In this document: piece after piece, positions 1-64,000 of the stretch
Layout: every line of letters starts with the position of its first letter
Numbering within the stretch: the stretch's first letter is position 1
Program-made: the position numbers and the translations under genes
Assembly (NCBI RefSeq): GCF_003843835.1
Contig: NZ_RKQL01000002.1
Coordinates: 124,001-188,000, forward strand
Source: Tibeticola sediminis
GTDB taxonomy: Bacteria > Pseudomonadota > Gammaproteobacteria > Burkholderiales > Burkholderiaceae_C
Direction: 5' to 3'
Length of the DNA stretch: 64,000 nucleotides
The notes under the pieces: generated by a model
The model's input: the letters and a program-made list of their open reading frames with translations, nothing else
Databases searched by the model: none
What the model was told of the DNA's origin: nothing

Positions 1-1249
1 CGAGCCCGAGGTGCGCATGAACCCGCTGCTGCTCAAGCCCGAGGCGGACACCCGCAGCCAGGTGGTGCTGATGGGCGAAGTCAGCCGCGAACTCGGCGAC
101 CTGCCCTGGCGCGGCCGCAGCGAGAGGGTCTGGCCCTCCATCACCGCCGCACTCGACGCCCTGCGGGCCGAAAACGATGTGGTGCTGATCGAAGGCGCCG
201 GTTCGCCGGCCGAGATCAACCTGATGGACAGCGACATCGTGAACCTGCGCGTGGCCCGCCATGCGCAGGCGCGCTGCCTGCTGGTCACCGACATCGACCG
301 CGGTGGCGCGTTTGCGCACCTCTACGGCACCTGGGCGCTGCTGCCCGAGGCCGACCGCGCGTTGATCCGCGGCTTCGTGCTCAACAAGTTCCGGGGCGAT
401 GCGCGTCTGCTGGCGCCCGCGCCGCAGAGGCTCCAGGACCTGACCGGTGTGCCGGTGGTCGCCACCTTGCCGATGTGGTGGCAGCACGGCCTGCCGGAAG
501 AGGACGGGGTTTTCGACGACCGCTCGCGCTCGGTGGGTGTGGTGCGGCTGACGGTGGCGGTGATCGCCTGGCCGCGCATCAGCAACCTCGACGAGTTCCA
601 GCCGCTCAAGAATATCTCCGGTGTGCGCCTGGTGTGGGCGCGCACGCCCGCCGACTGCGCGGGGGCGGACTGGATCATCCTGCCCGGCTCCAAATCGACT
701 GCGGCCGATCTGGCCTGGCTGCGTGCCCAAGGGCTGGACCAGACGGTGGCCCATCACGCCGCGCAGGGCCGGGCGGTGCTGGGCATCTGTGGGGGTCTGC
801 AGGTGCTCGGCGAGGCGCTGATCGATCCGAACGGCATCGACGGCAACGCGCCGGGGCTCGGGCTGCTGCCCTTGGTGACGGTGTTCGACACCGACAAGAC
901 GGTGCGGCGCAGCACCGTGACCCTGGGCGAGCTCGTGGGCCCTTGGCACGCGCTGTCCGGTGTGCGGGTCTCGGGTTATGAAATCCACCACGGCCAGACC
1001 GTGCAGCATCCAGCCATGGCCGCCCGGGGCGATGTGGCGCGCGAAGTCGTCCCGGGCCTGGCCTGGCAGAACGTCGCCGGCAATGTGTGGGGCAGCTACC
1101 TGCACGGGCTGTTCGAAGACCCGGCAGTGCTGCGTGCGCTGTTTGGTGCTACGGCGCCCACGCTGGAGGCCGTATTCGACGGGCTGGCCGATTTTCTGGA
1201 ACAACACATCGAACCCGGCGTTCTCGACGCCCTCATTCACAAGGATTGA
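1..1249 (+). CDS. cobQ: Cobyric acid synthase, C-terminal part (cut by left edge)
   Basis: Amidates the a, c, d and e propionamide side chains of adenosylcobyrinate in the cytoplasm during cobalamin synthesis. The visible reading frame enters from the left edge. A typical CobQ has about 480 residues, so roughly the first 70, including the P-loop, lie outside. Seen here: the family motif MNPLLLKPEADT, then the bioD-like domain, then a class I glutamine amidotransferase domain with the nucleophile in GICGG and the catalytic His in SYLHGLF. The stop is 3 bp before cobT. The internal ATG near position 17 is not the true start. Confidence 0.95.
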   Translation, partial: EPEVRMNPLLLKPEADTRSQVVLMGEVSRELGDLPWRGRSERVWPSITAALDALRAENDVVLIEGAGSPAEINLMDSDIVNLRVARHAQARCLLVTDIDRGGAFAHLYGTWALLPEADRALIRGFVLNKFRGDARLLAPAPQRLQDLTGVPVVATLPMWWQHGLPEEDGVFDDRSRSVGVVRLTVAVIAWPRISNLDEFQPLKNISGVRLVWARTPADCAGADWIILPGSKSTAADLAWLRAQGLDQTVAHHAAQGRAVLGICGGLQVLGEALIDPNGIDGNAPGLGLLPLVTVFDTDKTVRRSTVTLGELVGPWHALSGVRVSGYEIHHGQTVQHPAMAARGDVAREVVPGLAWQNVAGNVWGSYLHGLFEDPAVLRALFGATAPTLEAVFDGLADFLEQHIEPGVLDALIHKD

Positions 1250-1252
1250 ACC

Positions 1253-2320
1253 ATGACCTTCACCGCTCCCATCATCGACGACATCACCCAGCCCGCGCTC
1301 GCAGCGCGCTTGCAGCACTTGCTGGACAACAAAACCAAGCCACTGGGCTCGCTCGGGCAGATCGAGCGCCTGGCGCAGCGCATGGGCCTCATTCTCGGTA
1401 CCGAGGCGCCGGTGCTGCGCGAACCCCAGCTGGTCGTTTTCGCGGGCGACCACGGGCTGGCGGCGCGCGGCGTCTCGGCTTATCCGAGCGACGTGACTTG
1501 GCAGATGGTCGAGAACTTCTTGGCGGGCGGTGCCGCGGTGAGCGTGCTCGCGCGCCAGCACGGCATCGGCCTCACCGTCGTGGACTGCGGGGTGCGCCAT
1601 GACTTCGCGCCGCGCCCGGGTCTCGTCATCGCCAAGCTCGGCCCGGGGACAGCAGATGCGCTCGAAGGCCCCGCGATGACGTCGGAGCAGTGCCAGGCCG
1701 CGCTGGCTAACGGCGCTGCGCTGGTCAAGGAATTGCCCGGCAACGCCTTGTTGCTCGGCGAGATGGGCATCGGCAACACCTCGGCTGCTTCGTTGCTAAT
1801 GAGCCGCTTGACCGGGCTCGACATTGCCGACTGCACCGGCGCGGGCACGGGGCTCGATGCGTCGGCGGTGCAGCGCAAGATCGGCATCTTGCGCGCGGTA
1901 CTCGAGCGCCATGCGCAGGCGCAGGCACCGCTCGATGCGCTGGCGGCCCTGGGCGGTTTCGAGATCGCGACCATGGTCGGCGCCGTGCTGCAGGCGGCCG
2001 CCGAGCGGCGCGTGATCGTGGTCGATGGCTTCATCGCCACCTCGGCCGTGCTGGTGGCGAGCCACCTGCAGCCCGCCGTGCTGCAGCGCTGCGTGTACGC
2101 GCACCGCTCGGGCGAGCGCGGGCATGCGCTGATGCTGGCGCACCTCAAGGCCGAACCCTTGCTCGATCTGGGCTTGCGGTTGGGCGAAGGCTCGGGCGCG
2201 GCGCTCGCCTGGCCGCTGCTGCAAAGCGCCTGTGCCATCCTGCGCGAGATGGCCAGCTTCGAATCGGCCGGGGTGTCGCGGCAAGAGGCCAGCGCAGCCG
2301 CCCAAGCCGCGGTACGCTGA
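1253..2320 (+). CDS. cobT: Nicotinate-nucleotide--dimethylbenzimidazole phosphoribosyltransferase
   Basis: Makes alpha-ribazole 5'-phosphate from nicotinate mononucleotide and 5,6-dimethylbenzimidazole, for the lower ligand of cobalamin. The 355-residue length fits the family. The motif KPLGSLG lies near the N-terminus, GEMGIGNTSAAS in the middle, and GEGSGAAL near the C-terminus carries the expected catalytic Glu. It starts 3 bp after cobQ and ends 4 bp before cobS, so the cob genes are very probably one transcript. Confidence 0.96.
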   Translation: MTFTAPIIDDITQPALAARLQHLLDNKTKPLGSLGQIERLAQRMGLILGTEAPVLREPQLVVFAGDHGLAARGVSAYPSDVTWQMVENFLAGGAAVSVLARQHGIGLTVVDCGVRHDFAPRPGLVIAKLGPGTADALEGPAMTSEQCQAALANGAALVKELPGNALLLGEMGIGNTSAASLLMSRLTGLDIADCTGAGTGLDASAVQRKIGILRAVLERHAQAQAPLDALAALGGFEIATMVGAVLQAAAERRVIVVDGFIATSAVLVASHLQPAVLQRCVYAHRSGERGHALMLAHLKAEPLLDLGLRLGEGSGAALAWPLLQSACAILREMASFESAGVSRQEASAAAQAAVR

Positions 2321-2324
2321 GGGT

Positions 2325-3149
2325 ATGGGCTTCATCCGGCATTTCCTGATCGCGCTTCAGTTCTTCACCCGCATCCCGGTCACCGGGCGGCTGGCGGGCT
2401 GGGTGGGCTATACGCCCGCCATGCTGCGCGCCAGCGCGGCGCACTTCCCCGGCGTGGGCTGGGTGGTGGGCGCGCTGACGGCGCTGGTGTTCTGGGCCTG
2501 GATGCAGGCGCTGGTCGCCCAGCCGGCCGCGCCCTGGGTGGCGGCGGTGCTGAGCACGGCCTTCAGCGTGTGGTTGACGGGTGCGTTCCATGAGGACGGC
2601 TTGGCCGACACCGCCGATGCGCTGGGCGGTGCGGTCAGCCGCGAGCGCGCGCTGGAGATCATGAAGGACTCGCGCATCGGCAGCTATGGCGCCATCGCGC
2701 TGGTGCTGGCTTTGTTGACCAAGGTGCTGCTGTTGGGCCTGCTGGTGCAGGCGGGTGGGGCGCTGGCCACCGCCTGGGCTTTGTTTGCTGCGCATGTGAG
2801 TTCGCGGCTGCTGCCGCTGCTGGTGATCGCCACGCTGCCGCATGTGGGCGACACGCCGCGGTCCAAAAGCAAGCCGCTGGCCGACGGGATCGATGCGGCC
2901 GGTCTGCTCGCGGGGCTGTTGTGGTGGGCGCTGGCCATGATGCTGCTCGCCGTTGCGGCGCCGGCTTGGCCTTGGTTTGCGGCGGTACTCGGCGCGTTCC
3001 TCGGCTTTTTGTGGATGTGGCGCCTGCTGGCACGGCGGCTGCAGGGCTTCACTGGCGATGGGCTGGGGGCGACGCAGCAACTGGCCGAGTTGGGCTTTTA
3101 CCTGGGGCTTGCCGTAGGCCTCGGTGGCCGCTTTGGATCCGGGTCGTGA
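2325..3149 (+). CDS. cobS: Adenosylcobinamide-GDP ribazoletransferase (cobalamin synthase)
   Basis: Integral membrane enzyme that joins adenosylcobinamide-GDP to alpha-ribazole (phosphate), the last assembly step of cobalamin. The 274-residue protein begins MGFIRHFLIALQFFTRIP, typical of CobS, and carries the acidic motif HEDGLADTADALGG near residue 90. Several hydrophobic segments follow, the clearest around residues 50-75, 125-160 and 195-240. The ATG at 2325, 4 bp after the cobT stop, is chosen because the family motif begins there; the frame is open upstream only inside cobT. Confidence 0.95.
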   Translation: MGFIRHFLIALQFFTRIPVTGRLAGWVGYTPAMLRASAAHFPGVGWVVGALTALVFWAWMQALVAQPAAPWVAAVLSTAFSVWLTGAFHEDGLADTADALGGAVSRERALEIMKDSRIGSYGAIALVLALLTKVLLLGLLVQAGGALATAWALFAAHVSSRLLPLLVIATLPHVGDTPRSKSKPLADGIDAAGLLAGLLWWALAMMLLAVAAPAWPWFAAVLGAFLGFLWMWRLLARRLQGFTGDGLGATQQLAELGFYLGLAVGLGGRFGSGS

Positions 3150-3168
3150 CCGACACAACGCATCCCCG

Positions 3169-3807
3169 ATGTCCACCGACCATCGCCCGATCCGGCTGCT
3201 GCTCGTGCGCCACGCCCCAGTGACGGGCATCGCGCCGGGTTGCTGCTATGGCGCGCTCGACCTTGCGGCCGATCCGGCAGCGACCCAGCGGGCGGCCGCG
3301 GCCGTCGCGGCGCAGCTCGCCCCGGGGACGCCGGTGTGGAGCTCGAGCCGACGGCGCGCCCGCCTGTTGGGCGAGGCGCTTCGGGCCTTGCGGCCGGACC
3401 TCGGGCCCATGCGCGCCGATGCGCGGCTCGATGAACTCGACTTCGGGCGCTGGGAGGGGCAGCCCTGGGCCGCCATCGACCGCACGGAATTCGATGCATG
3501 GATGGCCGACTTTGCGCACACCCGAGTCGGCGGGGGTGAGAGCGTGGCGCAACTGCTCGCGCGCGTGGCGGTGGCGGCCGATGCGGTGGCGGAGGAAGTC
3601 CGAGCCCAGCCGCGCACAGGGGCGGAGGGCCTCGCTCCGGACGCGGTCTGGATCACCCACGCCGGCGTCATCCGTGCCCTGGACTGGTTGTGCACGCGGC
3701 GGTGGGAACTGCCGCAGGCGGCGGATTGGCCAAGGCTGGCGTTGGATTTTGGCGCCGCGGTCGAGCGCTCATGGATGCCTCGATTTCAACCTAAATCCGG
3801 CAGTTGA
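3169..3807 (+). CDS. cobC: Alpha-ribazole phosphatase / histidine phosphatase family
   Basis: Probably removes the 5'-phosphate of alpha-ribazole phosphate or of cobalamin phosphate. Motifs of the histidine phosphatase superfamily are seen: LLLVRHAP at the N-terminus (RHA instead of the usual RHG), acidic DELDFGRWEG in the middle, and ITHAGVIRAL with the second His. The assignment to CobC rather than another phosphatase comes from its place after cobS. The last residues, PKSGS and the stop, are encoded by the end of the inserted repeat at 3790. Without the insert the frame would read two further codons (Lys, Gln) to a TAG now at 4036-4038. Confidence 0.88.
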   Translation: MSTDHRPIRLLLVRHAPVTGIAPGCCYGALDLAADPAATQRAAAAVAAQLAPGTPVWSSSRRRARLLGEALRALRPDLGPMRADARLDELDFGRWEGQPWAAIDRTEFDAWMADFAHTRVGGGESVAQLLARVAVAADAVAEEVRAQPRTGAEGLAPDAVWITHAGVIRALDWLCTRRWELPQAADWPRLALDFGAAVERSWMPRFQPKSGS

Positions 3808-4024
3808 CCGCTTTTCGCTGAATGCAAGGTGTTGGCGTCTCAACTATTTTCGGTGCGCAGGCCGTTCACCGTTTGGGTGAGCGCTGCGCACCCGTTCGAG
3901 TCGCCCTCGGGCGCGGGGGCGGCGTTGCAAATCCTCGCCATGGCACCCGCCATGTCTGCGGTTTGCGCCTTGCCCGCGCGCCCGATGACGACCCGCCCAG
4001 GCGCGCCCAACTGCCGGATTTAGG
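3790..4024 (-). mobile_element. MITE-like element, CCTAAATC family, full copy (element A)
   Basis: A 235-bp element with near-perfect terminal inverted repeats (CCTAAATCCGGCAGTT) and flanking 5-bp direct repeats TTCAA at 3785-3789 and 4025-4029. It has no coding capacity. Its reverse complement matches the 235-bp copy at 30901-31135 along its length. The central hairpin cassette lies at 3923-3970 on the minus strand. It sits between the convergent genes cobC and nth and supplies the stop codon of cobC. The ends resemble those of ISEcp1-type IS1380-family elements (CCTAGAT ends, 5-bp duplication); that link is inference. Confidence 0.85.
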
Positions 4025-4092
4025 TTCAAAAACAATAGCAGTGAACGACGGATTCACGCCGGCAGAGCGGCAAAATCGCTCAAATTTCGGCC

Positions 4093-4749
4093 TCAGCGCG
4101 TGCTGGACTTCGGTGCCGGCGTCTTGTCGGGGTATTCGCAGACCTGCGCGACGACGCAGCGCCAGCACTCGGGCTTGCGGGCTTTGCAGACATACCGACC
4201 GAGCAGGATCAGCCAGTGGTGGGCATGCGTGCGGTAGCGCTCGGGGATGCGCTCGAGCAGTTGGCGCTCGACCTCCAGGGGGGAGCTTCCGCGGGCGAGC
4301 CCGGTGCGGTTGGCGACGCGAAAGACATGCGTGTCCACCGGCATCGTGGGTTCGCCAAACGCGACGTTGAGCACCACGTTCGCGGTTTTGCGGCCGACGC
4401 CGGGAAGCGATTCGAGTGCTTCGCGCGATCGCGGAACCTCACCACCGTACTGCTCGACCAGGATGCGGCAGGTCTCGATGATGTGCCGCGCCTTGCTGTG
4501 ATAGAGGCCGATGCTGCTGATGTAGCGCTCGAGTCCCTCGACACCGAGCTCGAGCACTTTCTGCGGCGTGTTGGCCACCGCAAACAGCGCTCGGGTGGCT
4601 TTGTTGACACTCGCGTCGGTCGCCTGGGCCGAGAGCATGACGGCAATCAACAACTCGAACACGCTCGAGTATTCCAACTCGGTCGTCGGGTGCGGGTTTG
4701 CGGCTTCGAGCGCGGCAAAGAACGATTCGATGGCTTTCGGTTTGAGCAT
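4093..4749 (-). CDS. nth: Endonuclease III (DNA glycosylase/AP lyase)
   Basis: Base-excision repair enzyme that removes oxidised pyrimidines and cleaves abasic sites. Of 218 residues, the helix-hairpin-helix ESLPGVGRKTANVVLN carries the catalytic Lys, the Asp lies in VDTHVFRV, and a C-terminal 4Fe-4S loop is intact with spacing C-x6-C-x2-C-x5-C. The start at 4749 (MLKPKAIE) is chosen by homology; the frame is open further upstream, but that extension is basic and proline-rich and overlaps noncoding DNA. It converges on cobC across element A. Confidence 0.96.
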   Translation of the reverse strand: MLKPKAIESFFAALEAANPHPTTELEYSSVFELLIAVMLSAQATDASVNKATRALFAVANTPQKVLELGVEGLERYISSIGLYHSKARHIIETCRILVEQYGGEVPRSREALESLPGVGRKTANVVLNVAFGEPTMPVDTHVFRVANRTGLARGSSPLEVERQLLERIPERYRTHAHHWLILLGRYVCKARKPECWRCVVAQVCEYPDKTPAPKSSTR

Positions 4750-4804
4750 CAGGCAGGGGCGGCGGGTCGGTCGGTGTGCAGCTGGACAGGACGATCGGGG
4801 AGCG

Positions 4805-5881
4805 CTAGCGCGCGGCGGCCGATGCGACCGTGGGCCAGCCGGATGCGGGAGGCGCTTCGATGTTCTTGAGCAGCGGCGAGAGCGCTCGCCAGACGGTCGG
4901 CGCACGGCCGGGGTCGGCATAGGGCGCGGGTCGGGCGTTGAGGCGCAGGGCCGCTCCGTGGCGCAGCGCCTGGCCCACGAGGTCTCCGTCGAAGCCAACG
5001 AGCACGATTTCAGGCACCGACATCGCGCCCTCGAAGGCCTCTTCGACCCGGTCGAGCAGACTCGCGTTGCGCTCGGGGTCGTTGCAAAGCAGCAGCGCGA
5101 ACATGGCCCAGTCTTGCATGAGCGCGCGCCTCAAGCCGTGGAGCAGGTCGGCGCGCGCGACGGCGATCAGGCGCAGCGCGTAGGCACCGTACATCTGGTC
5201 GACGAAGGCGCCGCCTGCGTCGAGCCCACTCTCGCCCGCAAAGCGCCGGTAGTCGACGAACAGCTCGCGCTCGTTGGCCAGCCAGCGCAGCAGGTCGAAC
5301 GCTTCGCTGCCGCCCGCGCTGCACAGGCCCACGCGCGTGTAGCACTCTGGGTCGGGCAGGTCCAAGGCTTCGGGCAGTTGCATCGGTGCCGTCAGGCGCC
5401 GCATCACCGAGGACGGCGCATATTGGCGACCCCGCTCGTGTTGTTGCGTGAGGTGCAGCACGCGCTCGCGCATCAGCAGCGGGCTTTCGGGGTTGGTCGA
5501 CAACATCATCGACCACGGCGTCATCAACAGTCGCGGCCCGCGGCTCAGATGCACGATGCGCTGGCCATAGTGGCGATCGTCGTCGCGCACGCGGGCGCAC
5601 AGAGCATCCACCGCCCGCTCCGGACCTTCGACCCAATGCACGAACCATCCACTTTGAAACGCGAGCGCCGCGTGGATGCCGACCTGGGGGTTGTGCCGCA
5701 AGGCCGCATCGCGGATGTGCTCCAGGGTGGCGTAGGGCGTCTCGACGTTGCGGGCTTCGCTCGCGCAGACGACCCGCAGTACCGCTGCACTCTCGGCAGG
5801 GGCATCGGGCGGTTCCTGGGGGGAGCTGTTGTCCAGCATGGGGTGCGTTTCGCGGGTGGTGAATCGGAGAGAATGATGCAT
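4805..5881 (-). CDS. BLUF-like domain protein with altered flavin-site residues
   Basis: A 358-residue protein. Residues about 34-128 follow the BLUF (blue light using FAD) pattern: a first strand VVCAS, the segment ALRHNPQVGIHAAL, then GWFVHWVEGPERAVDAL, the DDDRH segment and a closing PWSM. The photoactive Tyr of the usual VYVS strand is Cys here, and the Gln of the usual F-x-Q-x-L-E-G is His (FVHWVEG), while the Asn is kept. The remaining 230 residues match no domain I recognise. An alternative start is Met15 (5839). It is divergent from the aminotransferase gene, 56 bp away. Confidence 0.75.
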   Translation of the reverse strand: MHHSLRFTTRETHPMLDNSSPQEPPDAPAESAAVLRVVCASEARNVETPYATLEHIRDAALRHNPQVGIHAALAFQSGWFVHWVEGPERAVDALCARVRDDDRHYGQRIVHLSRGPRLLMTPWSMMLSTNPESPLLMRERVLHLTQQHERGRQYAPSSVMRRLTAPMQLPEALDLPDPECYTRVGLCSAGGSEAFDLLRWLANERELFVDYRRFAGESGLDAGGAFVDQMYGAYALRLIAVARADLLHGLRRALMQDWAMFALLLCNDPERNASLLDRVEEAFEGAMSVPEIVLVGFDGDLVGQALRHGAALRLNARPAPYADPGRAPTVWRALSPLLKNIEAPPASGWPTVASAAAR

Positions 5882-5937
5882 CCTACGCCGATTGAACCGA
5901 TCTGTGCATCCGTAAACCTGAACCGAATAGGGGCACG

Positions 5938-7140
5938 ATGACGATTTCTTTTGCCCAACGCCTCGACCATGTCGAAACCTCGGCCATCCGCGAGCTGTTC
6001 AAGCTGCTGGGCAAGCCCGGCATCATCAGCTTCGCAGGCGGCTTCCCCGACAGCGCGCTGTTCGATGTCGCAGGCATCCGCGCTGCGGTGAATGCCGCGC
6101 TCGATGCCGAGCCCGGCGCGGCGCTGCAATATGGCGCCACCGAAGGCTACGGCCCGCTGCGCGAGCAACTCGCCGCCTTCATGGCCACCAAAGGCGCGCG
6201 CGACGTCGCGCCCGAGCAGCTCATCGTCACCACCGGCAGCCAGCAGGCGCTCGACCTGATCGGCAAGACGTTGATCTCGCCCGGCGACAAGGTCATCGTC
6301 GAGGGGCCGACCTTTCTCGCCACCATCCAGTGCTTTCGGCTCTACGGTGCCGAGCTCATCAGCGCGCCGATCGACCGGGACGGGGTGCAGACCGACGCGC
6401 TCGAGCGCCTGATCGAGCAACACCGTCCGAAATTCGTCTATCTCATCCCGACCTTTGGCAACCCGAGCGGCGCGACGCTCAGCGCCGAGCGCCGCCGCGC
6501 GGTGCTGGAGATGGCGGTGCGCCACGACACCTTGATCGTCGAGGACGACCCCTACGGCGAACTGTATTTCGACGCGCCGCCGCCGCCGAGCCTGCTCGCG
6601 CTCAGCGCCGAGGTGCCCGGCAGCCGCGAACGCCTGGTGCATTGCGGCAGCCTCAGCAAGGTGCTCAGCCCGGGCCTGCGCGTGGGCTGGATGATCGCGC
6701 CGCCCGAGCTGCTGGCCAAGGCGACCATGTGCAAGCAGTTCAGCGACGCGCACACCAGCACCTTTGCCCAGGCCACCGCCGCCCATTACCTCGCCTCGGG
6801 CGCCATGCCGCAGACGCTCGCGCGGGTGCGTCAGGTCTACGCCGAGCGCGCCCATGCCATGACCGAAGCCTTGCAGCTTGAGCTGGGCGCGGCCCTCGCG
6901 TTCGTGCCGCCGCGCGGAGGGCTGTTCGTGTGGGCCCGGCTGACGGGCGCGGGCGGCGCGCTCGCCGACGGGGACGAATTCGCGCGCCGTGCCATCGAGC
7001 GCGGCGTCGCCTTCGTGCCAGGCGCCCCTTTTTATGCGAGCCAGCCCGACCGTGCCACGCTGCGGCTGAGCTTTGCCACCGTCGGCGTGGACCGCATCGT
7101 CGAGGGCGTGCAGCGTTTGCGTCTGGCTTTGCTGGGTTAG
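5938..7140 (+). CDS. PLP-dependent aminotransferase, fold type I (2-aminoadipate type)
   Basis: A 400-residue class I/II aminotransferase of the group that includes 2-aminoadipate and other broad-range transaminases. Seen: SFAGGFPDSALF at the N-terminus, the PLP ring segment TTGSQQALDLIGK, NPSGATLS, the acidic EDDPYGELYF and the Schiff-base Lys in SLSKVLSPGLRVGW. The substrate can not be read from sequence. It begins a short plus-strand run with three small genes; the next start is 10 bp downstream and has a good GGAGG site. Confidence 0.9.
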   Translation: MTISFAQRLDHVETSAIRELFKLLGKPGIISFAGGFPDSALFDVAGIRAAVNAALDAEPGAALQYGATEGYGPLREQLAAFMATKGARDVAPEQLIVTTGSQQALDLIGKTLISPGDKVIVEGPTFLATIQCFRLYGAELISAPIDRDGVQTDALERLIEQHRPKFVYLIPTFGNPSGATLSAERRRAVLEMAVRHDTLIVEDDPYGELYFDAPPPPSLLALSAEVPGSRERLVHCGSLSKVLSPGLRVGWMIAPPELLAKATMCKQFSDAHTSTFAQATAAHYLASGAMPQTLARVRQVYAERAHAMTEALQLELGAALAFVPPRGGLFVWARLTGAGGALADGDEFARRAIERGVAFVPGAPFYASQPDRATLRLSFATVGVDRIVEGVQRLRLALLG

Positions 7141-7150
7141 GAGGTTCCGT

Positions 7151-7405
7151 ATGTCCGACCGGGTCATTCAGACGGCACGCTACAAGCTGTTTCCCTCGCC
7201 GCGCAACGCTCACCGCGAGGTGTTCGAGCATGAGGTGTTCGTGCCGCATCCCTATGCGCTGATCGACCTGCCGAGCTTCTACTTCGCAGGTCGCGCAAGC
7301 CTCTTTGCGGCTTGCCGTTTGTCCGACGGCAAGATGGGCCAGCTCGTCACCTTCGAGCTCGAGGCCGATGCGGCCAAATTCACCGCGAATTTCACGCCCG
7401 ATTGA
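7151..7405 (+). CDS. Small hypothetical protein (84 aa)
   Basis: I do not recognise this protein. It begins MSDRVIQTARYKLF after a clear TAGGAGG ribosome-binding site 10 bp from the aminotransferase stop. It is soluble-looking, with many aromatic residues and a segment FYFAGRASLFAACRLSDGK. The tight spacing to the aminotransferase and to the following membrane protein (7 bp) suggests one transcript. Confidence 0.65.
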   Translation: MSDRVIQTARYKLFPSPRNAHREVFEHEVFVPHPYALIDLPSFYFAGRASLFAACRLSDGKMGQLVTFELEADAAKFTANFTPD

Positions 7406-7412
7406 ACCCGCC

Positions 7413-7868
7413 ATGGCTTTGCCCGTCGATACCTCGGCCATCACGCACGGCATCCAGCTTGCCGTCGCGCCGGTGTTTTTGCTCACTGCCGTCTCGAGCC
7501 TGATCGGCGCGGTGGCAGGGCGGCTCGCGCGCATCATCGACCGCGCGCGCGTGGTGGAGGCGCAAGCCTTGGCTTCGACCGACCCCGCCTTCCGCGCGCG
7601 TGCGCTGTCGGAAATCGGGCTCTTGCGCTGGCGCGGACGGCTCGCCAACGGCGCGGTGGCTTTGCTCACGCTGTGCGCCTTTTTCATCGGCTTGACGATC
7701 ATCGTGCTGTTCGTCGCCGAGACCACGGACTTTCAGGCGAGTCGGCTGGCCGTGGCGGGCTTCCTCGGCGGGATCGGCTGTTTTCTCGCGGCCTTGCTTT
7801 GCTTTTTCATCGAGACCGTGCTGGCCACCCGCATGCTGAACTTTCGTCTTCCGGAGTCGCCGACATGA
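7413..7868 (+). CDS. DUF2721-type membrane protein
   Basis: A 151-residue membrane protein whose pattern fits the DUF2721 family of unknown function. It has three hydrophobic segments: about residues 9-34 (IQLAVAPVFLLTAVSSLIGA), 76-101 and 108-137. A charged cytoplasmic stretch with RLARIIDRARVVE lies between the first two. The stop overlaps the next start in an ATGA arrangement, so it is probably translationally coupled to yciH. Confidence 0.75.
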   Translation: MALPVDTSAITHGIQLAVAPVFLLTAVSSLIGAVAGRLARIIDRARVVEAQALASTDPAFRARALSEIGLLRWRGRLANGAVALLTLCAFFIGLTIIVLFVAETTDFQASRLAVAGFLGGIGCFLAALLCFFIETVLATRMLNFRLPESPT

Positions 7869-8248
7869 AGCCCAAGGCGCGTGGTTTCGGCGGCTTGTCG
7901 GCGTTGGTGTATTCGACCGAAGGCGGCCGCATGTGTCCGCAGTGCCGCCAGCCGGTGGCGCAATGCGTGTGCAAGGCGCGGGCCGAGGCGGCCGCGCGCG
8001 TGGCCGGGGACGGCGTGGTTCGTGTGGCACGCGAGAGTAAGGGGCGCGGCGGCAAGGTCGTCACGCTGGTGCGCGGCGTGCCCTTGGGCGGCGCCGAACT
8101 CGAAGCCTTGGCCAAGCAACTCAAGACCGCCTGCGGCAGCGGCGGCACGGTCAAGGACGGGGTGGTCGAAATCCAGGGCGACCATGTCGCGCGCCTGGTG
8201 GACTGGCTCGCAGCGCGGGGCTTCAAGGTCAAGCGCGCGGGTGGATGA
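7865..8248 (+). CDS. yciH: SUI1/eIF1-family protein YciH
   Basis: A 127-residue member of the eIF1/SUI1 family found in some bacteria; its role in initiation fidelity is known only partly. The C-terminal half has the SUI1 pattern: GRGGKVVTLVRGVPL, LKTACGSGGTVKDGVVEIQGDH and the closing ARGFKVKRAGG. An N-terminal pair of Cys motifs, CPQC and CVC, could bind a metal. The start overlaps the DUF2721 stop by 4 bp. It converges on pyrD with a gap of 63 bp. Confidence 0.88.
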   Translation: MKPKARGFGGLSALVYSTEGGRMCPQCRQPVAQCVCKARAEAAARVAGDGVVRVARESKGRGGKVVTLVRGVPLGGAELEALAKQLKTACGSGGTVKDGVVEIQGDHVARLVDWLAARGFKVKRAGG

Positions 8249-8311
8249 GCGGGCGGCACAGGGGTTGGCACCCGGGTCAACGCCGAGGTGGCCAGCCGCT
8301 GCGTCTGGGCG

Positions 8312-9358
8312 TCACAGCGCAATCGCCCGGGCCGCCTCGCGCACCAGCGCTGGGCCGCGGTAGATGAATCCGGTGTAGATCTGAACCAGGTTGGCGCCGG
8401 CTTCGATCTTTTGAACCGCGTCCGCACCGCTCAAGATGCCGCCCACGCCGATGATGGGAAAGTCCGGCCCCAAGGCCGCGCGCAAGGCACGGATCACCCG
8501 GTTGCTGGGTTCGAACACCGGGGCGCCGCTGAGTCCGCCGGCTTCGTCGGCATGGGGCAGGCCGCGCACCGCATCGCGCGCCAAGGTCGTGTTGGTCGCC
8601 ACGACGCCGTCCATGCCGTGCGCGCGCAGCGCGGTGGCGATCGCTTCGATCTGGCCGTCGTCGAGGTCGGGTGCGATTTTGATGAAGATCGGCACGCGTC
8701 GTCCATGCTCGTGCGCGAGCGTCTCGCGGGATTGAGCCAGCGCGCCAAGCAGGCCATCGAGCGCGGCGTCGCTTTGCAGCGCACGCAGGTTTTTCGTGTT
8801 CGGGCTCGAGATGTTGACCGTCACATAGTCGGCATGGGCGTACACCCCCGCGAGCCCCGTGAGGTAGTCGCGCGTGGCCTCTTCGATCGGCGTGGCGGCG
8901 TTTTTGCCGATGTTGAGGCCGAGCACCATGGGCGTGCCCTGCGCCTGCGTGCGAAAGCGCGCGCGCTGCACATGCGCGACGAAAGCGTCGAGCCCTTCAT
9001 TGTTGAAACCCAGCCGGTTGATGAGCGCATGCGCTTCGGGCAGGCGGAACATGCGCGGCTTGGGGTTGCCCGGCTGCGGCAGCGGCGTGACCGTGCCGAC
9101 CTCGACGAAGCCAAAGCCCATGGCGGCAAAGGCGTCGATGCAGCGCGCGTTCTTGTCGAGCCCTGCGGCGAGGCCCACGCGGTTGGGAAAACGCAGCCCC
9201 GCGACCGTGACCGGGTCCTCGACCCGTGGCTGGGCCCAGGCGCAGGCCAGCGGTGTGTGCTGCAGGCGCTCGAGGCTCGAGAGCGTCAGTTCATGGGCGA
9301 CTTCGGGGTCGAGCCGAAACAGCAGCGCGCGCGCGCCCGCGTAGGGGAAAAAGCTCAT
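8312..9358 (-). CDS. pyrD: Dihydroorotate dehydrogenase (quinone), class 2
   Basis: Membrane-associated flavoenzyme that oxidises dihydroorotate to orotate with quinone as acceptor, in pyrimidine synthesis. At 348 residues it has the N-terminal helical extension of class 2. The FMN barrel shows [20 protein letters not shown], the catalytic Ser in [17 protein letters not shown] and [15 protein letters not shown]. It is divergent from rpiA with only 38 bp between the starts, so the two promoters must overlap. Confidence 0.96.
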
Positions 9359-9396
9359 CGGATAATGCGTGTTTTGAACAGAGGAGATTGTCGCAA

Positions 9397-10071
9397 ATGA
9401 CGCAAGATGAACTCAAAGCGATCGTTGGCCGAGCCGCCCTCGACTATGTGACGCCGGGTGAGATCGTCGGGGTGGGGACGGGCTCGACCGTCAACAAGTT
9501 CATCGAGGCGCTCGCGACCCTGAAGGACCAGATCATCGGCGCGGTTTCGAGTTCCGAGGCCTCGACGGCGCGGCTCAAAGCGGTCGGAATCCCGGTGTTC
9601 GACTGCAACGAGGTCGAAGAGATCGCGGTCTATATCGACGGCGCCGACGAGATCGACCCCGCAGGCTACATGATCAAAGGCGGTGGCGCGGCACTCACGC
9701 GCGAGAAGATCGTCGCCGCCCAATCGAAGCGCTTCATCTGCATCGCCGACCAGTCCAAGCTCGTACACACCCTTGGGGCCTTCCCGCTGCCGGTGGAGGT
9801 GATCCCGATGGCGAGCCACCGCATCATGCGCCAGTTCTTCGCGCTGGGCGGCAAACCGGTGCTGCGCCTGAAAGACGGTAAGCCCCTCGTGACCGACAAC
9901 GGTCAGCACATCCTCGATGTGCAAGGCCTGCGCATCAGCGACCCGCTGGGCTTCGAGGCGATGGTGAGCCTCTGGCCGGGCGTCGTCGAGGTCGGTGTTT
10001 TTGCCCACCACAAGGCGAGCGTCTGCCTGCTGGGCACCGAGCAGGGCGTCAAAACCCTCAAATTCGACTGA
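9397..10071 (+). CDS. rpiA: Ribose-5-phosphate isomerase A
   Basis: Interconverts ribose-5-phosphate and ribulose-5-phosphate in the pentose phosphate pathway. The 224-residue length fits the family. Motifs: [34 protein letters not shown] and [21 protein letters not shown]. The ATG at 9397 follows a GAGGAG site (9381-9386) with 10-bp spacing. A longer frame upstream runs through the divergent pyrD and is not used. Confidence 0.97.
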
Positions 10072-10146
10072 TTTTGCGACCTTGCCGGGATCAATAGGGC
10101 GGGGGTTGCTCTCGAAATCGGAGCGCGCTCGGAGGCGCGCTCCCGC

Positions 10147-10830
10147 TCAAAAGCGGATGCCGGCAGGATTGCTTGGCGCGCGCTGCGGCGGCGGGGCCGG
10201 CGGTGGGGGCGGCTCATAGGCCGAAGTGGGTGCCACCGCGTCGGCTGGCTGCGCGGCGGATGCCGCGGAGGATGCCGCGGGTGTGGCCTTGGGTTCGGCC
10301 AGTGGCGCAGGCGGCGGCAGCCGGTAACCGGGTGGCAGCTGGGCGCTGCGTGGGTAGCCGGCAGCATCGAGATACTGACGCCATTCGGTCTCGTTGTAGC
10401 CTTTGACGATGCGGTTGCCGATACCGAGAACCGGCAGTTCGGTCGACTGAGTTCGCTGCTGTAGCAGCTGCGCGTCCTCGGGGGTGGTCACGGTCCGTTC
10501 GGCAAAAGGCACGCCGCGCTGCCGCAGGTAAGCCCGAGCAGCATCGCAAGCGGCGCACGACGAGGTGGTATAGAGCGTGATCGGATAGCGGCTCACGGCT
10601 TGCTGCAGTTCATAGGGAAGGGCAGGGCCTGAACCCGCTGCCGCAGCACCCGCTCGAGCCGGCTGCGAGGCAGCCTTGGCCGCGGGGGGTGGGGGGACGT
10701 CCGAGTAAGTGACGCGTCCATCCGGGCCAACGATGCGGTAGAGCGCCTGGGCCGAGGAACTGCCCCCGCCGAGCAGGAGCACAGCGGCGAACACGGCCCG
10801 CAACGGTCGGCGGTCGATCGATTCAAACAC
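10147..10830 (-). CDS. Exported DUF4124-glutaredoxin fusion protein
   Basis: A 227-residue protein with a signal peptide (residues about 1-28, ending SAQA). A short DUF4124 motif ALYRIVGPDGRVTYSD follows, and then a glutaredoxin-like domain at about 75-155. The redox pair is CAAC in TLYTTSSCAACDAARAYL, with the cis-Pro in TELPVLGIG. The tail is rich in Pro and Ala. A periplasmic thiol-disulfide role is inferred. The GTG start at 10830 is chosen because AGAGGAGG lies 8-9 bp upstream; the longer frame runs into noncoding DNA. Confidence 0.82.
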   Translation of the reverse strand: MFESIDRRPLRAVFAAVLLLGGGSSSAQALYRIVGPDGRVTYSDVPPPPAAKAASQPARAGAAAAGSGPALPYELQQAVSRYPITLYTTSSCAACDAARAYLRQRGVPFAERTVTTPEDAQLLQQRTQSTELPVLGIGNRIVKGYNETEWRQYLDAAGYPRSAQLPPGYRLPPPAPLAEPKATPAASSAASAAQPADAVAPTSAYEPPPPPAPPPQRAPSNPAGIRF

Positions 10831-10879
10831 GTTTGATTCCTCCTCTTTGGGTACCCGCGGGTAGGATAGGCTCAGCCTC

Positions 10880-12955
10880 TCAGGGCTGGGTCGGCCGGGC
10901 GGGCGGCGCGTCCGCCATGCCTTGATGCCGCAGCAGCGCGTCGAGCCTGGGCTCGCGCCCGCGGAAGGCTTTGAACGAATCCATGGCAGGGCGGCTGCCG
11001 CCCGCTTCGAGGATTGCCTGCCGGTAACGGCGACCGGTTTCGCGGCTGTGGCGGCCGTCGCCGGAGACGGTTTCCTCGAAGGCGGCGTAGGCATCGGCGC
11101 TCAGCACCTCAGCCCACTTGTAGCTGTAATAACCCGCGGCGTAGCCACCGGCAAAGATGTGCCCAAAGCTGTGCGCGGTTCGCGCAAAGCCCGGCGGCGG
11201 CAGCACGGCGACCTCGGCACGAACCTGATCGAGCAAGGGCTGCAGATCGGCTTCGGGCTCGTGGTCGGTGTGCAGCAGGATGTCGAACAGCGCGTACTCG
11301 ATTTGGCGCAGGGTCTGCAGGCCGCTTTGGTAGTTGCGCGCGGCGCTGATCTTGTCGAACAGGGCGCGCGGAATCGGCTCGCCCGTGTCCACGTGGGCCG
11401 TCATCGCGCGCAGGACGTTCCACTCCCAGCAAAAGTTCTCCATGAACTGGCTGGGCAACTCGACGGCATCCCACTCGACCCCACTGATGCCCGAGACATC
11501 ACGCTCATCGACTTGAGTGAGCAGGTGGTGCAATCCGTGCCCGAATTCATGAAAGACGGTGATGACGTCGTCGTGGGTCAACAGCGCGGGCTTGCCGTCT
11601 TGGGGCCCAGCGAAGTTGCACACCAGATGCGCGACCGGCGTCTGCAGTTCGCCCGTGTCCGGGCGGCGCCAACGGGCGCGCACGTCGTCCATCCAAGCTC
11701 CGCCGCGTTTGCCGTTGCGCGCCGTGGGGTCGAAATAGAACTGGCCCACGAGCGAGCCTTCGCGCTCGATGCGGAAAAAACGCACGTCCGGATGCCAGAC
11801 CGCCGCCTGGTCCGGGGCGATGCGAATCTCGAACAGATGTTCGACGAGTTCGAACAAACCTTGCAGCACCTTGGGCTGCGGGAAATACTGCTTCAGTTCC
11901 TGTTCGCTGAAGGCATAGCGGCTTTCCTTGAGGCGCTCGCCGATGTACGTCCAGTCCCAGGGCTGTGGGTCGCGGATGCCCAAATGCTCGGCCGCAAACG
12001 CGCGCATTTCGGCGACGTCGCGCTCGGCGTAGGGCCGGGCCCGCTCGGCGAGCGCTCGGAGGAACGCAGCCACTTCCTCGGGCGACTCGGCCATCTTCGG
12101 CACCAGGGACAGCGCCGCATAGTTCGGGTAGCCCAGCAGTTGTGCTTCTTCGCGGCGCAAGGCGAGGATTTCCCGAATGATCGGCGTGTTGTCGTAGCGC
12201 CGGGCTTCTCCTTCCGCCTGATCCGAGGCCCGAGTGACGTAGGCGCGGTAGAGCCGCTCCCGAAGCGCGCCGCTGCGCGCGTATTGCATCACGGGCAGAT
12301 ACGAGGGCAGCTTCAGCGTCAGCTTGTAGCCCTCACGGCCATCCTTCGAGGCGGCTTCCCGGGCCGCGAGCAGCACGTCCTCTGGGATGCCCTCGACCTC
12401 ATCGGCGCTGGCGTAGTAGGCGAAATGATCGGTGGCATCGAGCACGTTTTCGCTGAATTTTTGGCTCAGTTCAGCCAGCCGCCCTTGAATCTGGGCGTGC
12501 CGCTCGCGCTGTTGGCCCTGCAGCTCGGCGCCGCCCAGCACGAAGGCGCGCAAGGCCAGCCGGTGCGCCTGGCGCTGGGCATCGTCAAGCGTGGCGGGGT
12601 CGATCGCCTTGTACTTGGCGTATAGCCGCTCGTCGGCGCCGAGCCGTGTCCAAAACTCGGTCACTGCAGGCAGCGCTTCGTTGTACGCAGCGCGCAGTTC
12701 CGGGCTGTCGGCCACGGCGTTGAGGTGGCTCACGACGCCCCACGCCCGGCCCAGGCGCTCGGTCGCCACGTCGAGCGTGCGCGCGATCGCCAACCAGTCG
12801 GCGGGGAAAGAAGGCTCGGTGACCCGGGCCAGCGCCGCGTTGGCCTGGGCCAGCAGCTCTTGGATCGCGGGTACGACATGCGCCGGAGCCACCCGGTCGA
12901 ATGCGGGCAGACCTGAGAAGTCGAGCAGGGGATTCGTTTCGTTTTCGGTGTTCAT
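10880..12955 (-). CDS. prlC: Oligopeptidase A, M3 metallopeptidase
   Basis: Cytoplasmic zinc endopeptidase that degrades oligopeptides, including released signal peptides. The 691-residue length is usual for the family. The zinc site TVFHEFGHGLHHLL (HExxH) lies near residue 470, with a downstream Glu in the ELPSQFMENFCWEW region. It ends 49 bp before the start of the glutaredoxin-like gene and lies 57 bp after folD, all on the minus strand. Confidence 0.96.
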   Translation of the reverse strand: MNTENETNPLLDFSGLPAFDRVAPAHVVPAIQELLAQANAALARVTEPSFPADWLAIARTLDVATERLGRAWGVVSHLNAVADSPELRAAYNEALPAVTEFWTRLGADERLYAKYKAIDPATLDDAQRQAHRLALRAFVLGGAELQGQQRERHAQIQGRLAELSQKFSENVLDATDHFAYYASADEVEGIPEDVLLAAREAASKDGREGYKLTLKLPSYLPVMQYARSGALRERLYRAYVTRASDQAEGEARRYDNTPIIREILALRREEAQLLGYPNYAALSLVPKMAESPEEVAAFLRALAERARPYAERDVAEMRAFAAEHLGIRDPQPWDWTYIGERLKESRYAFSEQELKQYFPQPKVLQGLFELVEHLFEIRIAPDQAAVWHPDVRFFRIEREGSLVGQFYFDPTARNGKRGGAWMDDVRARWRRPDTGELQTPVAHLVCNFAGPQDGKPALLTHDDVITVFHEFGHGLHHLLTQVDERDVSGISGVEWDAVELPSQFMENFCWEWNVLRAMTAHVDTGEPIPRALFDKISAARNYQSGLQTLRQIEYALFDILLHTDHEPEADLQPLLDQVRAEVAVLPPPGFARTAHSFGHIFAGGYAAGYYSYKWAEVLSADAYAAFEETVSGDGRHSRETGRRYRQAILEAGGSRPAMDSFKAFRGREPRLDALLRHQGMADAPPARPTQP

Positions 12956-13012
12956 GCACCGATTGTGCGCGAACCGTGCAGGGCGCGGATGGCGCTGCCC
13001 GTCGCCAGAGCC

Positions 13013-13870
13013 CTAGCGCCCAGGCAACGAGCGCTCGGCTGCCTGCAAGGTGTTGACCAGCAGCATCGTGATGGTCATCGGCCCGACGCCTCCGGGCACG
13101 GGCGTGATCCAGCCTGCCACGGTCGAGACCCCGGCATAGTCGACGTCGCCACAGAGCTTGCCCTCGGTTGTTCGGTTCATGCCCACGTCGATCACCACGG
13201 CGCCGGGTTTGACCATGTCCGCCGTCACCAAGCCCTGCTTGCCGACCGCAGCGACCAGCACGTCGGCCTGCAGCGTCATGGCCTTGAGGTCCGGTGTTGC
13301 GCTGTGGCAGATCGTGACCGTGGCATGCTGCTGGAGCAGCAGCAAGGCCATGGGTTTGCCCACGATGTTGCTGCGGCCGATGACGACTGCGTGCTTGCCG
13401 CGCAACTCGTAGCCGATCGACTCGAGCATTTTCATGACGCCATGCGGCGTGCAGGGGAGAAAGCCCGGCAGCCCGGTGAGCAGCGCGCCCGCGTTGGCGA
13501 CATGGAAGCCATCGACATCCTTCGACGGCGCAATCGCCTCGATGACCTTGTGCTCATCGATGTGCGCAGGCAAGGGCAGTTGCACCAGGATGCCGTGGAT
13601 GCTGGGATCGGCGTTGAGTACCGCGATGCGCTCAAGCAGTTCGGCTTCCGCCAGCGTCTGCGGATATTGCTCGAGCACCGAATGAAAGCCGACCTCGTGG
13701 CAGGCACGCACCTTGTTGCGGACATAAACCTGGCTGGCCGGGTTGTCCCCCACGAGCAACACCGCCAGGCCGGGTGTCACGCCGTGCTGCTGAAGTGCGC
13801 GGGTGCGCTCGGCGACGCTGGTGCGCACGTGTTTGGAAATGGCAATGCCATCGATGATCTGGGCGGTCAT
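13013..13870 (-). CDS. folD: Bifunctional methylene-THF dehydrogenase/cyclohydrolase
   Basis: Interconverts 5,10-methylene-, methenyl- and 10-formyl-tetrahydrofolate in one-carbon metabolism. Motifs: the catalytic Lys region [35 protein letters not shown] and the NADP site [13 protein letters not shown], ending in [14 protein letters not shown]. The ATG at 13870 (MTAQIIDG) is preferred to one 6 codons upstream. It lies 55 bp downstream of the response regulator gene. Confidence 0.96.
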
Positions 13871-13925
13871 GGCGGGTACTCGAATCAATGGGGCTTGCGC
13901 CGGCTACGGCGGGCGCAAGGGGAGG

Positions 13926-14552
13926 TCAGCTTTTGGCGCTCGACGGGCCCAGCGCGATCTTCAGCAGGTCGGCGACCGTGTTGGCGTTGAGCTTTTCCAT
14001 GATGTTCGCCCGGTGCGCTTCAACGGTCTTGATGCTGATGCCGAGGTCGTCGGCGATTTGCTTGTTCAGCCGACCGGCAACGATGCGCTCGAGCACCTGC
14101 GCCTCGCGGCTCGTCAGTCGCGCCATCATGGCCTCGCGGGCGGCGCTCTGCTGTTGCGCCTCGAAATTCTGCTGCGCGGCCTCGAGCATGCGGTCGACGA
14201 TGGCCAGCAGCGAGGCTTCGTTGAACGGCTTTTGGATGAAGTCGTACGCGCCTTTCTTCATCGTTTCCACCGCCATGGGAACGTCACCGTGGCCGGTGAT
14301 GAAGGCCATGGGCAAAGGCGAGCGACGTTCGATCAGGCGGTCTTGCAGATCGAGGCCGCTCATGCCCGACATGCGGATGTCGACCAGCAGACAGGCGACT
14401 TCGCGCGGATCGTGCCGGGCCAGAAAGCTCTCAGCCGAGTCGAAGGCCTGCACGCGATAGTCTTTGCCTTCGAGCAGCCACTGCAGCGAGTCGCGCACGG
14501 CCTCGTCGTCGTCCACGACGTAGACCTTGCCTCTTCTCGGAATCAAACTCAT
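13926..14552 (-). CDS. FixJ-type response regulator
   Basis: A 208-residue regulator with an N-terminal receiver domain: acidic pocket VDDDEA, phosphoacceptor Asp in LLVDIRMSG, and Lys in FIQKPF. A C-terminal LuxR/FixJ helix-turn-helix follows (LTSREAQVLERIVAG, KQIADDLGISIKTVEAHRAN). Its start overlaps the sensor-kinase stop by 4 bp (ATGA), so the pair is co-translated. A role in control of the divergent pyruvate dehydrogenase operon is inferred from position only. Confidence 0.9.
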   Translation of the reverse strand: MSLIPRRGKVYVVDDDEAVRDSLQWLLEGKDYRVQAFDSAESFLARHDPREVACLLVDIRMSGMSGLDLQDRLIERRSPLPMAFITGHGDVPMAVETMKKGAYDFIQKPFNEASLLAIVDRMLEAAQQNFEAQQQSAAREAMMARLTSREAQVLERIVAGRLNKQIADDLGISIKTVEAHRANIMEKLNANTVADLLKIALGPSSAKS

Positions 14553-17119
14553 GCAGCTTCTCCATCAGCGTCGGATGCGTCGGCGCCCTCAGGGACATGA
14601 ACCGGTATCCAGAAGCTGAAACAGCAGCCGACGACGAGCTCGCCATTGTAGAGGTTGCGTGCTTCCATCCGCCCTTGATGCGACTCGACGATGGTGCGGC
14701 AGAGGTTGAGTCCGATGCCCATGCCCTCGGTTTTCGTCGAGAAAAACGCTTCGTACAGCCGATCGAGCACTTCAGGCGCAAGGCCGCGACCGCGGTCTTC
14801 GACCGTGAAGGACACGGTCGGCCGGCCATCGACTTCGCGCGCCGCAACCCGCAGTTCGACCACCCGATCGACCGGCGGGCGTTGCGCGGCGTCGATCGAC
14901 TCGGCGGCGTTCTTCAACAGGTTGATCAACACTTGCCCGATCAGGATAGGGTCGGCCGAGATTTTGGGCAGGGGCTCGGCCAAATGCCGGTGCAGCCGCA
15001 CGCCGCGTCGGCGGTATTCGATTTCGGCCAATTCGACCGCTTCCTCGACGATCGTGGCCACGTCGGCCGCCTGGCGGTTGGGCTCGCTGCGCTTCACGAA
15101 GCTCTTGATGCGCTGAATGATCTGACCCGCGCGCTGCGCCTGGCGGGCCGTTTTCTCGAGCGCGCCGACGAGGTCCTCGCTGCAGGGCTGGCCGGAGCGG
15201 ATGCGGGAGATCATCCCGTTGCAATAGTTGTTGATGGCGGTCAGCGGCTGGTTGAGTTCATGCGCGACACTCGAAGCCATCTCGCCCATGGTGATGAGTC
15301 GGCTGGCCGCCTGTGCGCGTTCGGCCTGCGAGGCTGCGAGTTCCTCGGCGCGCCGGCGCGCGGTGATGTCGGTCGCAATGACCATTTGCGCCAGCCGCCC
15401 GTCGACCCAGGTCAGATAGCGCGAGCGCACCTCGAGCCACATGGCCAGTTCGGCGACGAAGACCTCGGCATTTTCCGACTCGGCCGCGGACAAGGCGTCG
15501 GTCGGCAGACCCGCAAGGCTGTCTTCCTGTTCGTGGTCGGCATCTCGGGGATTTCGGGCCGGCCGCCCCGCCTGCTCCAGCAGCGACAAATGCCCGTCGG
15601 ATCGAGCGCCAAACCACAGCCGATAGAGCTTGTTGGCGAACAGCAACTCGGTGCCCCCGAGGGGGACGACCGAAACCGAGGCGTCGAGCGCCTCGAGCAC
15701 CGCCGTGAATCGCTCGTGAGAGGCTTGCAACTGGTCGCGGATGCGGTTGGGCTCGGTGATGTCGGTCATCGAGGTCATCCAGCCGGTTTGTTTGCCGCTC
15801 GCGTCGATCAGCGGCGAGACATAGAGCCGCGCATCGAAGCGTGTGCCGTCCTTGCGTTTGACGCGAAACTGCACGCCCGATGGCGGAATCTGACCGCTCA
15901 GTTCCTGCCGCAGTAGGGATTCCAGCCGCTCGGTGTCCTCTTCCGGCCAGTAGGGGAAGGGCGCGCATCGACCGAGCAGGTCTTCCTCGGTCCAGCCGGT
16001 CATGCGGCAAAAGGCCGGGTTGACGTAGGTGATGCGGCCGTCGAGATCGAGCGCACGCATCCCCGTCAACATGGAGTTTTCCATCGCTCGCCGAAAGCTC
16101 GTCTCGGCGAGCAAGGCTTGCTGGGCCTGCAGCCGTCGGCGCGTGTGACGCCAGTTGGCGACCAGCATCCAAGCCGTCAGCGCACTGAGCGCACCGACCA
16201 GCCAAAACAAACCGCTGCCGACGATCCCCAGCGAAGTCCGCCAGGCCTGGGCGCGCAGCACCAGGCCGTTGCCCACCGGCGGCACCGGCAGTTCTTCCTG
16301 GTTGAGGCGTGCTCGCCAGGGTACGAGTCCGAGGGAACTGCTTCGGCTGGGCACGTTTTGCCCGGCAATGAGCTCGCGCCGAGCATCGAGCAGCGCCAAC
16401 GCGTACTTCGAGGCGATGTCGTTGGGTGTGCCGTAACGCAGCAGGCTGTCGGGTGAGTATTCCGCCAGGATCGCGCCGGAGAACTTCTGCCCGTCGATCA
16501 GGGGGACCAGCAGGGTCAAGGTGCGTGCGTCCGCGGAACGGTCGGCCGCAGTCGCCCAGGCGTAGAGCGGTTGCTGCAACCGCTCCAGTGTTTCCAGGCT
16601 GTCGCGCAAGGGTCCGGGCGGCAAGCGTTCGCCAGCGACCCAGCGGCTGCCCCTGGCGAGGCTCGGCGTCGCGCGGCTCGCAAGGATGCGCCCGCGCTCG
16701 TCGATCCAGGTCAGGGCCTCGAGCTCCGGGTATTGCGCCACCAGCGCTTCGGCGCGCTGCATGAAGGCTTCGGGGTCGATCTCCCGATTGGCCGCGTCGC
16801 GCGCCAGCCGCATCACCTGCTCCTGCCGTTCGAGCAAGCGCAGCCGCAGGCGTTGCTGGGCATATTCGAGATCCCGCACCAGTGCTTCATGTTCGCGTTC
16901 CATTTCCTCGGCGCGCAAGTACCAAAACGAAACGACGATGGCCAGCAGGAACAGCAGAACGGCCGCGATCGGCGCGAGCATCGCGACGCGGTCTTGGCGA
17001 CTGGGGGGTTGTCGCGTCCACCAGCGTCGCCACCAAACCAAGGGCGGTAGCTGCTTCAGGCGCAGGAAGCGGGGCGGTGAGAAAGCGGGGGGCATCGGCA
17101 AAGTGTACGAGGCCGGCAT
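14549..17119 (-). CDS. Membrane PAS sensor histidine kinase
   Basis: An 856-residue kinase. One membrane segment lies near residues 46-68 and a second near 297-322, enclosing a periplasmic domain of about 230 residues. A PAS domain follows (AMENSMLTGMRALDLDG onward, about 345-460), then a second PAS-like region (about 470-600). The phosphoacceptor His is in SSVAHELNQPLTAINN, and the ATPase domain has INLLKNAAESI, DRGRGLAP and GMGIGLNL. The layout resembles FixL/DctB-type kinases. It is transcribed divergently from aceE, 305 bp away. Confidence 0.9.
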   Translation of the reverse strand: MPASYTLPMPPAFSPPRFLRLKQLPPLVWWRRWWTRQPPSRQDRVAMLAPIAAVLLFLLAIVVSFWYLRAEEMEREHEALVRDLEYAQQRLRLRLLERQEQVMRLARDAANREIDPEAFMQRAEALVAQYPELEALTWIDERGRILASRATPSLARGSRWVAGERLPPGPLRDSLETLERLQQPLYAWATAADRSADARTLTLLVPLIDGQKFSGAILAEYSPDSLLRYGTPNDIASKYALALLDARRELIAGQNVPSRSSSLGLVPWRARLNQEELPVPPVGNGLVLRAQAWRTSLGIVGSGLFWLVGALSALTAWMLVANWRHTRRRLQAQQALLAETSFRRAMENSMLTGMRALDLDGRITYVNPAFCRMTGWTEEDLLGRCAPFPYWPEEDTERLESLLRQELSGQIPPSGVQFRVKRKDGTRFDARLYVSPLIDASGKQTGWMTSMTDITEPNRIRDQLQASHERFTAVLEALDASVSVVPLGGTELLFANKLYRLWFGARSDGHLSLLEQAGRPARNPRDADHEQEDSLAGLPTDALSAAESENAEVFVAELAMWLEVRSRYLTWVDGRLAQMVIATDITARRRAEELAASQAERAQAASRLITMGEMASSVAHELNQPLTAINNYCNGMISRIRSGQPCSEDLVGALEKTARQAQRAGQIIQRIKSFVKRSEPNRQAADVATIVEEAVELAEIEYRRRGVRLHRHLAEPLPKISADPILIGQVLINLLKNAAESIDAAQRPPVDRVVELRVAAREVDGRPTVSFTVEDRGRGLAPEVLDRLYEAFFSTKTEGMGIGLNLCRTIVESHQGRMEARNLYNGELVVGCCFSFWIPVHVPEGADASDADGEAA

Positions 17120-17162
17120 GCAGCCTGCTGAGGCCCAAATTTCACATTGCAGAAAACAAAAG

Positions 17163-17180
17163 CGTCATTTGAAATTGACG
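17163..17180. promoter_or_regulatory. Inverted repeat upstream of aceE, possible operator
   Basis: CGTCA and TGACG face each other over an 8-bp AT-rich spacer in the control region between the sensor kinase and aceE. The right arm also reads TTGACG, which could serve as a -35 element for aceE. Spacing and symmetry would suit a dimeric regulator such as the neighbouring response regulator. This is inferred from sequence symmetry only. Confidence 0.35.
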
Positions 17181-17199
17181 AAAAATTGTGGGAGACTAA

Positions 17200-17360
17200 G
17201 GCACCGCTGAATCAGTTCCCGCGATGGCGCGCGCCCGGCCGCGGGATGGGATGCGAGGCGCAAACCGAAGCCATAGCCGAAGCTTTGGCGAGGATTTGCA
17301 ACGAAGCAGACCGCCCGCAGCCGGGATGCGCGACGCGCGGGGGACTGGTTCAGCGGTACC
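17200..17360 (+). mobile_element. MITE-like element, GGYAACGCTGAA family, full copy (G1)
   Basis: A 161-bp element with imperfect terminal inverted repeats of about 25 bp (GGCACCGCTGAATCAGT and its counterpart) and flanking 4-bp repeats CTAA at 17196-17199 and 17361-17364. Its copy at 25141-25302 is about the same length, in the opposite orientation. The whole unit can fold into one long hairpin with the cassette (17256-17303) at its tip. It occupies over half of the 305-bp sensor kinase/aceE gap, so the aceE promoter lies upstream of it, inside it, or in the 64 bp after it. The GAACAAGT-like ends and 4-bp duplication resemble IS5-group elements (inference). Confidence 0.85.
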
Positions 17361-17424
17361 CTAACGCTCATTCGTCCGCACCTGCGCGCCGGTTTCGCTA
17401 TTTCATCCAACGAGGAGACGTCCG

Positions 17425-20142
17425 ATGTCCGTTCCACCCGCACCTTTGTCTCTGCCCGGCGCGTCCGACGCCGACCCCGGCGAAACCCGCGAATGGCTCG
17501 AAGCGCTGTCGGCCGTCATCGAGCGTGAAGGGCCCGATCGCGCCCACTTTCTGCTGGAAGCCTTGCTCGAGCACGCGCGCGAAAACAGCATCGATTTGCC
17601 GTTTTCGGCCAACACGGGCTACGTCAACACGATCGAGCCCGAAGAAGAGGAGCGCAACCCCGGCAATCTCGAGCTCGAAGGGCGGTTGCGCGCCTACATG
17701 CGCTGGAACGCGATGGCCATGGTCGTCAAGGCCAATCGGCTCAACCCGCCCGATGGCGGGGATCTCGGGGGGCACATCAGCTCCTTCCAGTCCCTCGCGC
17801 ACATGCTGGCCGTGGGCTTCAATCATTTCTGGCATGCCGACGACACGGATGCCGGTGGTACGCACGGCGGCGACCTGCTCTACATCCAAGGTCACAGTGC
17901 GCCCGGCATTTACGCCCGGGCGTATCTCGAGGGGCGGCTGACCGAGGAGCAACTGCTGCACTTCCGCCAAGAGGTCGACGGTAAGGGGCTTTCGAGTTAC
18001 CCGCACCCCAAGCTGATGCCCGAGTTCTGGCAGTTTCCGACGGTCTCGATGGGGCTCGGGCCACTGATGGCGATTTATCAAGCGCGCTTTCTGAAGTATT
18101 TGCACGCTCGGGGGATCGCCGACACCGAGCGGCGCAAGGTCTGGGCCTTCTGTGGCGATGGGGAAATGGACGAGCCCGAGAGCATGGGCGCCATCGGCCT
18201 GGCAGCGCGCGAGAAGCTCGACAACCTGATTTTCGTCGTCAACTGCAACCTGCAACGGCTCGATGGGCCGGTCCGCGGCAACGGCAAGATCATTCAGGAG
18301 CTCGAAGCGGAGTTCCGGGGCGCGGGCTGGAACGTCATCAAGGTGATCTGGGGCAGCAACTGGGATCCGCTGCTGGCGCGCGACAAAGAAGGCGTGCTTC
18401 GCCGCATCATGATGGAGACGCTCGACGGCGATTACCAGGCGTTCAAAGCCAACGACGGTGCCTATGTCCGCAAGCATTTCTTTGGCCGCGACCCGAGAGC
18501 GCTCGAGCTCGTCGCGAAGATGAGCGACGAGGACATATGGAACCTGCGCCGCGGCGGTCACGATCCGCAAAAGGTTTACGCCGCCTTCCATCGTGCCTAC
18601 CACCATCGCGGGCAGCCGACGGTGGTGCTGGTCAAAACGGTGAAGGGTTATGGCATGGGCAAGGCGGGCGAGGGCAAGAACACCGCGCACCAGACCAAAA
18701 AGCTCTCGGACGACGACATCCGCCACTTCCGCGACCGCTTCAACATTCCGATTCCCGATTCGGAATTGCCCAAGATTCCGTTTTACAAGCCGGCCGACGA
18801 TACGCCCGAAATGCGCTACTTACACGAGCGGCGCCGGGCGCTGGGCGGCTACCTGCCCAAGCGGCGCACCCGCAGCGACGAGCAGTTCACCGTGCCCGCG
18901 CTGGAGGTGTTCCAGGCCGTGCTCGAGCCCACGGCTCCCGGGCGCGAAATTTCGACCACGCAGGCCTATGTGCGCTTTCTGACCCAGTTGCTGCGCGACC
19001 AGGCGCTGGGGCCGCGGGTGGTTCCCATCCTGGTCGACGAGGCGCGCACCTTTGGCATGGAGGGCTTGTTCCGACAGATCGGGATTTACAACCCCGAAGG
19101 TCAGAAATACACCCCGGTCGACAAAGACCAGGTGATGTACTACCGCGAGGACCAGGCCGGCCAGATCTTGCAGGAGGGCATCAACGAAGCCGGCGGCATG
19201 AGCAGCTGGATCGCTGCGGCCACCTCGTACTCGACGAACAACCGCATCATGGTGCCGTTTTTCGTCTATTACTCGATGTTCGGCTTCCAGCGCGTGGGCG
19301 ACCTCGCTTGGGCAGCGGGCGACATGCAGGCGCGCGGCTTTTTGCTCGGGGGCACGAGCGGCCGGACGACCCTCAACGGGGAAGGGCTGCAACACGAAGA
19401 CGGGCACAGCCACATCCTCTCCGGGGTGATTCCCAACTGCGTGAGCTACGACCCGACTTTTGCGCATGAGGTCGGCGTGATCTTGCACCATGGGCTCAAG
19501 CGCATGGTCGAGCGTCAGGAGAACGTCTTTTTCTATGTGACGCTGCTCAATGAGAACTACGCCATGCCGGGCCTGACGCCGGGCACCGAAGAGCAGATCA
19601 TCAAGGGCATGTATCTGTGCAAAGAGGGCCCGAAGCTCACGCCGCGCGTGCAGTTGCTCGGCAGCGGCTCCATCCTGCGCGAGAGTCTCGCGGCGCAGGA
19701 GCTGCTCGCCACCGACTGGGGGGTCGCCGCCAACGTCTGGAGCTGCCCGAGCTTTACCGAGTTGGCCCGCGACGGCCACGACTGCGAGCGGTGGAATCTG
19801 CTGCACCCGACCGAGACGCCGCGCGTGCCGTTCGCGACGCAGCAACTGGCGCCGCACGCGGGGCCCGTCATTGCATCGACCGATTACATCCGCAGCTTCC
19901 CTGAGCAAATTCGGCCCTTCATTCCCAAGGGCAGAAGCTACAAAGTTCTCGGAACCGATGGGTTTGGCCGCAGCGACTTCCGATACAAGTTGCGGGAACA
20001 TTTCGAGATCGATCGCCGCTACATCACCGTGGCGGCGCTCAAGTCGCTGAGCGAAGACGGCACCGTGCCGGCTGCGACGGTGGCCGAGGCGATCCGCAAA
20101 TACGGCCTGCAAGCCGACCGCATCAACCCGCTGCTCGCCTGA
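17425..20142 (+). CDS. aceE: Pyruvate dehydrogenase E1 component, homodimeric
   Basis: Thiamine-diphosphate enzyme that decarboxylates pyruvate and acetylates the lipoyl groups of E2. At 905 residues it is the single-chain type found in Gram-negative bacteria. The thiamine site is seen in GDGEMDEPES followed by VVNCNLQRLDGP; GHISSFQSLAHML and the later EDQAGQILQEGI segment are also family features. The start follows GAGGAG (17412-17417) with 7-bp spacing. First gene of aceE-aceF-lpdA; aceF starts 24 bp after its stop. Confidence 0.97.
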   Translation: MSVPPAPLSLPGASDADPGETREWLEALSAVIEREGPDRAHFLLEALLEHARENSIDLPFSANTGYVNTIEPEEEERNPGNLELEGRLRAYMRWNAMAMVVKANRLNPPDGGDLGGHISSFQSLAHMLAVGFNHFWHADDTDAGGTHGGDLLYIQGHSAPGIYARAYLEGRLTEEQLLHFRQEVDGKGLSSYPHPKLMPEFWQFPTVSMGLGPLMAIYQARFLKYLHARGIADTERRKVWAFCGDGEMDEPESMGAIGLAAREKLDNLIFVVNCNLQRLDGPVRGNGKIIQELEAEFRGAGWNVIKVIWGSNWDPLLARDKEGVLRRIMMETLDGDYQAFKANDGAYVRKHFFGRDPRALELVAKMSDEDIWNLRRGGHDPQKVYAAFHRAYHHRGQPTVVLVKTVKGYGMGKAGEGKNTAHQTKKLSDDDIRHFRDRFNIPIPDSELPKIPFYKPADDTPEMRYLHERRRALGGYLPKRRTRSDEQFTVPALEVFQAVLEPTAPGREISTTQAYVRFLTQLLRDQALGPRVVPILVDEARTFGMEGLFRQIGIYNPEGQKYTPVDKDQVMYYREDQAGQILQEGINEAGGMSSWIAAATSYSTNNRIMVPFFVYYSMFGFQRVGDLAWAAGDMQARGFLLGGTSGRTTLNGEGLQHEDGHSHILSGVIPNCVSYDPTFAHEVGVILHHGLKRMVERQENVFFYVTLLNENYAMPGLTPGTEEQIIKGMYLCKEGPKLTPRVQLLGSGSILRESLAAQELLATDWGVAANVWSCPSFTELARDGHDCERWNLLHPTETPRVPFATQQLAPHAGPVIASTDYIRSFPEQIRPFIPKGRSYKVLGTDGFGRSDFRYKLREHFEIDRRYITVAALKSLSEDGTVPAATVAEAIRKYGLQADRINPLLA

Positions 20143-20166
20143 GCCTGCCACCGCAAGGAGATCCAC

Positions 20167-21552
20167 ATGGCATTGGTGGAAGTCAAGGTTCCCGACATCG
20201 GGGACTTCAAGGATGTGTCCGTCATCGAGCTGCTCGTCCAACCGGGCGACACGATCGCGCTCGATCAGAGCCTGCTCACCGTCGAGTCCGACAAAGCTTC
20301 GATGGAGATTCCGTCCTCCGTTGCAGGCGTCGTGCGTGAGCTGCGCGTGGCGCTCGGGGATCGGGTCAGCGAAGGCTCGGTGATCGCCCTCGTCGAGACC
20401 GCCGAGGGAGGGGCAGCCCCAGAGCCCGAAGCCGCGCCAGCCATCGCGGCCCCGGCGCAGCAGACAGCGGCGCCGCAGGCGGCCGTGGCCGCATCGACGC
20501 CCACGGCCGCGCCCATGCCCACATCGGCCGAGCGACCCGTCGAGCCCTTGATGCGCGCCGCAGCCCCGCTGGTCGCCGCGGTCGCGGCCGCCCCCGATGC
20601 GACGCGCCTGGCGAGCTTGCCGCACGCATCGCCTTCGGTGCGCCGCTTTGCGCGTGAACTCGGGGTACCGCTCGAAGAGGTCACGGGTACTGGCCCCAAA
20701 GGCCGGATCACGCTCGAAGACGTGCGCAACTTCAGCCGTGCGGTCATGCAGGGCCAGCTTCAAACCCGCGCGCAAGCCGAGCGTTTCGTGCAGGCGCAAG
20801 CAGCGTCGCCCGCCGTCTTGGCCGATTTGCTGCCCTGGCCGCAGGTGGACTTTGCGAAATTCGGCCCCGTCGAGCGCAAGGAGCGGCCCCGAATCAAAAA
20901 GATCAGCGGCGCCAACCTGCACCGCAACTGGGTGATGATTCCGCATGTCACCCACCACGAAAACGCGGATGTCACGGATCTCGAGGCGCTTCGGGTGGCG
21001 CTCAACCAAGAGCACGAGAAACAGGGCATCAAGTTCACCATGCTGGCTTTCGTCATCAAGGCGGTGGTGGCGGCGCTGCAGAAATTCCCGGAGTTCAATG
21101 CCTCGCTCGACGGGGACGCGCTGATTTACAAAAAATACTTCCACATCGGCTTTGCTGCCGATACGCCCAACGGCCTGGTCGTTCCGGTGCTCAAGGATGC
21201 CGACCGCAAGGGGCTGGTTCAGATCAGCCAGGAGCTCTCCCAGTTGTCGGCCAAGGCGCGCGAGGGCAAGCTCACGCCGGCCGAGATGTCGGGCGGGTGC
21301 TTCAGCATCTCGTCGCTCGGGGGCATAGGGGGCCGTTACTTCACGCCGATCGTCAATGCGCCCGAGGTCGCGATCCTCGGCTTGACCAAGACCTTCAGGG
21401 AGCCGGTCTGGAACGGCGAGGCATTCACACCGCGCCTGACTTTGCCCATGTCTTTATCGTATGACCACCGGGTGATCGACGGAGCGGCCGCCGCCCGATT
21501 TGCGGCCTACCTGAGTCAGTTGCTTGGCGATTTCCGCCGGGTTTTGCTTTGA
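20167..21552 (+). CDS. aceF: Pyruvate dehydrogenase E2, dihydrolipoamide acetyltransferase
   Basis: Core acetyltransferase of the complex, 461 residues. It has a single N-terminal lipoyl domain (Lys in ESDKASMEIPS, about residue 44) where E. coli has three, then an Ala/Pro-rich linker. A subunit-binding domain lies near residues 155-190 (PSVRRFARELGVPLEEV), and the catalytic domain ends with SLSYDHRVIDGA. An AAGGAG site precedes the ATG by 6 bp. The lpdA reading frame begins 14 bp after its stop. Confidence 0.97.
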   Translation: MALVEVKVPDIGDFKDVSVIELLVQPGDTIALDQSLLTVESDKASMEIPSSVAGVVRELRVALGDRVSEGSVIALVETAEGGAAPEPEAAPAIAAPAQQTAAPQAAVAASTPTAAPMPTSAERPVEPLMRAAAPLVAAVAAAPDATRLASLPHASPSVRRFARELGVPLEEVTGTGPKGRITLEDVRNFSRAVMQGQLQTRAQAERFVQAQAASPAVLADLLPWPQVDFAKFGPVERKERPRIKKISGANLHRNWVMIPHVTHHENADVTDLEALRVALNQEHEKQGIKFTMLAFVIKAVVAALQKFPEFNASLDGDALIYKKYFHIGFAADTPNGLVVPVLKDADRKGLVQISQELSQLSAKAREGKLTPAEMSGGCFSISSLGGIGGRYFTPIVNAPEVAILGLTKTFREPVWNGEAFTPRLTLPMSLSYDHRVIDGAAAARFAAYLSQLLGDFRRVLL

Positions 21553-21566
21553 GCGGGGAGCGTCGG

Positions 21567-23447
21567 ATGGCACAAATCGAAGTCAAAGTCCCAGACATCG
21601 GGGACTTCAAGGATGTCGCGGTCATCGAACTGCTGGTGCGGCCGGGGGACCGGGTTGCGGTGGATCAGAGCTTGGTCACGGTCGAGTCGGACAAGGCTTC
21701 GATGGAAATTCCCTCGGGCCACGCTGGGGTGGTCACCGAGCTGCTGGTCCAGCTGGGCGACAAGGTCAGCGAGGGCACGCCTTTGCTGCGGCTCGAGACG
21801 GCTGCGGATGCCGGCGTAGGCCGGACGGCCGCCGAGCCCACAGGAGGGGGCGCGCTGGCCAATTTGGAGCAAAAAGCCGCGGATGCCAGCGAAAAAAGCT
21901 CTTCTGTAGCTCCTGAAAAAGGAGCGTCTGATGCGGTGGCGGCGCCCCCGGCACCGGCGGGCGCGGCACCCGAATCCCAGGCGGACTGCGATTTGCTCGT
22001 TCTCGGCGGCGGCCCTGGCGGCTACTCGGCGGCGTTCCGCGCGGCGGACCTGGGCTTGAAGGTGGTGCTGGTCGAGCGCTACGCCCAGCTGGGCGGGGTC
22101 TGCCTCAACGTCGGCTGCATCCCGAGCAAGGCTCTGCTGCATGTGGCGGCGGTGATCGACGAGACGCGTCATCTGGCTGCGGCCGGCGTCTCGTTTGGCG
22201 AACCCAGGGTCGACATCGACACGCTGCGTGCGCACAAGCAAAAGGTGGTGAGCAAGCTCAATGGGGGTCTCGCGGCCATGGCCAAGATGCGCAAGGTCAC
22301 GGTCGTGCGTGGCTATGCGAGCTTCACGGGTCCGCACGAGGTCGAAGTCGAAGAAACCACGGGCAGCGGGCAGGACAAGACCGGGGTGCGGCAGCGCCTG
22401 GGGTTCCGTCGCTGCATCATCGCCGCGGGCTCGCAGGCCGTGCGCTTGCCCTTCCTGCCCGATGACCCGCGCATCATCGATTCCACCGGGGCACTGGAAC
22501 TCGCGGGCGTGCCCGAAAAAATGCTCATCATCGGTGGCGGCATCATCGGCCTGGAAATGGGCACCGTCTACAGCACGCTGGGGGCGCGTCTCGACGTGGT
22601 CGAAATGCTCGACGGACTGATGCCGGGGGCTGACCGCGACCTGGTGCGGGTCTGGGAGAAGCTGAACAAACCGCGCTTCGACCGTATCCTGCTCAAGACA
22701 CGCACCGTTGCCGCCGAAGCGACCGCCGAGGGCATTCGCGTGCAGTTCGAAGGGCTCGACGGCACCCAGAGCGTCGGGGTTTACGACCGTGTGCTGCAAG
22801 CGGTCGGCCGCAGCCCCAACGGCCGCAAGATCGGCGCGGAGCAGGCCGGTGTTGCGGTCAATGAGCGCGGCTTCATCCCCGTCGACGCGCAAATGCGCAC
22901 CAACGTCGCGCACATCCACGCCATCGGTGACATCGTCGGGCAGCCCATGCTGGCGCACAAGGCGGTGCACGAAGGGCATGTGGCCGCCGAGGTCATTGCC
23001 GGCGAATTGCTCGGCGACCGGGCCCTCGCGGCGTCCACGTTCGACGCCCGAGTGATACCGAGCGTGGCCTACACCGACCCGGAGATCGCCTGGGTCGGCC
23101 TCACCGAAGACCAAGCCAAGGCCCAGGGCATCCCGGTCAAGAAGGGCCTGTTCCCCTGGAGTGCTTCCGGGCGCGCGATCGCCAACGGCCGGGACGAGGG
23201 TTTCACCAAGCTGCTGTTCGACGATCGCCCCGAAGCGCAGGGCCACGGCCGAATTCTGGGGGGTGGCATCGTCGGCACCCACGCCGGCGACATGATCGGC
23301 GAGGTGGCCCTGGCGATCGAGATGGGTGCCGACGCGGTCGATATCGGCAGCACCATCCACCCGCACCCGACGCTGGGCGAGAGTCTGGGCATGGCCGCCG
23401 AAGTGGCACACGGCTCTTGTACCGACGTGCCACCGCAAAGGAAGTAA
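21567..23447 (+). CDS. lpdA: Dihydrolipoyl dehydrogenase with N-terminal lipoyl domain (E3)
   Basis: FAD enzyme that reoxidises dihydrolipoamide, 626 residues. An added lipoyl domain (residues about 1-80, ESDKASMEIPS) and an Ala-rich linker precede the E3 body, an arrangement common in Burkholderiales and Neisseria. The FAD site is LGGGPGGYSAAFRAADLG, the redox disulfide is in GGVCLNVGCIPSK, the NAD fold GGGIIGLEMG, and the C-terminal base HPHPTLGE. The ATG at 21567 follows GGGGAG; a TTG 18 bp upstream is less likely. Its TAA stop touches a decayed repeat end. Confidence 0.96.
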   Translation: MAQIEVKVPDIGDFKDVAVIELLVRPGDRVAVDQSLVTVESDKASMEIPSGHAGVVTELLVQLGDKVSEGTPLLRLETAADAGVGRTAAEPTGGGALANLEQKAADASEKSSSVAPEKGASDAVAAPPAPAGAAPESQADCDLLVLGGGPGGYSAAFRAADLGLKVVLVERYAQLGGVCLNVGCIPSKALLHVAAVIDETRHLAAAGVSFGEPRVDIDTLRAHKQKVVSKLNGGLAAMAKMRKVTVVRGYASFTGPHEVEVEETTGSGQDKTGVRQRLGFRRCIIAAGSQAVRLPFLPDDPRIIDSTGALELAGVPEKMLIIGGGIIGLEMGTVYSTLGARLDVVEMLDGLMPGADRDLVRVWEKLNKPRFDRILLKTRTVAAEATAEGIRVQFEGLDGTQSVGVYDRVLQAVGRSPNGRKIGAEQAGVAVNERGFIPVDAQMRTNVAHIHAIGDIVGQPMLAHKAVHEGHVAAEVIAGELLGDRALAASTFDARVIPSVAYTDPEIAWVGLTEDQAKAQGIPVKKGLFPWSASGRAIANGRDEGFTKLLFDDRPEAQGHGRILGGGIVGTHAGDMIGEVALAIEMGADAVDIGSTIHPHPTLGESLGMAAEVAHGSCTDVPPQRK

Positions 23448-23552
23448 GGCAACCCTGAATAAAGGCCCCGCGAGTGTGGGCCTCGGCACACGGCCGCCGA
23501 TCCTCGGCGCGGCCTGTGTCGGGGGGGCACTGGGGCTGTCTCAGCCTGGCTG
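23448..23552. repeat. Decayed relative of the GGYAACGCTGAA element
   Basis: Directly after the lpdA stop, GTAA is followed by GGCAACCCTGAATAAAGG, close to the end of the G1/G2 elements and in the same relation to GTAA. A poor match to the opposite end lies near 23532-23552 (CTGTCTCAGCCTGGC). The middle does not match the cassette. It fills the gap between lpdA and a convergent gene and may serve as a transcription end. The assignment is tentative. Confidence 0.45.
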
Positions 23553-23557
23553 CGGGC

Positions 23558-24118
23558 TCAGAGCACTTTGAACAGCTTCTCGCGGAACCCGGGTAGGCGC
23601 TTGGCCCCGATGGTGCTGCTGGCGATCGTCTCGGCCCAGCGTGGGTAGACGCGGCGCACCTCCTCGACGGTCTTGCACGCGAAGATGGCCTCCAGCAGCG
23701 ACAGACGCGTGTTGGGCTGGAAGATGGTGTTGACCGTGTTCATCATGAAGTTCCGGGCCATTTCGACATCCTTGGCGCTGCGCTCGGAGGGGTCGGGCAG
23801 CATGGCAAGGTCGTCCGGCTCAGAAGGACGGGTTGCCGGGGCCGGCGCCGGGCTGGCCGAGCGCGACGCCGTCGACGAGGAGGAAGTTGCCGCCCGCCCC
23901 AGCGAATGGATGCAGCCTTTCTCCCACAGCACGGTGAGGACGTCTGGCAGCGAGACGTTGCCCGCCAGCGTCGCGAGTTCGGCATAGCTCCGCTTGCCGT
24001 CGATCAAGATCAACACGCGACGCTCCAGGGGGGAGAGGCCGAGTTTGCGCGCCTGCATCTCCTCGGTACCGACAGGCGTTTTTCCGAGGATGGTCGATGT
24101 GAAATCCGCGGGGGTCAT
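23558..24118 (-). CDS. Hypothetical protein, two small domains
   Basis: I do not recognise a named family. The 186-residue protein has an N-terminal part with a winged-helix-like pattern (GLSPLERRVLILIDGKRS, then LPDVLTVLWEKGCI). A low-complexity Ser/Ala/Pro linker follows at about 80-105, and then a helical C-terminal part (MARNFMMNTVNTIF through RLPGFREKLFKVL). No signal or membrane segment is visible. A regulatory or adaptor role would be guesswork. It stands alone on the minus strand, convergent with lpdA. Confidence 0.7.
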   Translation of the reverse strand: MTPADFTSTILGKTPVGTEEMQARKLGLSPLERRVLILIDGKRSYAELATLAGNVSLPDVLTVLWEKGCIHSLGRAATSSSSTASRSASPAPAPATRPSEPDDLAMLPDPSERSAKDVEMARNFMMNTVNTIFQPNTRLSLLEAIFACKTVEEVRRVYPRWAETIASSTIGAKRLPGFREKLFKVL

Positions 24119-24387
24119 GTCGTCGAGGTAAGGCGGGTAAAGGGTTTTCCAAACAGACTGTAACTTTTGCAGGAATTATTCCCACTGGCGCTTGACTGCG
24201 CATCGTCGTTTTCCCGGTGTGCACGTCTAGGCATCTGGCCAACTTCTGGACGCTCCGGGCATGCGATATGTGGGAGGCCTGCAAAATGTGGCGCAAAGGC
24301 ATTCAAACTGTGGAATATGTCCTCGCTCGATCCATCGCAATCCAATACAGTTGGTAACAACCCCGGCAAGGGGATGGAGCGGTGATC

Positions 24388-25140
24388 ATGGGTCTCGATG
24401 GCGTTGTTTGGATTTCGGTGGTGTTGGCGTTGGCTGCGGGCCTGGGGGCCGGCGTTGCGCTGGCCCGGTGGCTGCAGCGTCGGACGGCTCGTGCGCCGCG
24501 TCGCTTGCCGCGCCACTGGCCGCTCGTGCCGCGGCTGCTGGCCAACAGCGAGGAGCGGCGCGTCTGGCGTTGGCTGGTTCGTGCCTTCTACGACCACCAC
24601 GTCATGATCAAGGTGGCCGTCACGCGATTCACCTTGCCGCGCAAGGGCGAGGACGCACGGCAATGGTATGAAATCCTCAATGGTGTCTACTGCACCTTTA
24701 CGGTCTGCACCGCGGGCGGGCAGGTTCTCGGCTGCGTCGATGTTCCAGGGCGCAAGGGCCTGTCCGAGTCGAACCGGCAACTCAAGCAAACCCTGTTGAC
24801 CCAGTGCGGCATCGCGTATTGGATCGTGAACCCGGAGCGCTTGCCGACCATCACGGATATACGCACGGCATTCCTTGGCGACACCGGTGCCGCCATGACC
24901 CGCGCCAACGCCGCGGAAGGAGAGGCAATCAAGGTCGCCCGAGCAGCACTTCATGCCGCCGTCGAGCGGCAGCGGGTCATCCGTCAGAGTGAGATTTCAT
25001 CCCTCGGTGGTTCCGATGAAGCCTCGGTCGCCGGCCCCCTCACTGCGATGCCCGAGGGAATGCCTGCAGCCCCGGTCGTCTATGCGCCTCAGGAAAATTC
25101 CTTCCTTACCCCGCTCGACAGCCGCAAGGCGGACTTGTAA
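24388..25140 (+). CDS. Membrane-anchored DUF2726-like protein
   Basis: A 250-residue protein. A single N-terminal membrane segment (about residues 5-28) is followed by basic residues and a soluble domain. The part VLGCVDVPGRKGLSESNR, then LLTQCGIAYWIVN, resembles DUF2726, a family with a nuclease-like fold; whether it has catalytic residues is unclear. The ATG at 24388 is chosen because GGAG lies 8 bp upstream; a GTG at 24382 is too close to that site. The TAA stop is part of the 4-bp repeat flanking the next element. Confidence 0.65.
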   Translation: MGLDGVVWISVVLALAAGLGAGVALARWLQRRTARAPRRLPRHWPLVPRLLANSEERRVWRWLVRAFYDHHVMIKVAVTRFTLPRKGEDARQWYEILNGVYCTFTVCTAGGQVLGCVDVPGRKGLSESNRQLKQTLLTQCGIAYWIVNPERLPTITDIRTAFLGDTGAAMTRANAAEGEAIKVARAALHAAVERQRVIRQSEISSLGGSDEASVAGPLTAMPEGMPAAPVVYAPQENSFLTPLDSRKADL

Positions 25141-25302
25141 GGCGACGCTGGACAAGTCCCCCGCGCGCCGCGCATCCCGTCTGCGGGCGGTCTGCGTCGA
25201 AAGCAATTCCTCTCCATAGCTGCGGCTATGGCCGCGGTTTGCGCCTCGCATCTCATCCCGCAGCCGGGCGCGCGCCATCACGGGAACTTGTTCAGCGTTG
25301 CC
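25141..25302 (-). mobile_element. MITE-like element, GGYAACGCTGAA family, full copy (G2)
   Basis: A 162-bp element, the reverse-oriented sister of G1 and similar to it along its length. Ends are GGCGACGCTGGACAAGT on the left and the complement of GGCAACGCTGAACAAGT on the right. The 4-bp repeat GTAA flanks it at 25137-25140 and 25303-25306; the left copy contains the stop codon of the preceding gene. The cassette (25198-25246, minus strand) is the most diverged of the five. Confidence 0.85.
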
Positions 25303-25537
25303 GTAACGATCGCGATGGGGCAGCCGCGTGGACCCTTGTGATCCTCTCTACCCGCAAATTTCGTGGGCTTGACGCCACCGTCTGTGCCGACGAGGGCGAA
25401 CCGGCCATTTGTAACGGGTTTTTTTCTTGCGGGCCAGAGCAGCCGCGCGAATAATCGTGCAAGGTTCCCCTGAGACAACAGTTTTGAAGCAGGGGTTTTG
25501 GGACTACTCCCGTCACTTTGATGAAGAGAGGGGGCTT
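25303..25537. other. Intergenic leader region before the lipoprotein pair
   Basis: Between element G2 and the lipoprotein gene at 25538. The stretch is richer in A and T than its neighbours and contains CCCCTG and CAGGGG arms near 25466-25500 with a short T run after, which could be a weak terminator or a leader hairpin. No open frame with a convincing start is seen, and no certain promoter. Confidence 0.3.
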
Positions 25538-26212
25538 GTGTTGAAACACTTGCGTGCAATGACGGCTCTAGTGAGCCTCGGGGTGCTGGTGGCTGGATGT
25601 GCTACATCACCGATTCCTGTTTCGGAGAACTTTCCGTTGACGGTTCAGCCCAAAGTTCGGTCTGCGGGGCATTGGGGCCTGTTGTCCAAAGACATCGTGG
25701 CGCAAACCCTCGACACCTTGGATCGGGCTGGCGCTGGGGCATCGCCGCTTTTCGTGGCGACTCCGGAGAATGCCTCGACATTCGACACGGCCTTCCGTGA
25801 GTTCCTGATCAGCGAACTGGTGAAGGCCGGGAAGGTGGTCCAGGGCAATCCGACGGGCGCGCTGCAGCTGACCTACAAGGCTCAAGTCGTTCGTCACAAC
25901 AGCCCGAGGCCACACTTTGTTCCCGGTCGTTTCACGATGATCGCTGCCGGGCTTTTTGCGGCATATGGGCTGCGGCACGAGCATCTCGACACCCAACTCG
26001 CCGGAGGGCTGGCCCTTGCTGGGATTGCCGACTACGTCGCGAGTGTTGATTCTGGTGGGCCCACTGCGACCGAGCTGGTGTTGACGACAACGGTCGCGTC
26101 GGGTGATCGTTACTTGACTCGAAAGACCGACGTGTATTACATCGAGGAGGCTGACGCAACCCTCTTCGCCGCGTTGCGTGCACCGAAGACGATGAAGGTG
26201 GTGGGGCCATGA
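25538..26212 (+). CDS. Lipoprotein of unknown function
   Basis: A 224-residue protein with a lipoprotein signal: hydrophobic segment after KHLRAMTALVSLG and lipobox LVAGC, so the mature protein begins at Cys. No family recognised. Near residue 130 a second hydrophobic stretch lies around MIAAGLFAAYGLRHE and GGLALAGIADYVA. The GTG at 25538 is used, with GAGAGGGGG just upstream; an adjacent TTG is possible. Its stop overlaps the next start (ATGA), so the two lipoproteins are probably made together. Confidence 0.72.
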   Translation: MLKHLRAMTALVSLGVLVAGCATSPIPVSENFPLTVQPKVRSAGHWGLLSKDIVAQTLDTLDRAGAGASPLFVATPENASTFDTAFREFLISELVKAGKVVQGNPTGALQLTYKAQVVRHNSPRPHFVPGRFTMIAAGLFAAYGLRHEHLDTQLAGGLALAGIADYVASVDSGGPTATELVLTTTVASGDRYLTRKTDVYYIEEADATLFAALRAPKTMKVVGP

Positions 26213-26781
26213 ACGGGAAGATGATTTTTCAAGGGACGCTGCTGGCCGTTGCGGCGCTTTCTCTTTTGGGAGGTTGTACGCCATCTCCGGTGGTTCGGTC
26301 CGAGCCGAGCTACGAGGAGGCTGCGGCGAGTAAATTCGTGGCGACGAATCGTGCGGCTGCGGAACAACTGATCGCGGGGCTTGATCGGCGGTCCTTGGGT
26401 GACGGCCCAGTCTTGGTTGCGACGATCGTCAATGTGAATGACCTGCGTCGCTCGGCCCCGTTGGGACGGACCCTGTCAGAACAATATGCTTCCAGCATCG
26501 CGATGGCGGGATTCGACGTCAAGGAGATGAAGCTCCGTGGCGATGTTTTCGTGAAAGAAGAGACCGGGGAATTGTTGCTCTCTCGCGAGGTGAAGGACAT
26601 CGCCAGGAGCCACAGTGCCAGCTTCGTCCTGGTGGGAACCTATTCGCCGGCTGCGACCGTCACTTATGTCAGTCTGAAACTGGTGCGCACGGAGGACGGT
26701 CGCATTCTTCGCGCAACCGATTACGCTTTGCCGAATGATCGGGACGTGATGCGCTTGCTTCAGCCGCCTGTTCTTCGGTGA
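26209..26781 (+). CDS. FlgO-like lipoprotein
   Basis: A 190-residue lipoprotein with signal segment MIFQGTLLAVAALSLLGGC (lipobox LLGGC). The body looks like the FlgO domain of outer-membrane proteins first described with flagella: FVATNRAAAEQLIAGL, ATIVNVNDLRRSAPLGRT, LSEQYASSIAMAGFDV and FVLVGTYSPAATVTYVS. No flagellar gene is nearby, so a flagellar role is not implied. It is translationally coupled to the lipoprotein gene before it and is followed by a strong terminator. Confidence 0.72.
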   Translation: MNGKMIFQGTLLAVAALSLLGGCTPSPVVRSEPSYEEAAASKFVATNRAAAEQLIAGLDRRSLGDGPVLVATIVNVNDLRRSAPLGRTLSEQYASSIAMAGFDVKEMKLRGDVFVKEETGELLLSREVKDIARSHSASFVLVGTYSPAATVTYVSLKLVRTEDGRILRATDYALPNDRDVMRLLQPPVLR

Positions 26782-26801
26782 CGGCATCGCGACTAAAAGA
26801 A

Positions 26802-26830
26802 AACCCTGCGTCGCACACGCAGGGTTTTTT
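26802..26830. terminator. Rho-independent terminator, both directions
   Basis: A 10-bp perfect stem (AACCCTGCGT with ACGCAGGGTT) and 5-base loop, followed on the plus strand by six T and on the minus strand by TTTTCTTTT. It ends the lipoprotein operon on the plus strand and the 4.5S RNA gene on the minus strand. Confidence 0.9.
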
Positions 26831-26837
26831 GTTGGGT

Positions 26838-26931
26838 GACGAGCCTTGACCCCGGCACTGACTCCACAGTTAGGGCTGCTTGGTTCCCCACCTGACCCGG
26901 TTGGCTGCTTTGCCATGCGGGAAGGCCCGTC
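26838..26931 (-). ncRNA. ffs: 4.5S RNA (small signal recognition particle RNA)
   Basis: Scaffold RNA of the bacterial signal recognition particle, binding Ffh for co-translational targeting of membrane proteins. On the minus strand the Ffh-binding hairpin is complete at 26874-26897: GGTCAGG, a 3-base arm, the GGAA tetraloop, the complementary arm and AGCAGCC. The outer stem pairs GACGGGCCTT (5' end, 26931) with AAGGCTCGTC (3' end, 26838). The mature ends may differ by a few bases. The 10-bp terminator follows directly. Its place beside dnaX is common in bacteria. Confidence 0.92.
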
Positions 26932-26936
26932 GTTGG

Positions 26937-27254
26937 CTATTCTAGTCGACGCAGCGCCTCCCGGCGGCCGAAGGAGAGTGTCAATAGGCCAAGCACTTCA
27001 ATCCGCACGCGTTCGAGCTCGGCGCCTTGCGGCTCGCGCTCGAGACAGGCGCGCAGCCGCTGCGCGCGCGGGTGCAAACAACCCTCGAGGGCGGCGATGA
27101 GCTTGGGGATGTCCGACGCGGTCGTCACGGACGTCGGGCCAGGTTGGGTCGCTTGGGCTGGCAGGTCAATTGTGGGATGCATGCAATCCTCGAGCCGAGG
27201 AAGGGCCGGCAGTAAACGTTCCATCGGGATGGATGGTTTGACGCACTGCAGCAT
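26937..27254 (-). CDS. Small hypothetical protein upstream of ffs
   Basis: An open frame of 105 codons; the true start may be a later Met (MHPTIDLPAQ, about 27182). The C-terminal half looks like a real helical protein (IPKLIAALEGCLHPRAQRL, EVLGLLTLSFGRREALRRL). No family recognised. The last codons overlap the ffs -10 box, so either the gene or the promoter call could be wrong. It is divergent from dnaX. Confidence 0.4.
   Translation of the reverse strand: MLQCVKPSIPMERLLPALPRLEDCMHPTIDLPAQATQPGPTSVTTASDIPKLIAALEGCLHPRAQRLRACLEREPQGAELERVRIEVLGLLTLSFGRREALRRLE
26939..26944 (-). promoter_or_regulatory. Likely -10 box of the 4.5S RNA gene
   Basis: TAGAAT on the minus strand, 7 bases before the inferred 5' end of the 4.5S RNA. 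No good -35 hexamer is visible at the usual spacing. Confidence 0.5.
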
Positions 27255-27407
27255 ACTCTCGACTCGCGCGTTCGACCAGCCCCCGCGTGAGGCGATTTTG
27301 GATGTTGCTGTCTACTCGGCGACGGTTCGGTACGCACTCCCGTTCGTTCCTCGGCGGTCGGCGGCCGTGCCGTCTGGAACACGCCGGGGCCCCCGTAGAA
27401 TGGCGCG

Positions 27408-29252
27408 ATGGCTCCCTATTTGGTTCTGGCTCGGAAGTATCGTCCTCGGACCTTTTCCGAGATGGTTGGGCAAGACGCCGTCGTTCGCGCCTTGACCAAC
27501 GCCTTGTCCACGGGGCGTTTGCATCATGTGTACTTGTTCACCGGCACGCGGGGCGTCGGCAAGACGACGGTGTCGCGCATTCTGGCGAAGTCGCTCAATT
27601 GCCAGGGCGTCGATGGACAAGGCGGCGTGACGGCCACGCCTTGTGGGGTTTGCCCGGCCTGCGTGGAGATCGACGCCGGGCGCTTCGTGGACTACACCGA
27701 GCTCGACGCCGCCTCGAACCGTGGCGTTGCCGAAGTTCAAAGCCTGCTCGAGCAGGCGGTCTACAAGCCCGTGCAGGGGCGCTACAAGGTCTTCATGATC
27801 GACGAGGTTCACATGCTGACCGGGCACGCCTTCAATGCGATGCTCAAAACGCTGGAGGAGCCTCCCGAATATTTGAAATTCGTCTTGGCGACGACCGACC
27901 CGCAGAAGGTGCCGGTCACGGTCTTGAGCCGCTGCCTGCAGTTCAACCTGCGTCCCATGGCGCCGGAGACCGTTGCGGAGCATCTGCAGCGCGTGCTTGC
28001 CGCCGAGTCCATCGATTTCGAAGCATCGGCCTTGCGCCTGCTGGCTCGCGCCGCCCGTGGCTCGATGCGCGACGCGCTGAGCCTGACCGACCAAGCGATT
28101 GCCTACGGTGGGGGCGCGCTGCGCGAAGTACCCGTGCGCCAGATGCTGGGCAGTGCGGACCGCAGTCTGATGTGGCAGGTGCTCGAGGCGCTGTCGCACG
28201 GCGCGGGCCGAACGGTGATCGAATCCATCGAGGCCATGCGCGTGCAGGGACTGCAAGCGGGCGCGATGCTCGATGAAATGGTTGCTGTCCTCCAGGACGT
28301 CGCGGTGCGTCAAGCGGTTCCCGAAGCGGCAGCGGCCCGAGACGAGGCAGACGAGGCGCAGCTGCAGCGCTTGTCGCAAGCCTTGGCAGCCGACGAGACC
28401 CAGCTCCTCTACAGCATTTGCCTGCATGGCCGTCAGGAGTTGGGCTTGGCGGTGGACGAATACGCGGCGTTGACGATGGTTCTGCTGCGCTTCTTGGCGT
28501 TCAAGTCGCCGTCGTCGCCCGAAGAAAAAAAAAGCCCGTTGAGGGCCAAGGATGAAATCAGCCCCCGGCTGGGGGCTGGGGCTGGCGCCGCACCGGCGCC
28601 TCCGCTGAGCGGACGAGAGGCTCCGGGGACGTCGCCGGCCGGTTCGTCCGAGCGGGTGGAGAGCCCGGCCGTGACGCTGGACGAGGGTGCTTCCTTGCCT
28701 CTGGTGGATGCACCGCATGCAGCGCGGTCGCTGCAGCCAGTGGCGAACGGTGAGACCACAGAAAAAGCGGGGGTATCGAGCGATCTCAGCGAGCCGGTCG
28801 AGCATTCGAGCGTTCCGCCCGCCGGCGGCGCCGCGACCGCGGAACCGGCCGAGGCTCCTGCAGTTTCGGACGCGGACGATGTGTTTTGGCATGGTTTGGT
28901 CATGCGCCTGATCGGCTCCGAGCGGATCGGAGCGCTCGTGCGTGAGCTGGCGCTCCAGTCCGAGCTCGTGCGGCGCGACGGCAACGTGTGGGTGCTTCGG
29001 GTCGAGGCCGAGGCACTGGCCCAGCCGCAGATGGCGCAGCGGCTCGAGGCGGCGTTGGCCGCAGAAGGCCATGCGGTGCGCCTTTGTGTGGAGTTGGGGC
29101 GGGCCGAGAACAGCCCCGCACAGCGCCTGGCCCGCCGAGCGCAGGCGCGGCTGGCCCGGGCCGAGGCTTGGGTCGCAGCCGATCCCTGGACGCAAGAGAT
29201 GATGCGCAGCTTTGGCGCGAAAATCGTGCCCGGGAGTCTCGCAGCGCTGTGA
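27408..29252 (+). CDS. dnaX: DNA polymerase III subunits gamma and tau
   Basis: Clamp-loader ATPase, 614 residues in the full (tau) form. The N-terminal AAA+ module shows LARKYRPRTFSEMVGQD, Walker A GTRGVGKTT, a zinc site with CGVCPAC, and DEVHMLTGHAFNAMLKTLEEPP. The clamp-loader collar ends near residue 370. A Pro/Ala/Glu-rich linker and the C-terminal domain that binds alpha and DnaB follow. At codons 374-375 a run of nine A, two hairpins and an early -1 stop suggest that a short gamma form is also made. It is followed by ybaB and recR, the classic order. Confidence 0.96.
   Translation: MAPYLVLARKYRPRTFSEMVGQDAVVRALTNALSTGRLHHVYLFTGTRGVGKTTVSRILAKSLNCQGVDGQGGVTATPCGVCPACVEIDAGRFVDYTELDAASNRGVAEVQSLLEQAVYKPVQGRYKVFMIDEVHMLTGHAFNAMLKTLEEPPEYLKFVLATTDPQKVPVTVLSRCLQFNLRPMAPETVAEHLQRVLAAESIDFEASALRLLARAARGSMRDALSLTDQAIAYGGGALREVPVRQMLGSADRSLMWQVLEALSHGAGRTVIESIEAMRVQGLQAGAMLDEMVAVLQDVAVRQAVPEAAAARDEADEAQLQRLSQALAADETQLLYSICLHGRQELGLAVDEYAALTMVLLRFLAFKSPSSPEEKKSPLRAKDEISPRLGAGAGAAPAPPLSGREAPGTSPAGSSERVESPAVTLDEGASLPLVDAPHAARSLQPVANGETTEKAGVSSDLSEPVEHSSVPPAGGAATAEPAEAPAVSDADDVFWHGLVMRLIGSERIGALVRELALQSELVRRDGNVWVLRVEAEALAQPQMAQRLEAALAAEGHAVRLCVELGRAENSPAQRLARRAQARLARAEAWVAADPWTQEMMRSFGAKIVPGSLAAL
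28525..28577 (+). promoter_or_regulatory. Predicted -1 frameshift or slippage signal in dnaX
   Basis: Nine consecutive A (28525-28533) read in frame as GAA AAA AAA AGC, containing the slippery heptamer A AAA AAA. Directly after is a 4-bp hairpin GCCC-gttga-GGGC, and at 28560-28577 a 7-bp stem AGCCCCC-ggct-GGGGGCT. A shift of -1 adds Lys Pro Val Glu Gly Gln Gly and then meets TGA at 28553-28555, giving a product of about 382 residues that ends just after the ATPase and collar domains, as gamma does. Confidence 0.7.
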
Positions 29253-29340
29253 GCGGTGAGGCAGCAGGATCGCGTGTCCGTCCCGCCTGGGTGGCGGGTC
29301 GGTGCACGGGCCAAATGAGTTCTTACAACGGAGTCAGAGA

Positions 29341-29673
29341 ATGTTCAACAAAGGTCAGTTGGCCGGGCTGATGAAGCAGGCCCAGGCGATGCAGGAAAAC
29401 CTCAAGCGCGCCCAAGAGGAGTTGGCGCACATCGAGGTCGAAGGCGAGGCCGGCGGTGGCCTCGTCAAGGTGCTCATGACCTGCAAACACGAGGTTCGAC
29501 GGGTCACGATCGACCCAAGTCTGCTCGCCGATGACCCAGAGATGCTCGAGGATCTCGTTGCCGCGGCGTTCAATGCCGCGGTGCGCAAGGCCGCCGAAAC
29601 CGAGCAGGAAAAGCTCGGCAAGCTGACCGCCGGGATGCCGGGTTTGCCGGGCGGCATGAAGTTCCCCTTCTGA
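29341..29673 (+). CDS. ybaB: YbaB/EbfC family nucleoid-associated protein
   Basis: A 110-residue DNA-binding protein of the YbaB/EbfC family, usually encoded between dnaX and recR. Seen: [21 protein letters not shown], the [21 protein letters not shown] core, and the C-terminal Met/Gly/Pro tail [13 protein letters not shown]. The ATG at 29341 is taken because the family begins there. It lies 88 bp after dnaX. Confidence 0.94.
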
Positions 29674-29805
29674 GAGACCTTGCCTTGGGTCGCGCAGCGG
29701 TACTTCCAAGCAGAAGAGGGCCACGTGGCCACCCTCGGCCATGCCCGCAGTGGGCTTTGCCGGGCCCGAGCGCTCTGAAAGGCTGCAAAGCGATCCACCT
29801 CCGTC

Positions 29806-30396
29806 ATGGCTGACACCAGCTCGCTCGAACAACTGATCCAGGCGCTGCGGCGGCTGCCCGGCGTGGGGGTGAAGTCGGCGCAGCGTATGGCCTTTCATTT
29901 GCTCCAGCATGACCGGGCGTCGATGCGCGTGCTGGCGCAAGCGCTGCAGGAGGCCGATGCACGCATGCGGCACTGCGCGCTGTGCCATACCTTCACGGAG
30001 GCGGAGCTTTGTGCGACCTGCTCCGACCCGCGGCGCGACGCCAGCCAACTTTGCGTCGTGGAGACCCCGGCGGATCAGGCCGCGATCGAGCGCACCGCGG
30101 CGTATCGGGGGCGATACTTCGTGCTCATGGGCAAGCTCAGTCCGCTCGACGGCATCGGCCCTCGGGAACTCGGTCTCGGGGAGCTGTTCGAGCGCGCATG
30201 CGACGGCGTGGTGCGCGAGGTGATCCTCGCGACCAATTTCACCGCCGAAGGCGAGGCGACCGCGCACGTGATCGGCGAAGCGCTGCGCGCGCGCGGGCTG
30301 AGCGTCACCCGCTTGGCACGGGGTGTTCCGGCCGGCAGCGAGCTCGAATATGTCGATCTCGGCACCATCGCGCACGCCTTGGTCGATCGTCGTTGA
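29806..30396 (+). CDS. recR: Recombination mediator protein RecR
   Basis: Works with RecO and RecF to load RecA at single-strand gaps. The 196-residue protein has the helix-hairpin-helix [20 protein letters not shown], a four-Cys zinc finger (CALC and CATC), and a Toprim domain beginning [15 protein letters not shown] with [12 protein letters not shown]-like spacing. The 132-bp gap after ybaB holds a 12-bp palindrome (GGCCACGTGGCC) but no gene. Confidence 0.96.
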
Positions 30397-30470
30397 TACA
30401 AAAATGAGAGCGCATAACGTCCATTTTTTGCGGGCGATGGCCGAATTCACATGAAAAACAGGAAGTTTCG

Positions 30471-30899
30471 ATGAACCCAACGATGACGACTGCTGTGCAT
30501 TTCACCGTGGCTTATTGGTGCGTGCTGGCAGCAGCCTTGCTACCCATCGTGTGCGCGGGACTGGCCAAGTGGGGCGAATTCGGCCGGCCAGCCAGCCAAG
30601 GCGGCTATGACAACCACCAGCCACGTGCCTGGCTTGCCCGTCAGGCGGGCTGGAGAGCGCGCGCCAATGCGGCCCAAGCCAACAGCTTCGAAGCGCTGCC
30701 CTTCTTCATCGGCGCGGTGATCATCGCGCAACAACTGGGCGCCAGCCAGGCCTGGCTGGATTTGGCCGCGGTGTTCTTCATTTTTCTGCGGCTCGCCTAC
30801 ATCCTGTGCTACGTCGCGGACTGGGCGCTGATTCGCTCCGTGGTCTGGACCCTGGCGTTCGCGCTCAACATCGCCATCCTCTTCCTCGGCTACCGTTGA
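30471..30899 (+). CDS. MAPEG family membrane protein
   Basis: A 142-residue, four-helix membrane protein of the MAPEG family (eicosanoid and glutathione metabolism in eukaryotes; function in bacteria mostly unknown). Membrane segments are near residues 7-31, 75-93, 98-118 and 121-140. The family signature is seen as RANAAQANSFEALPFF and RLAYILCYVADW. An AGGAAG site precedes the ATG. The TGA stop lies inside the 5-bp repeat TTGAA that flanks the following element. Confidence 0.88.
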   Translation: MNPTMTTAVHFTVAYWCVLAAALLPIVCAGLAKWGEFGRPASQGGYDNHQPRAWLARQAGWRARANAAQANSFEALPFFIGAVIIAQQLGASQAWLDLAAVFFIFLRLAYILCYVADWALIRSVVWTLAFALNIAILFLGYR

Positions 30900-30900
30900 A

Positions 30901-31135
30901 CCTAAATCCGGCAGTTGGGCGCGCCCGGGCGGGTCGTCATCGGGCGCGCGGGCAAGGCGCAAACCACAGCCATGGCGGGCGCCATGGCGAGGATTTGCAA
31001 CGCCGCCCCCGCGCCCGAGGGCGACTCGAACGGGTGCGCAGCGCTCACCCCAACGGTGAACGGCCTGCGCACCGAAAATTGTTGAAACATCAACACCTTG
31101 CATTCAGCGAAAAGCGCCCAACTGCCGGATTTAGG
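30901..31135 (+). mobile_element. MITE-like element, CCTAAATC family, full copy (element B)
   Basis: A 235-bp element, the same length as element A and in the opposite orientation. Ends are CCTAAATCCGGCAGTTG and its exact complement. The 5-bp repeat TTGAA flanks it at 30896-30900 and 31136-31140; the left copy holds the stop codon of the MAPEG gene. The cassette is at 30955-31002. A second, GC-rich pair of arms lies between cassette and ends. No coding capacity. Confidence 0.88.
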
Positions 31136-31258
31136 TTGAACTGAGGCTGCAGGCGTTTCCTTGATGGCGCGGGAAAACCCGGCCGGAGTTCCCCCGATGT
31201 GCCTGCGCCATCCCTGAGCTAGGCTGCGCCAGCCGGGCTCGACCGGCCAGGGGGACGG

Positions 31259-32293
31259 ATGGCGGTGGCAGGGTGTACTCGACGCGCATGTTTGCTGTGG
31301 CTTGGCGCCGCGGCGCTGGGCCGTCCGAGCCTTGCCTCGGGCAGCCCATTGCCGGTCGTGGATTTGGCCGTCGGTGCCGCAGACACCCTCTACGACCTGC
31401 CGATCAAGCTCGCCGCGGCGCTCGGTTTTTTCGCCGCCGCTGGAGTGGAGGTGCATCTCTGGGAATACCCGGGCGGGATGGCGGCGCTCGAAGCGGTGCG
31501 CGAAGGCCATGCGGATGTCGGCGCAGGGCCCTTCGATGCGCTCGTTCTTGCCAACGCCCGTGGCGCTTCCCTGCAGAGCTTTTTCGTCTATGGACGCACG
31601 CCGCAATTGGTGCTGGCGGCATCGAGCCGCACCTTGCCGCCCCAGCCGACGATTCAGCATTTGGTTGGCAAGCTTGTGGGTGTCACCTCGTTCGGCTCGG
31701 CTTCGCACCGCTTCCTTCGGCTGGTGCTGCTCGATGCCGGCGTTCCGGAATCTGCGGTTCGCGTGATTCCGGTCGGCGCCGAGGCCCGTGCGGCCGAGGC
31801 ATTACGGGCCGGCTCGATCGATGGCTTTTGCGGCCTCGATCCGTGGATGACCCGGCTGGAACGCTCGGGCGATGTCCGTGTCCTGGCGGATTCGCGTTCA
31901 GTGCGCAGTTCGGATGCGTTGTTTCAAGGCGCGATGCCTGGCGGTTGCTTGTTTGCGCCCTATGCACGTTCGAAGGCCGGTGATCCGGGGATCGAGCGCG
32001 TGGCTCAGGCCGTTTTCCAGGCGCTGAAGTGGCTGCGTACGGCGGAACTCTCGGACTGGAACGCACTGGCTTCCAAGGCCGCCTGGGCGCGCGATGTGGG
32101 CACGACCTCGGCCGCGGTTGCCGTCTCTTTGCAGGGCTACACCGCCGATGGTGGCTTGCCCGAAGGCGGGGCAAGGACGGCTTGGCGCACCCTTGTCCGT
32201 CTTTACCCTGAACTGTCCGGCGTCCCGCTCAGCCTCAGCCGGTTGCACACCGAGCACTATGCCTTGCTCGCGCGGGCGCGATTGCGGCTTTGA
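31259..32293 (+). CDS. Periplasmic substrate-binding protein, NMT1/SsuA type
   Basis: A 344-residue exported protein. The N-terminus has paired Arg before a hydrophobic stretch (TRRACLLWLGAAALG), so export may be by Tat or Sec. The body follows the NMT1/THI5-like and SsuA/TauA binding-protein pattern: IKLAAALGFFAAAGVEVHLW, GHADVGAGPFDALVLA, GKLVGVTSFGSASHRF and DGFCGLDPWMTRLE. Such proteins feed ABC importers for alkanesulfonates, pyrimidine precursors and similar compounds. No permease or ATPase gene is nearby and the ligand can not be read. It overlaps the end of mltD by 37 bp, tail to tail. Confidence 0.82.
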   Translation: MAVAGCTRRACLLWLGAAALGRPSLASGSPLPVVDLAVGAADTLYDLPIKLAAALGFFAAAGVEVHLWEYPGGMAALEAVREGHADVGAGPFDALVLANARGASLQSFFVYGRTPQLVLAASSRTLPPQPTIQHLVGKLVGVTSFGSASHRFLRLVLLDAGVPESAVRVIPVGAEARAAEALRAGSIDGFCGLDPWMTRLERSGDVRVLADSRSVRSSDALFQGAMPGGCLFAPYARSKAGDPGIERVAQAVFQALKWLRTAELSDWNALASKAAWARDVGTTSAAVAVSLQGYTADGGLPEGGARTAWRTLVRLYPELSGVPLSLSRLHTEHYALLARARLRL

Positions 32294-33855
32294 GTCGAGG
32301 TCGCCTTCGGTGTGCTGGGCGCGGGTCGGATGTTCGTCGCCTTGGCCGGGGCTTTCCGTGCGGGTGCCGCGGCCTGCGATCGATTCGGGGTGGCGCGCGT
32401 TGGAAGGAGCAGGGTGACGGCCTGGCCGGGGCGGAATTGGGTCTTGATTCCGACATTGTTCCAGTGCGCGAGCGTTGCCGCAGCGACGCCGTAACGCTTG
32501 GCGAGGCTTTCGACGCTGTCGCCGCGCCGGGCATGGATGACGGCTCGGCGCAGCGTGACTTCCGGCGCCAGAGCCACTTGGCCATGATCGGCCACGGCTT
32601 CGGGGACGTCGGCATCCTTGGCTTCGGAGCGGGTTACGAGCAAGGTCGAGCCAGCCTTGATGAGCATTTTCGGGGGAATGCCGTTGACCCGGCGCAGCTC
32701 CGACTCCGGCGTGCCGGTGCGTCGTGCCGCTTCGGCGACGCTCATCGTCGAAGGCGCGACCCAGGCCGTCCAACTCGCCAGGCGGCCCTGATAGCTGGCG
32801 AGGTTCCGCTCGAACACGGCGGCGTTGTCCCAGGGCAGCAAGACCTGCGGCGTGCCGGCGGCGAGGATGACCGGTTTGGTCATCGAGGGGTTGAGCGCGC
32901 GGAAGTCTTCGAGCGAAATTTCGGCGAGCTTTGCGGCCAGGGCCACATCGATGTCGCGCGAAATCGGGACCGACTGGAAGTAGGGGTGGTTTTCGATGCG
33001 CGGCAGCCGGATGCCATAGGCCTCGGGGTTGGCGATCAGATTCTTCACCGCTTGCAGCTTGGGCACGTAGAAACGTGTTTCCTGCGGCATGTTCAGGTCG
33101 CTGTAGCTCAGCCCCATCCCGGCCGCCTTGTTGCGGGCCAGTGCTCGGCTCACGCTGCCTTCGCCCCAGTTGTAGGCGGCGAGCGCCAGCTGCCAGTCGC
33201 CAAACATGTTGTAGAGGCGCTGCAGGTAGTCGAGCGCGGCGCGCGTCGATTCGAGCACATCGCGCCGGTCGTCACGAAACGCGTTTTGGCGCAGATCGAA
33301 GGATTTGCCGGTTTGTGGCATGAATTGCCACATGCCGGCCGCCTTTGCGCTCGACACGGCCTGAGGGTTGAACGCGCTTTCGATGAACGGCAGCAAGGCG
33401 ATCTCGGTCGGCATGTTGCGCCGCTCGAGCTCTTCGACGATGTGGAAGAGGTAGCGCTGCGAGCGCTCGGTCATGCGCAGGATGTAATCCGGGCGGGCGC
33501 TGTACCACTGGATGCGGTCGGTCACGAGCTCGTTGTCGAGGTCGGGCATCGCAAAGCCCCGCCGTATGCGTTCCCACAGGTCTTCGGGCGGACGCAGGCT
33601 CACCACGGGTGGGCGTTCGATGGGGTTCAGGCTCAGCGGTTTGACCGGTCCAATCCCACTGCCTTGAAGGCCTTGGCCCGGGGCGTTGGGTGCAGACTCC
33701 CCGCCCGTGCTGGGCTTTGGGCCGTGCGCGGCCGCGGCGTCGACCGCCGAACGTCGCTCGGTCGAGGGCGACTCGAGGGACGCGCAGCCTGACAGCATGG
33801 CCATGAATGCCAACAGCAGCCACGCCAGCCGCGGGTGAAACCAACTCGGGGTCAT
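32257..33855 (-). CDS. mltD: Membrane-bound lytic murein transglycosylase D
   Basis: A 532-residue peptidoglycan-cleaving lipoprotein. Signal with lipobox MLSGC at about residue 24; the SLT domain has the catalytic Glu in LLPFIESAFNPQAVSS and then AAGMWQFMPQTGKSF. Two LysM repeats follow (about 405-440 and 450-495), then a basic Ala/Pro/Lys tail. Its ATG overlaps the gloB stop by 4 bp, so gloB and mltD form a minus-strand pair. Confidence 0.93.
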   Translation of the reverse strand: MTPSWFHPRLAWLLLAFMAMLSGCASLESPSTERRSAVDAAAAHGPKPSTGGESAPNAPGQGLQGSGIGPVKPLSLNPIERPPVVSLRPPEDLWERIRRGFAMPDLDNELVTDRIQWYSARPDYILRMTERSQRYLFHIVEELERRNMPTEIALLPFIESAFNPQAVSSAKAAGMWQFMPQTGKSFDLRQNAFRDDRRDVLESTRAALDYLQRLYNMFGDWQLALAAYNWGEGSVSRALARNKAAGMGLSYSDLNMPQETRFYVPKLQAVKNLIANPEAYGIRLPRIENHPYFQSVPISRDIDVALAAKLAEISLEDFRALNPSMTKPVILAAGTPQVLLPWDNAAVFERNLASYQGRLASWTAWVAPSTMSVAEAARRTGTPESELRRVNGIPPKMLIKAGSTLLVTRSEAKDADVPEAVADHGQVALAPEVTLRRAVIHARRGDSVESLAKRYGVAAATLAHWNNVGIKTQFRPGQAVTLLLPTRATPNRSQAAAPARKAPAKATNIRPAPSTPKATSTQSRNRARASKA

Positions 33856-34628
33856 CGGAACTCGTCTTTCCAGCGCCGCAGGGCGGCAAAGAGGGCGACC
33901 TGATCGGCATCGGCGGGCAGGCCCGCATGTCGGATCACGGCGTCACGAACCGCGACCTCGCCGCAGCGCAAAAAAGGGTTGACCGCGCGTTCGAGTCCGA
34001 TCGAGGAGGGTAAGGTGGGCTCGCCTTGCGCGCGTCGATGGCGACAGAGGGCTTCATACCGGTCGCGCTCGAGGTTTTGCGGCTCGACCGCGCGTGCAAA
34101 GGCGAGGTTCGACAGGGTGTACTCGTGCGCACAGCACACGCGGGTAGGCTCGGGCAGGGCGGCCAGCCGGCTCACCGAGGCGTGCATCTGCTGCGCCGTT
34201 CCTTCGAACAGTCTGCCGCAGCCCGCGGAAAACAGCGTGTCGCCGCAAAAAAGCAAGGGGGTGCCCCCGACCTCCGCGCCGTACCACGCGATGTGCCCGC
34301 GTGTGTGCCCGGGTACCTCCAGCACCTGCCATGGCAAGCCCAGGATCGCGACCGTCGCGCCCTCGGCATGTCGATGACCGTCGACCGGGATGAGCTCGTG
34401 CGCGGGGAGGTGGACCGCTGCACCCGTTTCCTTGGCAAGCGCGGCGACTCCTCCGGTGTGATCGGCGTGATGGTGCGTGACTAGAATCGCAGCCAACCGC
34501 AGCCCGAGTTCGTTCAGCGCGGTGCGTACCGGTTGCGGCTCACCGGGGTCGACGACGAGCGCCTGCTCGCCGTCGTGTAGCAGCCAGATGTAGTTGTCGG
34601 TCAACGCCGGCAGCGCAACGAGTTTCAT
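33852..34628 (-). CDS. gloB: Hydroxyacylglutathione hydrolase (glyoxalase II)
   Basis: Hydrolyses S-lactoylglutathione in methylglyoxal detoxification. The 258-residue metallo-beta-lactamase-fold protein shows the metal motif VTHHHADHTGG, VPGHTRGHIAWY, FCGDTLFSAGCGRLFEGT and CAHEYTLSNLAFA. Its start codon overlaps, on the other strand, the ATG of the methyltransferase by two bases. Position next to rnhA is common in proteobacteria. Confidence 0.96.
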   Translation of the reverse strand: MKLVALPALTDNYIWLLHDGEQALVVDPGEPQPVRTALNELGLRLAAILVTHHHADHTGGVAALAKETGAAVHLPAHELIPVDGHRHAEGATVAILGLPWQVLEVPGHTRGHIAWYGAEVGGTPLLFCGDTLFSAGCGRLFEGTAQQMHASVSRLAALPEPTRVCCAHEYTLSNLAFARAVEPQNLERDRYEALCRHRRAQGEPTLPSSIGLERAVNPFLRCGEVAVRDAVIRHAGLPADADQVALFAALRRWKDEFR

Positions 34629-35457
34629 GGAGGCGCGAATTATAGGTAGCCCACCCGAGTCGGCCCGAGCCCTGCACGAATGGTTTCAGACCCCGCCCGG
34701 GCAGCACCTTCTCCGGTGGGAGCGGGGCTGCCTCGACGCCAGCGTGTCGGATGTCTTCGGCTACCACGCCATCCAGCTGGGCTTGTCCGACATCGATGGG
34801 CTCGCGGCCAATCGCATGCCGCATCGTTGGCTGGCGCTGGATCAGGCCGAGTTGCCCGCTGCGCAGGATCAGGCGGGCAACTCATCCAAAACGAGCGAAC
34901 GCTCGATTCTCGGCTGCGACTATGCGGCTTTGCCGTTTCCCGAGCAGAGCATCGATCTCGTCGTTCTCCCCCACACTTTGGAGTTGCATCGCGATGCCCA
35001 TGCCTGTCTGCGAGAGGTGGAGCGTGTGCTGGTCCCCGAGGGCCGCGTGGTGGTCTGCGGCCTCAACCCGGCGAGCCTCTGGGGCTTGCGGCAGAGGCGG
35101 GCGAGGCTGCTGCGGCGCCTGGGGTTGGGCGAGCTTTTCCTGCCCGATGCCGGTGAATTCATCGCGTACTGGCGGCTTCGAGACTGGCTGCGGCTGCTGG
35201 GCTTTGAAGTCGAAACGGTGCAATTTGGCGTCTACGTCCCGGCCTTGCGGCAGTCCGCCTGGTTGCAGCGCTTTCGCTGGATGGACCGCGCAGGGGCGCG
35301 GTGGTGGCCGATTTTTGGGGCGGCCTATTGCGTCACGGCGGTCAAGAAGGTGCGGGGTGCGCGCCTGCTCGAAGCCAGCTGGAAGGCCGCACCCAGTCCC
35401 CAGGCCGCTCCTATAACCATAGCTAACAAGACCCGAAATACGCAGGGAAACGACTAA
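34627..35457 (+). CDS. Class I SAM-dependent methyltransferase
   Basis: A 276-residue protein placed between gloB and rnhA, as often in beta- and gammaproteobacteria; its substrate is not established. The methyltransferase fold is seen in [27 protein letters not shown] and [15 protein letters not shown]. The first 50 residues ([19 protein letters not shown]) are also conserved in this group. The ATG at 34627 overlaps the gloB start; a Met 11 codons upstream would lie inside gloB. The true start therefore needs care. The rnhA ATG follows 2 bp after the stop. Confidence 0.85.
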
Positions 35458-35459
35458 AA

Positions 35460-35912
35460 ATGTCCAAAACGCACGTCGAGATACATACCGATGGCGCCTG
35501 CAAAGGAAACCCGGGCCCGGGCGGCTGGGGGGTGATCCTGCAGTCCAGCGCCTCCCGCAAGGAACTGTTCGGCGGAGAACTCGAGACGACCAACAACCGC
35601 ATGGAGCTGACCGCGGTCATCCAAGCGCTCGAAGCGCTCAAGCGTCCGTGCCAGGTCGATCTGTATCTGGACAGCGAATACGTTCGCAAGGGGATCACCG
35701 AGTGGATTGCCGGCTGGAAGGCGCGTGGCTGGAAGACCGCATCCAAGCAGCCGGTGAAGAACGTGGATCTCTGGCAACGGCTCGACGCGCTCGTCCACGA
35801 GGCGGGCCACCAGATTCGCTGGCACTGGGTGCGCGGCCACAATGGACATGCCGGAAACGAGCGCGCCGACGCCTTGGCCAATATGGGGGTCGATCAGGTC
35901 TTGCGCCGATGA
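35460..35912 (+). CDS. rnhA: Ribonuclease HI
   Basis: Degrades the RNA strand of RNA-DNA hybrids. The 150-residue protein keeps all catalytic residues: Asp in [16 protein letters not shown], Glu in [10 protein letters not shown], Asp in LYLDSEYV, and the C-terminal [16 protein letters not shown] with His and Asp. It follows the methyltransferase stop by 2 bp and is probably co-transcribed with it. Confidence 0.97.
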
Positions 35913-35950
35913 GTGTCTACGGCAGAAGCGGGTTGATGCTTGGGCGGGTT

Positions 35951-36027
35951 TGGCCTGCCCGGAGGGACTCGAACCCCCGACCTACGGCTTAGAAGGCCGT
36001 TGCTCTATCCAGTTGAGCTACGGGCAG
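35951..36027 (-). tRNA. tRNA-Arg (anticodon TCT)
   Basis: Complete cloverleaf on the minus strand: acceptor CTGCCCG/CGGGCAG, D stem GCTC/GAGC, anticodon loop with TCT, T arm GGTTCGAGT, discriminator G and an encoded CCA (35951-35953). It reads AGA codons, which are rare in this GC-rich sequence. Confidence 0.96.
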
Positions 36028-36085
36028 CTCGATGACGCAAAAGCCCAGGAATCCGGTGGAGCTCTCGGCTTTTGGTTTGAAAGAA

Positions 36086-36162
36086 TGGTCGGAGCGGCGG
36101 GATTCGAACTCGCGACCCTCTGCTCCCAAAGCAGATGCGCTACCAGGCTGCGCTACGCTCCG
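36086..36162 (-). tRNA. tRNA-Pro (anticodon TGG)
   Basis: Complete cloverleaf on the minus strand: acceptor CGGAGCG/CGCTCCG, D arm GCGCAGCCTGGTAGCGC, anticodon stem TCTGC/GCAGA with loop TTTGGGA, T arm GTTCGAAT, discriminator A and encoded CCA. It lies 58 bp upstream of tRNA-Arg and is probably on the same transcript. Confidence 0.96.
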
Positions 36163-36210
36163 ACGAAGCGTCTATTCTAAGCCCAAGGCAGTGGGTTCTC
36201 GGCAAACGCT

Positions 36211-37470
<1,260 letters not shown>

Positions 37471-37506
37471 GGTGTCCTTCTTTCTTCAGGGGAGCGGGTG
37501 CTGGAG

Positions 37507-38592
37507 CTAGGCTTTCTGAGCGAACGTCCAAGCCAACTCGGCCATGGGGCGCGCGCCAGCGGCGGAGGCCCGTGCCTGGGCGCTCGACGCGGTGCCCGCC
37601 TCAACCCGTTTGGCGATTCCTTGGAGGATCGCGGCGATGCGGAAAAGGTTGTAGGCGAGGTAAAAATTCCAGTCGGCCTGTAGATCCTTGGGGTTGGCAA
37701 TGCCCGTACGTTCGCAGTAGCGGGCGATGTATTCGGCTTCGCTCGGAATCCCGAGCGATTCGAGATCGAGCCCTCCGATGCCGCGAAACGCCCCGACGGG
37801 GATGTGCCAAGCCATGCAGTGGTAGCTGAAGTCCGCCAGCGGGTGGCCCAGCGTGGAGAGCTCCCAGTCGAGCACGGCACGGACCACGGGCTGGTCCCGC
37901 TCGAACATCAGGTTATCGAGCCGGTAGTCGCCATGCACGATGCGCACCAGCCGATCGTCACGCGCGGATGCAGGAATGTGGCTGGGCAGCCAATCGATCA
38001 AGCGGTCCATGGCTTCGATCGGCTCGGTGATCGAAGCCTGGTACTGCTTGCTCCACCGCGCGATCTGCCGCTCGAAATAGTTGCCGGGTTTGCCGTAATC
38101 GGAAAGCCCGACCGAGTCCGGCTCGACGCTGTGCAGGGCCGCGATGACCCGATTCATTTCATCGTAAATCGCCGCTCGCGCGTCGCGGCTCAGGTTGGGA
38201 AGGGACTGGTCCCAAAGCACGCGACCATCGAGAAACTCCATCACATAAAAGGCGCGGCCGATCACCGATTCGTCTTCGCACAGTGCGAGCATTTCCGCGA
38301 CCGGAACGGCCGAGCCGGCCAGGGCTTTCTGAACCCGATATTCCCGCTCGATGGCGTGGGCCGAGGGCAGCAATTTGGCCACGGGACCGGGCTTGGCACG
38401 CATGACGTAGGCGCGCCTGGGTGTCAGCAGCTTGTAGGTCGGGTTCGACTGGCCGCCCTTGAACATTTCGACCTTCAAAGGTCCGGCGAAGTCGGGCAGG
38501 TTTTCGGTCAGCCAGGACTCGAGGCGGGCCAGGTCGAAGGCGTGGGCCGGGGATACCTCCCGTGTCCCGATGAAATTGGAGAAATCAGTCAT
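37507..38592 (-). CDS. APH-like phosphotransferase, acyl-CoA metabolism
   Basis: A 361-residue protein of the aminoglycoside-phosphotransferase fold, in the group found with acyl-CoA dehydrogenases. Kinase motifs: catalytic HGDYRLDNLMF, metal-binding Asp in VLDWELSTLGHPLADF, and KGGQSNPTYKL near residue 46. A drug-resistance role is unlikely; its place 36 bp before the ACAD10/11-like gene suggests phosphorylation of a hydroxyacyl-CoA. Confidence 0.88.
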   Translation of the reverse strand: MTDFSNFIGTREVSPAHAFDLARLESWLTENLPDFAGPLKVEMFKGGQSNPTYKLLTPRRAYVMRAKPGPVAKLLPSAHAIEREYRVQKALAGSAVPVAEMLALCEDESVIGRAFYVMEFLDGRVLWDQSLPNLSRDARAAIYDEMNRVIAALHSVEPDSVGLSDYGKPGNYFERQIARWSKQYQASITEPIEAMDRLIDWLPSHIPASARDDRLVRIVHGDYRLDNLMFERDQPVVRAVLDWELSTLGHPLADFSYHCMAWHIPVGAFRGIGGLDLESLGIPSEAEYIARYCERTGIANPKDLQADWNFYLAYNLFRIAAILQGIAKRVEAGTASSAQARASAAGARPMAELAWTFAQKA

Positions 38593-38631
38593 GTCGGGGC
38601 AGGGGGAGCGGCAAGTTGGTACGGGTCGCTG

Positions 38632-39351
38632 CTAGCTGTCGCTCTCGACGATGGCCATGAGCATTTCCCGATTGCGCACCACGAGTCCACCGGGCTCGAT
38701 GCGGATGGCGCCCTCGCGCTCCATGGCCTTGAGTTCCTGATTGACCCGCTGTCGTGATGCGCCCAGCAACTGCGCGAGTTCTTCCTGGGCCAATTGGAGT
38801 CCGATTCGGGTCTCGTGCGCCTGGGACAAGCAGGGAACGCCGTAGCTGCGCACCAGATGCAGCAATTGCTTGGCCAGCCGCGCCCGCAGGGGCAGCGTAT
38901 TGAGGTCTTCCACCAAGCCGTACAGTTGGCGGATGCGACGCGCCTGCAGCCGCACCAACGCCTCGTACAGCTCGACATGCGTGGCGAGAATCTTCTTGAA
39001 ATCGGATCGGGAGACACACAGCAGCGTCGTGTCGCCGTGCGCGTAAGCGTCGTGCGTTCGCCGGTCGCCGTCGAAGATGGCGACATCGCCAAACCAAACG
39101 CCCGGCTCCACATAAGTCAGCGTGATTTGCTTGCCCGACAACGAGGTCGAGCTGACCCGCACGGCTCCCCGCGCGCAGGCCGACCACTCTTGAGGCGGGT
39201 CGCCGCGAGCCACGATGAGCTCGTTGTCTTTGAATCGCTTGACGTAGGCACATCGCAGAATGTCGTGACGCAATGAAGGAGAAAGTGAGGAAAACCATCG
39301 GCCGCTGTTGATGGCCTCTCGTTCTTCGATCGTAAGGATGGGCTCGTCCAT
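38632..39351 (-). CDS. Crp/Fnr family transcription regulator
   Basis: A 239-residue regulator with an N-terminal cyclic-nucleotide-type beta roll (NELIVARGDPPQEW, YVEPGVWFGDVAIFDGDRRTHDAYAH) and a C-terminal winged helix (AQEELAQLLGASRQRVNQELKAMEREGAI). It lacks the Cys cluster of Fnr. It sits inside the acyl-CoA gene cluster, with 74 bp to the hydratase gene upstream and 39 bp to the phosphotransferase gene, so it may regulate the cluster; this is inferred. Confidence 0.88.
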   Translation of the reverse strand: MDEPILTIEEREAINSGRWFSSLSPSLRHDILRCAYVKRFKDNELIVARGDPPQEWSACARGAVRVSSTSLSGKQITLTYVEPGVWFGDVAIFDGDRRTHDAYAHGDTTLLCVSRSDFKKILATHVELYEALVRLQARRIRQLYGLVEDLNTLPLRARLAKQLLHLVRSYGVPCLSQAHETRIGLQLAQEELAQLLGASRQRVNQELKAMEREGAIRIEPGGLVVRNREMLMAIVESDS

Positions 39352-39425
39352 GGCTTGTCTTATCGGCGACTAAAGTTCGAAAAAATGTCCCTTGCGTGAC
39401 GACCAAGGCCGTTGCTGCGACCGGG

Positions 39426-40208
39426 TCAGGCCGTGTATTTGGGTGTCGTCTTGTCGAGGAAGGCCTGGATGCCGATGCCGGCGTTGGCATGAAAGAGGTT
39501 ACGCACGAAGTGCTCTCGCTCCAAAGCCAACTGGGCGCCCAGCGTGTTCTGCGCGGCCTCGTTGAGGAGTTCCTTGATGCTGGCCAGCGCATTCGGGGCG
39601 CGTGCATTGAGCCGTCGCGCCAGATTCATGGCCTCGTTCAAGGCCGAACCCGGCTCCGTGACGCTGTGAACCAGTCCGAAGCGCTGTAATTGCGCGGCCG
39701 ACACCCGCTCTGCAAGCATGAGCCACTCGGCCACGAGTTGACGCGGTAGCGCGCGTGCAAGGCTCCAGGAGGCACCGCCATCGGGCGACAGGGCGATGTT
39801 GCTGTACGCCATGACAAAGACGGCATTGCTCGCCGCGACGATGAAGTCACAGGCGAGGGCGAGCGAAAAACCGGCCCCGGCCGCCGGACCTTCGACCGCA
39901 GCGATGACAGGCTTGGGGAAGGCACGCAGTGCTTCGATCCAGTCGTGCAGGCCATCGATGCTGCGCGCCTGCCATTCAGGGGGGTGTTCGCGATTGGCAC
40001 GCAGGCGCTGCAGATTGCCGCCCGCGCTGAATACGCCCTGAGATCCCGTGAGGATGACGCTGCGGACCTCGGCGTTGTTTTCGGCGGCGTTGAGGGCCTC
40101 GACGCCCGCGGCGTAAATCTCCGGACCCAGTGCGTTGCGGTGTTCGGGGTTGGAGAGCGTCAAGATCAGCGTTTGATCTTCGGTCGTGCTGCGCAGTTCG
40201 GCGGGCAT
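39426..40208 (-). CDS. Enoyl-CoA hydratase/isomerase family protein
   Basis: A 260-residue crotonase-fold protein. Oxyanion-hole segments: SGNL-like FSAGGNLQRL and EGPAAGAGFSLALACD; the second acidic position is in LSPDGGASWSLAR. Together with the 3-hydroxyacyl-CoA dehydrogenase encoded 7 bp upstream it would form a beta-oxidation or phenylacetyl-CoA type step. A specific role such as oxepin-CoA hydrolase is possible but not shown. Confidence 0.88.
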   Translation of the reverse strand: MPAELRSTTEDQTLILTLSNPEHRNALGPEIYAAGVEALNAAENNAEVRSVILTGSQGVFSAGGNLQRLRANREHPPEWQARSIDGLHDWIEALRAFPKPVIAAVEGPAAGAGFSLALACDFIVAASNAVFVMAYSNIALSPDGGASWSLARALPRQLVAEWLMLAERVSAAQLQRFGLVHSVTEPGSALNEAMNLARRLNARAPNALASIKELLNEAAQNTLGAQLALEREHFVRNLFHANAGIGIQAFLDKTTPKYTA

Positions 40209-40215
40209 GGCGGGC

Positions 40216-41739
40216 TCAGGCTTCCGTGTGGGTGAGGCTCAAACCCAGGGCGCCGCGACGGCGCAGCCAGGGACTCGGTCGGTAGCGGGGGTCACCGTAG
40301 ACCGTTTGGAGGTTGAAGAGGACTTCCAGAATGTTCGTGCCGCCGCAACGGTCGCCGAGGCCCAGGGGTCCAGCGGGGTAGCCCAGGCCCAGGCTGACCG
40401 CGGCTTCGAGGTCTTCGGGCGTGCAAATGCCTTGCTGACAAATGTCGCAGCCGATGTTGACGACGGTGGCCAACACGCGTTGGGTCACGAAACCGCCGCT
40501 GTCTCGGATGACACTGACCGCCTTGCCGTCGCGCGCAAAGAGCGCATGTGCGGCATCACGGACATCGCGGCGGGTAGCCGGGTTGGTTGCGAGCACCCGT
40601 CTGCGTGTCGCGGCGTCGTCGATCAGCAGATCAATGCCCACGGTTCGCGCCGGATCGAGCCGCTCGACCACCGAAACGGTCGTGACATCGAAGCCCAATG
40701 GCGCGACCAGGGTGACCGCCTGGGCCGAGGGGGCGGCTCCTGTTTCGATGGATCCACCCAGACGGTGGATCAGGGCCAGCAGCTCCGATCGCCGCGCCGC
40801 ACGCGGCGAAACCCAAAACGGCGGCATCTCCGCCACCCCAGGTGTCGGGGGCTCGTCTGGAACCACGGGCTTTCCACCCTCGTAGCGGTAGAAGCCTACA
40901 CCGGTCTTGCGGCCCAAGACCTTGCCCGCGAGGCGCTGAGCCCCGATCACGCTCGGCCGAAAGCGCGGCTCTTCGTAATACTGGTGATAGATCGACTCCA
41001 TGACCGGTTGGGACACATCCAGGCCTGTGAGGTCGAGCAACTCGAACGGCCCCAACTTGAATCCCACCTGGTCGCGCAGGATCCGATCGACCGTGGCGAA
41101 GTCGGCCACGCCCTCGGAAACCACCCGCAACCCTTCCGTGATGTAGCCGCGCCCTGCATGGTTGACGATGAAGCCCGGCGTGTCTTGCGCGCGTACCGGC
41201 CGGTGGCCCATGTCACGCGCGTACTGGGTCAGCTTGCGGCAGGTCGCCTCGTCCGAACGCAGCCCTGCCACCACCTCGACGACCCGCATGAGGGGCACTG
41301 GGTTGAAAAAGTGGTAGCCCGCGAATCGACCGGGATGGCGCAATGACGCTGCGATGGCCGTCACCGACAAGGATGAGGTGTTCGTCGCGAGCGTCGCGTC
41401 GGCCGCGACGATGCCTTCGAGTGTGGCGAATAGTTCACACTTCACATCGAGCCGCTCCACGATGGCTTCGATGACGAGGTCACAATCCCGCAAGGCTTCC
41501 AACGTCTCGCAGGCCATCAGTCGCGTGGCCAGCGATTCGGCTTCTGCGGGGGTCAAGCGTTCTTTCTCGACCATGCGCCGCCACTGGTCGAGCACGGCGG
41601 CTCGGGCTACGCTCAGGTTTTCAGCGTTGGTGTCGTAGAGGAACACACGGCTGCCGGCTTGGGCGGCAACTTGGGCGATGCCCCGGCCCATGACGCCTGC
41701 GCCGACGATGCCCACGTTCAAATAGGTCGGTGTTGTCAT
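40216..41739 (-). CDS. 3-Hydroxyacyl-CoA dehydrogenase
   Basis: A 507-residue NAD-dependent dehydrogenase. The Rossmann motif is VGIVGAGVMGRGIAQVAA; NTSSLSVTAIAAS and HFFNPVPLMRVVEVV follow. The C-terminal part carries a further 3HCDH helical domain (ESGGFV-like RDSGGFVTQRVLATV), as in PaaH-type two-domain enzymes. First gene of the minus-strand run of five. The ATG at 41739 is preferred; upstream codons are basic and unlike the family. Confidence 0.92.
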   Translation of the reverse strand: MTTPTYLNVGIVGAGVMGRGIAQVAAQAGSRVFLYDTNAENLSVARAAVLDQWRRMVEKERLTPAEAESLATRLMACETLEALRDCDLVIEAIVERLDVKCELFATLEGIVAADATLATNTSSLSVTAIAASLRHPGRFAGYHFFNPVPLMRVVEVVAGLRSDEATCRKLTQYARDMGHRPVRAQDTPGFIVNHAGRGYITEGLRVVSEGVADFATVDRILRDQVGFKLGPFELLDLTGLDVSQPVMESIYHQYYEEPRFRPSVIGAQRLAGKVLGRKTGVGFYRYEGGKPVVPDEPPTPGVAEMPPFWVSPRAARRSELLALIHRLGGSIETGAAPSAQAVTLVAPLGFDVTTVSVVERLDPARTVGIDLLIDDAATRRRVLATNPATRRDVRDAAHALFARDGKAVSVIRDSGGFVTQRVLATVVNIGCDICQQGICTPEDLEAAVSLGLGYPAGPLGLGDRCGGTNILEVLFNLQTVYGDPRYRPSPWLRRRGALGLSLTHTEA

Positions 41740-41805
41740 GGAATGATTATCGACCTTTAGATTTCGCCGCGAATCGCGTCTTTCATGCCAGAATTTGCGC
41801 AACAC

Positions 41806-43920
41806 ATGAAACCTTTCGTTGTCCTCGGTCGATTCGCGAGCGTTGTCAGCCTTTTTGCCGTCGTCGGGTCGGCGCAGGCCCTGCAGATATCGACGCCCAA
41901 TTCGGTGGTGTGGCTGGGGCGCCCTTTCGAGATCGATGTTTCCTTGCTGGCCGATGCACCGAACGAGGTGGCGGCCGATTGCATCAGCGTCGAGCTGTTC
42001 GACGGAACCAACCGCATCGGGCCGTCGAGAATCCGCGTGGCCGCGTCAGACCTGGGAGATGGACGGAAGTGGCGTCTCTCGATCCGCAGCAGCCAAGCCA
42101 TCGAAGAGCCGTTCGTCCGGCTGATCGTCCGACTGAACTGCCGCCAGAACCTGACGCGCGAGTTCGTGCTCTTGAGTGAGCCTTTCATCGAGCGCCCATC
42201 CGCGAGCATTCAAAGGCTCGCGGCTCCAGCAGAGAAGGCCGAGGGCGTCGGGGTCGCACCGGTTCCCGATCGCGCGAAGTTGCCGCAGCGGGCGGTGCCC
42301 ATCGACTCGTCGCCGGTCGTGCCGACCCAACAAAAAAAATCGCTCGCACCGCGGTCCGGAGAGGGAAGCCGCAGCCCGGTTCGCCCGCCAAGCGCAAAGG
42401 AGCGCGCGACTCCGAAGGCTGGGGCCGCTTCGAGTTCGCACCAGCCGAGGCTCAAGCTGCAAATGCTGGAACTTCCAGCCGCCGATGGGGAGCCGCGCTT
42501 GCGTGCCGCCAGCGATCTCCTGACCGTTCCTGACGAGCCGGGTGGGGAGCGGCGCAAGCAGGCGCGCGCACTCTGGCAAACGCTCAACATGACCCTCGAG
42601 GAGATCGAACTGCAGGGCGCCCGCGTGCAGCAGCTGACGGCCCAGAGCGAGCGTTTGCAGCGGGAGCTGAGTCAAGCCCGCGCAGAGGCTGCGACTTGGA
42701 AGCAGCGTGCCGAGCGTGCCGAGCGCTCCGCAGAACGAGAGCCTTGGCTCCTGGCTGCTTTAGGGGCTTTGGGCTTGGTGGGCGCAGCCTTTGCTGGGCT
42801 CTGGTGGCGCCGCCGCGAGGAAGCCTCGCGTGCGTTGTGGTGGATGCCGGAAGAGCCCACGACTTCGGATTCGACCCGAGAGCAGGAAGCTCGTTCGACC
42901 GGGATCGCCCCTGGCGTGGAGACGGAGCGGGAGGAAGCGGGCCAGAACGGTGCCCAAGAGCGCCGCAACGCTGAAAAGCCAGCTCCTGCCGCGGCCGTTT
43001 TGGCGGAGGCACAAGGAAAGGTGCAGCCCATCCCGCCCACTCCGGCGGGGCATGCTCCGGATGGCCCGCTCGCACAGGCTCGGGAACTCGCGCCATCGGT
43101 CGCCGATGCTTCGGAGTTGGTTCGCGCGGTCAAGGTCGATGAACTGCTCGATGTGGAGGAAGAGGCGGAGTTTTTCATCTCACTGGGCCAATACGACCAG
43201 GCCATTGCGGCACTGCATCGGCACATGGCGGAAAACCCCGCGGCCAGTGCGCTGGTCTACCTGGACTTGTTGGGTCTCTACCACCGCACCGGCCGCAAGG
43301 ATGCCTACGAAGCTTTGCGGGCGAAATTCAACGCGACATTCAATGCGGAGGCTCCGGCATTCGATGACTATGCCGAGGGCGGCAATGGCCTGGAGGCCTA
43401 TCCGCGGACGCTGAGCCGGATCCAATCCCTTTGGCCCTCGCCGAAAGTGATTGGCGTCATCGAAGAGTCTTTGTTCCGGCCGCACACCGACGACGCGCGA
43501 CGCTTCGATCTCGAGGCCTACAAAGACCTGCTGTTTCTTTACGCCATTGCGAAGGAACTGGCCAAGAGTGGCCGGGCCGAGTCGCCATCTTCGCCGGATC
43601 GAGCGCCGATGGTGGAGTCTCAGGCGGACTTCCAGCCGACTCGCATTCAGCCTTTGGCTGCAGAGCCGGCGGTCGACCCTGTGTCCAGCGCGCCAGGGGA
43701 TGTACCGATCATTCCGGCATCGGCGCACCTCGGCCTCGACATCGATCTTGCGGCCTTGGATCTCGATCCACCGACATTGGCGTCTCAGGCGGCTGCGCAG
43801 CCAGGAGCGCTCGCAGAGCCGGATTCAACGGTGGACTCGCAGGCGGCGAAAGCCGACGCTGCGTTGGACTTTGAGCTGTTCCTGAGCGAGAACGCCTCGA
43901 AACCCGGACAAAACGCCTAG
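41806..43920 (+). CDS. FimV/HubP-like protein
   Basis: A protein of about 704 residues, resembling FimV/HubP pole-organising proteins. Order of parts: signal peptide ending AQA; a FimV N-terminal domain (LQISTPNSVVWLGRPFEID); a Pro/Lys-rich stretch; a coiled coil near 250-300 (LTAQSERLQRELSQARAEA); one membrane segment (LLAALGALGLVGAAFAGLWW, about 310-330); and an acidic cytoplasmic tail with a TPR-like segment FISLGQYDQAIAALHRHM. FimV proteins bind murein and affect type IV pili and cell polarity. The start is uncertain by 7 codons. No pilus genes are adjacent. Confidence 0.75.
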   Translation: MKPFVVLGRFASVVSLFAVVGSAQALQISTPNSVVWLGRPFEIDVSLLADAPNEVAADCISVELFDGTNRIGPSRIRVAASDLGDGRKWRLSIRSSQAIEEPFVRLIVRLNCRQNLTREFVLLSEPFIERPSASIQRLAAPAEKAEGVGVAPVPDRAKLPQRAVPIDSSPVVPTQQKKSLAPRSGEGSRSPVRPPSAKERATPKAGAASSSHQPRLKLQMLELPAADGEPRLRAASDLLTVPDEPGGERRKQARALWQTLNMTLEEIELQGARVQQLTAQSERLQRELSQARAEAATWKQRAERAERSAEREPWLLAALGALGLVGAAFAGLWWRRREEASRALWWMPEEPTTSDSTREQEARSTGIAPGVETEREEAGQNGAQERRNAEKPAPAAAVLAEAQGKVQPIPPTPAGHAPDGPLAQARELAPSVADASELVRAVKVDELLDVEEEAEFFISLGQYDQAIAALHRHMAENPAASALVYLDLLGLYHRTGRKDAYEALRAKFNATFNAEAPAFDDYAEGGNGLEAYPRTLSRIQSLWPSPKVIGVIEESLFRPHTDDARRFDLEAYKDLLFLYAIAKELAKSGRAESPSSPDRAPMVESQADFQPTRIQPLAAEPAVDPVSSAPGDVPIIPASAHLGLDIDLAALDLDPPTLASQAAAQPGALAEPDSTVDSQAAKADAALDFELFLSENASKPGQNA

Positions 43921-43935
43921 TCCGGTGGCTTGGGG

Positions 43936-44943
43936 CTAGCGTCGCACCTGCAATGCGCCGGGGTTGACGATGTTCGTTGGTGTGCCACGGATGAAGTTCA
44001 CGACGTTGTCAAACGCCGATCCAAAGTAGAGTTCATAGCTGTCTTGCTCGACATAACCGATGTGTGGGGTGCACACACAGGTTTCGAGTCGGAGCAAGGC
44101 GTGACCTTGCAAAATCGGCTCGCTCTCGAACACGTCGATGGCAGCCATCCCGGGGCGTCCGCGGCTCAGCGCAGCCACGAGCGCATCGCTTTCGACCAGT
44201 TCCGCGCGAGCGGTGTTGACGAAGATCGCGGTCGGCTTCATGAGGGCGAGATCGCTCGACCGGACGATGCCGCGGGTGCTCTCGCTCAGCCGAAGATGTA
44301 GGCTCAGGACGTCGGATGCGCGGAACAGATCTTCTTTGCTGGCGGCGAGATCGAAGCCCGCTTCCCGGGCCTGTTGTCTGGAAGCCTCGCTGCCCCAGAT
44401 CAGGACCTGCATTCCAAAGGCTCGGCCGTAGCCGGCGACGATGCGCCCAACTTGGCCGTAGCCCCAGATGCCGAGCGTTCGGCGGCGCAGAACACTGCCC
44501 AGCGCAAAGTTTGCCGGCATGGACGCTGACTTGAGGCCGGACTGCTGCCACGCTCCGTGCTTGAGGTTGCCGATGTAGTGCGGCAGCCGCCGGCTCGCCG
44601 CCATGATCAAGGCCCAAGTCAGTTCGGCCGGCGCAATCGGCGAACTGACGCCTTCCGCAACTGCGATGCCGCGCTCCGTGCAGGCGTGCACGTCCAGGTG
44701 GGGGCCGACGCGCCCAGTTTGTGCGATGAATTTCAGGCGGGGCAGGCGCTCCAGCAAGGCCTTCGTGACCTGGGTGCGATCCCGATTGAGCACCAAGATG
44801 TCGGCGTCCCGCAGCCGCACGGCCAGCTGGGCGATTCCTTTGACGTTGTTCGTATAAACCTTGGCCGGATACGGGTCGAGTTTGCGCGCGCACGGGAGCT
44901 TGCGGACCGCATCCTGGTAGTCATCCAATATGACGATGTTCAT
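43936..44943 (-). CDS. D-2-hydroxyacid dehydrogenase family protein
   Basis: A 335-residue NAD-dependent oxidoreductase of the D-isomer group. The cofactor motif is GIWGYGQVGRIVAGYGRAFG. The catalytic Arg is in FVNTARAELV, the Glu region follows, and the His is in CTPHIGYVE. The substrate can not be told from sequence. The ATG at 44943 (MNIVILDDYQ) fits the family start. It converges on the FimV-like gene, 15 bp away. Confidence 0.9.
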   Translation of the reverse strand: MNIVILDDYQDAVRKLPCARKLDPYPAKVYTNNVKGIAQLAVRLRDADILVLNRDRTQVTKALLERLPRLKFIAQTGRVGPHLDVHACTERGIAVAEGVSSPIAPAELTWALIMAASRRLPHYIGNLKHGAWQQSGLKSASMPANFALGSVLRRRTLGIWGYGQVGRIVAGYGRAFGMQVLIWGSEASRQQAREAGFDLAASKEDLFRASDVLSLHLRLSESTRGIVRSSDLALMKPTAIFVNTARAELVESDALVAALSRGRPGMAAIDVFESEPILQGHALLRLETCVCTPHIGYVEQDSYELYFGSAFDNVVNFIRGTPTNIVNPGALQVRR

Positions 44944-44985
44944 GGCGCCATTTTGCCTGTGGCCCATAGCGCCTGGGCACTGCGG

Positions 44986-45342
44986 TCAGCCCGACATGGC
45001 TTCCTGCTGGGCTTCCAGTGCTGCCAAGCGGTCGAGTTCGGCGCAGACATCTGCCAGCCGTCCAGAGATGCGCAGTCGAACCGTACCGGAGTGGCGGCCC
45101 TGGGCTTCGACGCTGTGGACGACGCGCAGGATGGGCGCGCGAGCGCGGGCTGCTGCCGCAGGTGTCGGGGCCGAGTCCGTGGCCTGATGGCTTGTGTCTG
45201 CCCAAAACGACGGCGGGGAGTCCGCTCGGGGCGTCTTTGGTAGGGCCGGTCTTGCCGGTGTCATGGCCGCCGATGCGTTGCACGCGGTGGCGCGTTGCCC
45301 GAAGCGGCGCAGCCGCGCCTGGATGCCCTGGATAAGTCCCAT
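44986..45342 (-). CDS. Hypothetical protein downstream of lexA
   Basis: A 118-residue protein I do not recognise. It begins MGLIQGIQARLRRFG after a GGAGAGG site 6 bp upstream, has a Pro/Ala/Ser-rich middle, and ends in a better-ordered part (VRLRISGRLADVCAELDRLAALEA). No membrane segment. It lies 200 bp downstream of lexA on the same strand, with an inverted repeat in the gap. Confidence 0.6.
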   Translation of the reverse strand: MGLIQGIQARLRRFGQRATACNASAAMTPARPALPKTPRADSPPSFWADTSHQATDSAPTPAAAARARAPILRVVHSVEAQGRHSGTVRLRISGRLADVCAELDRLAALEAQQEAMSG

Positions 45343-45408
45343 GTAAACCTCTCCGATCGATCGGTTGAACACAGGCAGGATTGACGATGAAGCCCGAGCG
45401 CTGCAGGG

Positions 45409-45431
45409 TTGAGTGCTTCCGTGGCACTCAA
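45409..45431. promoter_or_regulatory. 8-bp perfect inverted repeat upstream of the hypothetical gene
   Basis: TTGAGTGC and GCACTCAA face each other across 7 bp, about 67 bp before the start at 45342 and 112 bp past the lexA stop. It has no T run, so it looks more like an operator than a terminator. It does not match the LexA boxes upstream of lexA. Confidence 0.35.
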
Positions 45432-45542
45432 CGCCCGCCACCTGCAGGACGGGGTCGCTGACACGACGGTTCAGTCAGGATGGCTGGGGCCGGGCTCCAC
45501 CGTGTTTGGGCGAAGGTGACGGTGGGCGGCGCCTCTGCCCCT

Positions 45543-46220
45543 TCAGGGACAGTGCGGCCGGATCAGACCGACGGCCAAGCCTTCGATTTCGATCGACGCT
45601 CCGGGTTGGACGATGATGGGGGCGAAGTCCGGATTCTCGGCTCGCAGTTCGATGTGGTCCGGATGTCGCACCAGACGCTTGACGGTGACTTCGCCGTCGA
45701 TCCGGGCCACGATGATTTCGCCGTCGCGAGCATCTTGGACCCGCGCGACGGCCAGCAGGTCGCCGTCCATGATGCCCGCGTCGCGCATCGAGAGGCCACG
45801 CACTTTGAGTAGGTAGTCGGGCTTGCGGCTGAACAGGCTGGCCTCGACATGAAAGGTTTGCTCGACGTGCTCTTCAGCGAGAATCGGATGGCCGGCGGCC
45901 ACACGCCCGACGAGCGGTAGCGCGAGCGTCGAAAGCTCCTTCAGCAGAGATGAGCCGAACGATCGCTCGCCCTCTGTTTTGAAGGCGCTTGGGCGAAGGC
46001 GGATGCCCCTTGACGTTCCGCTGACGAGTTCAATGGCACCTTTGCGGGCGAGCGCTTGCAGATGTTCCTCTGCCGCGTTGGCCGAGCGAAAGCCGAGTTC
46101 GGCGGCGATTTCTGCCCGCGTCGGAGGGGCGCCGGTATTGGCAATGGCGCTTTGAATTAGTTCAAGCACCTGTTGTTGCCGGGGGGTCAGGCGATCGGAG
46201 CCGGACTTCGAAGGGGGCAT
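45543..46220 (-). CDS. lexA: LexA repressor
   Basis: SOS repressor and self-cleaving protease, 225 residues. The N-terminal winged helix is seen in [16 protein letters not shown] and [20 protein letters not shown]. The cleavage bond is Ala-Gly in GRVAAGHP, the nucleophile Ser in [11 protein letters not shown] and the general-base Lys in VTVKRL. Two LexA boxes lie 20-54 bp upstream of its start, which indicates autoregulation. Confidence 0.97.
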
Positions 46221-46239
46221 GGCTGCTCCAGAGGTTGGG

Positions 46240-46255
46240 CTGTAAGAATATCCAG
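46240..46255. promoter_or_regulatory. LexA box 1
   Basis: CTG-TAAGAATATC-CAG, a perfect match to the CTG-N10-CAG form of the beta/gammaproteobacterial LexA operator, 20 bp upstream of the lexA start codon. Confidence 0.85.
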
Positions 46256-46258
46256 TAG

Positions 46259-46274
46259 CTGTATTTTTAGCCAG
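46259..46274. promoter_or_regulatory. LexA box 2
   Basis: CTG-TATTTTTAGC-CAG, a second CTG-N10-CAG site 19 bp from the first. It ends 12 bp before the start codon of the divergent asparaginase gene, so that gene may also respond to DNA damage. Confidence 0.85.
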
Positions 46275-46285
46275 TTTTTTCCATC

Positions 46286-47937
<1,652 letters not shown>

Positions 47938-48048
47938 TTACCTCGAGTCAATGGAAAACTTAGGGTCGATTTCTGTTCGGGCGCGGGCTTCGCGGCCAGG
48001 CGCACCCAAGGCTCGAATCGAGAATAGCACGCGTGGCTGCAGGGTCTC

Positions 48049-48882
48049 TTACAAGCGCGAAGCAGCGCGTTCGAGCGCCAGGTGCACCCGTGCACGTTCG
48101 AGATCTTCCGGGGTATCGACGCCGGCGGGTGGAGCCGAGTCGGTGCGGTACACCGCGATCGTCTCACCGTGCCACAGTGCGCGGAGCTGCTCCAAGGCCT
48201 CGACCTGCTCGATCGGTGCGACCGCAAGTTTCGGGAACGCGGTCAGAAACGCCACCCGGTACGCGTAGAGCCCGATGTGGCGCAGCGCGCTCGTGCCGGG
48301 CAGTTCCCGCACGCCGCTGCTGTAGCGGTCCCGGTCCCAGGGGATGGGGGCCCGGCTGAAATACAGCGCGCGATCATGCCGGTCGGTCACGACTTTGACG
48401 ACGTTCGGGTTCGTGTAGGCTTCGACATCGTCAATGGGGCAGGCAACCGTGGCCATGCGCGCGCTGGGGTGGCGAGCCAGGCATTCGGCGACGGCGTCGA
48501 GCAAACGGGGCTCGATCAGGGGCTCATCGCCCTGGACGTTGACGACGATTTCTTCGCTCGCGAGCCCCAGTCGTTGGGCAGCTTCGGCCAGTCGGTCCGT
48601 ACCACTTGGATGGTCGGGCTCGGTCAGCAGACATTCGATGCCGTGGCGCGCGCAGGCTTCGGCGATGGCGGGGTCGTCAGCCGCGACCACGCACCGCCGC
48701 GCATGACTTTTGAGCGCCTGTTGAGCGACCCGAACCACCATGGGCAGGCCCGCCAGGTCGGCAAGCGGCTTGCCCGGCAGGCGACTCGAACGCATCCGGG
48801 CCGGGATGAGGACGATGAAACCGGCAGAAGTGGGCGCAGCGCCCGGGTCCATTGCGTTCATGTCGGAGGCCATGCCGGTCAT
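48049..48882 (-). CDS. kdsB: 3-Deoxy-manno-octulosonate cytidylyltransferase
   Basis: Activates KDO as CMP-KDO for lipopolysaccharide inner core. Motifs: [39 protein letters not shown] and the C-terminal [14 protein letters not shown]. The 277-residue length includes about 20 extra N-terminal residues ([14 protein letters not shown]); a later start is possible, but the ATG at 48882 overlaps the upstream stop in ATGA form. Confidence 0.96.
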
Positions 48883-49085
48883 ACCTGGGGCGTTCGCGGC
48901 GGGAGCGCGGCGATTTCCTCTTCGCTGACGACGCGGGCTTCGGATTCGAGCATGACCGCGATGCCATCGCGAATCGGATAGGCCAGACGAGCACTGCGGG
49001 AGAGCAGCTCGTTGCGTTCGCGCAGATAGTCCAACGGCCCTTTGGTGACTGGGCAGACCAGGAGTTCAAGTAGGCGGGGATCCAT
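48879..49085 (-). CDS. Trm112 family protein (YcaR-like)
   Basis: A 68-residue protein with the Trm112/YcaR pattern [18 protein letters not shown] and [18 protein letters not shown]. In bacteria it is usually encoded between lpxK and kdsB, as here. Only one Cys of the usual zinc motif is present. Its start lies 20 bp inside the end of lpxK, and its stop overlaps kdsB by 4 bp, so all three are coupled. Confidence 0.9.
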
Positions 49086-50163
49086 GGGCTCGATCATAGT
49101 GAGATTGGGCATGGTGCGGAGCCGTCGCCAGGGCTCGGTCGATGGCAGCGAAGAAGGCCTCGGGCAGTTCGACTTCGAGCGCCACTGCCCAGGCCTCGGG
49201 CCGCCAGCACCACAGTTTCACAGCGTCTTTTTCGGTACAAATAATCTCTTTGCCAGCCAAAAATGGCGCAAGGTTGCTACCGAAATCATAGTGGTCGGGG
49301 AAGGCGTGGCACTCCGCGAGCGTGAGCCCTTGCGCACGCAGGGCCTCGAAAAAGCGCTCGGGGTGGGCAATCCCCGCGACGGCGACGAGCGGCTGGGTGC
49401 GCAAGGCGGCGAGGGGGCGCCGTTGGCCCTCGGCGTTGACGGCCGTGTCGGAGAGGCGGCGGTGGACGGGCACGCTTTGCTCCAGCGGGGGAAGATTCAG
49501 ACCCGGGGGGCCGACGATGAGCATGGGCACGTCACTTGTGGGGCGCGGCCAGGGTTCGCGCAGAGGCCCAGCCGGGAGCAGGCGTCCATTGCCCAAGCCC
49601 CCGGCATCGAAGACGCAGATCTCGAGGTCGCGGCGCAGCCGCAGGTGTTGGAGCCCGTCGTCCGAGACGATCACCTCGGTCTGCGGGTATTTTTGCCGCA
49701 GCGCTTGCGCCGCAGCCAGCCGATCGGCGCCGACGAAGACCGGCAGACCCGTGCGCCGGTGCAGCAGCAAGGGCTCGTCACCCACCTGTCTCGCGTCGCT
49801 GGTGGCGGTGACTTCCTCGACCTGAATCCCGCGCCGACCGTAGCCTCTGGAGATGAGCCCGACGGAGTAGCCTTTTCGTCGGAGATATTCGACCACGGCT
49901 AGGGTCAGGGGTGTTTTCCCCGCGCCTCCGGCGACGACATTGCCGACGACGAGCACCTTCCCGCCCGGGTGCGCGCTGGGCAGCCAGGCGCGGTCGTAGG
50001 CCCAGCGACGGATCCGCCACAGAGCCCCGTAGAGCGCCGACAGCGGCAGCAGCGCGAGCAGGCACAGCCGCTGGCCGCGCCAGGCGGCTTCGATGCAGGA
50101 TCGCCAGCGCGCGCGTGCGTGGTTCATGGGACGCGGCGACGCCGTTGGGCGCTCGCCCCTCAC
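49066..50163 (-). CDS. lpxK: Tetraacyldisaccharide 4'-kinase
   Basis: Phosphorylates the lipid A precursor at the inner membrane. The P-loop is [16 protein letters not shown]; other family features are [21 protein letters not shown] and [17 protein letters not shown]. An N-terminal hydrophobic helix ([17 protein letters not shown]) anchors it. The GTG at 50163 overlaps the exbD stop in GTGA form and is used here (365 residues). An ATG 12 codons later, at 50127, is the alternative. Confidence 0.94.
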
Positions 50164-50594
50164 TCGTCGTTCGAGGCGCGCGCCGCCGATTGAGTCGCAA
50201 AGGTCAGCCGCGGCAGGCCGGCGCGACGCGCTGCTTCCATGACCGTGACGACGCTCTGGTGCGCAGCGCGTGCGTCTGCGCTGATGATGACGACCGCATC
50301 GGGGCCGATCTGCGCTGCCGCCTCCGCCAGGGCCGCGCCGACCGCATCGACGTTGCGGCCGGTCACGGCGCGTTGATTGACCTGGATGCGTCCGTCGGCC
50401 GCAACCGCGACCACGATCTCCTTGGGGTAGTCGCGCTGGGCGGAGGCGTCGGCCACGGGCAGTTGCAATTGCAGTTCGGTGAACTTGCTGTAGGTCGTCG
50501 TCAGCATCAAGAAGATGAGGATGACGAGCAGGACGTCGATGAACGGGATCAGGTTGATCTCGGGCTCGTCGCGGTGCCGTGGGCGAAAGTTCAT
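50160..50594 (-). CDS. exbD: ExbD/TolR-type biopolymer transport protein
   Basis: Partner of ExbB in a proton-driven energy-transfer complex. The 144-residue protein has one membrane helix (INLIPFIDVLLVILIFLML, residues 12-34) with the functional Asp, then a periplasmic domain. The gene lies 4 bp after exbB and overlaps lpxK. This exbB-exbD-lpxK arrangement is usual in Burkholderiales; which TonB-like partner is served is unknown. Confidence 0.93.
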   Translation of the reverse strand: MNFRPRHRDEPEINLIPFIDVLLVILIFLMLTTTYSKFTELQLQLPVADASAQRDYPKEIVVAVAADGRIQVNQRAVTGRNVDAVGAALAEAAAQIGPDAVVIISADARAAHQSVVTVMEAARRAGLPRLTFATQSAARASNDE

Positions 50595-50598
50595 GGCT

Positions 50599-51243
50599 TC
50601 AACGCCGCCGCAAGGCGTCCAAGTGTCGAACGAAGCGGTCGGCGGCCACTTCGAGCGTCAGCAGGTATTCATCGACCCGGGCGCGGAAATAGCGCCAGAG
50701 AATCAGCGAGGGGATCGCGACGATCAGGCCAAAAGCCGTGTTGTAGAGCGCGACCGAGATGCCGTGCGCGAGCTGCAGCGGATTCGTCGCCCCGGCCACT
50801 GCGCCGGTGCCCTGCGAGCCGAAAATCTCGATCATCCCGATCACCGTCCCCAGCAGCCCGAGCAGAGGCGCGGCCGAGGCGATGGTCGCCAGGGCACTCA
50901 GGTAACGCTCGAGCCGGTGGGCGACGACGCGCCCCGTGACCTCGGCGGCGGCATGGAGGTCTTCCAAGCTCATTTGGGGGTTGGCCCGCCAGGCGCGCAG
51001 CGGCCCCGCCAGAACCTCGCCCAAAGCGGAGCTTTTTTCGAGTTGCTCGACCACCTCCGGCGTCGGTGGCCCGTTTCGGGTCACGGCGATCGCCTCGTCC
51101 AGTAGCGTTGCCGGCGCCACTTTGACGGCACGAAGGCTGACCGCCCGCTCGATCGCAATGGCCAGCGCCAGCACCGAGCAGAGCACCAGCGGCCAAATCG
51201 GCCAACCTGCGGCTTGTATGATCGACAGCAAATCTCCCTCCAA
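50599..51243 (-). CDS. exbB: ExbB/TolQ/MotA-type proton channel protein
   Basis: A 214-residue membrane protein with three helices: about residues 13-35, 105-130 (ASAAPLLGLLGTVIGMIEIF) and 150-178 (GISVALYNTAFGLIVAIPSL). These carry the MotA/TolQ/ExbB signature. First gene of the envelope block running exbB-exbD-lpxK-trm112-kdsB-adk on the minus strand. Confidence 0.93.
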   Translation of the reverse strand: MEGDLLSIIQAAGWPIWPLVLCSVLALAIAIERAVSLRAVKVAPATLLDEAIAVTRNGPPTPEVVEQLEKSSALGEVLAGPLRAWRANPQMSLEDLHAAAEVTGRVVAHRLERYLSALATIASAAPLLGLLGTVIGMIEIFGSQGTGAVAGATNPLQLAHGISVALYNTAFGLIVAIPSLILWRYFRARVDEYLLTLEVAADRFVRHLDALRRR

Positions 51244-51345
51244 CGTGAAAGCGCGGCGCTATGGAAGCGGCCCCGGCGATTATGGCTCAGCCCATGGTCG
51301 GCCGTGTTCAGGAAGACCCCAGAGCCGAGGCGGTGCGCGCTCAGT

Positions 51346-51500
51346 GGCTGAGAGGGAATTGGGCGTGCCCGAAGGGGCGCCCCAAAACGCGCCCGAGTAG
51401 GCGCAAAGCACAGCCGTAGCTCGGGCTACGGCGCGCATTTGCAACGCCCTCTGGCGTGTTTTTGGGTGTCAAAGCGGGCATGACCAATTCCCTCTCAGCC
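51346..51500 (+). mobile_element. MITE-like element, GGCTGAGAGGG family (T3)
   Basis: A 155-bp unit with 17-bp perfect terminal inverted repeats (GGCTGAGAGGGAATTGG). A second pair of arms inside (GGCGCCCCAAAACGCGCC against the complement of GGCGTGTTTTTGGGTGTC) surrounds the 48-nt cassette at 51399-51446. No clear flanking duplication is seen; imperfect symmetry goes a few bases past both ends. It lies between the divergent exbB and xseA genes. Confidence 0.75.
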
Positions 51501-51769
51501 TCTCAGGGAACGTCGGCGCTCCGATGCGGGCGATTTCTGGCTTGTGGATAACTTTGTGGGAAACCCGCTGAACAAGGCTTTGACTTTTGGCGCAAACCGT
51601 GGCACTGCGCTCGATTTCCCCTTTCTTCGCTCCATTGAACTAGATAAAACAATGACTTACGGATGCCCTGTGTCTGCCCTCCGGGTGAGCGCGTCATCCG
51701 CCTCGCAGTGGCTGCGCTGTGGACGACTTTGGGTCTCGGGCCGGCGCAAAATGGACATGGGGTGCTCCC
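51501..51769. other. Intergenic region before xseA
   Basis: About 270 bp between element T3 and xseA. It holds one perfect DnaA box, a stretch GCTGAACAAGG (near 51564) followed by GGCGCAAACC (near 51586), which may be traces of a G-type element, and an AT-richer stretch near 51630-51660 that could contain the xseA promoter. Short open frames here lack ribosome-binding sites. Confidence 0.35.
51543..51551 (+). promoter_or_regulatory. Single DnaA box
   Basis: TGTGGATAA, the complement of the consensus DnaA site TTATCCACA, followed after 3 bp by TGTGGGAA. Isolated; no AT-rich unwinding region or cluster of boxes, so not an origin. Confidence 0.45.
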
Positions 51770-53080
51770 ATGATTGAAGCGGACGGGGCAACGGTCGGGT
51801 CGGCGTGGGTCTGGGATGTCGCGGGCTTGTGCCGCGCAGCTGCCGATGCCTTGGCTGCGCGCTTCAATCCGGTTCGAGTTCGCGGAGAAATCAGTGGCTT
51901 CACGCGGGCATCGAGTGGGCACTGCTATTTTTCCTTGAAGGACGCCGAGGCCCAGATTCGCTGCGCCCTGTTTCGCCGGCATGCGGCGGCCTTGAGCTTT
52001 GCGCCGCGCGATGGCGATTCGGTCGAGGTCTATGGCCGTCTGGGCGTTTACGAGGCGCGTGGCGACCTGCAACTCATCGTTGAAGACATCCGACGCGCCG
52101 GGCAAGGGGCGCTCTTCGAACAATTTTTGCGGCTTAGGGCCCGGCTCGAGGCCGAAGGCCTGTTCGATGCCGCCCGCAAGCGCGTCGTGCCGCCGTGGCC
52201 GCGCGGCGTCGGTCTCGTGACTTCACCGGGCGCCGCCGCCCTGCATGATGTCGTCACCACCTTGAGACGCCGCGTTCCGCACGTTCCGGTCTTGTTCTCG
52301 CCGGCTTCGGTTCAAGGCGCGCAAGCCGCACCTGAGCTCATGGCGGCGCTGGAGCGGCTTTATGCGCACATCGGCCAAAAGGGGCAGCCGCCGATCGATC
52401 TCATTTTGCTGGTGCGGGGGGGTGGCTCGCTCGAGGATCTATGGGCCTTCAACGACGAACAACTGGCGCGGACGCTGGCCCGCAGTCCGGTGCCGGTGAT
52501 TTCCGGCGTCGGCCACGAGACCGATTTCACGATCGCCGACTTCGTCGCCGATGTCCGAGCCCCGACGCCGACCGCCGCAGCCGAGTGGGTCGCTCCGCCC
52601 AGGGAGCAATGGATGAATGCGCTGCAAGCGCTGCAGCAGCGGATCGAACAGGCCGTCTTCAGACACCTCGACGTGCACGCGCAACGCTTGGATCTGTTGA
52701 CCGCTCGGCTCGGCCGTCCCTCGGGACGCGTGGTCCGCGAGCAGCAGCGCTTGCAGGCGCTGGCGCAGCGGCTGCGATTTGGGTTGATGCGGGCCGTCGA
52801 GCGACGTGCCCTGCGGCTTGAAGCCCTCGACCGCGCTCTGCCCACAGCGGCGGCACGTGCGCTCCAGCAGGAATCCGAGCGATTGCACCGCCTGAAGTTG
52901 CGTCTGCAGGCCATCGATCCGCGCGCCGTGCTGGCCCGTGGCTACGCATTGCTCAGTGATCCCGTGGATCCCGACCGGGTCTACACCCGGGTCGCCGACC
53001 TGCAGCCGGGCCAGAAGGTTCGCGCGCAGCTGGCCGACGGGGCCGCGGACATGACCGTGAGCGCACGCGTGGCTTCCTGA
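51770..53080 (+). CDS. xseA: Exodeoxyribonuclease VII large subunit
   Basis: Degrades single-stranded DNA with XseB. Of 436 residues, the N-terminal OB fold is seen in VRGEISGFTRASSGHCYFSLKD, the catalytic domain in GLVTSPGAAALHDV and LVRGGGSLEDLWAFNDE, then PVISGVGHETDFTIADFVAD. A long coiled coil ends in GYALLSDP-like and VRAQLADGAADM. The ATG at 51770 gives a normal-length N-terminus. No xseB is nearby. Confidence 0.95.
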   Translation: MIEADGATVGSAWVWDVAGLCRAAADALAARFNPVRVRGEISGFTRASSGHCYFSLKDAEAQIRCALFRRHAAALSFAPRDGDSVEVYGRLGVYEARGDLQLIVEDIRRAGQGALFEQFLRLRARLEAEGLFDAARKRVVPPWPRGVGLVTSPGAAALHDVVTTLRRRVPHVPVLFSPASVQGAQAAPELMAALERLYAHIGQKGQPPIDLILLVRGGGSLEDLWAFNDEQLARTLARSPVPVISGVGHETDFTIADFVADVRAPTPTAAAEWVAPPREQWMNALQALQQRIEQAVFRHLDVHAQRLDLLTARLGRPSGRVVREQQRLQALAQRLRFGLMRAVERRALRLEALDRALPTAAARALQQESERLHRLKLRLQAIDPRAVLARGYALLSDPVDPDRVYTRVADLQPGQKVRAQLADGAADMTVSARVAS

Positions 53081-53128
53081 ATTCCTACAATCAGCCTCGC
53101 GACTTTTCTTCACATCATTGGAGGTTCC

Positions 53129-53722
53129 ATGGAACATGTACTGCCACCCCTGCCATTTCCCAAGAATTCGCTGGCCCCGTACTACAGCGAGGAAACGCTC
53201 GACTACCACCACGGCAAGCACCACAACGCCTACGTGGTGAATCTGAACAACCTGCAAAAGGGCACGGAATTCGAGAACAAATCGCTGGAGGAAATCGTCA
53301 AGACCGCGCCGCCGGGAGGCATCTACAACAATGCCGCTCAGGTTTGGAACCACACGTTCTTCTGGAACTGCATGAAGCCCAATGGCGGTGGCGAGCCGCA
53401 AGGCGCGCTGGCCGAGGCGATCCGCGCCAAGTGGGGCAGCTATGCGGCCTTCAAGGAGGCGTTCGTCAAGTCTGCCGTCGCCAATTTCGGTTCGGGTTGG
53501 ACGTGGCTGGTGAAAAAGCCCGACGGCACCGTGGACATCGTGAACATGGGGCCAGCGGGCACGCCCCTGACCACGCCGGACAAGCCCTTGTTGACCGTCG
53601 ACGTGTGGGAGCACGCGTATTACATCGACTACCGCAACCTGCGGCAGAAGTTCGTCGAGACCTTCTTCGACCACTTGGTGAATTGGTCGTTCGCCGAGGC
53701 GAACTTCAACGCCGCGGCGTAA
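53129..53722 (+). CDS. sodB: Superoxide dismutase, iron type
   Basis: Converts superoxide to hydrogen peroxide and oxygen in the cytoplasm. The 197-residue protein keeps the four metal ligands: His in YHHGKHHNAYV, His in VWNHTFFW, and Asp and His in DVWEHAYYIDY. The residues AAQVWNHTFFWNCM and FGSGWTWLV fit the Fe class. A TTGGAGG site precedes the ATG, and a strong terminator follows. Confidence 0.96.
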   Translation: MEHVLPPLPFPKNSLAPYYSEETLDYHHGKHHNAYVVNLNNLQKGTEFENKSLEEIVKTAPPGGIYNNAAQVWNHTFFWNCMKPNGGGEPQGALAEAIRAKWGSYAAFKEAFVKSAVANFGSGWTWLVKKPDGTVDIVNMGPAGTPLTTPDKPLLTVDVWEHAYYIDYRNLRQKFVETFFDHLVNWSFAEANFNAAA

Positions 53723-53762
53723 AGGGCGGTTTTACGGGGGCGAGCCCCTGTCGCTTCCATGG

Positions 53763-53791
53763 AAGCCGGCCTTTTGGGGCCGGCTTTTTTC
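53763..53791 (+). terminator. Rho-independent terminator after sodB
   Basis: A 9-bp GC-rich stem AAGCCGGCC with GGCCGGCTT, a 5-base loop and a T run, 40 bp after the sodB stop. Confidence 0.9.
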
Positions 53792-53916
53792 TCGCCCGGA
53801 TCGGATGATGGGGTTCCCTAGGCGGCGGTTCTGCCCAATACGGGCAGCGTTTCCTCGGCTCAAACGGCCCTGCTCACCAGCGCTCGCCCCGGCGAGCGAG
53901 CGGTCAGCCGCCCTCC

Positions 53917-54402
53917 TCATTGCTCGAAGGGCACGCCCCGCAGGCGTTGACCGGCAGAGATGCCGTGCTTCGCAAACCAGCCCCGATGCATTTCGAGCAC
54001 AAAGCGAACCGGCCGAGCCGAGCAGTGGGTTTGCGTCGACATCGGCTGCATGTCGGCCAGGTTCACGATGGTTCCATCATCGGCAACGAACGCGGCCGTC
54101 AAGGGCAGAGGCGTGTTTTTCATCCAGAAGCATTGAACCCCCGGCTGCTCGAACACGAACAGCATTCCCTCCGACGGTGCCAAATCGCGGCGATTCATCA
54201 GCCCGATGCGCCGCTGCTCCTCGGTCAGGGCGACCTGCGCATCGATGATGTGGATGCCCGCCGTCAGACGCACCCGCGGAAGGTCCCGCTGCGGGCCTTC
54301 GGCTGACATCGAGCTTTGCGCGCGGATCGAAAAGGGCGCCAGCAGGGCGACGGCGAGCGCCGCGAGGCCAACGAGTCGCATCCTTGGCCCGCGGCGCGTC
54401 AT
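53917..54402 (-). CDS. Exported DUF192 family protein
   Basis: A 161-residue protein with a signal peptide (LVGLAALAVALLAPF, ending RAQS) and a DUF192 domain: VALTEEQRRIGLMNRRDLAPSEGMLF, FWMKNTPLPLTAAFV and the C-terminal HGISAGQRLRG. Function of the family is not known. The ATG at 54402 is used; Met at 54381 is possible. It begins 7 bp after the stop of the Lys/Ala/His-rich protein gene. Confidence 0.85.
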   Translation of the reverse strand: MTRRGPRMRLVGLAALAVALLAPFSIRAQSSMSAEGPQRDLPRVRLTAGIHIIDAQVALTEEQRRIGLMNRRDLAPSEGMLFVFEQPGVQCFWMKNTPLPLTAAFVADDGTIVNLADMQPMSTQTHCSARPVRFVLEMHRGWFAKHGISAGQRLRGVPFEQ

Positions 54403-54409
54403 CGTCCGT

Positions 54410-54697
54410 TCAGTAGGTGGCTGCACGTTTGGCCTTGTGCGCCTTCTTGGCCTTGTGGCTCTTGCTCGCTTTATGGGCCTTGCGAGCCTTGTGAGCTTTC
54501 GCTGCCTTCGGTGCGCGGTGTTCGGGGGCTGCTGTCATCGGCGTTCCGGCCGCCGGGCCAGGAGTCACCGCAGGCGCTGCAGGGGTGGCAGGAACCGCTG
54601 GCGTTGCAGGCGTGGCCGGAGCGGGAGCGGCCGCTTGAGCGAATGCGCCGGCGGCGAACAGGGTTGCAAGCAGGGCGGAGGTGAGCTTCGTTTTCAT
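54410..54697 (-). CDS. Small exported protein with Lys-Ala-His repeats
   Basis: A 95-residue protein with signal peptide MKTKLTSALLATLFAAGAFA. An Ala/Pro/Thr-rich middle (residues about 20-55) is followed by a strongly basic tail of irregular KAHKA-type repeats. After export it would be small, disordered and highly positive, suited to binding anionic surface polymers, nucleic acid or metal; none of this is shown. Ends 7 bp before the DUF192 start. Confidence 0.7.
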   Translation of the reverse strand: MKTKLTSALLATLFAAGAFAQAAAPAPATPATPAVPATPAAPAVTPGPAAGTPMTAAPEHRAPKAAKAHKARKAHKASKSHKAKKAHKAKRAATY

Positions 54698-54969
54698 TGG
54701 TTTGTCTCGTATGGGTGGAAGAACGCACCGCGCGATCATGCTGGTGGACAACAGGGAACTGCTGCCGTGTGCTGCACGGGACCTGGGTCCGCGGTCAGCT
54801 TTAGCGCGTCGGAGTCGGCACCCTCCATTTATAACGGATCGGCGGTTGAGCCGTGCGTCCGCTCCCTGTCAGGTGGGGGTGGATAGAATAGAGAAGGCAC
54901 TCAAAAAGTGTCGTCGACCCCAAGCTGATTCGTCGCTTCATGCGAACAGCTCAACCCTTGGAGACCGTC

Positions 54970-56223
54970 ATGTACCAACACATCCAAATCCCCGCCGCCG
55001 GAACAAAAATCACCGTCAACCCCGACTTCTCGCTCAATGTCCCGGACGAGCCCATCATCCCCTACATCGAGGGCGACGGAACGGGCGTGGACATTACGCC
55101 GGTGATGATCCGGGTCGTGGACGCGGCGGTTGCCAAGTCCTATGGCGGCAAGCGCAAGATCCACTGGATGGAGGTCTACGCCGGCGAGAAGTCGACCCGC
55201 GTCTACGGGCCTGATGTTTGGCTGCCCGAAGAAACGCTGCATGCGCTGCGCGAGTACGTCGTGTCCATCAAGGGCCCGCTGACCACGCCCGTGGGGGGGG
55301 GGATCCGCTCGCTCAACGTTGCGCTGCGTCAGGAACTCGACCTCTACGTCTGCCTGCGGCCGGTTCAGTATTTCAAAGGCGTGCCTTCGCCGGTCAAGGA
55401 GCCGGAGAAGACCAATATGGTGATCTTCCGCGAAAACGCCGAGGATATTTACGCCGGGATCGAGTTCGAAGCGAAGTCGGCCAAGGCGCAAAAGCTCATC
55501 AAAATCCTACAAGAAGAGTTTGGCGTCACCAAAATCCGCTTCCCCGAAACCTCGGCGATCGGCGTCAAGCCGGTTTCGATCGAGGGCACCGAGCGGCTGG
55601 TTCGCAAGGCGATCCAATACGCCATCGACAACGACAAGCCCAGCGTGACCCTGGTGCACAAGGGTAACATCATGAAGTTCACGGAAGGGGGCTTCCGCGA
55701 CTGGGGCTACGCGCTGGCTCGGCGTGAGTTCGGCGCCCAGCCGATCGACGGCGGTCCATGGTGCCAGTTCAAGAACCCGAAAACGGGGCGCGAAATCATC
55801 ATCAAGGACGTGATTGCCGATGCTTTCCTGCAGCAGATCTTGCTGCGTCCGGCCGAGTACTCGGTGATTGCTACGCTCAACCTCAACGGCGACTACATTT
55901 CCGATGCTCTGGCGGCGCAGGTCGGCGGCATCGGCATCGCGCCCGGCGCCAATTTGTCCGATTCGGTCGCTTGTTTCGAGGCCACACACGGCACGGCGCC
56001 CAAATACGCGGGCAAGGACTACGTGAACCCGGGCTCGGAGATTCTGTCGGCCGAAATGATGTTGCGCCACATGGGCTGGACCGAAGCGGCCGATCTCATC
56101 ATCAGCTCGATGCAAAAGGCCATTTTGAGCAAAAAGGTGACCTACGACTTCGCTCGTCTCATGGAGGGGGCGACCCAGGTCAGCTGCTCGGGCTTCGGGC
56201 AGGTGATGATCGACCACATGTAA
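54970..56223 (+). CDS. icd: Isocitrate dehydrogenase (NADP)
   Basis: Oxidises isocitrate to 2-oxoglutarate in the citric acid cycle. At 417 residues it matches E. coli Icd. The substrate site is [18 protein letters not shown] with the phosphorylatable Ser, then [15 protein letters not shown]. The coenzyme site [19 protein letters not shown] has the Lys-Tyr pair of the NADP type. The ATG at 54970 fits the family start. The stop TAA adjoins element G3. Confidence 0.96.
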
Positions 56224-56224
56224 A

Positions 56225-56283
56225 GGTAACGCTGAAGCAGTTCCCGCGATGCGCGACGCGCGTGGGGCTTGCCCAGCGTTGCC
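56225..56283 (+). mobile_element. Short GGYAACGCTGAA-family element, internally deleted (G3)
   Basis: A 59-bp remnant made only of the two outer arms: GGTAACGCTGAAGCAGTTCC on the left and the complement of GGCAACGCTGGGCAAGC on the right. Compared with G1, everything between the two GATG sequences is missing, including the cassette. GTAA is found on the right side directly and on the left one base away, where it contains the icd stop. It may end transcription as a hairpin. Confidence 0.75.
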
Positions 56284-56410
56284 GTAAGGCTCGGCGAGCA
56301 CGCCGCATCGCGTCCGCACATCGCTGTCGGCGCAGGCGTTCGGGCTTCTCTTGCAGTGCCGTCTCATCGAAAGCCCCCCGGTCCTGACTCCGTGGGGCAA
56401 GCAGTCCGTC

Positions 56411-56436
56411 AGCCCGGAGTTCCCGGGCTATTTTTT
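56411..56436 (+). terminator. Rho-independent terminator between icd and clpS
   Basis: Stem AGCCCGG with CCGGGCT, a 5-base loop, then ATTTTTT. It lies 188 bp past the icd stop and 62 bp before clpS. The distance suggests either a long icd 3' end or a separate small transcript between 56284 and 56436. Confidence 0.8.
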
Positions 56437-56498
56437 GCCGTGCCTGGGGAATATCAGCCCAGGTTCGCAGGGCTTGGATCAGTCGATAGAATGAATCC

Positions 56499-56858
56499 AT
56501 GCCTATGAATTCGCCCTCTGGTCCTATGCTGCCATCAGGTCCTCTGCACGATGACGGGCAGGGGGCTTCACTGGTCGTTGAGCGGCAGCGGCAGCGGGTC
56601 CAGCCGCCGCGCCTGTACCGTGTGCTGATGCTCAACGACGACTACACGCCGATGGAGTTCGTGGTCGAAGTCCTGCAGCATTTTTTTGGCAAAGACCGCG
56701 AGACAGCGACCCAAATCATGCTCAAAATCCACTTGGAGGGTAAAGGCATTTGTGGCGTCTACAGTCGGGATGTGGCTGAGACGAAGGTGCAGCAGGTGAT
56801 GGATGCGGCGCAGCAGGCGGGGCATCCGTTGCAGTGTGTGGCGGAACCGGCGGATTGA
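56499..56858 (+). CDS. clpS: ATP-dependent Clp protease adaptor ClpS
   Basis: Binds ClpA and delivers N-end-rule substrates. Of 119 residues, the first 35 are flexible, then [22 protein letters not shown] with the Asp residues that grip the substrate N-terminus, and the ClpA-contact region [23 protein letters not shown]. It lies 96 bp before clpA. Confidence 0.95.
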
Positions 56859-56954
56859 AGAGCGGGGAACCTGCCCGATCTATGGGGATCAACAGGAACA
56901 TCTGCCAGCAATGGACGGGTTTAGGCGGTTAGGCAGTTAGCAAAAGGAAGCACC

Positions 56955-59297
56955 ATGATTGCGCAAGAGTTGGAAGTAAGCCTGCATATGGCCTTCGTCG
57001 AGGCCCGGCAGCAGCGCCATGAATTCATTACGGTCGAGCATCTCTTGCTGGCGCTGTTGGATAACCCCAGTGCGTCGGAGGTGCTCAAGGCTTGCGCGGC
57101 CAATCTCGATGACCTGCGTAAGTCCCTCACCAATTTCATCAAAGACAACACGCCGCAGGTTGGCGGGACCGAAGAGGTCGACACCCAGCCGACGCTTGGA
57201 TTTCAGCGCGTCATCCAGCGCGCGATCATGCATGTGCAGTCCACGGGCAACGGCAAAAAGGAAGTGACCGGGGCGAATGTGCTCGTGGCGATCTTCGGCG
57301 AGAAGGATTCCCACGCGGTCTATTACCTGCATCAGCAGGGGGTGACGCGGCTGGACGTGGTCAACTACATTGCCCACGGCATCCGCAAGACCGATCCGCA
57401 GCCGCCGCAAGGCAGCGAGGAGCGCCCGAGCGATGCTGAGGAATCGACGGGCGGCAACGAGCGCAGCGAGAAGGCTTCGCCGCTCGAACAGTACACGCAG
57501 AACCTCAACCAGCTGGCCAAGGAAGGCAAGATCGATCCGTTGATTGGCCGTGAGTACGAGGTCGAGCGGGTCATCCAGATTCTGTGCCGCCGCCGCAAGA
57601 ACAATCCGCTGCTGGTCGGCGAGGCGGGCGTCGGCAAGACCGCGATTGCGGAGGGCTTGGCTTGGCGCATCGTCCAAAAAGATGTCCCGGAGATCCTGGC
57701 GGATGCTCAGGTCTATTCGCTCGACATGGGCGCGCTGCTTGCGGGCACGAAGTACCGCGGTGATTTCGAGCAGCGACTCAAGGCCGTCCTCAAGGCCCTG
57801 AAAGACCGGCCGCATGCCATTTTGTTCATCGACGAGATCCACACGCTGATCGGGGCAGGGGCAGCGTCGGGCGGCACGCTCGACGCTTCGAACCTGCTCA
57901 AGCCCGCACTGTCGAGCGGTCAGCTCAAGTGCATAGGCGCGACGACCTTCACGGAGTTTCGCGGCATTTTCGAAAAGGACGCGGCCTTGTCCCGTCGCTT
58001 CCAGAAGGTCGACGTGGTCGAGCCGAGCGTCGCGGAAACCGTGGAAATTCTCAAAGGGTTGAAGTCGCGCTTCGAGGAGCACCACAGCGTCAAATACGCC
58101 AACGCGGCCCTGCAAGCGGCGGCCGAGTTGTCGGCCAAGTACATCACCGATCGGCACCTGCCGGACAAGGCCATCGATGTGATCGATGAGGCGGGTGCCG
58201 CCCAGCGCATCCTCGTGCCGTCCAAACGGAAGAAAACCATCGGCAAGACCGAAATCGAGGAAATCGTCGCGAAGATTGCGCGGATTCCGCCCGCGAACGT
58301 CTCGAATGACGACCGCAGCAAATTGCAGAACATCGAACGCGACCTCAAGAGCGTGGTTTTTGGGCAGGACCAGGCGCTCGAGACCCTAGCCAGTGCCGTC
58401 AAGATGGCGCGTTCGGGCCTGGGGCGCTCGGATAAGCCGATCGGTTCGTTCCTGTTCAGCGGCCCCACCGGCGTCGGCAAGACCGAGGCAGCACGGCAGT
58501 TGGCGTACATCCTGGGCATCGAACTGATTCGTTTCGACATGTCCGAGTACATGGAGCGCCACGCCGTCAGCCGCCTCATCGGCGCGCCGCCGGGCTATGT
58601 GGGCTTCGATCAGGGGGGCCTGCTGACGGAGGCCGTGACGAAGAAGCCGCACGCGGTGCTGCTGCTCGATGAAATCGAGAAGGCGCATCCGGATATCTTC
58701 AACGTGTTGTTGCAGGTGATGGACCACGGCACGCTGACGGACAACAACGGGCGCAAGGCTGATTTCCGCAACGTCATCATCATCATGACGACGAACGCGG
58801 GTGCCGAGACCATGAACAAGCCCACGATCGGCTTCAACAACCCGCGCCAGGCGGGCGACGAAATGGCGGATATCAAACGCTTGTTCACGCCCGAGTTCCG
58901 CAACCGGCTCGATGCCATCGTGAACTTCAAGCCGCTCGACGAGCAGGTCATTCTGCGCGTGGTCGACAAGTTCCTGCTGCAGCTCGAGACCCAGCTGGCC
59001 GAGAAGAAGGTCGAGGTCACGTTCACGGACAAGCTGCGCAAGCATCTGGCGAAGAAGGGCTTCGACCCGCTCATGGGCGCGCGGCCGATGCAGAGGCTCA
59101 TCCAGGACACGATCCGTCGCTCGCTCGCAGACGAGCTGCTGTTTGGTCGCTTGACCGAGGGCGGGCGTCTGACGGTCGATGTCGACGATGCGGGCGAGGT
59201 GAGCCTCGACATTCAAGCGCTACCGAAGAAAGAGGGACGAGGGTCGCGCGCCGAGCCCACAGAGCCCTCCGAGCCCGAGCAGGCAGCAGCGGGCTGA
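56955..59297 (+). CDS. clpA: ATP-dependent Clp protease ATP-binding subunit ClpA
   Basis: AAA+ unfoldase that feeds ClpP, 780 residues. The N domain is repeated ([20 protein letters not shown]). First AAA domain: Walker [16 protein letters not shown], Walker [14 protein letters not shown]. Second: [15 protein letters not shown] and [13 protein letters not shown], with the IGF-type loop for ClpP binding near [10 protein letters not shown]. The tail is Glu/Pro-rich. clpP is not in this window. Confidence 0.96.
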
Positions 59298-59339
59298 TCG
59301 GCAGCCACGATGGGCCTGCCCTCGGCTCGATCCAAGCCT

Positions 59340-61964
59340 TCAACCGCTCCAGCCGAGCGGAAGGTGTTCGGACCGGTCGACGCGCTCGACGTAGCGCACG
59401 ATTTCGTCCGGCGGCATGGGCGCGCTCAGCAAGTAGCCTTGCACCGCATCGCAGCCCAGGGCGCGAAGCATCTGGAGCTGTTGGAGGGTTTCAACCCCCT
59501 CGGCGACCGTGTCGCGTGAGAGCTGATGGGCAAGGTCGATCGCCGCCGCCACGATGGCAGCGTCATCCGGATCGTGCTCGAGATCGCGAATGAAAGTGCG
59601 GTCGATCTTGAGGCGGTCGATCGGCAGTTGTTTGAGGTAGGCGAGCGACGAGTAGCCGGTGCCGAAGTCGTCGATCGCGCAGCGGGCTCCCAGCCCGCGC
59701 AGCTGGTCGAGTTCGCCTTTTGCCGCCCGTGGGTCGCCCATGATCGCGCTTTCCGTGACCTCGAGTTCGATCCGCTCGAGGAGCCGCTGCGGCTCGCTGC
59801 TGTCGCCGTCGCAGCCGAGCGCGCAGCACAGCCGCTGGGCGAGGTCTGGCCGGTCGAATTGCCGCGCGGACAGGTTGATGCTGGCCCGAAGCTGGCGATC
59901 CGGCCAGGTCTGCATCCAGGTCTCCACCATCGCTTTGGCCTGCCGGGCAACCCAGATACCCATCGCCTCGGCGAGCTCACTGCGGCCCTCGATGACATCG
60001 ATGAAGGCTCCGGCAGCAAGGACGCTGCCGTCGGGTTGCGGCCAGCGCACCAGGAGCTCAAAGCCGAGCAGCGGCAAGCTCGGTGTGAGCCCGTGGATGG
60101 GCTGCGCGTAAAGAATCAACTGCTTGTCGCGAATGGCTGCGCGCAGACCTTGCTCGAGCGCGAGCTGCCGCTGCACCGCGGCATCCATGGCGTCCGTGTA
60201 GAAGTGCCAGCGGGCGCCCCCGGTCTTCTTGGCCTGATACATCGCGAGATCGGCATGACGCAGCAAGTCCGACGCGCGGGTGCCGTCTTGGGGATAGAGC
60301 GCAATGCCGATCGACGGGCTGATTTCCACTTCGGCTGCTGCGCCCTCGGTTCCGGTGGCGTACGGTGCTGCCAGGGCTTCCAGAAGGCTCTGCGCCGTCT
60401 GTGCCGCAGCTTCGGCGTGATCCAGACCGGGCAAGGCGGCGACGAATTCATCGCCGCCCAGCCGGCCAATCCAGTCGCTGCTGCGCAGGCGTTCGCGCAA
60501 ACGGTGGGCGGTTTCCCGCAGCACGGCGTCACCGGCCTCATGCCCAAACCGGTCATTGACGCTCTTGAAGCGGTCGAGGTCGATGAAGAGGACGGCGAGC
60601 ATGCGTCCGTCGCGGGCGCTGGCTGAAATTTCATGCTCGAGCACATCGAGAAAGGCCAGCCGGTTGTACAGCCCGGTCAAGGGGTCTGTTCGGGCCAGCC
60701 GCTCGATTTCGGCTGCAGCGGCCTTGCGCTCGGTGATGTCGGTGTACACAGTGACGTAGCCGCCGCTGGCCAGCGGCTGGCCGCGAATGTGTAGCACTTG
60801 GCCGTTGGGTCGGGTGCGCTCGAACTCATGGGGCTCGAAACGGCGCGCGCGGGCCGCCATGGCGGCCACCATGGCCTCGGGATCGGCCGTGGGGCCATAG
60901 TCGCCCCGCTCGGCGTTGTAGCGATAGACATCGAGCAGCGATGCGCCGGGGCGCTCGAACAATTCGCGCGGCAGGTCCAGCATTTCGAGCAGCCGGTCGT
61001 TCCAGTAGAGGAGCCGCAGGTCGCCGTCGACCATCGAGATGCCCGCCGGAATGTTCTGCACCAGGGTGCGCAGCAGGTCGAGGGCTTGGCGGAGCTGGGC
61101 GCGCTCTTGCTTTTGCACGGTGATGTCGGTGTAGGTGCTCGCAAATCCCAGCACCTGCCCCGTTTCGTCACGGATGGGCGTGCCGATCACGAGATGGGTG
61201 CGCCCGTCGGGCCGCTCGCGCTCGAAGCGGTGCGGCTCGAACTTCAGCGCCAAGGCGCGCCGCTCCTGGATGGCCCGCTCGACGGGAATCGGCCCGTATT
61301 CGCCGCGCTCGGCCGGGTAACGGACGAGGTCGCCGAAATCGACGCCCTCGCGCAAGGCTTCGGCTGGCAGGTCGAGGATCTGCCCGAAGCGCTCATTCCA
61401 GAGACGAAGCTTGAGGCTGGCGTCGAAGACGCTGAGGCCGAGCGGGAGCTGCTGGACGATGGCTTCGAGGTAGGCGGTGCGTTCGCGTAGCGTCCGCTCG
61501 AGCCGCACGTGGTCCGTGATGTCGATGTTGATGCCATAGACCTGGCGGTGGCCTTGGACCGTGTCGGTCACGACCACGGTGCGCAGCAGAAAGTAGCGCA
61601 GTTCCCCGTCGCTGCGGTAGAGGCGGTAATGAACTTCCCCGCCGCCGGCAGCGTACGCGGCTTCCAGGTCGCGTGCGAGGTGAGGGCGGTCCTCGGGGTG
61701 CAGCATGGCGGCGATCCGCTCACGCTCTGCCGGGACGTCGTCAGCAATCCCGTGGAGCCGACGAAACGTGGGTGACCACCACAGTTCACCGGTGTCGAGA
61801 TCTCGCCGCCAGTGGGCGATCGACAGCCGGTCGAACAATTCCGAAACCCGGTTCTTCTCCTCGGCAAGCAATTGCTCGGCCCAGCGCGCGCGGCGACGTT
61901 CCCACAGCCCCCACCCGACCAAGATCGCGGCGGCGATCCAGCCCGCCCAGGTCAGTCCTGGCAT
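59340..61964 (-). CDS. Membrane PAS-GGDEF-EAL protein (cyclic di-GMP turnover)
   Basis: An 874-residue signalling protein. One N-terminal membrane helix (GWIAAAILVGWGLWERRR), then three PAS-like sensory domains (about residues 40-155, 165-280 and 285-405). The GGDEF domain (RLGGDEFVAAL) has an intact active site and an RSSD inhibitory site five residues before it. The C-terminal phosphodiesterase domain keeps LEVTES, IDDFGTGYSSLAYLK and AEGVET, but the name-giving EAL is ELL (GFELLVRWP). It is therefore probably a working diguanylate cyclase; phosphodiesterase activity is likely but less sure. Confidence 0.92.
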   Translation of the reverse strand: MPGLTWAGWIAAAILVGWGLWERRRARWAEQLLAEEKNRVSELFDRLSIAHWRRDLDTGELWWSPTFRRLHGIADDVPAERERIAAMLHPEDRPHLARDLEAAYAAGGGEVHYRLYRSDGELRYFLLRTVVVTDTVQGHRQVYGINIDITDHVRLERTLRERTAYLEAIVQQLPLGLSVFDASLKLRLWNERFGQILDLPAEALREGVDFGDLVRYPAERGEYGPIPVERAIQERRALALKFEPHRFERERPDGRTHLVIGTPIRDETGQVLGFASTYTDITVQKQERAQLRQALDLLRTLVQNIPAGISMVDGDLRLLYWNDRLLEMLDLPRELFERPGASLLDVYRYNAERGDYGPTADPEAMVAAMAARARRFEPHEFERTRPNGQVLHIRGQPLASGGYVTVYTDITERKAAAAEIERLARTDPLTGLYNRLAFLDVLEHEISASARDGRMLAVLFIDLDRFKSVNDRFGHEAGDAVLRETAHRLRERLRSSDWIGRLGGDEFVAALPGLDHAEAAAQTAQSLLEALAAPYATGTEGAAAEVEISPSIGIALYPQDGTRASDLLRHADLAMYQAKKTGGARWHFYTDAMDAAVQRQLALEQGLRAAIRDKQLILYAQPIHGLTPSLPLLGFELLVRWPQPDGSVLAAGAFIDVIEGRSELAEAMGIWVARQAKAMVETWMQTWPDRQLRASINLSARQFDRPDLAQRLCCALGCDGDSSEPQRLLERIELEVTESAIMGDPRAAKGELDQLRGLGARCAIDDFGTGYSSLAYLKQLPIDRLKIDRTFIRDLEHDPDDAAIVAAAIDLAHQLSRDTVAEGVETLQQLQMLRALGCDAVQGYLLSAPMPPDEIVRYVERVDRSEHLPLGWSG

Positions 61965-62061
61965 GAGCGCTTCCCCGAGGAGTCTGGACGCCGAGAGCGC
62001 GCGGAAAGAGAAAGGGGCGAACGGATCGGCATGGAACGGGCGTCAAAGGGGGCTGGCGCAG

Positions 62062-62182
62062 CCTAAATCCGGCAGTTGGGCGCGCAGCGCACACCCAAAC
62101 GGTGAACGGCCTCCCCCACTGAAAATTGCTGAAACATCAACACCTTTGTTTTCGCGAGAAGCGGTCAACTGCCGGATTTAGG
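62062..62182 (+). mobile_element. Short CCTAAATC-family element, internally deleted (element C)
   Basis: A 121-bp copy with intact ends (CCTAAATCCGGCAGTTG and its complement). Compared with element B it lacks about 115 bp including the cassette; the junction falls at a GCGC present at both sides of the missing part. Flanks are CGCAG and CTCAG, four of five bases alike. It lies in the 309-bp gap between the divergent PAS-GGDEF-EAL gene and sbcB. Confidence 0.82.
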
Positions 62183-62273
62183 CTCAGTATATCGACGCGC
62201 CTCGTGGGCCAGTGCTTCGGGTTTTCCCACAGAAGCCACCGGAAACTTGCGGCGTGTCTGCAAGAATCGGCCC

Positions 62274-63770
62274 ATGACGACGCACATCAACCCGGCCGAC
62301 CCGCAGAGTCTCGGCACGCACACGTTCCTCTGGCACGACTACGAAACCTTCGGTACCGACATGCGCCGCGACCGTCCGGCGCAGTTTGCGGCGATTCGGA
62401 CCGACGCTGCCCTGCAGGAATTGGGCGAGCCGCTGATGCTGTATTGCCAACCCGCCCCGGACTACCTGCCCGATCCGGATGCCTGTCTGGTCACGGGCAT
62501 CACGCCTCAGCAATGTTGGGCGAACGGCCTACCCGAGGCACGGTTTGCCGAGCGCATCCACGGTGCGTTCGTCCAACCCGGCACCATAGGGGTGGGGTAC
62601 AACAGTATCCGCTTCGATGATGAAGTCACACGCTTTTTGTTGTGGCGCAACCTGATCGATCCCTACGCGCGCGAGTGGCAGAACGAGTGCGGGCGGTGGG
62701 ACTTGCTCGACGTCGTGCGCGCGACCTGGTCTCTGCGGCCTGAGGGCATCGAGTGGCCGCGCAACGGGGACGGCCGGCCCAGCTTTCGTCTGGAACACCT
62801 CAGCGCCGCGAATGGCCTGGCGCACGAGGCGGCCCACGACGCGCTCTCCGATGTGCGGGCAACGATCGCGCTGGCTCGGCTGCTGCGCGCGCGTCAGCCG
62901 CGGCTGTTCGATTTTTGTTTTGCGCTTCACCGCAAAGAGCGCGTGGCGGCCGAAATCGGCTTGCCCTGCACCCCGCGCGAGGCGCGGCCGTTCATCCATA
63001 TTTCCGGCATGTTCGCCCCCGAGCGTGGTTGCTTGGCCATCATGTGGCCCCTGGCCACGCACCCGAACAACCGCAACGAGCTCATTGCTTGGGACCTGGC
63101 CTACGACCCCAGCGAGCTGGCGAGTCTCGATGCCGAGGCGATCCGCGCCCGTCTCTTCACCCGCGCCGAAGCGCTGCCCGATGGGGTGGCGCGGTTGCCA
63201 ATCAAGTCGGTGCACCTGAACAAATCGCCCGTGGTCATCGGCAACCTCAAGGTGCTGACCCCGGCGGTGCGCGAGCGCTGGGGCATCGATCTGGAGCAGC
63301 AGCTGGCCCATGCCGTGATGGCACGCCACCTGCCCGACCTCAGCGCCATCTGGGCCGAAGTCTTCAGCCGCCCAGAACCCACCGAACCGGTGGACGTGGA
63401 GCTCGACCTCTACGGCGGTTTTCTGAGCAACGCCGACCGGCGGCGACTCGAGCAGTTGCGCGCCCTCGCGCCCGCGGGCTTGGCCAACGCCCGGATGGGC
63501 TTCGACGACCCGAGGCTCGATGAACTCGTGTTCCGCTGGCGTGCGCGCAACTGGCCCGAGACGCTCGACGACGAAGGCCGCGCGCGTTGGCAGGCGCTGC
63601 GCCACGCGCGTTTGATCGACGGGCAGGGCGGGGCGCGCACCCTGGCGCAGCTGCAAGAGCGCCTCGATATCCTTGTCGATGAAGCCATGGAGCGCGAAGA
63701 CGAACGCGCCGAGGCCATACTGAATGCCCTGGCCGAATGGGCGGACTACGTGACTGCGGATTTGGGCTGA
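62274..63770 (+). CDS. sbcB: Exodeoxyribonuclease I
   Basis: Degrades single-stranded DNA 3' to 5' in mismatch repair and recombination. Of 498 residues, the DEDDh exonuclease begins LWHDYETFGTDMRRDRPAQF, with GYNSIRFDDEVTRFLLWRN and the His-Asp pair in EAAHDALSDVRATIALA. The SH3-like and C-terminal domains follow. The ATG at 62274 fits the family start; upstream codons cross noncoding DNA. Confidence 0.95.
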   Translation: MTTHINPADPQSLGTHTFLWHDYETFGTDMRRDRPAQFAAIRTDAALQELGEPLMLYCQPAPDYLPDPDACLVTGITPQQCWANGLPEARFAERIHGAFVQPGTIGVGYNSIRFDDEVTRFLLWRNLIDPYAREWQNECGRWDLLDVVRATWSLRPEGIEWPRNGDGRPSFRLEHLSAANGLAHEAAHDALSDVRATIALARLLRARQPRLFDFCFALHRKERVAAEIGLPCTPREARPFIHISGMFAPERGCLAIMWPLATHPNNRNELIAWDLAYDPSELASLDAEAIRARLFTRAEALPDGVARLPIKSVHLNKSPVVIGNLKVLTPAVRERWGIDLEQQLAHAVMARHLPDLSAIWAEVFSRPEPTEPVDVELDLYGGFLSNADRRRLEQLRALAPAGLANARMGFDDPRLDELVFRWRARNWPETLDDEGRARWQALRHARLIDGQGGARTLAQLQERLDILVDEAMEREDERAEAILNALAEWADYVTADLG

Positions 63771-63932
63771 GGCCGGCGGGGCGCGCCTTGGGTTCGCTAT
63801 TTTGAGCCAAACATGCCGAGTGCCGGCGTGAATCGGTCGATCTTTGCTATCAAAAAAGGATTATTGGCAACGGTCTGCCCGTCGCGCTGATGCTCTTGCC
63901 GAGCAAGGCCGTGTCGGGTGCATGACGCGGAC

Positions 63933-64000
63933 TCAGGTCGTCCCGAAAATCCGGTCGCCTGCGTCACCCAGGCCCGGGAGGATGTAGCCGTGGTCATTGA
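63933..64000 (-). CDS. upp: Uracil phosphoribosyltransferase, C-terminal end (cut by right edge)
   Basis: The last 22 codons of a minus-strand gene enter from the right edge and read NDHGYILPGLGDAGDRIFG and two Thr before the stop. This is the characteristic C-terminus of uracil phosphoribosyltransferase, which binds uracil through the GLGDAGDR loop and salvages it to UMP. The rest of the gene is outside. The 160 bp between it and sbcB hold no gene I can support. Confidence 0.85.
   Translation of the reverse strand, partial: NDHGYILPGLGDAGDRIFGTT

Follow-up and report, generated by a model that had tools for sequence, protein, structure and literature searches.

The dnaX gene of Tibeticola sediminis carries nine consecutive A's (A9) inside its reading frame. 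This raises the question whether the gene, like that of Thermus thermophilus, in which transcriptional slippage was reportedly described by Larsen et al. in 2000, yields a shorter protein, gamma, beside full-length tau, and by which process. We examine this question by comparing dnaX genes, starting from the window, i.e. the whole stretch of 64,000 nt of contig NZ_RKQL01000002.1 (positions 124,001-188,000) that contains the gene. The answer bears on whether gamma exists and matters beyond enterobacteria and Thermus; most other bacteria, in the wording of the available part of a 2012 review, keep no dnaX frameshift signature and may therefore not make gamma (PMC3290774). Among the matches listed in a literature search, which covers few subscription papers, there was no earlier report on the dnaX run of this family. 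We will argue that the run is probably a programmed slippage site of the Thermus type, which would give gamma of 377-382 residues beside tau.

The features of the locus are collected in Table 1. In the zero frame, the run is read as GAA AAA AAA AGC (codons 373-376), and this frame encodes full-length tau, domains I-III and V included. The reverse arrangement, with the zero frame ending at gamma and tau lying in another frame, is not the one found in T. sediminis dnaX. The run sits where gamma should end, because it falls at the end of Pfam domain III and before the start of domain V. In the -1 frame, the sequence after the run reads AAG CCC GTT GAG GGC CAA GGA TGA, which gives 382 residues ending in KKKPVEGQG. 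In the +1 frame it reads GCC CGT TGA, which gives 377 or 378 residues ending in KKAR. A preliminary description of the locus had pointed out the nine A's, the heptamer A AAA AAA, a -1 TGA after seven codons and a product of about 382 residues ending right after the clamp-loader domains, and all of this is borne out. Its weak parts are the hairpins, taken up below, and the picture of a -1 product alone, as the +1 frame is closed as well. Upstream of dnaX, on the opposite strand, lies a gene for the bacterial small SRP RNA (26835-26931 of the window, minus strand).

Table 1. Features of the dnaX locus of T. sediminis, in window coordinates.
Feature	Positions	Strand	Support
dnaX, 614 codons; zero frame gives full-length tau	27408..29252	+	TIGR02397, 401 bits
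Domain III coding stretch, residues 242-374	28131..28529	+	Pfam PF12169, E 1.5e-20
A9 run, proposed RNA-polymerase slippage site, with in-phase heptamer A AAA AAA inside	28525..28533	+	
+1-frame TGA, predicted to close products of 8-A or 11-A mRNA (...KKAR)	28540..28542	+	
-1-frame TGA, predicted to close product of 10-A mRNA or of a -1 ribosomal shift (...KKKPVEGQG)	28553..28555	+	
Two hairpins (28534-28546 and 28558-28579), probably incidental	28534..28579	+	folding vs shuffles
Domain V of tau, residues 501-606, missing from the predicted short product	28908..29225	+	Pfam PF12170, E 5.7e-7

In the mechanism that we propose, the nascent RNA would re-pair out of register with the template during transcription of the nine A's, so that a fraction of the dnaX mRNA would contain 8, 10 or 11 A's. 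Messages with 9 (or 12) A's would be translated into full-length tau, with predicted lengths of 614 or 615 residues. Those with 8, 10 or 11 A's would run into the nearby -1 or +1 stop and give gamma-like proteins of 377, 382 or 378 residues, respectively, which would keep domains I-III and be without the tau-specific C-terminal part.

We consider first how constant the run is. Among named close relatives, A9 is present in 78 genes and A10 in two, i.e. in 80 of 80, and always in the same codon phase. The titles of these loci include Rhodoferax, Ramlibacter, Variovorax, Hydrogenophaga and other Comamonadaceae; they were chosen by protein similarity to the dnaX of the window, so the set leans to the clade described below. 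The total collection had 103 rows, from which we removed L001 (the window again), L059 (the same open reading frame as L072) and L009 (A8, in another phase). All of the remaining 100 distinct genes carrying the run have nine or ten A's in the same phase. The tau frame is intact in every one of them, the two A10 genes included. This speaks against the notion that the run, being a homopolymer inside a coding sequence, is a contingency tract at the DNA level, where replication slippage flips the gene between frames within the population. Loss of tau is moreover expected to be lethal, and we regard such a tract as extremely improbable.

The second property is the closure of both other frames. The median distance from the run to the -1 stop is 5 codons, and 99 of the 100 distinct genes have this stop within 15 codons; the sole exception is L106 from Hydrogenophaga pseudoflava, where the stop comes only after 56 codons. 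In the +1 frame, the stop comes after one codon in 87 genes and within 10 codons in all 100. For the -1 stops, synonymous redrawing of the codons gives a mean of 30.0 (maximum 42 in 1000 draws) and codon shuffling 36.8; for the +1 stops within 10 codons, the corresponding values are 73.1 (maximum 87 in 1000 draws) and 20.3. It is important to note that the genes are related and not independent, so these draws are not to be taken as probabilities. A conserved Leu codon accounts for part of the +1 signal, since the synonymous null already gives 65.5 of 100 for a stop at one codon, compared to the 87 seen. At the genus level, all 21 genomes with A9 in the one-per-genus sample introduced below meet the first -1 stop after 3 to 7 codons and are closed in the +1 frame after 1 or 2. 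As controls, we scored how often both stops come early at other anchors: this is the case at none of 360 linker anchors in the 12 genomes of the family that lack the run, at 8.7% of 690 anchors in 23 genomes of other families, and at 9.2% of 6000 anchors placed 30-90 codons further down in the A9 genes themselves. Judged by these comparisons, close stops in both frames far exceed the nulls used.

A sample less biased than the named loci is obtained by taking one genome per genus. It comprises 36 family genomes including that of the window, of which 35 could be read, since G009 is without a full dnaX. A9 is present in 21 of them, the run of G001 contains an unresolved base, A_AAA_AAG takes its place in G029, and 12 have neither. 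G001 is the window's only genus mate in the sample. Its run (L039) reads GANAAAAAG with unresolved bases, a zero-frame stop comes soon after and there are more N's in the linker; it was counted neither for nor against the run. In a tree of 58 DnaX N-termini, where 23 of the 55 inner branches have weak support and the bootstrap had yet to converge, 24 genomes form one clade with support 96/99. The clade represents 23 genera, the window and G001 sharing one. Its members are the 21 A9 genomes, G001, G029 and, without the run, G025; the other 11 genomes lacking the run fall outside. This distribution fits a single gain of the run with few losses. Together with the late -1 stop of L106, the 12 genomes without a run are among the points that count against slippage, and because 12 of 35 genomes, clade member G025 among them, do without such a run, the device would seem to be dispensable or replaced in some genomes of the family.

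The conservation around the run is narrow. Over the 98 A9 genes, i.e. leaving out the two with A10, the conserved block takes in, besides the run, about five bases ahead of it and six behind it (positions -5 to +14). Beyond this block conservation is low, with codon-position bias scattered, and the length of the linker varies such that the run begins 369 to 390 codons into the alignment. The base two before the run is T in 52, G in 43, A in 3 and C in none of the 98 genes; in the window it is A (28523). GCC makes up 40% of the Ala codons in the A9 genes, yet C is absent at this position, and GCT precedes the run in 50 of the 98.

Such a block could be taken to be merely a conserved Glu/Gln-Lys-Lys-Thr/Ser motif of the linker, or a tolerated low-complexity stretch, with no recoding role. 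The linker is indeed free to hold sequence of this kind. To judge this reading, we use a survey of 209 dnaX loci from samples of the family, the order and the class (G086, G087, G122, G127 and G213, where dnaX is partial or at a contig end, are not in it). A complete linker is not readable in 13 of the loci, and the remaining 196 were used for the linker tests. Runs of at least nine A's occur 41 times in the linkers (70.8 kb) of the 209 loci, whereas none falls within domains I-III (221 kb) or the final 300 nt (58.8 kb). In the clade, 21 of 23 readable linkers contain the run, compared to a mean of 1.6 upon synonymous resampling. Outside the clade, resampling of 173 linkers gives a mean of 7.1 linkers with such a run, so that the amino acid sequence by itself is able to produce some. 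The AAA AAA pair is, however, invariant in 98 of 98 A9 genes although AAA accounts for only 47% of their Lys codons, and a linker motif would leave the early stops in both other frames unexplained. Taken together, we find a mere motif very unlikely.

The runs are also few. The 2.73 Mb genome of T. sediminis contains 24 separate runs of at least eight A's on both strands (26 overlapping matches), of which two are A9. The second A9 lies about 15 nt beyond the stop of an open reading frame of 222 residues with CxxCH motifs, which by eye only appears cytochrome-like; an overlapping frame of 188 amino acids does span it. In 21 other genomes of the same family, nine-A matches number 0 to 25 per genome on both strands, overlapping matches in longer runs included, and A9 runs are therefore few there too.

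We now compare slippage with a ribosomal -1 frameshift at A AAA AAA, aided by the hairpins as in E. coli dnaX, which would give the same 382 residues without any slipping of the polymerase. The preliminary description had left the choice between the two open. In favour of the ribosomal shift, the in-phase heptamer is followed by a -1 stop after seven codons, hairpins follow the run in the window, and one genus of the clade, G029 (L031), bears A_AAA_AAG as in E. coli, preceded by AGGAG and with a -1 TGA directly behind it. Ribosomal shifting requires neither the +1 stop nor nine A's, and yet both are kept. In E. coli constructs, moreover, A_AAA_AAA is far less shifty than A_AAA_AAG, according to the accessible sections of PMC5009743.

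Stimulatory elements shared by the group are likewise missing. The two hairpins had been described as lying within 45 bases of the run; both are present, the second ending 46 nt past it. The hairpin region of the window exceeds shuffled sequences only mildly, with a z of -2.10 over 72 nt (matched by 8 of 200 shuffles) and of -1.39 over 101 nt (21 of 200). In the 100 genes, folding over 60 nt is slightly stronger than at control sites (mean -21.3 vs -19.9), but there is no common structural signal, with a mean z of -0.15 and only four genes at z of -2 or below. Hairpins as a conserved stimulator thus find no support over these genes, and those of the window are probably local and incidental; none of the three Rfam hits of the window above the gathering threshold covers them. 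Similarly, the Shine-Dalgarno duplex upstream of the run has a mean of -3.60 vs -3.38 at control sites (with 10 of 100 genes reaching -6 or beyond), which gives no support to such a site as a group feature, and in the window this duplex amounts to only -0.2 kcal/mol.

Slippage is thus favoured over the ribosomal shift, because all 100 genes have nine or ten A's, stops close both other frames, and the group has no stimulator in common. We consider the purely ribosomal process unlikely. It is possible that A_AAA_AAA also supports some -1 ribosomal shifting, and that the two processes are mixed; their predicted C-termini differ. The claim of a recoding site yielding a gamma-like product is, in either case, strongly supported by the conservation and the early stops. 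We infer that RNA polymerase slips at the A9 of T. sediminis dnaX, and further that gamma arises there in quantity and serves some purpose.

Another option considered was that the tRNA-Lys content explains the presence of A9 rather than A_AAA_AAG. For E. coli a single tRNA-Lys is described (PMC5009743, in part), a point of relevance to ribosomal slipping at AAG. T. sediminis has two tRNA-Lys genes, with anticodons CUU and UUU (L172, L173), and G029 has, by exact pattern, four with UUU and none with CUU. By the same pattern, no CUU gene is found in six A9 genomes (G007, G010, G016, G020, G031 and G035). There is thus no clear link, and this option was discarded.

The proposed site can be placed among known systems, which we cite from excerpts of the respective papers. 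Thermus dnaX has nine A's with stops in both other frames and slippage has been reported (PMC1088944, PMC5009743); the type is further characterized by mRNA with a variable number of A's and by gamma about equal to tau in amount. Nine is also the length of run where a large share of genomes show selection against slippage (PMC1088944, PMC5009743). T. sediminis shares the nine A's, the zero-frame tau, the nearby stops in both other frames and, as predicted here, gamma from shifted mRNA. It differs in the position of the run, which in Thermus is seven-eighths through the gene (PMC1088944) and here at codon 373 of 614. Slippage has been shown in Thermus and is proposed for T. sediminis, and the likeness is one of anatomy.

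With the -1 frameshift of E. coli dnaX the site shares the gene, the close -1 stop and a gamma predicted to end after domain III, as far as the consulted portions of PMC5009743 and PMC3711429 describe it. E. coli relies on A_AAA_AAG, a stem-loop and, upstream, a Shine-Dalgarno-like stimulator (same sources), whereas T. sediminis has A_AAA_AAA within A9, no shared stimulator, and a closed +1 frame. In a further type of dnaX tau itself is made by recoding; an excerpt of PMC3711429 lists 17 genes with frame transitions, nine of them with 10 A's. These resemble the present case in the poly-A run and in the transcriptional realignment proposed for them, but there the longer tau needs the shift, while in T. 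sediminis it is in frame. Caulobacter crescentus, finally, likewise obtains two products from one dnaX, gamma arising by proteolysis of tau, which, unlike our proposal, requires no recoding site (PMC5009743, in part).

Outside the clade, runs of at least nine A's were found in 20 of the 173 readable linkers, from 19 families. Upon codon shuffling, the mean over 300 draws is 1.8 (maximum 6); for the synonymous resampling, also of 300 draws, the maximum is 13. In 15 of the 20, stops close both other frames within 10 codons, as they do at 22% of control anchors. The remaining five are L028, L228, L199 and L287, where the +1 stop is late, and L264, with the -1 stop at 11. Some of the run-bearing genes are AT-rich (GC from 0.32), where runs and stops are cheap, and not every run beyond the clade need therefore be functional. 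The device is of a known kind, and the comparison supports it here for a whole clade and shows signs that it arose repeatedly. We would give even chances to the broader proposal that poly-A slippage in the tau linker is the standing gamma route of a large Comamonadaceae-like clade, with many origins in other families of the class, and that it can be traded for a ribosomal A_AAA_AAG as in G029. Closure of both other frames serves as a comparative test of gamma, and its outcome is strongly in favour for a whole clade. If the proposal is true, gamma would be made far more widely than held, which would argue for its real use.

Some individual loci of the survey deserve mention. An in-phase A_AAA_AAG without a run of at least nine A's occurs in five of the 209. 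One is L031 of G029, inside the A9 clade, where it is found in the linker about 38 nt past domain III, with AGGAG 15 nt upstream and the -1 TGA one codon on; the run is replaced here by a ribosomal site resembling that of E. coli. L256 (G161) has A11 at the end of an open frame of 394 codons, with a zero-frame stop at once and another frame open beyond; it looks like the dnaX type where tau needs the shift. In L027 (G054) and L252 (G101), of the same genus g54, the zero frame stops in the linker without an A run, and domain-V-like sequence, recognized by eye, follows further on in another frame, suggesting either a split gene or another kind of recoding. The zero frame of L305 (G133) ends in a G+C-rich linker, with domain-V-like sequence (also by eye) in another frame, which may reflect either a sequencing error or recoding.
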